This document shows positions 1 through 39,432 of a stretch of 39,432 nucleotides of DNA, in pieces. Location of the stretch: the NCBI GenBank assembly GCA_024279685.1, contig JAJRRI010000016.1, forward strand, positions 1-39,432, given 5' to 3'. The first letter of the stretch is position 1. Each line of letters starts with the position of its first letter. A model generated the notes under the pieces. The model was not told where the DNA came from, ran no database searches, and saw nothing but the letters and a program-made list of their open reading frames with translations. Made by a program: the position numbers and the translations under genes. Origin of the DNA: Verrucomicrobiota bacterium. Lineage in GTDB: Bacteria; Verrucomicrobiota; Kiritimatiellia; Kiritimatiellales; Pontiellaceae.

Positions 1-81
1 CGGGATGCTATCCACCAGCCGTGAAACAAGTCCAACCACCTCTTGCGATATGCCATTTTGCTTCAGAATGCTTTTAATCAT
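1..81 (-). CDS. N-terminal fragment of an unidentified leftward gene
   Basis: An ATG on the minus strand at 81-79 opens a frame that stays open to the window edge (27 codons, beginning MIKSILKQNG). A strong GAGGAGG ribosome site lies just upstream (about 85-93 on the plus strand), and a good sigma70-type promoter lies at 121-149, so this is very probably a real gene. Too little protein is visible to name a family. It is divergent from parB. A parA gene, if present beside parB, would normally be co-directional, so this is probably not parA, although 27 residues cannot exclude much. Confidence 0.6.
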   Translation of the reverse strand, partial: MIKSILKQNGISQEVVGLVSRLVDSIP

Positions 82-120
82 TGAAACCTCCTCGTAGATT
101 AATGCGACTATGCATCAATC

Positions 121-149
121 ATTATAACGGTACAATAGTAAGTTCTAAA
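121..149 (-). promoter_or_regulatory. sigma70-type promoter for the leftward gene at the left edge
   Basis: Read on the minus strand, TTTAGA (149-144), a 17-base spacer and a perfect TATAAT (126-121) form a vegetative promoter. The predicted start is near 114, giving a leader of about 33 bases before the ATG at 81. The call rests on pattern match only. Confidence 0.5.
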
Positions 150-236
150 CCCCTTAGTGGAGTGTGTGGCATTATGGCCTGCGTATTCCTGGTTTGGGTG
201 CGCGGCTATTTTTGCCGAGAAAAGGAGGAATCCGAG

Positions 237-320
237 GTGAAATCCTACCAGCAGATCCCGTCCGAGGAGGCCACCGCTAAGCCGAAGGAAGTGCCGCAGA
301 CACGTATGCGACTCGATTAA
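237..320 (+). CDS. candidate small ORF (27 aa) upstream of parB
   Basis: A GTG at 237 follows a near-ideal AAAGGAGG (221-228) at 8-base spacing. It encodes a 27-residue lysine/glutamate/proline-rich peptide ending in MRLD. The same frame is open further upstream (ATG near 174, then a short hydrophobic stretch), so a longer 48-residue single-pass form is possible. No family is recognised. The ribosome site is the only strong argument, and it could instead be chance in the parB leader. Confidence 0.25.
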   Translation: MKSYQQIPSEEATAKPKEVPQTRMRLD

Positions 321-410
321 GTTCTGGGGGTGAGGCAGTTTAGCCTTTTATTTTGTCGGATTTGCGGGAAATATGCCTCTTTTACATTTAATGGATGAAC
401 AGGAGTAACC

Positions 411-1343
411 ATGGCTGGAAAGCATATTGGATTAGGTCGCGGACTTGACGCGCTGATTAAGGATGGAACAACGGCAAAAAAACAGGCGACCGCGAAGAAG
501 ATACCGGCCAAGGCTCAGCTCGCATCGGAAGGTGGCGTGTATGAGGTTCCTGTGAATAAGGTGGTCGCTAGTCCGTGGCAACCCCGCAGTAATTTTGGGG
601 CGGAGGCCCTCTCGGAGCTGGTGGACTCCGTGAAAATCCATGGCGTTCTGCAACCGTTGCTGGTACGCGAGGTGGGCAAGAAATTCGAGTTGATTGCTGG
701 GGAACGCCGCCTACGGGCCGCGCAGGCGGCGCTGCTTAAGAAGGTGCCTATTCTTGTCATCGAGGCCAGCGACGAAAAGGCGTTGGAGATTGCACTCATT
801 GAAAACCTCCAACGCGAAGATCTCAATCCGATCGAAGAGGCGGAGGGATACGCGCTTCTCCAGAAAAAGTTTAACCTGACTCAAGAAATGGTGGCCAAAC
901 AGGTGGGCAAGGCGCGTGCCTCGGTGGCGAATAGCCTCCGCCTGCTGGATCTCTCCGATACGATCCGAAAATATGTGGCCGAGGAGCTATTGACCGTGGG
1001 CCACGCCAAAGTGCTTCTGTCGGTTGAAGGCGACAAAGAGAAAGAACAGCTTGCTCGCCGCGCCATCAAGGAAGGCTTGTCCGTCCGCGTGTTGGAAAGA
1101 ATGGTGAAAAAACTGGGACTTCCGTTCAAGAAAGCTCGCGCCGAACGGGCCGACTTGCCGGCCGACTATCTCCATACGCTTTCCGATGAACTCCATCAAT
1201 TTTTTGGAACCAGTGTGCGTATCAGCCCCTCGAAAACATTAACCAATGGCCGTAAAGTGAAGGGCTCGTTAGAGGTTGATTTTCATGATAACGATGAGCT
1301 CGACCGGCTGCTGACGCTGATTGGATACTCGACCGAGCTTTAA
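411..1343 (+). CDS. parB: ParB/Spo0J chromosome-partitioning protein
   Basis: This is a CTP-dependent DNA clamp that loads at parS sites near the replication origin and works with the ATPase ParA in chromosome segregation. The 310-aa length is typical. A basic N-terminal tail with the ParA-interacting style GLGRGLDALI lies at residues 7-16. The CTP-binding ParB/Srx fold covers about 43-135, with GERRLRAAQ at 97-105 and ENLQRE at 131-136. A helix-turn-helix DNA-binding region spans about 155-185, and a C-terminal dimerisation domain follows. The ATG at 411 has AGGAG just upstream. The M48 protease gene follows after 3 bases. No parA is next to it in this window; the upstream neighbour is divergent. 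No full parS site was seen nearby. Confidence 0.95.
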   Translation: MAGKHIGLGRGLDALIKDGTTAKKQATAKKIPAKAQLASEGGVYEVPVNKVVASPWQPRSNFGAEALSELVDSVKIHGVLQPLLVREVGKKFELIAGERRLRAAQAALLKKVPILVIEASDEKALEIALIENLQREDLNPIEEAEGYALLQKKFNLTQEMVAKQVGKARASVANSLRLLDLSDTIRKYVAEELLTVGHAKVLLSVEGDKEKEQLARRAIKEGLSVRVLERMVKKLGLPFKKARAERADLPADYLHTLSDELHQFFGTSVRISPSKTLTNGRKVKGSLEVDFHDNDELDRLLTLIGYSTEL

Positions 1344-1346
1344 GGT

Positions 1347-2492
1347 ATGGATCAATCAACCCTCAATCCGCGCGAGGTCTTGGCGAAGGAATACGACACG
1401 ATCCACAATCGTCTTTTCTTCGTGCAAATCCTGCTGGTGGTCGGTTTGTTGGCGGCGTTTTTGTTTACCGGTGCATCCGCCGCGCTGGCAGATGGTTTGA
1501 CGGCGCATTTTGGCGAAAGCCACTGGTATATCACCCATGCAGTCTACACCGCCATAGCCATTTTTGGTCTCGCTTCCTGCATGTTTCCACTCTCCTACTA
1601 CAGTAGCCACGTGCTGGAGCACCATTACGAACTTTCGAACGAAACCTTTGGCGACTGGTTCGCTGGTTTTCTTAAGTCGCTGCTCATCGACATTGCGCTG
1701 GGCACCGCACTCTTTTCGGTGATCTACGCCTTGCTGCGCTGGATGCCTACCTGGTGGTGGCTTTTTGCCGCCGCATTTTATATCCTCTTTTCGGTGGTGA
1801 TCTCTACGCTTGCGCCGAGGATTCTCACGTCGCTTTTCCATACGTTCGAGCCGCTCGATGAGGGCGACCTCACGGCGGCGGTCCGGAAAATGATGGAAGC
1901 GGCGGACATCAAGGTGGTCGGAGTTTTCAAATGGGGACTAGAAGCAAACTTCCATGCGACGAATGCTTCCCTTTGCGGAATCGGCCCCACTAAGCGCATC
2001 GTTCTTGGTGATAAACTGCTTTCGAGCTACTCAAAGGAAGAGATTCTTGCGATTCTCGCACACGAAGTCGGGCACTATAAAAACCGCGATACGCTCCGGC
2101 TAATGCTCACGAGTTCGGTGCTCGCCCTATTCGGTTTTTATGTATCGCACCTCTGCCTAATCGGACTTTCTGGTGCGCTTGGATTTGCTCAGATCTATGA
2201 AATCGGCGCCGCACCGCTCTTCCTTTTTAGCCTGTTTATTTTCTCACTCGTTTCGATGCCGTTTGCGAACGTGCACTCCCGCCGCCGCGAGTTCGCGGCC
2301 GACGGCTATGCCATCGGTAAGATGGGTTCGTCCGAGGCGCTGGTTTCTGCCTTGGAAAAATTGGCCGGTCAAAACTTATCCAATAAAGAGCCGTCGGCCT
2401 GGGCCGAACTGCTGCTCCATAGTCACCCCTCCATCGCGTGCCGTATTGAGAAGGCTCTCGGCTCTAATAAACCAAGCACTAAGCACTCGTAA
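1347..2492 (+). CDS. M48 family (Ste24-like) membrane zinc metalloprotease
   Basis: This is an integral-membrane zinc endopeptidase of the Ste24/CAAX-protease-1 type. In bacteria these are generally linked to membrane-protein quality control; the substrate is unknown here. The zinc motif HEVGH is at residues 239-243, and the third ligand is probably E315 in EFAADGY (315-321). Several hydrophobic segments (about 25-47, 65-85, 110-130, 137-157, 255-275, 287-306) match the multi-span Ste24 layout, with an N-terminal CAAX-type region before the peptidase domain. The start lies 3 bases after the parB stop and uses a short TAAGG, suggesting translational coupling. The flippase gene follows after 17 bases. 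The family call is firm; the biological role is not. Confidence 0.9.
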   Translation: MDQSTLNPREVLAKEYDTIHNRLFFVQILLVVGLLAAFLFTGASAALADGLTAHFGESHWYITHAVYTAIAIFGLASCMFPLSYYSSHVLEHHYELSNETFGDWFAGFLKSLLIDIALGTALFSVIYALLRWMPTWWWLFAAAFYILFSVVISTLAPRILTSLFHTFEPLDEGDLTAAVRKMMEAADIKVVGVFKWGLEANFHATNASLCGIGPTKRIVLGDKLLSSYSKEEILAILAHEVGHYKNRDTLRLMLTSSVLALFGFYVSHLCLIGLSGALGFAQIYEIGAAPLFLFSLFIFSLVSMPFANVHSRRREFAADGYAIGKMGSSEALVSALEKLAGQNLSNKEPSAWAELLLHSHPSIACRIEKALGSNKPSTKHS

Positions 2493-2509
2493 ACCAAGCT
2501 CCAGAATCC

Positions 2510-4114
2510 ATGTCCGATCCGTTCCATCACGAGCAACAGAATCCCGGGAGTGGGGGATTCTTTTCGCACGAGGCCATTCGAGGTGTTCCGTGGATGGTGC
2601 TGGGTAAGCTGGTGTTATTCTTCGTCTACTTCGGCGTTAGCGTGTTGATCGTCAACGGTCTCGGTAAAGAAAAGTTTGGACTCTATAGCCTAGCCACGAA
2701 TCTCGCCTCCTATCTACTGATTTTCTGCGGACTAGGTCTCGGTTCGGCATTGATGCGTTACATCCCCGAGTTGTCGACCCATAAAAACCATCGCGGACTG
2801 GTCCATCTGCTGTGGAAATCAGCATTTCTTCAAATCCTAGCCACAGGAACGATCGCATCACTATTGCTCTACTTTTCCGCACCGTTGCAACGCGTCTTTA
2901 ATGCGGAACACGTCGAAAATTTCCGCTTCTACCTCATGCTCGTTTGCGGATTGGTCGGTTTGCTGTTGCTCAAAGATTTTGTCGGTACGGTTTTCACCTC
3001 GTTGTTCCGTACCCGCACCGTGGCCTTACTTTCCATGAGCCAAGGGGTGCTCTGGTTGGCCGCGCTCGGCTTCTGGTTAACGGGTCGGCCTGAAGTCACC
3101 ACGGTTTTCTATATCCAAATGCTTTCTATCGGGTTGGTCTACGCGGTGGGGGCCGGGCTGTTGGTTCGTCACGTGCGCGACCTCAACTGGCGCATCTTGC
3201 CCTACGGAATCGGCAAGCGTCGCACGCTGAAATTTTCGATAACGGCCATGGTGAGTGCCATCTTGCGCACCGTAATGTTTAAGTATTCCGAGATCTTCTT
3301 CCTCGCGATTATCGGAGGAACGACGATCGCTGGCGTGTACGATCTTGGGTACAGCCTGCCCTTCATTCTGGTCACGTTTATTCCGCTCGCCCTGTTACCC
3401 CTCTTCACCGCGGCCTTTGCCGAAGCCTATGTTAAAGATCCGAACTGCCTTGGACGGCTGATCACCTCCTATTACAAACTACTCATTATGGTTTCGTTTC
3501 CGGTTGCCATACTCGGTTCCTTTTTTGCGCCGGCCGCCTATCATATTCTCTACAAGGGTCAAATGGATGAAGCCGGCCAACTCGCCGCCGCCTTCTGTAT
3601 CGTACTGCTCTTTCCGCTGATTTCCATTCCGCTCTCGATGGCGCTCAAGGCCAAGGAACAGGTGCATAATATGCTTCCGATGACGGTGCTTCAAATCGCC
3701 GTTAACCTTACGCTCGACTGGTTGCTAATCGTGCATTTACGGTGGGGCGTATGGGGCGGAGTCGTCGCCGTTGCGGGAACTTTTTTCATCACCATCTCGC
3801 CGCGCTTATTGGTGGCGCGGAGCATCATTGGCGGCATCTATTTTCCCGTTAAATTTTTCCTGCGCATCGGGTTTGTACTGATCCTCGAAGCCGCCGCCTT
3901 CTTCTGGCTGGTTCAGCAAAGCCGGCTGCTCGAACGTTTCGATAGCAACGCGCTCAATATCGTCCTGCTCTTCGCGATCGGGCTGACCTATCTGTTTGTA
4001 TTCCTCCTGCTCGTTCGGGTTCTGCGTCTCGTACGAAAACCGGACATCGCCGACTTCCAGGCCCTCGGAATTCCCCGTCTCAACCAGCTGTTGTACGGGC
4101 TGTTCGGGGTGTAG
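2510..4114 (+). CDS. polysaccharide flippase of the Wzx/MOP superfamily
   Basis: This 534-aa protein is strongly hydrophobic with about 12-14 predicted membrane helices. It has the N-terminal pattern of oligosaccharide flippases (a hydrophilic leader of about 25 residues, then helices with a GLGSALMRYIPE-type segment). Members move undecaprenyl-linked sugars or lipid-linked glycans across the inner membrane for O-antigen, capsule or exopolysaccharide. No glycosyltransferase cluster surrounds it here, so the substrate cannot be guessed. It is the last gene of the parB-protease-flippase run and is followed by a strong terminator about 200 bases downstream. A MurJ or MATE transporter is a less likely alternative. 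Confidence 0.85.
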   Translation: MSDPFHHEQQNPGSGGFFSHEAIRGVPWMVLGKLVLFFVYFGVSVLIVNGLGKEKFGLYSLATNLASYLLIFCGLGLGSALMRYIPELSTHKNHRGLVHLLWKSAFLQILATGTIASLLLYFSAPLQRVFNAEHVENFRFYLMLVCGLVGLLLLKDFVGTVFTSLFRTRTVALLSMSQGVLWLAALGFWLTGRPEVTTVFYIQMLSIGLVYAVGAGLLVRHVRDLNWRILPYGIGKRRTLKFSITAMVSAILRTVMFKYSEIFFLAIIGGTTIAGVYDLGYSLPFILVTFIPLALLPLFTAAFAEAYVKDPNCLGRLITSYYKLLIMVSFPVAILGSFFAPAAYHILYKGQMDEAGQLAAAFCIVLLFPLISIPLSMALKAKEQVHNMLPMTVLQIAVNLTLDWLLIVHLRWGVWGGVVAVAGTFFITISPRLLVARSIIGGIYFPVKFFLRIGFVLILEAAAFFWLVQQSRLLERFDSNALNIVLLFAIGLTYLFVFLLLVRVLRLVRKPDIADFQALGIPRLNQLLYGLFGV

Positions 4115-4571
4115 TTTCTGTGGCTTCCGCGAAGGAGAAAGTGGGGATTTTCAGCGATTGGAGTTTGACAGGTCGAGATACCGAAGCCTATGTTTTGCGG
4201 CGTTATGAGAAACGAATTCAACAACCGATTGCTAGGCCTACTTCGACTCGCTGGGAACGATCCTGCGGAAGCCGTTTGCCTTTAGGTTGCTGACTCAACC
4301 CATTTGATAAACCTCCGCCGGGCAACCTGCGGAGGTTTTTTTGTTTTTAAATCGTGGACCTTAGGGGGATGGACAGAGTCAATATTCCATGAGGCAACAC
4401 GGATTTTTTCAAAAAGAACCGCGTTCTACAGTGCTGGGCGGAATATTCGATGGGGATGGTGAAGAAAGGATGTAGGACGTGCTTCCCGCAGGGGGCGCGT
4501 TTTTAAAGAAATGGAATGGATAAGGAACGTGGGGTTGTTTAGATTACACCCTGCTTTTTAGGAGAAGGAAA
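4115..4571. other. intergenic region between flippase and leuA
   Basis: This is a 457-base gap. It holds a weak 57-codon reading frame (GTG at 4120 to TGA at 4293) without a convincing ribosome site, a strong intrinsic terminator at 4310-4342, and about 230 bases of leuA leader. AGGTTGC (4284-4290) is complementary to GCAACCT (4322-4328), which lies in the terminator loop and its edge, so a competing fold is conceivable. AGGAGAAGG just before 4572 is the leuA ribosome site. No RNA gene was recognised. Confidence 0.6.
4310..4342 (+). terminator. intrinsic terminator downstream of the flippase gene
   Basis: A perfect 9-bp stem, AACCTCCGC (4310-4318) with GCGGAGGTT (4329-4337), has a 10-base loop and runs into a T tract to 4342. 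It lies 196 bases after the flippase stop and 230 bases before leuA. It most simply ends the upstream operon, but it could act as an attenuator if transcripts start upstream of it. Confidence 0.85.
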
Positions 4572-6266
4572 ATGAGTGTACCCAAATATAAGATTCCAGA
4601 AATGATCGATCTCCCCGACCGTCAGTGGCCGGCGAAGAGCATCACCACCTCGCCGCAATGGTGCTCGGTGGATCTGCGCGACGGCAATCAAGCGCTACCT
4701 GACCCGATGGATCCGGAGCAGAAACTTGAATATTTCAAGATGCTCTGCGCTCTCGGCTTTAAGCACATCGAAATCGGCTTCCCGTCGGCCAGCCAAGATG
4801 AGTTTAATTTTTTCCGCAAGCTGATCGAAGAAGATCTTATTCCCGATGATGTATTCATTATGGGACTCACGCAGTCGCGCCCGCATCTCATTGAACGAAC
4901 GCTCGAAGCGTTCAAAGGGTGCAAGCGCGGGATTGTACATGCCTATATCGCGCCGTCGGATCTTCACATGCGGCAGGTGTTCGGAATGGAGCCGAAGGCG
5001 CTGATCGAGGCGGCGGTGGCTGCCACCCGTCAGATTCGCGAGCTTGCCGATGCGATGCCGGAGTCGGATATCCGTTATCAGTTTTCACCGGAGGAGTTCA
5101 CCGATACCGCTCTTGATTTCTCTCTCGAACTCTGCGAAGCGGTCTTCGCCGCATGGGGCCAGGGCACGCCTGAGAAGCCGGTTATTATGAACCTTCCGGC
5201 CACAGTAGAACGGCGCCCTCCGAACCACTATGCCGATATGATTGAATATTTCTGTCGTACCTTTTCGAAGCGCGATTGCATTACCGTATCGCTCCATTCG
5301 CATAACGACCAAGGCATGGCCGTGGCCTCCACCGAATTGGCGCTCATGGCGGGAGCCGACCGTGTGGAGGGCACACTCTTTGGGCATGGTGAACGCACTG
5401 GGAATGTCGATCTCGTTACGTGCATCAATAATCTCTATTCGCGTGGCATTGAAACAGGAATCGACTTTTCCGAGCTGGCGACCGTGGGGGAAACGGTCGA
5501 ACGGTTGACCGGTATGCCGATTTATTATCGCCAGCCGTATGCCGGTGAGTATACCTTCACCGCTTTTTCTGGGTCGCATCAGGATGCCATCAACAAAGGT
5601 GTGCATAAGCTCGCCGAAGCCCCCGAGCGCTTTGGCATGGGCTGGAAAATTCCATATCTCCATATCGACCCTGCCGATCTGGGTCGTAAATTCGAACGGC
5701 TCATCCGTATCAACTCGCAATCCGGCAAGGGCGGGATCGCATGGGTATTGGAGCAAGACTTCGGCATCGAAATTCCAAAGGCCATGCAACCGGACTTGGG
5801 GAAATATGTGCAGGCCTACAGTGAATCGGTCGGCCGCGAAATCAGCGGCGACGAAGTGCATACGGTTTTTCAGAGCGAGTTTGTATCGCCAGTAGGACCA
5901 TACGAACTCGTGGGCTACTGGCCGCGGCCGGACGACAACGATCCCACCTTCATTCATGGCGAGGTAAAGGTGAAAATCGCCGGCGTGGAAAAAACGGTTG
6001 AGGCGGATGGTAATGGACCCATTTCGGCCTTTGTGAATGCGATCCGTAAAATCGTTGAGGTGGACTTTTGTGTCGCTGACTACCATGAACAGGCGGTTGG
6101 CAAGGGTGCCGATGCGCAGGCGATGGCCTATGTTCCACTCACACTGGCTGATCATAAAGTGGTCTTTGGTGTAGGAGCCGACTCCAATATTAACCAAGCC
6201 GCCGTCCGCGCCATTGTCGCCGGCCTCAACCGAATTGCGAAAGACATGGGTTTTTCTAAAATATAG
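4572..6266 (+). CDS. leuA: 2-isopropylmalate synthase (long, LeuA type 2 form)
   Basis: LeuA catalyses the first committed step of leucine synthesis, condensing acetyl-CoA with 2-oxoisovalerate. The 564-aa length and RDGNQAL (residues 36-42) mark the long form seen in actinobacteria and several other phyla rather than the shorter E. coli type. The TIM-barrel catalytic domain covers about 25-310, with FSPEEFTDT at 171-179 and the metal-binding HSHND at 242-246. The C-terminal 150 residues or so form the leucine-binding regulatory domain, so feedback inhibition by leucine is expected. The ATG at 4572 has AGGAGAAGG upstream. No other leu genes are nearby. An accessory island starts 1 base after its stop. 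Confidence 0.95.
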   Translation: MSVPKYKIPEMIDLPDRQWPAKSITTSPQWCSVDLRDGNQALPDPMDPEQKLEYFKMLCALGFKHIEIGFPSASQDEFNFFRKLIEEDLIPDDVFIMGLTQSRPHLIERTLEAFKGCKRGIVHAYIAPSDLHMRQVFGMEPKALIEAAVAATRQIRELADAMPESDIRYQFSPEEFTDTALDFSLELCEAVFAAWGQGTPEKPVIMNLPATVERRPPNHYADMIEYFCRTFSKRDCITVSLHSHNDQGMAVASTELALMAGADRVEGTLFGHGERTGNVDLVTCINNLYSRGIETGIDFSELATVGETVERLTGMPIYYRQPYAGEYTFTAFSGSHQDAINKGVHKLAEAPERFGMGWKIPYLHIDPADLGRKFERLIRINSQSGKGGIAWVLEQDFGIEIPKAMQPDLGKYVQAYSESVGREISGDEVHTVFQSEFVSPVGPYELVGYWPRPDDNDPTFIHGEVKVKIAGVEKTVEADGNGPISAFVNAIRKIVEVDFCVADYHEQAVGKGADAQAMAYVPLTLADHKVVFGVGADSNINQAAVRAIVAGLNRIAKDMGFSKI

Positions 6267-6267
6267 A

Positions 6268-7734
6268 GTGAAATTTCTAATCGACACCAATGTTTTTATC
6301 CCGCTGGAGCCAGCTTCTTTGGTAGATATAGAGGAGCTGAGTCCATCTGCCGCTCAACTACTTCGTTTGATTCAGGAAAACGGGCACCAAGTTTTTCTCC
6401 ACCCGAAAAGTCTTGTGGATATCGGAAAGGATAAAAATACTGAACGACAACAGCTACGGCGGCTTGCCTTTGAAAAATATCCGCATTTGGAAGGGACGGC
6501 TACTCCGTTTATCGATTTTACAATGATTGTTGGCGAGGCGGAGTCTGACTCGAACAGCGATGTCGATAACCACCTGCTATTTTCTGTCCACTGTAATGCC
6601 GTGGATTTTCTTGTCAGCGAGGATCGGGGGGTTCACAAGAAGGGGCGGCAGTTGGGGATTGAAAATAAGGTGTTCCGAATTACCGATGCGATTCGAATGC
6701 TGGAGCAGTTGATGACCACGCATATTGATGTTGTTTTCCCCTCCATAGAAATGGTGAAAGCCTTCTCCATCGATTTGAAGGATCCGATTTTTGAATCCCT
6801 TAGGGAGGGATATTCCGAATTCAATGAGTGGTTCGTCAAGTGCCGAACCGATCATCGAGATTGTTTTGTTATTTCCGGCGAAAAGGGGCTGGATGCCCTC
6901 TGTGTTTTGAAGGATGAAAGCAGTGGTGAATATGGAATGCCGGGCAAGATTTTAAAGGTTTGCACTTTCAAGGTTGGAGCCCATGCCTCTGGTTATCGAT
7001 ACGGGGAGTTGATGCTTAAGGCGGTTTTGAGCCATGCTTACAATAATGGCTATGATTGGGCTTATGTTACTGCTTACGAGGAAAATGAACGGATTTGTGT
7101 GTTTTTGGATACATTTGGGTTTTCTGATGAAGAGAATTTCAAAACCGGACTTGGAGAAAATGTATTTAAACGGAAACTGCATCCCGAAGATGCAGATTTT
7201 GGACTGTCTCCGCTGAGCTTCCATATCCGTTTTGGCCCTAAATATATTTCCGGGGAATGTGCATCCTATATTATTCCGATTCAGCCGCAATATCATCGAC
7301 TTTTATTTCCGGAACTAGAACGGCAGACGGATTTTTTTGTTGAAAGAAATCCCTTTGGAAACAGTATCCTCAAGGCCTATCTATGCCATTCAAACACGAA
7401 AAAAATTGAGCCTGGTTCGTTGTTGTTTTTCTACCGTTCGGATGATTCCAAGGTTGTCCAATCGATAGGAGTAGTGGAAAAATGTATCCGCTCGGCTGAT
7501 TCATCAGAAATCGTTAAATTTGTCGGAAAGCGGACGGTTTATTCGTATCAAGCAATAGACAGGATGTGCAGCAAAGAGGTGTTGGCCATATTATTTCGGC
7601 AAGCCAATGGTTATGAAATTTCGATTTCTAGAAAACTATTGGAGAACTCTGGGGTTTTTGCTCGTCCTCCCCAATCCATTTCAAGCATCAGTAAAGAAGG
7701 TCATACATGGTTGTTGAGTCAAAAAAGAATATAG
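6268..7734 (+). CDS. PIN-GNAT-PUA-like three-domain fusion protein
   Basis: The most likely start is the GTG at 6268, because the family-like sequence begins there (VKFLIDTNVF); the open frame extends into leuA but that part is not protein-like. The product is 488 aa. Residues 1-150 form a PIN nuclease-like domain with D6 in LIDTNVF, acidic D98/D100, and D119 in SEDRG. Residues about 180-300 look like a GNAT acetyltransferase (GYRYGELMLKAVL at 242-254, later FLDTFGF). Residues about 365-488 resemble a PUA/EVE-type RNA- or nucleotide-binding fold (GSLLFFYR at 383-390, then IGVVEKC at 400-406). Its last 28 bases overlap the ASCH gene, so the two are co-translated. No clear ribosome site precedes the GTG. 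A+T content is higher than in the flanking genes. The function is unknown; an RNA-targeting toxin or defence role is an inference. Confidence 0.75.
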   Translation: MKFLIDTNVFIPLEPASLVDIEELSPSAAQLLRLIQENGHQVFLHPKSLVDIGKDKNTERQQLRRLAFEKYPHLEGTATPFIDFTMIVGEAESDSNSDVDNHLLFSVHCNAVDFLVSEDRGVHKKGRQLGIENKVFRITDAIRMLEQLMTTHIDVVFPSIEMVKAFSIDLKDPIFESLREGYSEFNEWFVKCRTDHRDCFVISGEKGLDALCVLKDESSGEYGMPGKILKVCTFKVGAHASGYRYGELMLKAVLSHAYNNGYDWAYVTAYEENERICVFLDTFGFSDEENFKTGLGENVFKRKLHPEDADFGLSPLSFHIRFGPKYISGECASYIIPIQPQYHRLLFPELERQTDFFVERNPFGNSILKAYLCHSNTKKIEPGSLLFFYRSDDSKVVQSIGVVEKCIRSADSSEIVKFVGKRTVYSYQAIDRMCSKEVLAILFRQANGYEISISRKLLENSGVFARPPQSISSISKEGHTWLLSQKRI

Positions 7735-8153
7735 TCCTACTTTCGATAAAGCCAAAGTATGCCCATGCCATTTTGGCAGGGGGGAAAACCGTGGAATTTC
7801 GGAAGATACAGTTCAAGCGGGAAGTCAGCCATGTTATGATTTATTCGAGTAGCCCGGAAATGAAGGTGGTTGGGTATTTTGAAATCGACAGGGTGGATGT
7901 GGGGCGTCCAATGACTGCGTGGAAAAAATACAGATTGCAGGGGGGGATCAGTTATCAGGACTACTCCAATTATTATGAGGGTCGTGATACCGCGGTAGCG
8001 ATTGCTATAAAATGTGTAACGGTTCTTTCAAAACCTGTAACCTTGAATGGGTTGAAGCGAGGCCTGAAGGCTCCTCAGAGCTTTTGTTATTTGGACTCAC
8101 TATATCTGAAGAAGCTGATGAATTGGGACGGCACTGTGCTTGGAGCAGGCTGA
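7707..8153 (+). CDS. ASCH (PUA-like) domain protein, partner of the PIN-GNAT fusion
   Basis: This 148-aa protein carries the ASCH signature GGKTVEFRK near residues 26-34, the conserved G-x-K-x-x-E/x-R element of the family. ASCH domains share the PUA fold and are thought to bind RNA or modified nucleobases; some members act on modified nucleosides. The ATG at 7707 lies inside the end of the preceding gene, preceded by AGAAGG at 6-base spacing, which supports coupled translation. It may recognise the RNA handled by the PIN-GNAT protein or act as its antidote; both are inference. A 79-base promoter-bearing gap separates it from the TAC locus. Confidence 0.7.
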   Translation: MVVESKKNIVLLSIKPKYAHAILAGGKTVEFRKIQFKREVSHVMIYSSSPEMKVVGYFEIDRVDVGRPMTAWKKYRLQGGISYQDYSNYYEGRDTAVAIAIKCVTVLSKPVTLNGLKRGLKAPQSFCYLDSLYLKKLMNWDGTVLGAG

Positions 8154-8178
8154 GCGGTAGATTTTAGATGTACCTGAA

Positions 8179-8207
8179 TTGACAGTATTAGTATCAATTG
8201 ATACCTT
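8179..8207 (+). promoter_or_regulatory. promoter of the toxin-antitoxin-chaperone operon
   Basis: A consensus TTGACA (8179-8184), a 17-base spacer and TACCTT (8202-8207) form a sigma70-type promoter. The expected start is near 8214, giving a leader of about 19 bases before the ATG at 8233. The spacer and -10 element are overlapped by a perfect palindrome (8191-8204), the arrangement expected for autorepression by the antitoxin. Confidence 0.65.
8191..8204. promoter_or_regulatory. perfect 14-bp palindrome, probable antitoxin operator
   Basis: GTATCAATTGATAC is self-complementary over all 14 bases. It sits between the -35 and -10 elements and covers the first bases of the -10, 29 bases before the toxin start. 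HTH antitoxins of the HigA/MqsA type bind such palindromes to repress their own operon. That the encoded antitoxin binds here is inferred from position and symmetry. Confidence 0.6.
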
Positions 8208-8232
8208 ATTGGTTCAATGAAAAGGAAAGTAC

Positions 8233-8577
8233 ATGGCAACGGAGTCGATACCAAAAGAGTGGAGAGAGACGGTATGTACAATTCTTCGTTTGCAAGACAA
8301 CTCGAAAATTCAGATCACACTACGAGCGCAAAAGGATTTTGCTGCACAGTTCCCCAATGCTTGGAATTTTAACCTATATAATTTTTTAACGTGCTATTTA
8401 TCGCGATCCGATGCAACCGGTCAACTGGTTGCAGACTTAAAACCGCCTGGAGCAGCTTACGAGTTTATCTGCAAGTATGAAGGCGAACCGGTCTATGCAA
8501 AAATAAATCTATTGGTAGCAGGCGATGTTATTATAATCGTTTCTGCCCACCGCCCACTGAAAGGCAACAAATTATGA
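8233..8577 (+). CDS. putative toxin of a TAC module (MqsR/RelE-like)
   Basis: This 114-aa protein is the first gene of a three-gene overlapping operon and sits in the toxin position of toxin-first systems (HigBA, MqsRA). The C-terminal half has a strand-rich pattern (YEGEPVYAKINLLVAGD, then VIIIVSAHRP), which resembles the small RelE/MqsR/DUF4258 group of mRNA interferases. I cannot fix the family from sequence by eye, and no catalytic residues are claimed. The ATG at 8233 follows AAAGGAAAG. The stop overlaps the antitoxin start by 4 bases (ATGA at 8574-8577). If it is a toxin, it should inhibit translation by cutting mRNA, held off by the next gene. Confidence 0.6.
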   Translation: MATESIPKEWRETVCTILRLQDNSKIQITLRAQKDFAAQFPNAWNFNLYNFLTCYLSRSDATGQLVADLKPPGAAYEFICKYEGEPVYAKINLLVAGDVIIIVSAHRPLKGNKL

Positions 8578-9071
8578 AAAAAGAAATGATCGAGGTTGAT
8601 GTTCCTGTTCCGTCAATCGATAGACAATCAATTGCGTATATTGCAAAGGCAACAGTTAGTGCTGTTTTTGACGAATTTTATCAAGATTATGTTTTGGATG
8701 GCGACGCACTGTTGGAAATTGATCGGGTAAAGGCCCGCCATATGGGGTTGATGCAGCCTGAAGAGATTAAAGCTCTGCGCGAACGACTGGATATGACCCA
8801 GAAACAGATCGCCGAACTGTTGCAGATTGGTGCGAAATCTTGGTCGCGCTGGGAAACAGGGAGGGAACGACCTTCGCGATCCATGAATATCCTGATTCGT
8901 TCCCTGAATGATGGAAAGATAGATCCTAACTATTTACGGTCGCTGAAAGAGGATAAGCAACCCGCTTGGGGACGTATATTGCACGTTTCTAAAGGGATGA
9001 GTGTTAAAAACCAACCTATTTCAATTAGAGGTTTATCTGATAAAAAGTTTAGTACGAGGGAGGCTGCATAA
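8574..9071 (+). CDS. MqsA/HigA-like HTH antitoxin with C-terminal extension
   Basis: This 165-aa protein has an Xre-type helix-turn-helix at about residues 62-112, of the MqsA style (MTQKQIAELLQIGAKSW, then SRWETGRERP). It lacks the N-terminal CxxC zinc motif of E. coli MqsA. Residues about 128-165 are an extra hydrophilic tail beyond the HTH. In studied TAC systems such a tail is the chaperone addiction region recognised by the SecB-like partner. It overlaps the toxin by 4 bases, and its stop shares one base with the chaperone start (9071), so all three are translationally coupled. It probably represses the operon through the palindrome at 8191-8204. Confidence 0.8.
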   Translation: MKKEMIEVDVPVPSIDRQSIAYIAKATVSAVFDEFYQDYVLDGDALLEIDRVKARHMGLMQPEEIKALRERLDMTQKQIAELLQIGAKSWSRWETGRERPSRSMNILIRSLNDGKIDPNYLRSLKEDKQPAWGRILHVSKGMSVKNQPISIRGLSDKKFSTREAA

Positions 9072-9505
9072 TGCAAACTGCATCCAATTTACAACTTGAA
9101 CACTATTTTCTTACGGCACTCAACTATACCGTGAATCCAGATTTTAATCCGGAAGATCCTATTAAATTTGAATTTACGGATATTGTTACGGAATACGGGA
9201 AGCAGCCGCTGAATAAAAAGTCAAATAAGGAGTGGCAGGTCGATTTGAAAATAGAATTTATTCCACCGGAGGAAAGGAATATACCCTATTCTTTTTCTGC
9301 TTCAATTGTCGGGTTCTTTTCTATCGGCCCCAATATTTCCGAGGAGAAACTTGAAAATTTTATCGAGATAAACGGAACCAGTGTCCTGTACAGTACTCTT
9401 CGAGAAATTATTCATACCCTTACAGCCAAAGGGCCGTTTCGCGCTTTGTTGCTTCCAACGCTTTGTTTCCAGAAAGATGAAAAGGAAATTGACCAGAGAA
9501 AATAG
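9071..9505 (+). CDS. SecB-like chaperone of a TAC module
   Basis: This 144-aa protein matches the SecB fold. The diagnostic C-terminal part (about residues 96-133) reads NFIEINGTSVLY, then LREIIHTLTAKG, then RALLLPTLCF, the SecB helix followed by the conserved LLLP strand. General SecB holds preproteins for SecA. A SecB-like gene as third member of a toxin-antitoxin operon is the hallmark of TAC systems such as Rv1955-Rv1957 of Mycobacterium tuberculosis, where the chaperone folds and protects an unstable antitoxin. The start ATG overlaps the antitoxin stop by 1 base. Length and order fit a dedicated TAC chaperone better than the housekeeping SecB. Confidence 0.8.
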   Translation: MQTASNLQLEHYFLTALNYTVNPDFNPEDPIKFEFTDIVTEYGKQPLNKKSNKEWQVDLKIEFIPPEERNIPYSFSASIVGFFSIGPNISEEKLENFIEINGTSVLYSTLREIIHTLTAKGPFRALLLPTLCFQKDEKEIDQRK

Positions 9506-9628
9506 ACTGATCTTTATTGCAATGTGTTAAATACCGATGTCGACCGCTTGCAAAAAATAGTTCTAATATTAGGCAATGGAATTTTCGACGGATGATCTGA
9601 AGTTCCTGCTGGCTCAAGGTGTAGTAAA

Positions 9629-10150
9629 ATGAATGTAATTGATGCAGATTTGTCACATGTTAAATATCTTTCTGACTTTGGACGAAAATCATTCATTCAT
9701 GCGTATCAATGTACTTTGCCGCTAGAAGAGTTGAATAAATACATCAGCGATGCCTTTTCAGAATCCACCATTCTAGCAGAGATCAAGAGCTTGTTGGGAA
9801 CTTATCTTGTTGCTCAGGATTCGAAACTTAATCTATGCGGGTATGCTAAGTTAATTGAATCTCCTTCTCCAAAATGTATCGGGTTGCACCGTTGCATTGA
9901 GCTTCAGCGCTTGTATGTGGATGACGATTATAGAGGTCAGGGAGTCGGGAGACTTTTGGAGTCTCACGCTGAGGTAATTGCTCGAGGCCGAGGCATGCAA
10001 GGCCTTTGGCTTCAGGTTTGGGAAGGCAATGTTGTCGCTCAGGATATATACAAAAGATGGGCCTTTTCAACGGTTGGGGAAAAACAATATCAAGTCGGGG
10101 AAAATCAAAGAACTGTGTTGCTGATGCGTAAATTATGGGTCAGCAGATAG
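9629..10150 (+). CDS. GNAT acetyltransferase, PaiA-like
   Basis: This 173-aa GNAT protein has the acetyl-CoA-binding motif RGQGVGRLL at about residues 101-109 and the following WLQVWEGN segment near 130-137, then an aromatic-rich end. These are characteristic of PaiA-like spermidine/spermine N-acetyltransferases and related enzymes. Substrate specificity cannot be read from sequence. It is 123 bases downstream of the TAC operon with no feature recognised between, and it precedes aroE. Its coding tail overlaps the open frame upstream of aroE but not the preferred aroE start at 10174. Whether it belongs to the accessory island or to the host backbone is unclear. Confidence 0.8.
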   Translation: MNVIDADLSHVKYLSDFGRKSFIHAYQCTLPLEELNKYISDAFSESTILAEIKSLLGTYLVAQDSKLNLCGYAKLIESPSPKCIGLHRCIELQRLYVDDDYRGQGVGRLLESHAEVIARGRGMQGLWLQVWEGNVVAQDIYKRWAFSTVGEKQYQVGENQRTVLLMRKLWVSR

Positions 10151-10173
10151 CAACACCAACACAAGGAACTGCT

Positions 10174-11034
10174 ATGAATTTAAGTGGACATACAAAACCT
10201 TTCGCCGTGCTGGGGCATCCGATTGGGCATACGCTCTCGCCGGTGATGCATAACGTATCGATGCAGGAGCTTGGTTTCGATGGTATTTATCTGGCGTTGG
10301 ATGTGCACCCCGACCGCCTGATGGAGGTGCTGCCTTCGATGGCGCAGATGGGCTTCGTCGGAGTGAACCTAACCGTGCCGCATAAGGAAATTGCCTTTCA
10401 AGGGTTGGAAAAACTCGATGAGAGCGCACGATTGCTCGGCGCGGCCAACACGGTGGAATTTACCGAGGACGGCATGGTCGGTCATAATACCGATGGCTAC
10501 GGTTTCCTTAAGGCACTGGAAGAGGCCTTTGGAAAAACCGTTGAAGGCGACTCGGTCTTCGTGCTCGGTTGCGGTGGAGCAGGGCGGGCTACAGCTCTTA
10601 TGGCAGCAACGAAGGGCGCAAAGTCGCTGGTGTTGGCGGATATCGATGCGGAGCGCGTTCAGAAACTTAATGATGAAATAATGGGACTGACCCCTCATGT
10701 GGAAATCGTCCATGCGTTTGAAAAATCGAAACAGATCGAGCTCTGTCGCGCTTGCGATCTCGTGGTGCAGGCTTCGCCGGTCGGCATGAAGGAGGGGGAT
10801 CCTTCGCTCCTTCCTCCCGAAGCGTTCCGCACTGGGCAACGCACTTTCGACCTAATCTACATGTATCCCGAAACCGCTTTCCTAACCACCGCACGGGAGG
10901 CTGGCGCGGAGATTGCTAATGGTCTAGGCATGCTTCTGCATCAGGGCGCTCGCGCCTTTGAAATCTGGACGGGCACGAGTCCGTCGGTTTCAGCGATGCG
11001 GAACGCGTTAGAAGCAGCGGTTTACGGGAAATAA
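10174..11034 (+). CDS. aroE: shikimate dehydrogenase
   Basis: AroE is the NADP-dependent reductase converting 3-dehydroshikimate to shikimate in aromatic amino acid synthesis. The start at 10174 is preferred over an in-frame one at 10135. It has AAGGA at good spacing and the protein then begins in the usual place (MNLSGHTKPFAVLGHPIGHT). The product is 286 aa. Visible motifs are TLSPVMHN (20-27) for shikimate, NLTVPHK with catalytic K71 (65-71), D107 in HNTDGYG, and the nucleotide-binding GCGGAGRA (132-139). It is followed after 4 bases by the prepilin peptidase gene, probably in the same transcript. Confidence 0.95.
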   Translation: MNLSGHTKPFAVLGHPIGHTLSPVMHNVSMQELGFDGIYLALDVHPDRLMEVLPSMAQMGFVGVNLTVPHKEIAFQGLEKLDESARLLGAANTVEFTEDGMVGHNTDGYGFLKALEEAFGKTVEGDSVFVLGCGGAGRATALMAATKGAKSLVLADIDAERVQKLNDEIMGLTPHVEIVHAFEKSKQIELCRACDLVVQASPVGMKEGDPSLLPPEAFRTGQRTFDLIYMYPETAFLTTAREAGAEIANGLGMLLHQGARAFEIWTGTSPSVSAMRNALEAAVYGK

Positions 11035-11038
11035 GTGC

Positions 11039-11857
11039 ATGGGATTTATTGATGGGTACTTCACTTTAATCGTGTTCATGTTCGGAGCCTGCCTCGGCAG
11101 TTTTCTGAACGTATGCATCTATCGTATTCCTGCCGAGCTGTCCGTGGTCAAACCTCGGTCGCGTTGCCCGAAGTGCATGACGGATCTGGCCTGGAAAGAT
11201 AATATTCCGATCCTCGGATGGCTGATGCTTCGTGGGAAGTGCCGCTATTGTCAGGTTTCTATTTCTGCGCGCTATCCCTCTGTAGAATTACTTACCGCCC
11301 TTCTATTCACCTTGGTTTGGCTCTGTTTTCCTTATGATCCGGTGCTTGCGCCCTACTGGTTATTGGTCTTTGGGCTGGTGCTTGGCACCTTCGTGGATAT
11401 AGATGAAATGTGGCTCCCCGATCGCTGTACGATTGGCGGCATGATCGCTGGCCCGATGTTCAGTTTTTTGATTCCAGCGATGCACGGAACGGAGAGTCAT
11501 TTTGGCGGGCTGGTTCACTCGCTGGTCGGCATGGGGTTTGGCTTTGGCCTGTTTTGGGGAATCGCTCTTCTTGGTCGTTTGATTATGAAGAAGGATGCGA
11601 TGGGGTTTGGCGACGTCAAATTAATGGGCGCACTCGGGGCTTTCCTCGGGGCCGAATCCATTATTTTCATCACCTTTGTTTCATCGCTATTCGGAGCGGT
11701 GATTGGGGTCTCTTTCATTGCCATGGGCAAACGAGAGCTACAAAGTAAAATTCCTTTTGGCCCCTACATTGCGCTAGCGGCCGTGCTTTGGATGCTGGGT
11801 GGTTCCGGTTTATGGGATGCTTACGTCGCTTGGGTTACTGGAGCCCCGACGTATTAG
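11039..11857 (+). CDS. prepilin peptidase (A24 family, PilD/PulO-type)
   Basis: This inner-membrane aspartyl protease removes the leader of type IV prepilins or type II secretion pseudopilins and usually also N-methylates them. The 272-aa protein has the N-terminal domain with the zinc tetrad C43, C46, C68, C71. The two catalytic aspartates lie near D122 (in VDIDEMWLPD) and at D192 in GFGD (189-192). About eight hydrophobic segments are visible. The presence of the cysteine tetrad suggests a bifunctional peptidase-methyltransferase. No pilin or secretion genes are in the window. It is convergent with the hydrolase pseudogene, with a 4-base overlap at the 3' ends. Confidence 0.95.
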   Translation: MGFIDGYFTLIVFMFGACLGSFLNVCIYRIPAELSVVKPRSRCPKCMTDLAWKDNIPILGWLMLRGKCRYCQVSISARYPSVELLTALLFTLVWLCFPYDPVLAPYWLLVFGLVLGTFVDIDEMWLPDRCTIGGMIAGPMFSFLIPAMHGTESHFGGLVHSLVGMGFGFGLFWGIALLGRLIMKKDAMGFGDVKLMGALGAFLGAESIIFITFVSSLFGAVIGVSFIAMGKRELQSKIPFGPYIALAAVLWMLGGSGLWDAYVAWVTGAPTY

Positions 11858-12651
11858 TCTTTATGGTTGCGCACCATATCCATGAAGGTTTGGAAGGAGT
11901 CCATATAGTCGTTTCCGGCGACGTAGGCATAATCATTATGTTCGGCCCCTTCGATCCAGAGATTCATTTTTTCCCCGGGGGCGGCGGCGTATAGTTTTTT
12001 GCCGTGCCAGAAGGAGAGAACGGTGTCGGCGGTCCCGTGCATGATGAAGACGGGGCAGGTGGTTTGCTGGATGTGCCGCAGGTTATTGAATTTATCCCAC
12101 GGCAGGATTGGGATGATGATTCTTACGCGGAAGGCGGACGTGAAAGTGCTCCCTAAAATTAGCCCGCCTACTTCACGATGCGCCGCCAGCCAGCAAGAGG
12201 GGCCGCCGCCGACGGAGCGGCCATGGACGATGATGGTTTTAGGGTCGATTCCTTTTTTTTCAACAAGCCAGCGGTAGGCCGCATCGATATCCTAATACGT
12301 TTTTCGGACGGACGGCGATCCTTCGCTGGTGCCATAGCCGCGATAATCGTACATCAGCACCGAATAACCAAGCGGCTGGAATTGCCGCATGAACGGCAGC
12401 ACGCCGCCGAGATCTTCTGCGTTTCCATGGCTGAACAGAAGGGTATATTCCGCGCCCGGTGCTTCGAGATAGACTGCGGTGATTTTTTCGCCGTTGCCGG
12501 AGACGATGTTTAGTTCATTGGGTAGGTGGGTGTAGCTCGCCGTCTGCGGCATAAAGATCAATTTCTCCGCAAACAGAAATACGAGCAGGTTCAGGAGGAG
12601 GTAGATGCTGCCACTCAACAACACAATGCGGGTTAGAGTTTGTCCAATCAT
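11854..12651 (-). pseudogene. alpha/beta hydrolase interrupted by one in-frame amber codon
   Basis: Read on the minus strand from the ATG at 12651, the frame encodes a membrane-anchored serine hydrolase of the YfhR/COG1073 type. It has an N-terminal hydrophobic anchor (about residues 8-28), the oxyanion segment FSHGNAED, then DYRGYGTSEG. After residue 119 comes TAG (plus strand 12292-12294), and the same frame continues without other lesions to 11854. All catalytic parts lie beyond the stop: the nucleophile elbow HGRSVGGG, acid HGTAD, and base GAEHND. The full length would be 265 aa. The truncated product would lack the triad. The single substitution in otherwise pristine code means very recent inactivation, suppression or a sequence error. 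Confidence 0.8.
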
Positions 12652-12782
12652 GCTAGAAATATAGAATTACGAACGAGGATGTGCAACGGAAAGATTTCGT
12701 GGATCGGAAATGGAGTTGCGGGTTGGGGGGATTCGGGGCTATGGTCTTCCGCTTAATTCAATCAGTGATTTGAGGAGTATCT

Positions 12783-14486
12783 ATGTTCAAGATTTGGAGT
12801 TTTTTGTTGGGTATCTTTGTGTGGGTCGGTTCAGTACAAGCGCAGATGCCGCACGAGGTGCTGTTACTGGTCAATAAAAATTCGCAGCCGTCACTCTTGG
12901 CAGCGAATGTATTTGCGGCGGCACGACAGATCCCGAAAATGAACATGGTTTATTTGAATATCCCGGAAAATGCCTATGGTGGAACAGCCACCGTGACGCC
13001 GGAAGAGTTCACGAACCTAATCTGGGAGCCGGCCAATACGGTTGCGCAGGAGCGGGGGATTGAGGGTCAAATTTTAGCCTGGGTCTATTCCGTCGATTTT
13101 CCGATTCGCGTGGCGACCGATTCGAGCGAGCGAAAAAAAATGTCGGTTGGCGGGATGACGTTTGTGCGCAACAAGCCGCCGGAACTCAGTTTGGTCGAAG
13201 AAGGAAAATATCTCTCCAAATTATTTGGAGGGCCCAATGAACGGCTAAAAACCAGCTTATCTGGGTTATCGCTAGCGATGCATAAAAAAGGACTGGGTAT
13301 GGATGCTCAGGTTCCTCCAGAGGCGGCCTATTTACAAGGCGGTCTCCGCGAGCGCATGCCTTTGCCGAGCATGATGCTGGGCTATATTGGAGAAAAGGGT
13401 TCTTCTATCGATACGGTTCTTCAAACCATCCAGCGTGGGAAGATTTCGGATCATCGGGGAATGCGTAACAACATCTATTTTGTGACGAGCGACAACGTTC
13501 GCTCGACGTGCCGCGAATGGCAGTATGCCCCCGCTCTGGAAGAGTTAAAAAGATTCGGGATCGAGTCCGTCGTGACGACGAACTTCCCCGTGGGAGTGAG
13601 TCAGGTGATGGGGATTATGATGGGTTCCGAAAAGGTTGATCCGGCCACGATAAAGTCATTTGCGCCGGGTGCGATGGCCGAGCACTTAACCAGCTGGGGC
13701 GCGGAGTTCCAACGACCACAAACCAAAATTACCCGCTGGCTTGATGCTGGAGCAACCGGTACGGCGGGTACCGTGGTGGAGCCTTACGCAAATCCCAATA
13801 AATTTCCTTCCGCGCGTTTTTTCAGTTACTACGCTTCCGGAGGTACGATGCTTGAGAGTTTTTATCAATCGATTGCTTGCCCACTACAAATTCTATTGCT
13901 CGGCGATCCGCTCGCCAAGCCATATGCCATGCCGTTATCGGTCAAGGTACTCGGAGCGAGTTCGATCTCCACGAGTTTTACCTATTTTACCCAAGCGGAG
14001 AGTCGAGTGCAGAATGCGTCGTTCCTTTACTCGTTTTTCCTCGATGGGAAGAAAATGGGTGAGGTAACAGAGAACCCGGCCTTTTTTGTCAACATCATCC
14101 GACTGGCGGATGGTTACCACGAATTGCGTGCCGTGGCGCGCATTAAGCATTTGGTGGAATTCAACAGTTCGGTCGTCAAGCCGTTCACGGTGGATCGAAT
14201 GGGACGTTCTGTGGCCATTGATCCAAATATTCAAAAATCCGGAACGTATGAGCATGCCATTAAGGTGCAGATGGGCGGAGAGGAAGTGCCTGAAAAACTA
14301 CAACTTGTGAGTGGGGAGCAGGTGCTTGATGAAAAGAAGTATGAAGACGGTGTGGAATTGGTTTTGAACGAACATTTGATTGGTGAGGGACCGAACCGCA
14401 TTCGCGCGATTGCCATCTATGCGGATGGCATGGAGGTTTCCAGCCCGCCCATTAGTTTTGGCATTAAATTTAGTTCGGAGACTTGA
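12783..14486 (+). CDS. secreted TIGR03790-family protein
   Basis: This 567-aa protein has a clear signal peptide (about residues 1-20, ending VQAQ). The next part reads HEVLLLVNKNS, then repeated strands with Asn/Thr-rich loops and an N-terminal half matching the uncharacterised TIGR03790 family, common in Verrucomicrobia, Planctomycetes and some deltaproteobacteria. Residues about 390-565 look beta-rich and may form one or two Ig-like modules. The ATG at 12783 has GAGGAG upstream. It is probably exported to the periplasm or surface; the activity is unknown. tsaE follows after 3 bases, so it is likely co-transcribed with the t6A genes, though a functional link is not implied. Confidence 0.75.
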   Translation: MFKIWSFLLGIFVWVGSVQAQMPHEVLLLVNKNSQPSLLAANVFAAARQIPKMNMVYLNIPENAYGGTATVTPEEFTNLIWEPANTVAQERGIEGQILAWVYSVDFPIRVATDSSERKKMSVGGMTFVRNKPPELSLVEEGKYLSKLFGGPNERLKTSLSGLSLAMHKKGLGMDAQVPPEAAYLQGGLRERMPLPSMMLGYIGEKGSSIDTVLQTIQRGKISDHRGMRNNIYFVTSDNVRSTCREWQYAPALEELKRFGIESVVTTNFPVGVSQVMGIMMGSEKVDPATIKSFAPGAMAEHLTSWGAEFQRPQTKITRWLDAGATGTAGTVVEPYANPNKFPSARFFSYYASGGTMLESFYQSIACPLQILLLGDPLAKPYAMPLSVKVLGASSISTSFTYFTQAESRVQNASFLYSFFLDGKKMGEVTENPAFFVNIIRLADGYHELRAVARIKHLVEFNSSVVKPFTVDRMGRSVAIDPNIQKSGTYEHAIKVQMGGEEVPEKLQLVSGEQVLDEKKYEDGVELVLNEHLIGEGPNRIRAIAIYADGMEVSSPPISFGIKFSSET

Positions 14487-14489
14487 TTC

Positions 14490-14918
14490 ATGCGCGTTGA
14501 GAGAACCAATAGTCCTGAGGAAACATGGGAGCTTGCTGCCGGTTTGGCGGACGAACTCGGCCCCGGAACCATCATTGCATTACACGGTGATTTGGGAGCG
14601 GGGAAGACCTGTTTTATCCAAGGGTATGCTGCCGCGCTAGATATCGACGAGCCCATCACCAGTCCCACCTATACGCTCATTGGTGAATATAAAGGCCGCC
14701 TGCCGCTCCATCATATCGATCTCTACCGACTCTCCGGCCCCGAAGAGGTGCTTGGTCTTGGGCTGGAGGAGTATTTTCGAGCCGATGGTATTACCGCCAT
14801 TGAGTGGGCCGAGCGTGCTGAAGGTCTATTGCCGTCTAACCTATTACACATCCGCATCGAGGCCGATTCACACACCGGAACACGTACGTTCCACATTTTC
14901 CGAGAGAACGAAGCGTGA
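14490..14918 (+). CDS. tsaE: tRNA t6A37 synthesis ATPase TsaE
   Basis: TsaE is the small P-loop ATPase that cycles with the TsaB-TsaD complex to make N6-threonylcarbamoyladenosine at position 37 of ANN-decoding tRNAs. The 142-aa length is normal. The Walker A motif GDLGAGKT is at residues 33-40, the switch segment SPTYTLIGEY at 58-67, and the Walker B-like HIDLYR at 75-80. Its stop overlaps the tsaB GTG start by 3 bases, so the two are translated together. tsaD is not in the window. Confidence 0.95.
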   Translation: MRVERTNSPEETWELAAGLADELGPGTIIALHGDLGAGKTCFIQGYAAALDIDEPITSPTYTLIGEYKGRLPLHHIDLYRLSGPEEVLGLGLEEYFRADGITAIEWAERAEGLLPSNLLHIRIEADSHTGTRTFHIFRENEA

Positions 14919-15559
14919 AACTATTTTCGATTGAACTCAGCTCGAAGCACGGCAGTATTTCCCTCGTCGAAGAGGGCGTGGTCGTCGCCGAAAAAAGCTG
15001 GATTGAAAACTTTAAGAACCGTCAACAGCTCTTCGATTCGATGGCGGAACTCGGTGTGGACTGGGATACCGTCGATGGCTTTGTCGCAGGGCGGGGTCCC
15101 GGCGCCTTCTCGGGAATGCGTATCTCCTTTTCCGTCATTAACTCGCTTGCCGCTCCGGGAGGCAAGCCGGTCTATGCGCTCAACAGCGGCGCGGCAATAG
15201 CCGCGCAGATTGGCGCACCGCGTATAGCTGTAGTTGGCGATGCCCGCCGAAATAAAGTCTGGGCCGGAGTCTTTGTTGGCGCTGAACTTGAACAGGAATT
15301 TAAGTTAATGGAATATGACGAGCTAGCTCGTTTTATTCCGCAGGAAACGCTCGTCGTTAGTCCCGATCATGATCGGCTGGAGGAACTGCTTGCTGGGTTC
15401 CGGACGCTGGACAGTAACGAACCTGTTTTCCCAACGGCGGGAGTGCTCGGCCAGCTTGTATTTCAACAGTTAGAAAAGAGGGGTGGATCCGAGCCTTTCG
15501 AGCCCCTCTATATGCATCCTCCCGTTTTTGTTGAACCTCGTTTTTCAGCGCAGCTTTAA
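14915..15559 (+). CDS. tsaB: t6A37 threonylcarbamoyltransferase subunit TsaB
   Basis: TsaB is an ASKHA-fold pseudo-enzyme that dimerises with TsaD. The protein is 214 aa. The N-terminal phosphate-1-like segment begins KLFSIELSSKHGSISL, and the conserved GRGPGAFSGMRI lies at about residues 59-70. The start is GTG, overlapping the tsaE stop, with upstream purines in tsaE as ribosome site. The 3' end converges on uppP with stops overlapping by 4 bases (15556-15559). Confidence 0.93.
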   Translation: MKLFSIELSSKHGSISLVEEGVVVAEKSWIENFKNRQQLFDSMAELGVDWDTVDGFVAGRGPGAFSGMRISFSVINSLAAPGGKPVYALNSGAAIAAQIGAPRIAVVGDARRNKVWAGVFVGAELEQEFKLMEYDELARFIPQETLVVSPDHDRLEELLAGFRTLDSNEPVFPTAGVLGQLVFQQLEKRGGSEPFEPLYMHPPVFVEPRFSAQL

Positions 15560-16344
15560 AAGGAGAGAGCGAAGAAGGAAATGAGGCCGACGCAGAGGCA
15601 GTAGATGCCGAATCGCCAAAACCGTCCGCGCTGTAGAAGGGATACGAGCCACATGAGCGAAAAATAGCCTACGACGGCGGATACCGCCAAGCCCACCCCA
15701 AATTCCAGTGCAGTGCATCCCGAGGTATTACCGTGCCGCATTAGGTCGCGCACCGCCAACAAACACGCGCCGACGGATAAAGGGATCAGCATGAAAAACG
15801 AAAATTCGGCGGCCTGTTTGGGCTCGATCCCCAAAAACCGGGACATGCCGATGGTGGATCCCGACCGGCTCACCCCGGGAAGCAGTGCCACGGCCTGCAT
15901 CAGGCCAATCATTAAGCCCGACACCCAGCCGACCGGTCGGTTGTTCTTTTTTGGAAAGTGGCTGCCAATCAGAAACAGGCCTGTACCCATCAACGTGCAA
16001 GAAACGAAACGCGGGTTGGAAAAGGCCCCTTCCAGCCGATCCTTGAATAGGAAGCCGATTGCGATGGCGGGAATACACCCCGCCCCGATGAGAAGGGCGA
16101 AGTGAATGGATTCCTTTTCACCACGCAACACCCCCATTCCAATGGTCCAGAGGCGTTTCCAATAGAAAGCGAGAATGGCGATGAGTGTGCCGGTATTCAA
16201 CACGATCTCCAGTGTTACGCCGGAAAGCTCTTTCATACCCAGAAAATGCTTGGCCAAAACCAAATGACCCGAGCTACTCACCGGCAGGAACTCTGTTACC
16301 CCTTGAATAATTGCCAGTACGATGACGTTGAATAGGTTATTCAT
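15556..16344 (-). CDS. uppP: undecaprenyl-diphosphatase UppP (BacA family)
   Basis: UppP recycles undecaprenyl pyrophosphate to the monophosphate carrier for peptidoglycan and surface glycan synthesis at the inner membrane, and overexpression gives bacitracin tolerance. The start at 16344 is chosen over a longer frame to 16503 because the family N-terminus (MNNLFNVIVLAIIQGVTEF) begins here, preceded by GGTGG. This gives 262 aa, the usual length. The active-site motifs are EFLPVSSSGHL (18-28) and LPGVSRSGST later. About seven or eight membrane segments are visible. It is divergent from ompH, with a 176-base shared upstream region. Confidence 0.95.
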   Translation of the reverse strand: MNNLFNVIVLAIIQGVTEFLPVSSSGHLVLAKHFLGMKELSGVTLEIVLNTGTLIAILAFYWKRLWTIGMGVLRGEKESIHFALLIGAGCIPAIAIGFLFKDRLEGAFSNPRFVSCTLMGTGLFLIGSHFPKKNNRPVGWVSGLMIGLMQAVALLPGVSRSGSTIGMSRFLGIEPKQAAEFSFFMLIPLSVGACLLAVRDLMRHGNTSGCTALEFGVGLAVSAVVGYFSLMWLVSLLQRGRFWRFGIYCLCVGLISFFALSF

Positions 16345-16520
16345 ATTAGCCCACCAAAAAAAGAAAAGCAGTGTACGGATCATGCCTTGCGTATTCAACC
16401 GGAATCCAGAGTGGATTAAAGGTATTTTATCGTGTTGGAAAGCCGCACGATTTGTTTGTAACGCCTGTGTGGGTTGGGTAGAGTGCGACCTTATTTTTAA
16501 CAACGATAAGGATCGTGCTC

Positions 16521-17126
16521 ATGAAAAAGTATTTCCCAACTCTTCTCCTTGCTACCGTCTTGCTGGTGGGTAGCGCTCGTGCTGCCGGTGAGGTTGTTTT
16601 TGTCGACGTTCAAGAGGTGTTTAAACATTTCTACAAGACGAAACTTGCACAGGACCAGATCCGCCAGCAGGCCGACGACATCAAATTTGAACGGGAGGAG
16701 ATGGAGGCTGAGATAAAGGAAGTGAAGGAAGAGGTCGAGGTATTGCGAATTGACTCCCGCGATGAAACGTTGAGTGAGGATCTTCGAGGAAATAAACGGG
16801 ATCAGCTTGAGGAAAAACTCGTAGAGCTACAGAAGAGTGAGCAGGAGATGATCGACTTCGAGAAACTCCGGATGCAGCAACTCGAACAGCAAAATACGCG
16901 AATGACCCGCAAATTGTACGATGAAATTCAGGATCGGATTATTATTTTTTCGAAAGAAAAGGGATTTTCCGGGGTAATCGACCGCTCCGCACAGAGCCGT
17001 TCGGGCATGCAAGTGATTCTCTTCGTGAACCCTAAACAGGACGTTACGGCGGACCTCTTGGCTATCTTAAACGAAGGCCGCGCACTTATCTCAGAAGAAG
17101 AGCCTTCCTTGAGTGGGGAGCAATAG
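16521..17126 (+). CDS. OmpH/Skp-like periplasmic chaperone
   Basis: This 201-aa protein has a cleavable signal peptide (about 1-21, ending SARA) and the OmpH start VVFVDVQEVFKHF. A long charged coiled-coil (about 45-150) follows, then the conserved C-terminal strand region. Skp/OmpH proteins form trimeric jellyfish-shaped chaperones carrying outer-membrane proteins through the periplasm. The ATG at 16521 is chosen because AAGGA at 16508-16512 is 8 bases away; the GTG at 16515 is too close. lpxD follows after 3 bases, a classic ompH-lpxD pairing in outer-membrane biogenesis operons. Confidence 0.9.
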   Translation: MKKYFPTLLLATVLLVGSARAAGEVVFVDVQEVFKHFYKTKLAQDQIRQQADDIKFEREEMEAEIKEVKEEVEVLRIDSRDETLSEDLRGNKRDQLEEKLVELQKSEQEMIDFEKLRMQQLEQQNTRMTRKLYDEIQDRIIIFSKEKGFSGVIDRSAQSRSGMQVILFVNPKQDVTADLLAILNEGRALISEEEPSLSGEQ

Positions 17127-17129
17127 GCG

Positions 17130-18143
17130 ATGAAACTTTCGGAGATGGTTAAAAAGCTAGGCGGGGTTCTTGACGGGGATGGGGCAATTGAGATTTCTGC
17201 GGTCGCCGGTCTTGACGAGGCCGGAGTGGGCGATATCAGTTTTCTTTCTAACCCCAAATATGCGACGCAGGTCGCAACGACGAAAGCTTCGGCTGTGATT
17301 GTTCCAGCCGACTGGGATCGCCCAGCCACCTGCGCCTTAGTCCGAGTTAAAAACTCTGACCAAGTATTTGCCTTGGCGGCGGAGCTATTCTATGAGGCGC
17401 CTCCCAAACCCGCCGCCGGTGTGCATCCCTCTGCAGTGGTTGCCGAATCGGCACACCTTGGAGAGGGGGTATCGATCGGAGCGCACTGCACGGTGGAAGA
17501 GGGCGTGTCGATCGGAGCCAACACCATTATTTCGGCGAATTGTTTTATTGGCTACAAAACGTTGATTGGCCAAGACTGCTTCCTTTACCCACTCGCTTCC
17601 CTTCGTGAATTCACGGAAGTGGGGGATCGTGTAATCATCCATAATGGGGCCGTGCTGGGATCCGATGGATTTGGCTATGCGGTTCAGGCTGATGGCTCTC
17701 GAACCAAAATTCCACAGATTGGAAAAGTAGTGATCGAGGATGATGTAGAAATTGGAGCCAACGTGGCCATCGATCGCGCCCGTTTCGGGAAGACGCGGAT
17801 CGGAAAAGGCACTAAGATTGATAATCTTGTGCAGATTGCCCACAATGTGGTGATTGGTGAGCACTCGGTACTTTGTGGTCAAGCTGGAATCTCCGGCAGT
17901 TCCACCATCGGATCCCGTTGTATTCTGGCGGGGCAAGCGGGATTAGCCGGGCACCTCACGATAGGTGATGGTGCGATCATCGGTGCGCAGGCGGGGGTAA
18001 TGAAGGATGTTCCGGCCAAGGATTTTGTAATTGGTTCACCGGCCATGCCTCACCTTCAAGCAAAGAAAATGATTGCCAATATGATTACGCTACCCAAGTT
18101 AAAAGAGAAGGTGAAGCGACTGGAAAGTCAGCAGGGGAGATAG
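17130..18143 (+). CDS. lpxD: UDP-3-O-acylglucosamine N-acyltransferase LpxD
   Basis: LpxD adds the second acyl chain, from acyl-ACP, in lipid A synthesis. The protein is 337 aa. The N-terminal uridine-binding domain covers about 1-100 (DISFLSNPKY near 48-57). A left-handed parallel beta-helix follows, made of hexapeptide repeats of the IGANTII / IGEHSVL type (about 105-300). The conserved QIAHNVVIG segment near 232-240 carries the catalytic histidine. A helical C-terminus completes it. It is direct evidence for an LPS-bearing outer membrane. fabZ and lpxA, often next, are absent; a 300-base A+T-rich gap follows. Confidence 0.95.
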   Translation: MKLSEMVKKLGGVLDGDGAIEISAVAGLDEAGVGDISFLSNPKYATQVATTKASAVIVPADWDRPATCALVRVKNSDQVFALAAELFYEAPPKPAAGVHPSAVVAESAHLGEGVSIGAHCTVEEGVSIGANTIISANCFIGYKTLIGQDCFLYPLASLREFTEVGDRVIIHNGAVLGSDGFGYAVQADGSRTKIPQIGKVVIEDDVEIGANVAIDRARFGKTRIGKGTKIDNLVQIAHNVVIGEHSVLCGQAGISGSSTIGSRCILAGQAGLAGHLTIGDGAIIGAQAGVMKDVPAKDFVIGSPAMPHLQAKKMIANMITLPKLKEKVKRLESQQGR

Positions 18144-18443
18144 GCGGGAAAATTTTTTCGTGTAAAAGCCAGAATCTAACACACCATTTATGTACGTTTC
18201 AAACCTTAAATAAAACAATTATGTATTTTTTTAGGTTTAAATGAGAACGGGTTTTTAATATAAAGCGTTATAACTAATTAGGTTAAATAGATTAATATCC
18301 ATTGGTCTGTTTCATGCTCTACAGCAGTTGGAATAGATAGGTTAAAGAAGTCGGGCTCTTCCTCGTATCGGGGGCTTTGAATATAGAGTGAGGATGCGTT
18401 GCTTCTGATTTGAGGGGCGTTTAATTATTAAGGAGATAGATGA
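18144..18443. other. A+T-rich intergenic region upstream of glnN
   Basis: These 300 bases without a gene are markedly A+T-rich. Three same-direction AGGTTWAA-like elements occur: AGGTTTAAAT (18233-18242), AGGTTAAAT (18280-18288) and AGGTTAAAG (18339-18347). An inverted copy AAACCTTAAAT lies at 18201-18211. The first pair could form a weak hairpin (AAACCT with AGGTTT) but lacks a following T run, so it is not called a terminator. They might be regulator sites for nitrogen control, which is inference. AAGGAGATAG just before 18444 is the glnN ribosome site. No sigma54 consensus was seen. Confidence 0.4.
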
Positions 18444-20477
18444 ATGAAGAATAATACCGAATTTTTTGGCGAAAATGTATTTGGCCTTCCGGTCATGGAG
18501 CAACGCTTGTCTGCACCGACCTATGCGTCACTCAAAAAAACCATCGATACCGGCTCTGAGCTGGATGCGAGCATTGCCGACGAAGTCGCTGAGTCGATGA
18601 AAAAATGGGCTATGGAAAAGGATGCAACGCACTACACTCACTGGTTTCAGCCACTCACTGGCGCTACCGCCGAAAAGCACGACTCGTTTATCTTTCCTGA
18701 TTTTAAAGGCGGTATTGTTACGACCTTTTCGGGCAGTGAACTGATCCAAGGCGAGCCGGACGCCTCTTCCTTTCCATCTGGCGGTCTGCGTGCCACCTTC
18801 GAAGCCCGCGGCTACACGGGGTGGGATCCGACCAGCCCAGCCTTCATTAAATATGATGGCGCTGGCGCGGCTACGCTCTGCATCCCGACTGTTTTCTGTG
18901 GGTACAACGGCGAGGCGCTCGACAAGAAGACCCCGCTACTTCGTTCCATGAAAGTGCTTTCCGAGCAGACCGTCCGCCTTGGTAAGCTCTTCGGCATCGA
19001 CTGTGGCGACACCATGGCCAAGGCTACTCTTGGCTCTGAACAGGAATATTTTCTGATCGACGTCGACCTTTACGCCGAGCGTCCTGACCTTCAAGCCACT
19101 GGCCGTACACTTTTCGGCAAGGCCTCTAGCAAACATCAACAACTCGACGACCACTACTTCGGCGCCATCAAGCCCCGCGTTGCTACATTCATGGCTGATC
19201 TCGACCTCGAACTCTGGAAGCTCGGTGTTCCGGCCAAGACCCGTCATAACGAAGTCTGCCCCGGGCAATTTGAACTCGCACCGGTTTTCGAAACGCTTAA
19301 TATTTCCGTCGATCACAATATGATCACCATGGAGGTGCTCAATACACTCGCCGAAAAACATGGCTTTGCCTGCCTAACGCATGAAAAGCCCTTTGCAGGC
19401 GTCAATGGTTCCGGCAAGCACAACAACTGGTCCATTCAAGGGCCGGATGGCAAGAACTGGCTGAGCCCAGGCGACAACCCGCACGACAACGCCAAGTTCA
19501 TGACCATCATCGTTGCGCTCATGAAAGCGGTCGATACCCACGCGGATCTGTTGCGCGCATCCGTAGCCACCGCCGGTAATGATCACCGCCTCGGCGCCAA
19601 CGAAGCACCTCCCGCCGTGGTTTCCATTTTCCTCGGCGACCAGCTCACCGACATCGTGGAGCAGATCGAAGCCGGAGGAGCGAGCAGCTCCAAAGATGGC
19701 GGCGATATCCACCTCGGGGTTGATCTGCTACCGAAACTTCCCCGCGGGAATACCGACCGGAACCGCACCTCGCCGTTTGCCTTCGTGGGCAACCGTTTCG
19801 AGTTCCGCGCGGTCGGTTCCAACCAAAGTCCGGCCGGCGCTAACGTGGTACTCAATACCATCGTGGCTGAATCCTTCGATTATATATGCACCGAAATTGA
19901 AGCCGGTCTTGAAAAAGGCGGCGAATTTAACGCGGTACTGCAGGAGGTCCTCGCAGCCGTCATCAAAGAGCACAAGCGCATCCTTTTCAACGGCGATGGT
20001 TATACCGACGAGTGGATCGCGGATGCCGTTCAGAAAGGGTTGCCCAACTTGGTAGCGACGCCAGAAGCGCTCGAAGCGTTGAACTCTACAAAAGCCAAAG
20101 CGATGTTCTCCAAGTATGGTGTACTCAGCAACGAAGAGCTGGAGTCGCGTTACAACACCTATAAGGAAACCTACGAGACCCTGATCGGGATCGAAGCCAA
20201 TACCGCTTTGGATATCGCAAGAACCTTGATTATCCCCGCGACCGTTACGGCCATTACCGAGTACTCCGCTGTTACGGCTGTTGCAGGTATTGCTGGTGAA
20301 ATGTCCAGCCTGCTGGAGCAAGTGGTTTCCGGTATTGCCCAGCTCGAAGGGGTCGAAGGTCCCACGGCAGAAATTGCTGCAATGAATGAACTGCGTGTCT
20401 CGGTCGATGCGCTCGAAGCGCTGGTCCCCGCCGACCTCTGGCCGTTGCCTAGCTACAACGAGATCCTTCGCGTCTAA
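18444..20477 (+). CDS. glnN: glutamine synthetase type III
   Basis: This enzyme makes glutamine from glutamate, ammonia and ATP. The GSIII class differs from GlnA by its large size and extra N-terminal region; at 677 aa this fits. The first 100 residues or so begin with the class-typical [22 protein letters not shown] is at 122-132, acidic metal ligands E199 and E201 lie in [17 protein letters not shown] is at 268-277, and the nucleotide/glutamate region [10 protein letters not shown] is at 321-330. A later block contains [14 protein letters not shown]. It forms large dodecamers and usually lacks the adenylylation control of GlnA. With gltB/gltD 5 kb downstream it supplies a GS-GOGAT cycle. 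It is followed by a strong terminator. Confidence 0.95.
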
Positions 20478-20498
20478 CGCTCGAAGAACAGATCGTCG

Positions 20499-20529
20499 AA
20501 AGGCCTCGCTTCATGCGAGGCCTTTTTTT
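20499..20529 (+). terminator. intrinsic terminator after glnN
   Basis: AAAGGCCTCGC (20499-20509) pairs perfectly with GCGAGGCCTTT (20515-20525) across a 5-base loop and is followed by T residues to 20529. It starts 22 bases after the glnN stop, and pdxA begins 12 bases beyond its end. Confidence 0.9.
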
Positions 20530-20540
20530 ATCTTCCCCGC

Positions 20541-21491
20541 ATGAAACGAATCGGAATTACCCTCGGCGATATCAACGGCATTGGGCCGGAAGTGATCCTC
20601 AAAGCAACCCGCCATTTTCGGTGGCCGGAGGAGGTTCGTTTTGTGCTGATCGGCTCGGAAAGGCATCTTCGAAATCAGGGTTGGGAAATGGGCATTACCC
20701 TTTCTCGGAAGATTGATTTTATAGAAATCAAAAACGCGGCGGAATGGCGCCCGGGCGAAATCCATGTTGCTGCCGCCCAGTTGGCAGAACGAGCCATCCG
20801 CCGAGCCGTGGAAGGCTGCCTTTCCGGCGAACTCGACGCGATGGTTACTGCGCCGATCTGTAAGAAAGGATTCCATAAGGCGGGAATCCACAGACCCGGT
20901 CATACCGAATTCCTTGCCGAACTCACTGGAACCAAAAAATTCGGCATGATGCTCCTCGGCGGCGGCCTCCGCGTCATGCTCGTCACCCGTCATATTCCAC
21001 TTTCAGAAGTGCCTACCGCACTCACTAGGGAAAATATTAGCGAAGCCATCGAGCTCACGGGGCAGGCTCTCGCTCTGTTTGGAATCAAGGATGGTAAAAT
21101 CGGAGTTTGCGGTTTAAATCCCCATGCTGGGGAAGGCGGAGTGATGGGTCGAGAAGAGATTGACTTGATCCACCCCGCAATTCGCGCCGCGCGAAAAAAA
21201 GGATTTAACGTTTCCGATCCAGTTCCAGCCGACACCATTTTTTATGAAGCCCGCCGAGGGGACTACGATGCCGTAGTCGCGATGTACCATGACCAAGGGC
21301 TCGGCCCGCTGAAAACGGTCGGCTTCGACGAAGGCATCAATGTAACCCTCGGCCTGCCCATCATCCGCACCTCGCCCGACCACGGCACCGCCTTCGGCAT
21401 TGCCGGTAAAAACCAAGCCTCGCCCAGAAGTATGAAAAATGCGATGGTTCTCGCCCTTGAAATGGCCGGAAAGAAAAACCCATGGAAGTGA
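20541..21491 (+). CDS. pdxA: 4-hydroxythreonine-4-phosphate dehydrogenase PdxA
   Basis: PdxA oxidises 4-phosphohydroxy-L-threonine in the DXP-dependent route to pyridoxal phosphate. The protein is 316 aa. It opens with RIGITLGDINGIGPE and has the substrate/metal motif RPGHTEFLAELTG near 117-129. The conserved block YHDQGLGPLKTVGFDEG follows, then RTSPDHGTAFGIAG. The start at ATG 20541 lies 12 bases past the glnN terminator and has no recognisable ribosome site, so either a promoter overlaps the terminator or translation is leaderless. pdxA is often next to ksgA; here a 2.8-kb cassette lies between them. Confidence 0.94.
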   Translation: MKRIGITLGDINGIGPEVILKATRHFRWPEEVRFVLIGSERHLRNQGWEMGITLSRKIDFIEIKNAAEWRPGEIHVAAAQLAERAIRRAVEGCLSGELDAMVTAPICKKGFHKAGIHRPGHTEFLAELTGTKKFGMMLLGGGLRVMLVTRHIPLSEVPTALTRENISEAIELTGQALALFGIKDGKIGVCGLNPHAGEGGVMGREEIDLIHPAIRAARKKGFNVSDPVPADTIFYEARRGDYDAVVAMYHDQGLGPLKTVGFDEGINVTLGLPIIRTSPDHGTAFGIAGKNQASPRSMKNAMVLALEMAGKKNPWK

Positions 21492-21553
21492 TGGGAAGCG
21501 CTTTCCTATTAGGGGTGGGATGTGTGAAATTCTTTACTTAACAATTAGGGGAA

Positions 21554-22546
21554 GTGAACACGAGGTTCTTTGGCGAGACCATGGGTCATTGGGCAAGTAT
21601 ACTAAGGAATATGGATATTATGGAAGTCTACCGATGTTTATCACTAACTCTGTCTTACGATGGGAACCAGTCCTCGAATCACGAGATTGATCTTTATGAC
21701 GTGGCTAAAGCATTGATGGGGTTCCAACGTTCATTGGCATTAACAACGCACTTAGTTCTACATAATGAAATAATTACGCAGGCTCCTGCTCTGAAGGAAG
21801 CATTCATTCTTGCGAGCCCGCCAATCGAAGGCAGTTGGAAAATTCCTGCGAAGGTTATGGTTCCCGTATCCATGCTTTACGCGCTGAATTTTGTTCCTAG
21901 TAGTTCACCCGTGGGGCATTTGGTACGCTCCGCCTATGACTACGTTGTAAATGAAACACTTGGTTTTCATGTGGACTATGACCAGTCTTTAGGCCAGCAG
22001 TACGAAGATCTAAAGCAAACGGATAGTAAACTTCCGGTTCTTGAGCAGCACAGGCTCGATTCTTTGGCCGAAAAATGTGAGATCGCCATTAAAGAGATGC
22101 ATCGTCCAATCAAAGGGCGGGAAACTGCATTATCTGCCAACATTAAGGCGTGGTCTTTTTCTGAGGCCATTCAGGTGCTTGGACCCGAATTAAACGTCGA
22201 TACGTATAATAGCATCGGACTAACGGACACAGATACAAGAAAACATATCATTGTCGGTAAAATATCCAGCTATAACAGCAATACATTCAAGGGGCGGATA
22301 TATGAGTTAGAGGAAAAGAGACCTATTTCTTTTGAACTTTTGAATGATGCCAAAACGCAAAATGCTATAAACTTAATTACTAACAGCCTTGTGGTTAATG
22401 CACGCAGGGAAGTTGAGGAAGGTAGCAATGGAGTCATTTACTGCCGAGCCTATAAAGAGACGAGTAAAACCGGCACTTTGAAAAATTTGACTATTATCGA
22501 AGTTTCAAACAGGGAATTTCCTGGTCATGGAGCCTTTGAATTATAG
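21554..22546 (+). CDS. uncharacterised two-domain protein
   Basis: No function is recognised. The N-terminal half (about residues 25-165) is helical, with a distinctive IDLYDVAKALMGFQRSLA segment and later GHLVRSAYDYVV. The C-terminal part (about 220-325) is strand-rich (HIIVGKISSYNSN, then FKGRIYELEE), suggesting a small beta-barrel. From memory this resembles the DUF7946/DUF7947 pairing, but I could not verify that. Start choice is open: GTG at 21554 has AGGGGA too close, while ATG at 21620 (or 21611) follows AAGGA at 21604-21608; 21620 gives 308 aa. The gene is A+T-richer than pdxA and rsmA. It may travel with the ImmA/IrrE-DUF4411 pair, from which a promoter separates it. Confidence 0.65.
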   Translation: MNTRFFGETMGHWASILRNMDIMEVYRCLSLTLSYDGNQSSNHEIDLYDVAKALMGFQRSLALTTHLVLHNEIITQAPALKEAFILASPPIEGSWKIPAKVMVPVSMLYALNFVPSSSPVGHLVRSAYDYVVNETLGFHVDYDQSLGQQYEDLKQTDSKLPVLEQHRLDSLAEKCEIAIKEMHRPIKGRETALSANIKAWSFSEAIQVLGPELNVDTYNSIGLTDTDTRKHIIVGKISSYNSNTFKGRIYELEEKRPISFELLNDAKTQNAINLITNSLVVNARREVEEGSNGVIYCRAYKETSKTGTLKNLTIIEVSNREFPGHGAFEL

Positions 22547-22639
22547 GAATAAGAATTGCCGACCCTGATGTGCAGGCAGGATCAGATGAAAGCAAAGTAG
22601 ATAGGCTCAGAAAGTATAGAAAGTGACTTTTAACGGTTA

Positions 22640-22668
22640 TTGCTCCAATGCCTAGATGTCGGTATAAA
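22640..22668 (+). promoter_or_regulatory. promoter of the ImmA/IrrE-DUF4411 pair
   Basis: TTGCTC (22640-22645), a 17-base spacer and TATAAA (22663-22668) predict a start near 22675, about 19 bases before the ATG at 22694. This promoter overlaps a longer open frame that could start at 22640, and it is a reason to prefer 22694. Confidence 0.5.
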
Positions 22669-22693
22669 AAGAGACAGGAGAGATGAGATTGTA

Positions 22694-23842
22694 ATGAGTG
22701 TGGCATACATAAATTCGGAGGTATTGACTTGGGCGCGAGAGCGTGCCGGAGTTCCGCCCGAGGATCTGATGCAGATCAATCGGAAGTACGTCGATTGGGA
22801 GGCGGGAAATTCTCTTCCCACCTTCTTGCAGGCCCAGATGCTCGCTAAGAAACTCCATGTTCCCTTTGGTTTTTTCTATCTTTCCGAGCCACCTAAAGAA
22901 AAACCTCTGACCGTTGATTTGAGGACGTTGAGCGATTCCCATCGTCATAAGTTTAGCTTGGAGTTGCGGGACGTGATCGCCGATGCTCAGCGCAAGCAAG
23001 ATTGGTATCGGGAGTTTTTGCTGGAAGGCGGAGCCGAATCGCTGGAGTTTGTCGCGAAATACAGCGTCGCTCATTCTGTAGAGGAAGTTGCGAATGATCT
23101 CACAGAAACGATTGGCCTCTCTTTGAATGATCGCACCGGTTTTACCAAAGATAATTTTTTGGCCTATCTGACAGAACATACGGAAGAGGCCGGTATTCTG
23201 GTGCTGCGGAATGGGAAGGTGGGAGCCAATACACATCGTGTTTTGGATGTGGACGAGTTTCGCGGATTTTCCTTGCCCGATTCCATTGCTCCGGTTGTAT
23301 TTGTGAATACGGCTGATTTTATGGCGGCACAAATTTTCACATTGATTCACGAGCTGGTACATCTTTGGTTAGGGGCGGAAGGCGTTTCTGATCAGGGGAT
23401 TGCCACCTATAATTCCCACTCCAAGGTGGAGGTTTTTTGCAACCAAGTCGCTGTGGAGGTTTTAGTTCCGAAAGACGCCTTTTTGCGGGAATGGAAACGG
23501 CTTAATGGAAGTCTTGAAGAAAAATCGGATCGCTTAAGCCGGATATTCAAGGTGAGGTCCATCGTAATTGCACGTCGAGCATTGGATTCTCGGTTGGTGG
23601 AGCGCTCTTCTTTTTTTGAGTATTACAACGATCTGCGGGTTATTTGGAAGAATGACCGAAAAAGTAGATCTGGTGGAGGAAATTTCCATAATTCGTTACC
23701 GGTTGCCAATAGCCGGACGCTAACAGATGCCATTTGCCATGCCACCTATTCCGGGAATTTACTGATGCGTGATGGCGCACGGCTATTGGGGATAAAGCCC
23801 GCCACTCTGAGCAAATATGCCAAAAAACGAGGGGTAATGTGA
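22694..23842 (+). CDS. HTH-ImmA/IrrE family zinc metalloprotease
   Basis: This 382-aa protein from the ATG at 22694 begins with an Xre-like region (about 5-65) that ends in the hallmark LHVPFGFFYLSEPP of this group. The peptidase domain carries HELVH at 219-223 and the downstream glutamate in KVEVFCNQVAVEVLVP (244-259), the ImmA/IrrE (COG2856) zinc site. ImmA-type proteases cleave repressors to switch on mobile or stress genes. The last 50 residues (LLGIKPATLSKYAKK) look like a second small DNA-binding or partner-binding helix set. Its final codons overlap the GTG of the DUF4411 gene (ATGTGA at 23837-23842). This pairing is recurrent in genomes and behaves like a toxin-antitoxin or regulatory pair, by inference. 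Confidence 0.85.
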   Translation: MSVAYINSEVLTWARERAGVPPEDLMQINRKYVDWEAGNSLPTFLQAQMLAKKLHVPFGFFYLSEPPKEKPLTVDLRTLSDSHRHKFSLELRDVIADAQRKQDWYREFLLEGGAESLEFVAKYSVAHSVEEVANDLTETIGLSLNDRTGFTKDNFLAYLTEHTEEAGILVLRNGKVGANTHRVLDVDEFRGFSLPDSIAPVVFVNTADFMAAQIFTLIHELVHLWLGAEGVSDQGIATYNSHSKVEVFCNQVAVEVLVPKDAFLREWKRLNGSLEEKSDRLSRIFKVRSIVIARRALDSRLVERSSFFEYYNDLRVIWKNDRKSRSGGGNFHNSLPVANSRTLTDAICHATYSGNLLMRDGARLLGIKPATLSKYAKKRGVM

Positions 23843-24327
23843 GATACCTTCTTGATGCCAACGTTTTTATTCAGGCGCACCGTCTCTATTATCCATTTGA
23901 TGTCTTTCCCGGTTTCTGGAGCTGGCTGGAACAGGAAAATAAAGCGGATTCAATTGGAACCATTGATTGGGTCTGTGCTGAAATAAAGGCAGGCGATGAT
24001 CAATTATCCGAGTGGATGAAAAACTTGGACTCGGATGAGTGGGTACTCAAATGCGACGATGAAACAACGCAGCAGAATTACGCACGAATTGCCGATCAAA
24101 TTATGGGAAATACCCATTACACACAACCAGCTAAAGAAGAGTTTTTTGACCTAGCCGACTCATGGTTGGTGGCAAAATCCAGGGCTTTGGGCATCACAAT
24201 CGTTACGGAAGAACGATCCAACCCGCAAAAACGCAATCAAATTTATATCCCCGATATTTGCAAGATGTATGGGATCCCGTGCATCAATACGATTAGTCTG
24301 ATCAGGGAACTTGGCGGACGCTTCTGA
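23839..24327 (+). CDS. DUF4411 PIN-like protein
   Basis: This 162-aa protein has a PIN-type start (RYLLDANVFIQAHRLYY) with D6, a mid-region acidic ADSWLVAKSRALG and a late TEERSNPQ, matching the DUF4411 branch of the PIN-like fold. These are the possible metal-binding acidic positions of a ribonuclease. It is translationally coupled to the upstream ImmA/IrrE gene through a GTG start overlapping the stop. As the PIN-like half of the pair it would be the candidate toxin; no activity is proven. rsmA starts 2 bases after its stop with no intervening terminator, so the cassette may also drive rsmA transcription. Confidence 0.8.
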   Translation: MRYLLDANVFIQAHRLYYPFDVFPGFWSWLEQENKADSIGTIDWVCAEIKAGDDQLSEWMKNLDSDEWVLKCDDETTQQNYARIADQIMGNTHYTQPAKEEFFDLADSWLVAKSRALGITIVTEERSNPQKRNQIYIPDICKMYGIPCINTISLIRELGGRF

Positions 24328-24329
24328 AA

Positions 24330-25169
24330 ATGGGAACCCGTATGTCTGATACACCTCGACTCACCAGTCCAAAGGAAGTGCGTGCGCTTTTGGAGAAATT
24401 GGGGCACCGCCCGAACAAGGGGCTGGGGCAAAACTTTTTGATCGATGCGAATATTCTCGATATTATCGCAAATACCGCCGATATCCAACCGAACGAAGCT
24501 GTACTCGAAATTGGCCCAGGTCTCGGGGCGTTGACTGAGCGAATTCTTCCACGGGCAGGACGTGTTACCTGCATTGAGAAAGATCCAACCATGGTGAAGT
24601 ATCTCAAGGTTCGACTTCCCGGATTCACGTTGATTGAGTCCGACGCGCTGGATGTTGATCTGGATGCGTTATTTGCAGGCGGCATCACAAAGGTGGCCGC
24701 CAACCTTCCGTATTCGGTGGCGAGCCGATTGATGGTGGATATTTCTGAGTGTGAACATCGACCGGAATTAATGTCGCTCACGATCCAGAAAGAAGTAGCC
24801 GAGCGATTAGTTTCGCCGGCAGGTAGCAAAAGGTATGGTGTGTTGGGTATTCTCACGGGCGCATTCTATAAAAATACGTTGGTCAAAAAGATTAGCCCAA
24901 CCTGTTTTTTGCCCCCGCCGAAAGTATGGTCGGCGGTGGTTCGGATGGAGCGCCGCGATGTTCCCGTTCTTGATCGTGCGGAATATTTTGCCTTCAAGCA
25001 TCTGGTGAAATCCTGTTTTTCGCAGCGTCGTAAGCAAATCGGGACTCTGCTTAAAAAACAGGGGGTTTCTTCGGTAGATACCGTATTAGCTAATGCGGGG
25101 ATTGAGCATACCGATCGACCGGAACGGATTGAAATCGAGCGGTGGGCGGAACTGTCTCGGTTGCTCTAA
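24330..25169 (+). CDS. rsmA: 16S rRNA dimethyladenosine transferase
   Basis: RsmA (KsgA) dimethylates two adjacent adenosines (A1518/A1519 in E. coli numbering) near the 3' end of 16S rRNA during small-subunit assembly. The protein is 279 aa from 24330, or 275 aa from a second in-frame ATG at 24342, which has GGGAA ahead of it and may be the true start. Motifs counted from 24330 are GLGQNFLID (31-39), the SAM-binding EIGPGLGALTE (60-70) and the catalytic NLPY (125-128). The conserved C-terminal FSQRRKQIGTLLK follows. It sits directly after the DUF4411 gene rather than after pdxA. Confidence 0.95.
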   Translation: MGTRMSDTPRLTSPKEVRALLEKLGHRPNKGLGQNFLIDANILDIIANTADIQPNEAVLEIGPGLGALTERILPRAGRVTCIEKDPTMVKYLKVRLPGFTLIESDALDVDLDALFAGGITKVAANLPYSVASRLMVDISECEHRPELMSLTIQKEVAERLVSPAGSKRYGVLGILTGAFYKNTLVKKISPTCFLPPPKVWSAVVRMERRDVPVLDRAEYFAFKHLVKSCFSQRRKQIGTLLKKQGVSSVDTVLANAGIEHTDRPERIEIERWAELSRLL

Positions 25170-25216
25170 CCCCACTTGCCGTATAAGGGGTGCCCCGATT
25201 TGAGCGCTTTAATGGA

Positions 25217-25245
25217 TTGACTCGAAAGAGGTCAAAACCCATATT
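25217..25245 (+). promoter_or_regulatory. promoter of gltBD
   Basis: TTGACT (25217-25222), a 17-base spacer and CATATT (25240-25245) give a good sigma70 match in the 114-base gap before gltB. The expected start is near 25252 and the leader is about 32 bases. Confidence 0.5.
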
Positions 25246-25283
25246 AGCCCGCTATTTTTTCAGAGTAAAATTAGAGGTTTTTT

Positions 25284-28200
25284 ATGTCCAAAAACGAATC
25301 TACATCGACCAAAAAAGAGTTTTGTCCCTCCGGATTTCCCAAAGCACAGGGTATGTATGACCCGCAAAATGAGCACGATGCGTGCGGCGTGGGATTCATC
25401 TGCAATCTACACGGTAAAAAGTCGCACGACATTATTCACAAAGCCCTCGAAATCCTAGTGCGTCTGACGCACCGTGGCGCGGCGGGTGCCGATCCATTGA
25501 CGGGTGACGGCGCGGGGATTCTGCTGCAAATTCCACATAATTTTTATAAGCGCGAGTGCGTGGCTCTGGGTATTGAACTTCCGGCCCCGAAAGAATACGG
25601 CACCGGACTGGTCTTCCTGCCGCAGGACGAACAACAACGCGAACAGTGCAAGCAGATCCTAGAGAATGCCACCGAAGCCGAAGGTCAGACCTTGTTGGGA
25701 TGGCGTAAGATGCCAACCAATAACAAAAGCATCGGGAATACCGCCAAAGCATCCGAGCCGGATATCTGGCAAATTTTCATTGGCCGGGGCGATGCGGTGA
25801 AGGACGAGCGCGAATTTGACCGCATGCTTTACATTATCCGCAAGGTGGCGGAAAATAAAATTTTTAAATCCGATATGCCAGCGAAAGAGGATTTCTATGT
25901 CCCGACCTTGACCTGCCGTATTATCATTTATAAAGGATTGTTGCTGCCGGAGCAGATGGAGGAATATTATCCTGACCTGCTTGATCCAGAGTTTGACTCC
26001 GCCCTTGCCCTCGTGCACCAACGCTACAGTACCAACACCTTCCCGGCATGGAAGCTGGCTCAGCCGTTCCATGTCTTGTGCCATAATGGCGAGATCAATA
26101 CCGTTAAGGGGAATTGCAATTGGATGAACGCCCGTCAGGGGCTGTTTAAGTCGGAGTTATTCGGCGACAATATTGAGAAGCTTGTCCCCATCATCCAGCC
26201 AGGCTTGTCCGACTCAGCCTGCCTCGACCAAGTCGTGGAACTGCTCTACCACACCGGCCGCTCGTTGCCGCACGTCATGATGATGCTTATTCCGGAAGCG
26301 TGGCAAAACCACAAAACCATGTCGGCCGAAAAGAAAGCCTTCTACGAATATCACTCCACCTTGATGGAACCATGGGATGGCCCCGCTTCAATTCCGTTCA
26401 CCGACGGAAGTTGCATTGGCGCGATCCTCGACCGCAATGGCTTGCGCCCCTCGCGCTATGTGGTGACGAAGGATGGTTATGTCATCATGGGCTCGGGAAC
26501 CGGAATCGTGGATATTGATCCGGAGAATATTGTAAAGAAGGGCCGTCTCGAACCTGGCCGCATGTTCTTGGTCGATATGGATGCCGGGCGTATTATTTCC
26601 GACGAGGAAATCAAGGCCGAAATCGCTACGCAACAGCCGTACGGCGAATGGATGAAGGAAAATTTGGTGGATCTCGAGACGTTGGCTGAAAAAGTGGCCG
26701 ATCCGATCGATGCCGAAAGCATCACGGAGCGCCAGCGCATGTTTGGCTATACGATGGAGGATCCAAATCACATCCTCTCTCCCATGGCATTGACCGGCAT
26801 GGAAGTCAGTGGATCGATGGGGATCGATACCCCGATCGCCGCGCTTTCTGAAAAGACACAACTCCTTTATACCTACTTCAAGCAGCTCTTTGCACAGGTT
26901 ACCAATCCACCGCTCGATGCATTACGCGAAGAACTGGTGACCTCTTTGTTGACTAACATTGGCGCTGAGCAGGATCTCTTTACCGAGACGGCACTACACT
27001 GTCGTCAATTGAAGGTGAAAACCCCGATCCTCACGAACGAAGCCATGGCGCAAATTAAGGCGCTCGATCAGCCCGGCTTGAAAAATATCTGCTTACCGAT
27101 TACCTATAAAGTAGCCGAGGGCGGTGAAAGCATGAAGTCCGCATTGTCGACGCTTTGCGCTGCGGCCTCCAAGGCGGTTGAGAACGGCTACACGATCCTC
27201 ACGCTTTCCGACCGCACGGCGGACAAAGAAAATGCCCCGATTCCAGCGCTGCTAGCGACAGCCGCAGTCCATCACCACTTGATCAAAAAGCTCCAGCGCA
27301 CCAGCTGCGGTCTGGTGGTTGAGTCCGGCGAACCGCGTGAGGTTCATCATTTCTGCACGCTCTTCGGATATGGCGCGGGCGCGGTGAATCCTTATATGGT
27401 CTACGAGACACTTCAGGACATGATCGATCAGAAACTGCTGAAAGACATCGATATGAAGGTCGCGGGTACCAATTTTGCCAAGGCCATTAAGAAAGGGGTG
27501 CTCAAGACCATGTCAAAAATGGGCATCTCCACCCTCCACTCCTATCGAGGCGCGCAGATTTTTGAGGCCATTGGCATTAGCACCTCTGTGGTGAATCAAT
27601 ACTTCTGCGGAACGGCCTCGCGCATTGAGGGAATTGATCTCTCGGGTATCGCGAAAGAGGTAGAGGAGCGCCATAAGAAAGCCTTCCCCGCCCGTAAGAT
27701 CGCCAAAACCCTACCTCTCGAAGTGGGAGGGGCTTACAAATGGCGTCGCAATGGCGAGGACCATATGCTCAATCCAGAGGCGGTCGCCCTTTTGCAGGAA
27801 TCGTCCCGCACCGACAACATTGAGTTGTACAAGCAGTTCTCTAAAATGATCAATGACAACGGGCGTAGCATTAAGACCTTGCGCGGTATGTTTAGTTTTA
27901 AAATCGACCAACCTTCGATTCCGCTCCGCGAAGTCGAACCATGGACTGAAATTGTTAAGCGCTTCAAAACCGGCGCGATGTCCTACGGATCGATCAGTCA
28001 GGAAGCTCACGAAACTCTCGCGATCGCGATGAATCGGATCGGTGGAAAATCCAATAGCGGCGAAGGCGGCGAGGACGTTGAACGTTTTACTCCCGATGCC
28101 AACGGCGATTTGCGGCGCTCGGCGATTAAGCAGGTGGCCTCCGGTCGTTTTGGAGTCAGTAGCAATTATCTCACGAATGCTGATGAAATTCAGATTAAGA

Positions 28201-29846
28201 TGGCGCAGGGAGCGAAGCCTGGCGAAGGCGGCCAATTGCCCGGCCACAAGGTGAAGCCATGGATTGCCAAAACCCGTAATTCCACACCGTACGTCACCCT
28301 AATTTCACCGCCGCCACACCATGATATTTATTCCATCGAGGACTTGGCGCAGTTGATTCATGACCTAAAGAATGCAAACCCATCGGCGCGGATCAATGTG
28401 AAACTCGTTTCGGAAGTTGGGGTGGGAACCGTGGCGGCCGGCGTATCGAAAGGGAAGGCCGACGTCGTACTGATTTCGGGCTACGACGGCGGAACCGGCG
28501 CATCGCCCCAGTCGTCGATTAAGCACACGGGTCTTCCGTGGGAGCTTGGCTTGGCCGAAGCACACCAAACGTTGGTGCTCAATAATCTGCGCGACCGGAT
28601 TCGTGTTGAGTGCGACGGTAAGATGCTGACCGGTCGTGATGTGGCTGTGGCCGTATTGCTCGGGGCCGAAGAATATGGTTTTGCAACGGGTCCATTGATG
28701 ACGATGGGCTGCATTATGATGCGTGTCTGTCATCTAAATACCTGTCCGGTCGGTGTGGCCACGCAGGATCCAGAACTCCGTAAAAAGTTTTCTGGAAAGC
28801 CGGAATACATCGTCAACTACCTGCGTTTCGTCGCTGAGGAGTTACGTCAGATCATGGCGGATCTCGGGTATCGCACCATCAATGAGATGGTCGGCGAAGT
28901 GCAGCGACTCGATACCAACGATGCCGTGACGCACTGGAAAGCCAAGGGACTCGACTTTTCGAAAATTTTCTATAAGCCGGATGTGGGGCCAGAGATTGGA
29001 CGCTATCAGACCGTCACACAGGATCACGGTTTGGATACGGCGCTCGATCACCAATTGATTAAGGAAGCACAATCGGCGCTTAAGCATGCCGAGAAAGTGG
29101 TGATCAATACCGAACTCAAAAATATTAACCGTACGGTTGGTGCAATGCTCTCGCACGAAATCTCCGAGCGGTGTGGTCAGGACGGCCTGCCGGAAGATAC
29201 CATCACGATCAATGGAACGGGTTGCGCTGGGCAGAGTTTCGGTGCGTTCGCCGCATACGGAATTACCTTCAATGTGAAGGGCGATGCGAACGACTATTTT
29301 GGAAAAGGTCTTTCCGGCGCCAAGCTGATTATTCGTCCGCCGGAGGTTTCGACCTTCGTTCCGGAAGAAAATGTTTTGATTGGTAACGTTGCCTTCTACG
29401 GAGCAGTGACGGGTCAAGCCTTTATCCGTGGACTGGCAGGCGAGCGCTTTTGTGTGCGCAACTCCGGTGCCGAGACGGTGGTTGAAGGGATCGGCGACCA
29501 CGGTTGCGAATATATGACCGGCGGCCGGGCGATTATTCTGGGTCATACCGGCCGAAACTTTGCGGCCGGCATGAGCGGCGGCATCGCTTATGTGCTCGAC
29601 GAAGCGGGGGGCTTTATTGAAAACCGGTGCAACGCCGATATGGTTGATTTCGATCCGCTCGAAGAGAGCGATATTAAGTATTTGCGCGAAAAAATCAGAA
29701 AGCACGCGGAATATACCGATAGTTCGGTGGCCAAACGCCTACTCGCTGATTGGGACGGTGCTTTGAAAAAGATAATCAAAGTAATCCCAGTAGATTATAA
29801 GCGTGCACTTGCCTTGCTAGCGGATGAAGAAAAGACTGGAGAGTAG
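25284..29846 (+). CDS. gltB: glutamate synthase large subunit
   Basis: GltB transfers the amide of glutamine to 2-oxoglutarate, giving two glutamates (the GOGAT reaction). At 1520 aa it has the usual four-part plan. After a short propeptide, C34 in HDACGVGF is the N-terminal nucleophile of the glutaminase domain (about 34-450). A central linker domain follows. The FMN/2-oxoglutarate barrel (about 850-1230) carries [12 protein letters not shown] and the iron-sulfur cysteines of [15 protein letters not shown] near 1143-1157. A C-terminal beta-helix domain (about 1280-1500) with repeated Gly motifs completes it. Upstream is a sigma70-like promoter; gltD follows after 2 bases. Confidence 0.97.
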
Positions 29847-29848
29847 AG

Positions 29849-31318
29849 ATGGGAAAGCCAACAGGATTTAAAGAGTATAAGCGGCAGGTTCCGGTAGAAC
29901 GCCCTGTCGAGGAGCGCATCGAAGATTATAAAGAAGTCTACGAGCCGTTTTCTGAGAAGAAGTTAAAAGAGCAAGCGTCTCGCTGTATGAATTGTGGGAT
30001 TCCGTTCTGCCATATTGGTTGTCCGCTCGGTAATATTATTCCCGAGTTTAATGACCTCGCTTATAAAGGGTTGTGGGAAAAGGCCTATGAAGTGCTTTCT
30101 GCTACGAATAATTTTCCAGAGTTCACGGGTCGCATCTGTCCAGCCCCCTGCGAAGAATCTTGTGTTCTGGGTATTAATGAGCCAGCCGTAACGATTGAGA
30201 ATATTGAAAAAATGATTACCGAGCATGCATTCGATGCAGGCTGGGTTGTCCCAGAGCCTCCGGAGCAACGGACTGGAAAAACCGTCGCTGTTATCGGTTC
30301 CGGCCCATCCGGTTTGGCCGCCGCCGATCAACTAAACCGCGCGGGCCATACCGTAACGGTCTTCGAGCGATCGGACCGTATCGGTGGACTACTACGCTAT
30401 GGAATTCCAGATTTTAAGTTAGAGAAAAACATCATCGACCGGCGTATTGAAGTCATGGCAGATGAAGGCATTATCTTCACCACCAATGCGGCGATTGGAA
30501 CGGATATCTCCGTGGATGAATTAAAGGAGTTTGATGCCGTAGTCTTAGCCATTGGCTCCACGATCGGTCGTGACTTGCCTGTGTTGGGAAGAGATCTTGA
30601 AGGGGTTCATTTTGCGATGGATTTCCTGCCTCAGCAAAATAAAGAACTGGCGGGTGACGAAGTGGAAGGAAAAATTTCCGCCGAAGGTAAAAACGTCATC
30701 GTAATCGGCGGGGGCGACACCGGCTCTGACTGCGTTGGCACGTCGATCCGCCAAGGGTGCAAGTCCGTCGTCAACTTCGAACTCTTCCCGCAACCTCCGG
30801 GAGAACGCCCCGCGCACCAGCCTTGGCCGTATTGGCCGATGAAGTTGCGTACCAGTTCCTCGCATCGAGAAACGGATGGCGATAAGCGCTCCTATGCAAT
30901 TTTGACCAAGGAATTTATTGGTGACGCAAAGAATAAACTGACCGCACTCCGTTCTGTGAACATTGAATTTAACCGCGAGCGCAAGACCGGTAATGCGACC
31001 ATGGATGAAGTGGCAGGCACCATGAAAGAGTGGAAGGCGGATCTGGTTCTGCTGGCTCTCGGTTTTATTGGGCCGGAGCGGAACAATGTAATTCAAGGCC
31101 TCGGTGTTGAACTCGATGAACGCGGAAATATTAAAACCACAGAGAACTACCAGACCAATATTGAGAAGGTCTTTACGGCGGGCGACTGCCGCCGCGGGCA
31201 ATCTCTTATTGTCTGGGCGATCTCCGAAGGCCGTGAAGCTGCACGTAGCGTGGACCTGTTCCTGATGGGAGAGTCAAATTTACCGACGAAAGGGCCGGAC
31301 GATCTGCCGAAGAGATAG
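29849..31318 (+). CDS. gltD: glutamate synthase small subunit
   Basis: GltD oxidises NADPH and passes electrons through FAD and iron-sulfur centres to GltB. The protein is 489 aa. The N-terminal cysteine-rich ferredoxin-like region has [17 protein letters not shown] (about 47-63) and a second group CPAPCEESC near 97-105. The FAD-binding [16 protein letters not shown] is at about 147-162 and the NADPH-binding VIGGGDTG near 286-293. A C-terminal [16 protein letters not shown] completes the FAD site. The start is 2 bases from the gltB stop with GGAGAG in the gltB end. A bidirectional terminator closes the operon. Confidence 0.96.
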
Positions 31319-31352
31319 AAAAAGGCTATAGACCATGGGTCTTAGGCTCTAG

Positions 31353-31392
31353 AAAAACCGGAAGTTCCATATCGTGGAACTCCGGTTTTTTT
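31353..31392. terminator. bidirectional intrinsic terminator between gltD and the leftward block
   Basis: AAAAACCGGAAGTTCCA (31353-31369) pairs with TGGAACTCCGGTTTTTTT from 31375, interrupted by one bulged A. Runs of A on the left and T on the right give a U tract in both directions, so it can end both the gltBD transcript and the leftward operon ending at 31415. Confidence 0.85.
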
Positions 31393-31414
31393 GTCTTTCC
31401 CCCATGTTTTCATT

Positions 31415-31705
31415 TCAAGGGTGGTGGACGTGAAGATCCTCATCTGTATTCACAGCCGCTTTAATCGCTGCAATTTCGAGGGCAATGAGTTGTTCAATTA
31501 TAGCGTTCGGTTTAAGGGAAAGTGGTTTTGAAAAATCTACAAATTTTTCAAATACGGCCTCGGCCGCTGCGCCGCCGGGCGGTACACGGATGACTTCGAA
31601 TCGGTATTCATTTTTCACCGTCTCAATGTCCGTGACGAACAAATGGTGGTCGATTCCTTGGTGAAGGAAGCGCTCTTCTGCAACAATGTGGCCTCTCATA
31701 TCCAT
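31415..31705 (-). CDS. small hypothetical protein (96 aa)
   Basis: No family is recognised. The protein starts MDMRGHIVAEERF and has an internal beta-like VKNEYRFEVIRVPPGGAAAEA. It ends in a helix and a histidine-rich tail (DLHVHHP). The ribosome site is weak (no GGAG near 31705; a second in-frame ATG two codons on is possible). It lies downstream of the PfkB gene in the leftward block and just before the shared terminator, so it is probably the last gene of that transcript. Codon pattern and sensible amino acid composition favour a real gene. Confidence 0.5.
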   Translation of the reverse strand: MDMRGHIVAEERFLHQGIDHHLFVTDIETVKNEYRFEVIRVPPGGAAAEAVFEKFVDFSKPLSLKPNAIIEQLIALEIAAIKAAVNTDEDLHVHHP

Positions 31706-31780
31706 TCTACGTTAACAGGAGAAATTGTAATACGCTGGCTAAAAATTGGAAAGCGACTTCCTTAAGCTTTTAAAAATGGT

Positions 31781-32698
31781 TCAACTCAGTCGGCTCATTT
31801 CTTTGAATTCATTAACCCGGGTTTCGATGGCACCGCGATCGAGCTGTTTGAGGCGTTCGAGGCTGAATTCTTCGACGCCGAAAGAGGCGGTAATACTGCC
31901 GTGAACCATGGCTTGGCGAATGGATTCTTTATCCGCTTTGCCCGAGGCGGCGAGGGCACCCATGAGACCGCCGGCGAAGGTATCGCCCGCGCCGGTGGGA
32001 TCTTTGAAGGTATCGAGCGGGTAGGCGTGCAACAGGAAAATATCTTCTTTAGTGAAGAGCATCGAGCCATTGCCGCCTTTTTTGATGAGTACGTATTCCG
32101 GGCCGAGTTCGAGCAACTTTTTGGCGGCATTGTTGAGCGTGAATTCACCGGTGAAGAGTTGAGCCTCGGATTCATTGAGTGTGAGCATGTGGCATTTTCC
32201 GATAACCTTGGCCAGTTCATCTTTGGCGATGTTGATCCACAGATCCATGGTGTCGATAAGGATAAACTTTGGGGAGTGAACCTGTTCGAGTACATGGAGC
32301 TGGAGGGCGGGGTGGATATTGCCGAGGAAGAGGTAGTCGGCATTCCGATAGCTTTCGGGGAGCTCGGGGGGAAAGGTTTCGAACACATTTAGGTCGGTGG
32401 AAAGCGTACGGCGGTTGTCCATATTTTCTTCATAGACTCCGGACCAGCGGAAGGTTTTTCCTTCGACGGTTTGGAGCCCTTCGAGGTCGATCGACATATT
32501 TTCCCAGGTCTCCCGGAACTCGGAAGGGAAGTCGGTTCCGACCACTACGACCATTCCGGGTGGGGTGTAGAAGGAGGCCGCCGCGCAGGCATAGCTGGCG
32601 GAGCCGCCTAGAATTTATTCCTGCTTTTCGGTGGGGGTTTCGATGGTATCGATTCCGATGGAACCGACGATAGTTAAGTTTACGTTAGATGGGGGCAT
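31781..32698 (-). pseudogene. PfkB-family sugar kinase interrupted by one in-frame ochre codon
   Basis: Read from the ATG at 32698, the product begins MPPSNVNLTIVGSIGIDTIE. After 27 codons a TAA (plus strand 32615-32617) interrupts the frame, which continues at once with ILGGSASYACAAASF, the first PfkB signature. The code then runs without further lesions to 31781, including the second signature DPTGAGDTFAGG with its catalytic Asp. The full length would be 305 aa, normal for ribokinase-like or adenosine-kinase-like enzymes. A restart downstream at 32554 would lose the GG motif of the substrate lid. It lies 12 bases after the HAD-UbiA gene, so a linked sugar-activation role is possible. It may be a recent pseudogene or a base-call error. 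Confidence 0.8.
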
Positions 32699-32710
32699 AG
32701 GGAGTCTCCG

Positions 32711-34132
32711 TTAGATGGCGAATAAAATGGTGGCTACGCTGAGTGCGCCGACGACGTAGGTGTGCGGATCTTTAGCCGCAAAGGCGAGCGGGTCGTCGTG
32801 CATTTGGCCGCGCCAGGCGAGCAACCAAATACGTGTGATCCAGTAGAGCAGGAGCGGGCAGAAGAACCAGAGTAAATCGGGGCGGCTGTAGATCTCTGTG
32901 ACCCATTCGCTGTTGAGATACATGGTGAAAACAAATGCGGAGAGGTAGCCGCTGGCGGTGCCGAAGGCCATAAGTATCGGTAGATCCTCTACGGTGTAGC
33001 CCCGCTCGCGGTGTGTGTTTTCGGTTTCGCATGTATCTTTCATTTCGCGCAATTCAGAGAGGCGTTTAACGAGGGCTAGACTTAAAAATAGGAAGATCGC
33101 GAAGATGATGAACCACGATGAAGCGGCCGTGCCGGTGGCAACGGACCCCGCAACGATGCGCATGGAGTAGAGAATGGCCAGTGTGAGCACATCGATGATT
33201 TCTTTCTGCTTGAGGCGCCATGAGTAGATCGTGGTGATGGCGTAGTAGACGAGTAAGGTTAGGAGAAATGGGAGGGGTAATAGCATGCCGAGAATAAGGC
33301 TGACTAGGGCTAGCAGAGGAATGAGCAACGCTCCGACGGTGATGGGCAAGTCGCCGGCGGCGAAGGGGCGGTGACATTTACGCGGGTGGTGTTGGTCGGC
33401 GCTGAGATCGAAGAGGTCGTTGAGTACATAGATCGAGGAGGCGGCGAAGCTAAAGGCAAAAAAGGCGATTCCGGCCTGTAGCAAGGTTTCGAGATCGGTA
33501 AATTTGTGTGCCAGCAGGATGGGGGAGAAGATCAATAGATTTTTAAGCCATTGTTGGCAACGCATGGCTTTAACCAACATGCGTGCAATGGGGCGGGTTT
33601 CGGTGAAGATCTCGGTGGAATTTTTGGCATATTTCTCGCGTGCGGCTTGAGAGGGGTTGACGAGGATGATTTCGTCGGCGGCATCCCAGATGGGAAAGTC
33701 GGCGGCATCATTCCCGGCATAGCTAAATTTGGGGAAACGCTCTTGAATCGCGGCGAGTTTGCGAGCATGGCGCATATTGGTATCGATGGAACTCGAAATT
33801 ATGTCGGTAAAGAGGCCGAGATGATCGGCCACGGCGTTGGCAGTACGGTAGTTGGAGGCGGTGGCAAGAATGAGTGTTCGCCCATTTTTGTGTTCCTGGC
33901 GCAGGTATTTCAGAAATGGCTTGTGGTAAGGTAGAGCAGAAGCATCGAGAGTGACGCGTTGCATCACCTGTTCCTTCAGGTAGGCCTTGCCTTTGGCCAT
34001 CCAGCCTGGAATGCGAAAGATGCTTGCGGGGTCCCGGCGTAGCAATAGGAAGAGCGCTTGATGAAGCGTGTCCAGCTTGACGAGAGTTCCGTCAAGATCC
34101 ACGCATAATGGAATGGATGTAGTCTCTTTCAA
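32711..34132 (-). CDS. HAD phosphatase-UbiA prenyltransferase fusion
   Basis: This 473-aa protein has an N-terminal HAD domain (about 1-190) with DLDGT at 12-16 (nucleophile D12, acid D14) and a later GNDAADFPIWDAAD with the metal-binding aspartates. The C-terminal UbiA domain (about 195-473) has about eight membrane helices and the prenyl-diphosphate motif NDLFDLSADQHHP. The family resembles decaprenyl-phosphate phosphoribosyltransferases, which join PRPP to a polyprenyl phosphate, after which a phosphatase removes the 5'-phosphate. Both steps could be in this one polypeptide (inference). It lies upstream of a PfkB kinase in the same transcript. Alternatives include other UbiA lipid syntheses. 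Confidence 0.85.
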   Translation of the reverse strand: MKETTSIPLCVDLDGTLVKLDTLHQALFLLLRRDPASIFRIPGWMAKGKAYLKEQVMQRVTLDASALPYHKPFLKYLRQEHKNGRTLILATASNYRTANAVADHLGLFTDIISSSIDTNMRHARKLAAIQERFPKFSYAGNDAADFPIWDAADEIILVNPSQAAREKYAKNSTEIFTETRPIARMLVKAMRCQQWLKNLLIFSPILLAHKFTDLETLLQAGIAFFAFSFAASSIYVLNDLFDLSADQHHPRKCHRPFAAGDLPITVGALLIPLLALVSLILGMLLPLPFLLTLLVYYAITTIYSWRLKQKEIIDVLTLAILYSMRIVAGSVATGTAASSWFIIFAIFLFLSLALVKRLSELREMKDTCETENTHRERGYTVEDLPILMAFGTASGYLSAFVFTMYLNSEWVTEIYSRPDLLWFFCPLLLYWITRIWLLAWRGQMHDDPLAFAAKDPHTYVVGALSVATILFAI

Positions 34133-34154
34133 ATTTCAGGGTTTCAGTTTAAAT

Positions 34155-34553
34155 TTAATGCTTCACGTCTACTTGGATATAGCCGCTACGTATTTTTGCT
34201 TCGATCTTTTTTCCGATCCATAGACGGATCTGTTCGCGTACATATGGAACCAGAAGCAGAAAGCCGGAAACGTCGGTAATCAGCCCCGGGGTAACGAGCA
34301 GGGCTCCCGCTATGAGGATCATGACCCCGTCCATCATCTGCGGAGCAGGGACGGTGCCGATTGACATTTCACGCTGTATTTTAAGCAGGGTAGCAATACC
34401 TTGACGCCGAACTAGTGCGGCGCCCACGACTCCGGTTAGTAGGACCAGTGCGATGGTGGGCAGGAAACCCAAGGCCCCGTGTAGTTCAAGGAGTAGAGCC
34501 AGCTCCACGATCGGCAGGCCGATAAACAGAGCGATGAGATAGGAGAGGGGCAT
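34155..34553 (-). CDS. fxsA: FxsA family membrane protein
   Basis: This 132-aa protein has three or four hydrophobic segments. Its opening PLSYLIALFIGLPIVELALL and the internal GALLVTPGLITDVSGFLLL are the conserved core of FxsA, a cytoplasmic-membrane protein whose overproduction relieves F-factor exclusion of phage T7 in E. coli. The physiological role is poorly known. It lies 22 bases from the HAD-UbiA start and 12 bases from the end of the PpiD-like gene, so all three are probably one transcript. A ribosome site (AAAAGGAGC) precedes 34553. Confidence 0.9.
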   Translation of the reverse strand: MPLSYLIALFIGLPIVELALLLELHGALGFLPTIALVLLTGVVGAALVRRQGIATLLKIQREMSIGTVPAPQMMDGVMILIAGALLVTPGLITDVSGFLLLVPYVREQIRLWIGKKIEAKIRSGYIQVDVKH

Positions 34554-34565
34554 AGGTGCTCCTTT

Positions 34566-36242
34566 TTAAGATTTGTCGCTAGCGCGGATGAGCAAGTCTT
34601 CAAATTCAGCTTCTTCAAGTAGGGCATTTTTCCATGCTTCGACCAGCTGGGCGGCCTTCTTGTTGGTTAGATTTCTAGATAGTTCCGCGCGCATTCCAGG
34701 CAAGGCGATCTCTTCATTTCCAGCGATTTTATCGGCCACGTAGGCCACGAGGTATTCATCCGATGTAACGATTAAATCGATCAGCTGGCCTTTGTCGTAG
34801 AGTATGGCAGCCCCTTTGATTTGCTGACTAAATTCGTCTTCGAGCTCCGTGACGAGATCAAACGGTTCGGTGGTAGTCGGTTTGAGTTTGTACTCGCCGA
34901 TCGCATCGGCAAAGGACGTGCCGGCATTAAGTGCTGTGAGAATTTCATTGTGTATCTGTTGAGCCTTCTTGGTATAGGCCTGTTCTGCGGCGGCGAGTTT
35001 AGCGGATTCGGAGGCGGCTTCGCTAACAAGATCGAATGAGGGTAGGAAAGACGGAAACTTTTTGGTTAATGAGAGGACATAGACGAAGTCGCGGCCGATA
35101 ACCGGGTCGCTGTAGTAGTGGGTCGTATCTTTTTCCAAAGCGAAAGCCGCCCGTTGGAACGGGGCGGTGGGGTCTACGTTCTTAACGGAACTCATCAGGG
35201 GGAAAGCCGGCATGTTATCGATGATTTCCAGGCTAAGTTTTTGAGCCACTGATGCAAAGGTTGCGGTTTCATTGGACAATTCAGCGACGAATTCGTCGGC
35301 TTTATCGGCTGCTTTTGTGCGTGCCTTCTGCATCTGGAGGCCTTCGGTGATCTCGACTTGAACTTCTTCAAGTGGTTTGAATTCCGGTGCGGCAGTTGGA
35401 TCGGCATCCTCGGTGGGTTGCTTAAGGAAACGTTGCTTGTTCTGTTCGTAGAAGGTCGATACCATTTCGTCAGTGACTTCAGCGGGGTCGAGGTAATCGG
35501 CCACAGGGATTTGGATATAATCGACGATTACCTTTTCTGGCATGCGAAACTCTTCCTGATTCAGTGAAAAGTAGTTTTGGGCCTCTTCTTTCGAAATGTT
35601 TGGAGTTTGAGCCAGGTGGCGGGGAATGGCGGTATATTCGACCGTTAACTGGTCGGTATAGAGGTGGAAGGCTTCCATAATCTCCACTTCGCTTACGAGA
35701 GCACCTTGGGCAGGTATGCTGGTGACTTTTTGAATCAGAACCTCTTCAGCAAAATGGACTTCCACCGCCTTGGGCGTCATGCCGGTGAGGGATTGGATCT
35801 GTTGCAAGGCTGCGTTGTAGGCCGTGGCATCGTATTGCCCCGTCTGCTGGTTTTGAAAAACGGGCTGTTGCTGGATGATGGCAATATTTTGTTCTGGAGT
35901 CACGATCATGCCGAGCTGTTGCGCCTTCATCAGCATGGCGATGCGCTGCCACGCGGCGGTTTCGAGGATCTGCTGAATGTCGTCCGTAATGCGAAAAGGG
36001 CCGTACTGCAAAGTATAGTTCAGTCGGATGCTTTGGTAGGCCTGTCCAAAAGCCATGCGCGAGATTTCCTCACCAAAAAGTATGCCCGCCCGCTGAGCGG
36101 CGGCACGGTCGTTCTTGGCGGCGGTGCGTTGGGAATTCGGCATGGACATTCCCACGAAGGCCACGCTAATCAGTAGAGCAAAAGCACCCCAAACGATTTT
36201 TGATTGAATTAGTTTATGAAATTTAGAAATCATCATTGTCAT
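34566..36242 (-). CDS. PpiD/SurA-like periplasmic folding factor
   Basis: The start at 36242 is chosen because AAGGA lies 7 bases upstream on the coding strand and the protein then begins with the expected short cytoplasmic head (MTMMISKFHKLI). One membrane helix follows (about 15-33). The 558-aa product has a SurA_N-type helical chaperone region (about 40-235: RMAFGQAY, then MAFGQ-like and EVLIQKV segments). A long charged middle and a C-terminal helical part complete it. PpiD anchors in the inner membrane and handles proteins leaving the Sec channel. A canonical parvulin PPIase block is not obvious; the region near 365-420 may be a diverged copy. Chaperone function is therefore better supported than isomerase activity. 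Confidence 0.75.
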   Translation of the reverse strand: MTMMISKFHKLIQSKIVWGAFALLISVAFVGMSMPNSQRTAAKNDRAAAQRAGILFGEEISRMAFGQAYQSIRLNYTLQYGPFRITDDIQQILETAAWQRIAMLMKAQQLGMIVTPEQNIAIIQQQPVFQNQQTGQYDATAYNAALQQIQSLTGMTPKAVEVHFAEEVLIQKVTSIPAQGALVSEVEIMEAFHLYTDQLTVEYTAIPRHLAQTPNISKEEAQNYFSLNQEEFRMPEKVIVDYIQIPVADYLDPAEVTDEMVSTFYEQNKQRFLKQPTEDADPTAAPEFKPLEEVQVEITEGLQMQKARTKAADKADEFVAELSNETATFASVAQKLSLEIIDNMPAFPLMSSVKNVDPTAPFQRAAFALEKDTTHYYSDPVIGRDFVYVLSLTKKFPSFLPSFDLVSEAASESAKLAAAEQAYTKKAQQIHNEILTALNAGTSFADAIGEYKLKPTTTEPFDLVTELEDEFSQQIKGAAILYDKGQLIDLIVTSDEYLVAYVADKIAGNEEIALPGMRAELSRNLTNKKAAQLVEAWKNALLEEAEFEDLLIRASDKS

Positions 36243-36563
36243 AGTCTTGTCCTTGCTCCTAGTCGGTATATGTAAAAATAACCCGCGAACAGTACCTATT
36301 GCGCCCAAACGGGTCAATCGGGAAGTGGTTGATTCGTGGGAGGGTAGCGATTTTTCTGAAAGGCGGGCGTTGCCGGAGGTTCACCCTGGGCTTCGGCGGT
36401 ACCGATCGCACGGTTTCTTTTCGGCGGAATTGGATGGGAGACGGCCCTGTCATGGGTCGGTCTATCTCGCCGATAAGCCGTAAAGATCCACTCTAAAGTA
36501 GAGGATTGTAAACCCGTATTCCATCGAACTAAAGGTAGGTTATTTTAGCCTTTATATAGGGGT
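36243..36563. other. intergenic region upstream of the PpiD-like gene
   Basis: These 321 bases hold no convincing gene. Short open frames exist on both strands (plus 36247-36483 from a TTG; minus 36453-36259) but neither has a ribosome site or recognisable composition. The stretch near 36360-36480 is G+C-rich and could fold, but I recognise no RNA family (RNase P, tmRNA, SRP and 6S hallmarks were looked for and not seen). It must contain the promoter for the ppiD-fxsA-UbiA-pfkB block if that is not read from upstream. Confidence 0.4.
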
Positions 36564-37109
36564 TTAGGTGTCTTTATTCGCATAGTCACTTACGCAATCG
36601 GGGCAAATACCATGGCTGAATTCGGCTTTGGTTTTTTCCTTGAGGTAGAGATCGATTTTTTTCCAGACCCCATCGTCATCGAGAATGCTTTTGCAGGAGG
36701 TGCAGAGAGAGTGAACGCCTCCGATCTCGCGGACTTTTAATAGGGTGGTCTGTAAACTTTTATTGGACTCTGCGAGCACCGTCTCTTTTTTAGAGAGCGT
36801 AACGGTTTTATTGCGCAATCGACCTAGAGTAACGGCCGCTAGCAACTCGATCGCGATATAGGCCGGAGAGTAAGTAAAGGTATTGTAGCTGATTGAGATT
36901 TCGAACGAGTTATAGGCATAGAACGTAAGTGGGATTAGGAGCAGGGTCATGGCCACACCGGCAAATATTCCATAGAGCCACGCTGCATATCCAATTAAGC
37001 CAAGACCCAGAACAAAATAGGGTTCTCGACTTGGGGCGAGGTACCTCAAAATCACGAAGTAGCCGGCAACTGCGAGCAGTACAAAAATTAATTTGACCAT
37101 TTTATTCAT
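36564..37109 (-). CDS. four-helix membrane protein with double-CxxC cytoplasmic tail
   Basis: This 181-aa protein has four hydrophobic segments in the first 97 residues (about 5-23, 32-48, 49-67, 80-97), a short coiled-coil linker (about 100-127), and a C-terminal motif. The motif is CTSCKSILDDDGVW (136-149, C136 and C139), then FSHGICPDC (164-172, C169 and C172). This tail is the one often found between sensor and output parts of histidine kinases and diguanylate cyclases (the pattern LCxxCKxIRDDxGxW ... FSHGICPDC). Here it ends the protein with no kinase or cyclase. It could be a stand-alone redox or metal-sensing membrane protein, or a truncated receptor. The motif recognition is firm; the role is unknown. 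Confidence 0.75.
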   Translation of the reverse strand: MNKMVKLIFVLLAVAGYFVILRYLAPSREPYFVLGLGLIGYAAWLYGIFAGVAMTLLLIPLTFYAYNSFEISISYNTFTYSPAYIAIELLAAVTLGRLRNKTVTLSKKETVLAESNKSLQTTLLKVREIGGVHSLCTSCKSILDDDGVWKKIDLYLKEKTKAEFSHGICPDCVSDYANKDT

Positions 37110-37133
37110 ATCTACTGTTCTACATTATTCCTT

Positions 37134-38183
37134 TTATGGGTATTGCCCAGGGGAAGCAAGTCCTATGCCAGAGTCTAGTCCGAACATGAGGTTCATATTT
37201 TGTAGGGCATTGCCGGCCTGACCTTTCATTAGGTTATCAATGTGCGAAACCACCCGGAGCCGATTGGTACGGGCATCCACATCCACCGTTAGGTTGCAAT
37301 AGTTTGTGCCCCTTACATCGGCGATACTAGCTGGAGTTTGGGCATCTTGAATCCGCACAAAGGGATTGTTCTTATTAAACTCACGATAGATTTCTAGTAC
37401 TTCCTCCTCAGTTTGCCCATCAAGGTTAGCATAGAGAACGGACATTATGCCCCGGCAGACCGGCACGACCTGAGCGGTAAAGGTGATCTGTATCTTTTCA
37501 GCCCCCAGAGTGCTGAGTTCCTGCTCGATCTCGACCATATGTTGGTGGCCTGAAAGACGGTAGGCATTCATGTTGTCGTACCGGTTGGGATAGTGAAAGG
37601 CGGCATGGGGTTTCTTTCCTGCACCGGAAACCCCTGTTTTACAATCGCAGATGATGCTTTTCGTATCAATCAAACCTGCGGCCACCGCAGGGGCCAGACC
37701 GAGAATGCAACTTACCGCAAAACAACCGGGATTGCCGACGAGCCGCTGTGCCTCGCCAATTTTGTGCAATTCCGGCAAGCCATAGGCGGCATCTTTCAAT
37801 AAAGAAGGATTCAAGTGAGTGGGATCGAGGCCGATAAAGGTGGCATATTCGGCATATTTCTCGGGCGATCCAAAACGGAAGTCGCCGCTATAGTCGATCA
37901 CCTTGGCCCCGCGCGCCAGCTCTTCGCTCGCTTTCTGCATGCCCACCCGATCGGGGGTAGAAAAAAAGACCACATCGTAGGGCTCTGCCGCTTTCGGATC
38001 GTCGGGCGCCACAATTACCTCGTCGCAAAACCCCTGCAGATGAGGAAATACATCGCTCATTTTCCGATCGGTATCCGACAGACTCACTAGACAGCCGATT
38101 TCTGTTTCTGGATGCCGGAGGAGTAGTTCTGTGATTCCAACTCCGCCGTACCCGCCTGCGCCTACTACTTTCGCCTTGATCAT
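37134..38183 (-). CDS. argC: N-acetyl-gamma-glutamyl-phosphate reductase
   Basis: ArgC catalyses the NADPH-dependent third step of arginine synthesis, reducing N-acetylglutamyl phosphate to the semialdehyde. The protein is 349 aa. The nucleotide-binding VVGAGGYGGVGITELLLRHP begins at residue 6, and the catalytic cysteine C154 sits in GNPGCFAVS (150-158). The start has GAGGAG at 7 bases. It is 24 bases from the next leftward gene, so they may be co-transcribed. No other arg genes are in the window. A large gap of 444 bases separates it from the divergent GtrA-family gene. Confidence 0.95.
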   Translation of the reverse strand: MIKAKVVGAGGYGGVGITELLLRHPETEIGCLVSLSDTDRKMSDVFPHLQGFCDEVIVAPDDPKAAEPYDVVFFSTPDRVGMQKASEELARGAKVIDYSGDFRFGSPEKYAEYATFIGLDPTHLNPSLLKDAAYGLPELHKIGEAQRLVGNPGCFAVSCILGLAPAVAAGLIDTKSIICDCKTGVSGAGKKPHAAFHYPNRYDNMNAYRLSGHQHMVEIEQELSTLGAEKIQITFTAQVVPVCRGIMSVLYANLDGQTEEEVLEIYREFNKNNPFVRIQDAQTPASIADVRGTNYCNLTVDVDARTNRLRVVSHIDNLMKGQAGNALQNMNLMFGLDSGIGLASPGQYP

Positions 38184-38292
38184 ATGTATCTCCTCGCTAA
38201 AACGTGGGCGAAAAATAAACTACCCGATCTAGTGAATCGACCTAAAACGGCGGGAACATTAGTGGGGGGGGAGAAGGCCTTGGAGAATAAAA

Positions 38293-38433
38293 ATGAAGAA
38301 TAGGAGAAGGAACCCCGCGTTGGCCGTACCTAGACAATTCCCTATCACCGTAGCGATAGATGTGGGCGCGAATCAAACCGAGTTCCGGAACCCTCCCTTT
38401 TTCAAGGGCATGCAGGCGCCGATTCGAAGCTAA
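38293..38433 (+). CDS. candidate small ORF (46 aa)
   Basis: ATG at 38293 has GGAG (38282-38285) at a 7-base distance. The peptide begins MKNRRRNPALAVPRQFPI and continues VAIDVGANQTEFRN. It is basic, with a Pro/Phe-rich second half. No family is recognised. The opposite strand also has an open hydrophobic frame here, so coding on either strand is unproven. Evidence is limited to the ribosome site and an open frame. Confidence 0.28.
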   Translation: MKNRRRNPALAVPRQFPITVAIDVGANQTEFRNPPFFKGMQAPIRS

Positions 38434-38451
38434 GCTCCCTTCTTATATAAT
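38423..38451 (+). promoter_or_regulatory. possible promoter for the GtrA-family gene
   Basis: A perfect TATAAT (38446-38451) stands 17 bases after a weak TTCGAA (38423-38428). It predicts a start near 38458 and a leader of about 170 bases before the ATG at 38628. The long leader and poor -35 make this tentative. Confidence 0.3.
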
Positions 38452-38627
38452 CATTGGGTAAGGGAAACACGTCTATTTCTCGTACCACGTAGGGCTTTGT
38501 TCCTTTCCTAAACTTCAAAGCAGAAGGTAATAGATTTAACCTTGAAACACGATGAAAAAATGAGTTTTAGGCAGATTTATTTACGTTAGAATTTGCCAAC
38601 TTATTGGCGTTGGAGTAGCTTAAAATT

Positions 38628-39119
38628 ATGGGTAGCTTTAAAAAAATATGGATGGAAAAGGATCATTCCGGTATTCAGTTCGTGAAGTATAGCTTGTGCG
38701 GCGGGACGGCCATGGCCGTCGATATGGTGATCTTCTTCCTCGTGGCCTGGCTCCTCTTTCCCGCGCTGACAGAAACGGACGTTCTGGTACGCCTATTTAA
38801 GTTAGAGATCGTGGCGATTCCCGAATATCTGCGTACTCTTAATTTTTGTTTGGCGAGCCTGATCGCTTTCGCACTATCCAACCTCACAGCCTACATCTTG
38901 AACGTGCTGTTCGTTTTCAAATCGGGGAAGCACAGCCGCCGGAAAGAGCTCGGCCTCTTTTATCTTGTGTCGGCGATTAGCGTGGGGCTCGGAGTGGGTA
39001 TCGGAGTGCTGCTCATCCAAGGTTTTGGTCTATCAACCACCTTCTCTTATCTGGCCAAAGCGGCCTCCAGCATGCTCATTAACTATGCCGCGCGTAAGTT
39101 CATCATTTTCCGTGGCTAA
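38628..39119 (+). CDS. GtrA family membrane protein
   Basis: This 163-aa protein has four predicted membrane helices and the GtrA pattern: FVKYSLCGGTAMAVDMVIFF at about residues 18-37, then ALSNLTAYILNVLFVF near 82-97 and a terminal NYAARKFIIFRG. GtrA-type proteins are small polytopic membrane proteins proposed to move or recruit polyprenyl-linked sugars for surface glycans (serotype glucosylation; arabinan synthesis in mycobacteria). Its 3' end converges on a leftward membrane protein gene. Together with the HAD-UbiA fusion 5 kb away it hints at polyprenyl-linked sugar chemistry; the link is inference. Confidence 0.88.
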   Translation: MGSFKKIWMEKDHSGIQFVKYSLCGGTAMAVDMVIFFLVAWLLFPALTETDVLVRLFKLEIVAIPEYLRTLNFCLASLIAFALSNLTAYILNVLFVFKSGKHSRRKELGLFYLVSAISVGLGVGIGVLLIQGFGLSTTFSYLAKAASSMLINYAARKFIIFRG

Positions 39120-39432
39120 CCTAATTTTTGTAGCGAGATAGTTTTTTTTGCTCACAGTCAGCCAGCACCAAGCCACAAACCCAATCAGGCTGATCAGAGA
39201 CAGGGACAGGACGGGGCTCATGTATCGTGTATTGGGAACCGGGGAAAAAATACAAACTCCAATGGCGGTACAGCATGAACTCAAACTGGTACTTATAGCA
39301 AAGAGCAGTAGCTTATCCCTGAGTGATGGAACCACGACCCAAATAGAACCGCTTGCCAGTAAGACAAGAAATCCGAGCACCACGCCGGCGATAGGATTGA
39401 GTACCATCTTGTGTTCAAAAAGGACGTCGTAG
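39033..39432 (-). CDS. C-terminal part of a polytopic membrane protein (runs off the window)
   Basis: On the minus strand a frame is open from the right edge (starting YDVLFEHKMVLNPIAG) through three hydrophobic helices to a stop at 39033. It is the 3' end of a longer membrane protein, possibly a glycosyltransferase of the family 39 type; this cannot be settled from 130 residues. The last 29 codons lie antisense to the GtrA-family gene, an unusually long overlap. They begin just after a T8 tract at 39142-39149 (A8 in the coding sense). Removing one base there would end the protein at a TAG at 39118-39116, overlapping the opposing stop by only a few bases. A 1-base indel is therefore suspected. 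Confidence 0.6.
   Translation of the reverse strand, partial: YDVLFEHKMVLNPIAGVVLGFLVLLASGSIWVVVPSLRDKLLLFAISTSLSSCCTAIGVCIFSPVPNTRYMSPVLSLSLISLIGFVAWCWLTVSKKNYLATKIRLATENDELTRGIVNEHAGGRFGQIREGG

Follow-up and report, generated by a model that had tools for sequence, protein, structure and literature searches.

Two toxin-antitoxin-chaperone (TAC) systems of Escherichia coli, CmdTAC and MqsRAC, have been reported as anti-phage (PMC11618068, PMC9519451). In MqsRAC, the toxicity of MqsR is relieved only by MqsA together with the chaperone MqsC and phage T2 is blocked (PMC9519451), and the system acts in concert with restriction (PMC10783111). In CmdTAC, the later name of PD-T4-9 (PMC9519451), a capsid protein draws the chaperone away, and the antitoxin CmdA ends in LAA, described as a ClpXP signal (PMC11618068). 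The third reference system is HigBAC of Mycobacterium tuberculosis (Rv1955-1957), which is stress-induced (PMC5105189).

We have analyzed a stretch of 39,432 nucleotides (the window) from a bacterium of the Pontiellaceae, phylum Verrucomicrobiota (contig JAJRRI010000016.1, assembly GCA_024279685.1). A first-pass annotation had described at 8179..9505 a complete TAC locus of the Rv1955-1957 type, made of three tightly overlapping genes. The three open reading frames are where it placed them and the overlaps are those it gave, 4 bp (ATGA, 8574-8577) and 1 bp (TAATG, 9071), which suggest that the trio would be co-transcribed. Only the start has to be moved, position 8179 being that of an upstream TTGACA box and the toxin starting at 8233 (Table 1). 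The arrangement is more than chance, because the gene order recurs in diverged relatives and SecB follows the toxin in 18 of 27 genomes. We regard the TAC architecture as highly probable, given the SecB family match of the third gene, the disordered tail of the antitoxin and the joint absence of long tail and SecB in some relatives; we would amend the comparison with the mycobacterial system, since the predicted toxin fold is that of MqsR and the closest known system is thus MqsRAC and not HigBAC.

Table 1. Features of the TAC operon and of the insert that carries it (window coordinates).
Feature	Position	Strand	Remarks
PDC-M11A, candidate defence protein	6268..7734	+	PADLOC E 1.3e-168 for the frame from 6271; GTG start at 6268 picked by eye
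PDC-M11B, ASCH domain	7707..8153	+	PADLOC E 1e-42; makes up a candidate defence pair with PDC-M11A, immediately before the TAC
TTGACA, -35-like box	8179..8184	+	By eye
Operator candidate, perfect 14-bp palindrome GTATCAATTGATAC	8191..8204	.	Overlaps a weak -10 box seen by eye at 8202-8207
Toxin gene	8233..8577	+	ATG start, 114 aa; MqsR-like fold (predicted); invariant K90, S104, H106
Antitoxin gene	8574..9071	+	ATG start, 165 aa; N-terminal beta domain 3-41, MqsA/HigA-like HTH (helices 43-125), disordered tail 132-165; no cysteine
Candidate chaperone-addiction segment of the antitoxin tail, QPAWGRILHVSKG (W132)	8958..8996	+	Trp and tail length track SecB presence; putative binding segment
GAGGGAGG, Shine-Dalgarno-like stretch for the chaperone	9056..9063	+	Within the last antitoxin codons; by eye
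SecB-like chaperone gene	9071..9505	+	ATG start, 144 aa; sole SecB family match in the assembly
GNAT acetyltransferase	9629..10150	+	173 aa; last gene of the insert, directly after the TAC

As the first-pass annotation had said, the toxin falls outside the clear families: it matches no family model, neither the Pfam nor the NCBIfam MqsR, nine other members of its family gave no Pfam MqsR match either, and PADLOC returned no toxin match for it. A genome search with PF15723 (Pfam MqsR) had no match anywhere, controls included, and is therefore uninformative. The predicted model (both structure models were built on five sequences) is MqsR-like, MqsR leading the next entry by 4 Z units, with an rmsd of 2.3 against at least 3.5. 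The alignment with MqsR spans toxin residues 2-104, whereas the RelE/HigB-type entries shown begin at residue 7 or later. The Foldseek match to MqsR is weak (E 6.3e-3), and so are the hhalign scores against MqsR subsets (2.3% for the classic and 24.4% for the TAC type); a profile match of the toxin to MqsR was obtained. Among viral structures, the best match of the model was a phage protein annotated as an HTH-type regulator (E 1.0e-3, probability 1.00, TM 0.58). K90, S104 and H106 are found in 24/24 toxins, and H106 is aligned to the lysine of the MqsR SFK motif. From the model we consider it very likely that the toxin has the MqsR fold and, by analogy, it is probably an mRNA-cleaving RNase. 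The RNA target preference of MqsR is GCU.

The antitoxin has the MqsA/HigA-like HTH that had been proposed, with 33.4 bits to Pfam MqsA_antitoxin PF15731 (cut-off 30) and 39.3 to HTH_31 (cut-off 27). Against NCBIfam TIGR03830 (MqsA) this region scored 56.2, under the cut-off of 61.8, and its profile matched MqsA at 98.6%. The N-terminal domain aligned with MqsA over at most 26 columns (probability 4.7%), and a structure search found no clear fold for it, the matched rows covering mainly residues 55-119. With no cysteines, the protein lacks the MqsA zinc motif, and the roughly 38 extra C-terminal residues noticed before are indeed there: we counted 42 after the HTH, and residues 132-165 are predicted to be disordered (pLDDT <50). 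This tail contains PAWGRI and ends in AA. The third gene, annotated as SecB-like, reached 32.8 bits with Pfam SecB (cut-off 26), a significant family match at the level of sequence, and matched PADLOC PD-T4-9_C (E 4.7e-7) and PHROG 21664, of unknown function (3.4e-9). No other Pfam SecB match turned up in the assembly, whose completeness is about 94%.

Compared with MqsRAC (E. coli C496_10 and the plasmid loci L033, L034 and L055), the locus has the same toxin-antitoxin-SecB order, the MqsR fold in its predicted toxin, an MqsA-like HTH, a long antitoxin tail and the company of defence genes (L033 adjoins a gene annotated as DISARM drmA). Nevertheless, its toxin is 12-17% identical to MqsR in the structural alignment and outside the MqsR models, its antitoxin has no CxxC zinc sites and a different N-terminal domain sequence, and the locus has a palindrome of its own, GTATCAATTGATAC. 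Because membership in MqsR/MqsA fails on the toxin family model and on the zinc site, we have filed the locus as a variant of MqsRAC-like systems and not as a member. With CmdTAC it shares the three-gene logic, a chaperone that fits the PD-T4-9_C model and an antitoxin ending in AA (LAA in CmdA, PMC11618068). However, CmdT is an ADP-ribosyltransferase, and CmdA has been described as two helices with an unstructured C-terminus; neither fits the proteins found here, the toxin model being MqsR-like. HigBAC also has the TAC logic and an HTH antitoxin, and the PAWGRI of the window tail resembles the W108/R110 part of the ChAD peptide EVPTWHRLSSYRG (PMC6377645). On the other hand, its toxin is of the HigB type, the position of ChAD Y114 is a valine in the window (PMC6377645) and most relatives of the window antitoxin do not keep the arginine two residues after the tail Trp (by eye).

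The toxin family was searched in overlapping genome sets, with matches in 13/387 genomes, 16/387 with a profile, 15/345 of the class and 10/305 of another class. Once three weak toxin matches had been dropped as chance (L015, L030 and L032), 27 distinct genomes were left, window included. Eighteen of them have SecB, five a full antitoxin without SecB and three an HTH-less antitoxin without SecB, and one (L038) ends too soon. A SecB match in L002 (E 0.05) was rejected, since by eye it resembles MutL. In the relatives with the same gene order, the aligned toxins are 30-44% and the SecBs 27-44% identical to those of the window. The toxin tree has 24 rows, L012 (toxin frame without its first half), L031 (toxin end alone on the contig) and L043 (toxin broken) being excluded for their incomplete toxins. 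A viral contig (L148/L206) carries one further copy, accompanied by SecB and, by eye, by an integrase-like ORF; a first viral-contig scan gave no toxin relative, nor did the phage and plasmid collections (tblastn, E <= 1). The named relatives are MAGs of Lentisphaerae, Verrucomicrobia and Spartobacteria plus one uncultured bacterium, which would correspond to Verrucomicrobiota in the GTDB sense. Together with the absence of a toxin family model, this agrees with the early suggestion of a distinct TAC lineage in an under-studied phylum. In the literature searched, neither the palindrome GTATCAATTGATAC nor PDC-M11 was found, and in the text covered 'toxin-antitoxin-chaperone' and 'Verrucomicrobi' co-occur once, in a paper that judging by its title and the opening of its abstract concerns Rel enzymes; a survey of marine toxin-antitoxin systems mentions MqsA and Verrucomicrobi (PMC12654330).

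A perfect palindrome like GTATCAATTGATAC arises in 0.9% of the shuffles of the window upstream stretch, and this one is present once in its own 2.69-Mb assembly. With up to 2 mismatches allowed, and in the 200 bp before the toxin start, it was found in 22/22 testable loci, window included (a locus being testable if its toxin start can be read and its antitoxin has an HTH), and 0/300 shuffles per stretch equalled the real match. It was missing in the three loci with HTH-less antitoxins, where the best sites had 6 (L008), 5 (L037) and 4 (L043) mismatches, that of L043 looking like a decayed copy (shuffle P 0.05). L042, the tree sister of L008 and L037, has both HTH and palindrome. The exact probability of this split is 1/2300, but since the three HTH-less loci apparently form one clade, the correlation there amounts to one event. 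As for the remaining loci, the palindrome is absent from L012, L031 ends before the toxin start, and L148 has it but was found by means of it. TTGAC precedes the palindrome by 5-9 bases in 14 of the 23 site-bearing loci (by eye), and a generic promoter scan called none on the + strand at the operon. The 12 MqsR genes compared had no GTATCAATTGATAC-like site upstream (5-7 mismatches at best), and several had other palindromes. The exact palindrome was detected in 7/318 genomes, five times at the TAC locus and twice elsewhere (L081 and L083, with no toxin-family member). A 16-bp form, GGTATCAATTGATACC, occurs in at least 120 viral-contig stretches; among the 80 matches listed L148 alone has toxin and antitoxin, while L090 (2.7e-11) and L087 (3.8e-7), also among the matches listed, fit the antitoxin profile alone. 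This longer form may serve other HTH regulators as an operator.

The HTH-less ORFs (L008/L022, L037 and L043) are 89-109 aa long, and SecB is also missing from these loci, along with an intact operator. These short proteins suggest that the N-terminal domain may be the toxin-binding part of the antitoxin.

The tail of the antitoxin follows the presence of the chaperone. Its length is 40-105 residues in the 18 loci with SecB and 12-35 in the five full antitoxins without it, with no overlap, a separation expected once in 33649 on the assumption, untrue here, that the loci are independent. The tail Trp is found in 16/18 loci with SecB (L044 and L046 being the exceptions) versus 0/5 without (p 0.0006), or 17/19 when the viral copy is added (p 0.0005). 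Controlling for kinship leaves four independent tree pairs, of which three agree and one shows no difference (p 0.25). On the toxin tree the SecB label changes five times, all five forced by well-supported branches (L038 counted as SecB-bearing), and it clusters no more than in shuffles (235/500 as low). The shorter, Trp-free tails of the SecB-less loci agree with the prediction of chaperone addiction, although a single deletion across the tail/SecB junction could remove both, so that their co-absence alone is no proof of dependence. Terminal AA as a ClpXP-type marker of chaperone dependence was discarded, being found in 11/18 versus 1/5 loci (p 0.15, not significant); in overlapping genes such as those of L005 and L006 the bases encoding it serve for the SecB start as well (by eye).

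The operon lies in a low-GC insert (6267-10173, with PDC-M11A/B, the TAC and GNAT) that splits the leuA-aroE junction. The GC content goes from 0.543 in leuA to 0.39-0.45 across PDC-M11A, PDC-M11B, toxin, antitoxin, SecB and GNAT and back to 0.554 in aroE. We found aroE in 13/14 genomes, own included, and in all congeners where it was matched (12/12) it adjoins leuA, with a gap of 8-143 bp by alignment ends; the insert genes had no match in the DNA of these 12 congeners up to 1.5 kb either side of the junction, which is an empty site there. Between the 200-base stretches at the insert ends there were no direct or inverted repeats of at least 8 bases, and no integrase was noticed within it. At 21554-23842 of the window, a hypothetical ORF precedes what is by eye an XRE plus ImmA/IrrE-like protein, and the two resemble another two-gene insert.

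The neighbourhoods of 20 of the 26 relatives were scanned with PADLOC, using 30 proteins, 20 picked by eye favouring likely defence genes and 10 added so that every locus had at least one. Known or candidate defence genes are near in 12/21 neighbourhoods, window included, a count that comes from eye-picked proteins and is no measure of enrichment. PADLOC matches at or below 1e-10 were obtained in 11/20 relative loci, with none in the other 9 among the proteins scanned. They include type I restriction-modification (L059, and L061 about 6 kb off), type IIG restriction-modification (L064 and L069), AbiD with SIR2 (L067), HEC-07 (L068), a type III methylase with Gabija (L072), Upx (L076) and PDC-S05 (L062, about 2 kb off). 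In L066 (8150-8874) and L074 (8311-9693) HmaA and HmaB flank the module; L074 has a 678-aa ORF between HmaA and the toxin, and L066 a toxin frame without its first half and no SecB. The placement of the module within Hma-like defence loci, between HmaA and HmaB, and beside Gabija suggests that it has a functional part in defence islands.

Our preferred reading, which we consider probable, is an autoregulated MqsRAC-like TAC operon with a zinc-less antitoxin, released by phage infection. In the uninfected cell, the N-terminal domain of the antitoxin would hold the MqsR-fold toxin while its HTH, bound to GTATCAATTGATAC in the promoter, would repress the operon. The SecB-like chaperone, sitting on the disordered Trp-bearing tail, would shield the antitoxin from aggregation and proteolysis. 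Upon infection the chaperone would be drawn off, most likely by an unfolded phage protein as reported for CmdTAC, and the antitoxin degraded. The freed toxin, probably an mRNA-cleaving RNase, would then stop translation and abort the infection. This infection-triggered release is read as likely because it is analogous to MqsRAC and CmdTAC.

The locus could also be a diverged member of the known MqsRAC whose MqsA has lost the zinc site, with no claim to separate status. The MqsR fold, the profile matches of toxin and HTH to MqsR and MqsA, the Pfam MqsA_antitoxin score above cut-off and a gene order equal to that of the plasmid loci (MqsR-type toxin, MqsA, SecB) all speak for it. It has to face the lack of Pfam and NCBIfam MqsR matches in the toxin (and of Pfam MqsR in nine members), the sub-threshold NCBIfam MqsA score, the poorly aligning N-terminal domain, the missing cysteines and the absence of a GTATCAATTGATAC-like operator upstream of the 12 MqsR genes; we hold it for a serious but minority possibility. 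That the toxin is instead a BECR-fold protein of the RelE/HigB branch, with HigBAC as true relative, is very improbable, given the lead of MqsR in Z units and rmsd and the coverage of residues 2-104, and the toxin-first order fits MqsRA too.

Equally little credit is due to the idea that SecB is an ordinary export chaperone or a hitchhiker next to a normal two-component toxin-antitoxin pair. In five loci a toxin gene (a broken one in L012) and a full-length antitoxin do occur with no SecB, but their antitoxins also lack the long Trp-bearing tail, SecB follows in 18/27 loci, and the chaperone profile resembles the CmdTAC chaperone; its being the sole SecB in the assembly fits either reading. 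As for function, a role in stress response or in maintenance of the island (addiction) would suit an insert absent from congeners and the stress induction of the M. tuberculosis TAC (PMC5105189). We find it unlikely, considering the restriction-modification, Hma, Gabija, AbiD and other defence genes that recur nearby and the reported anti-phage action of both E. coli systems (PMC11618068, PMC9519451). By analogy with these, we lean slightly towards an anti-phage role for the locus.

As a class of phage defence, TAC systems are young, and they have been described in few lineages. Because a candidate palindromic operator is conserved across the phylum, the regulation of this one lends itself to direct test, and since naturally occurring relatives either have or lack the chaperone, chaperone addiction can be examined on real sequences and not on engineered truncations. 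More tentatively, and with somewhat less than even confidence, the family may be a phylum-wide, unnamed TAC lineage in which chaperone and tail form one removable cassette, TAC and plain toxin-antitoxin pairs interconverting repeatedly while operator and toxin stay constant. If so, phage sensing would be toggled on and off by a module.
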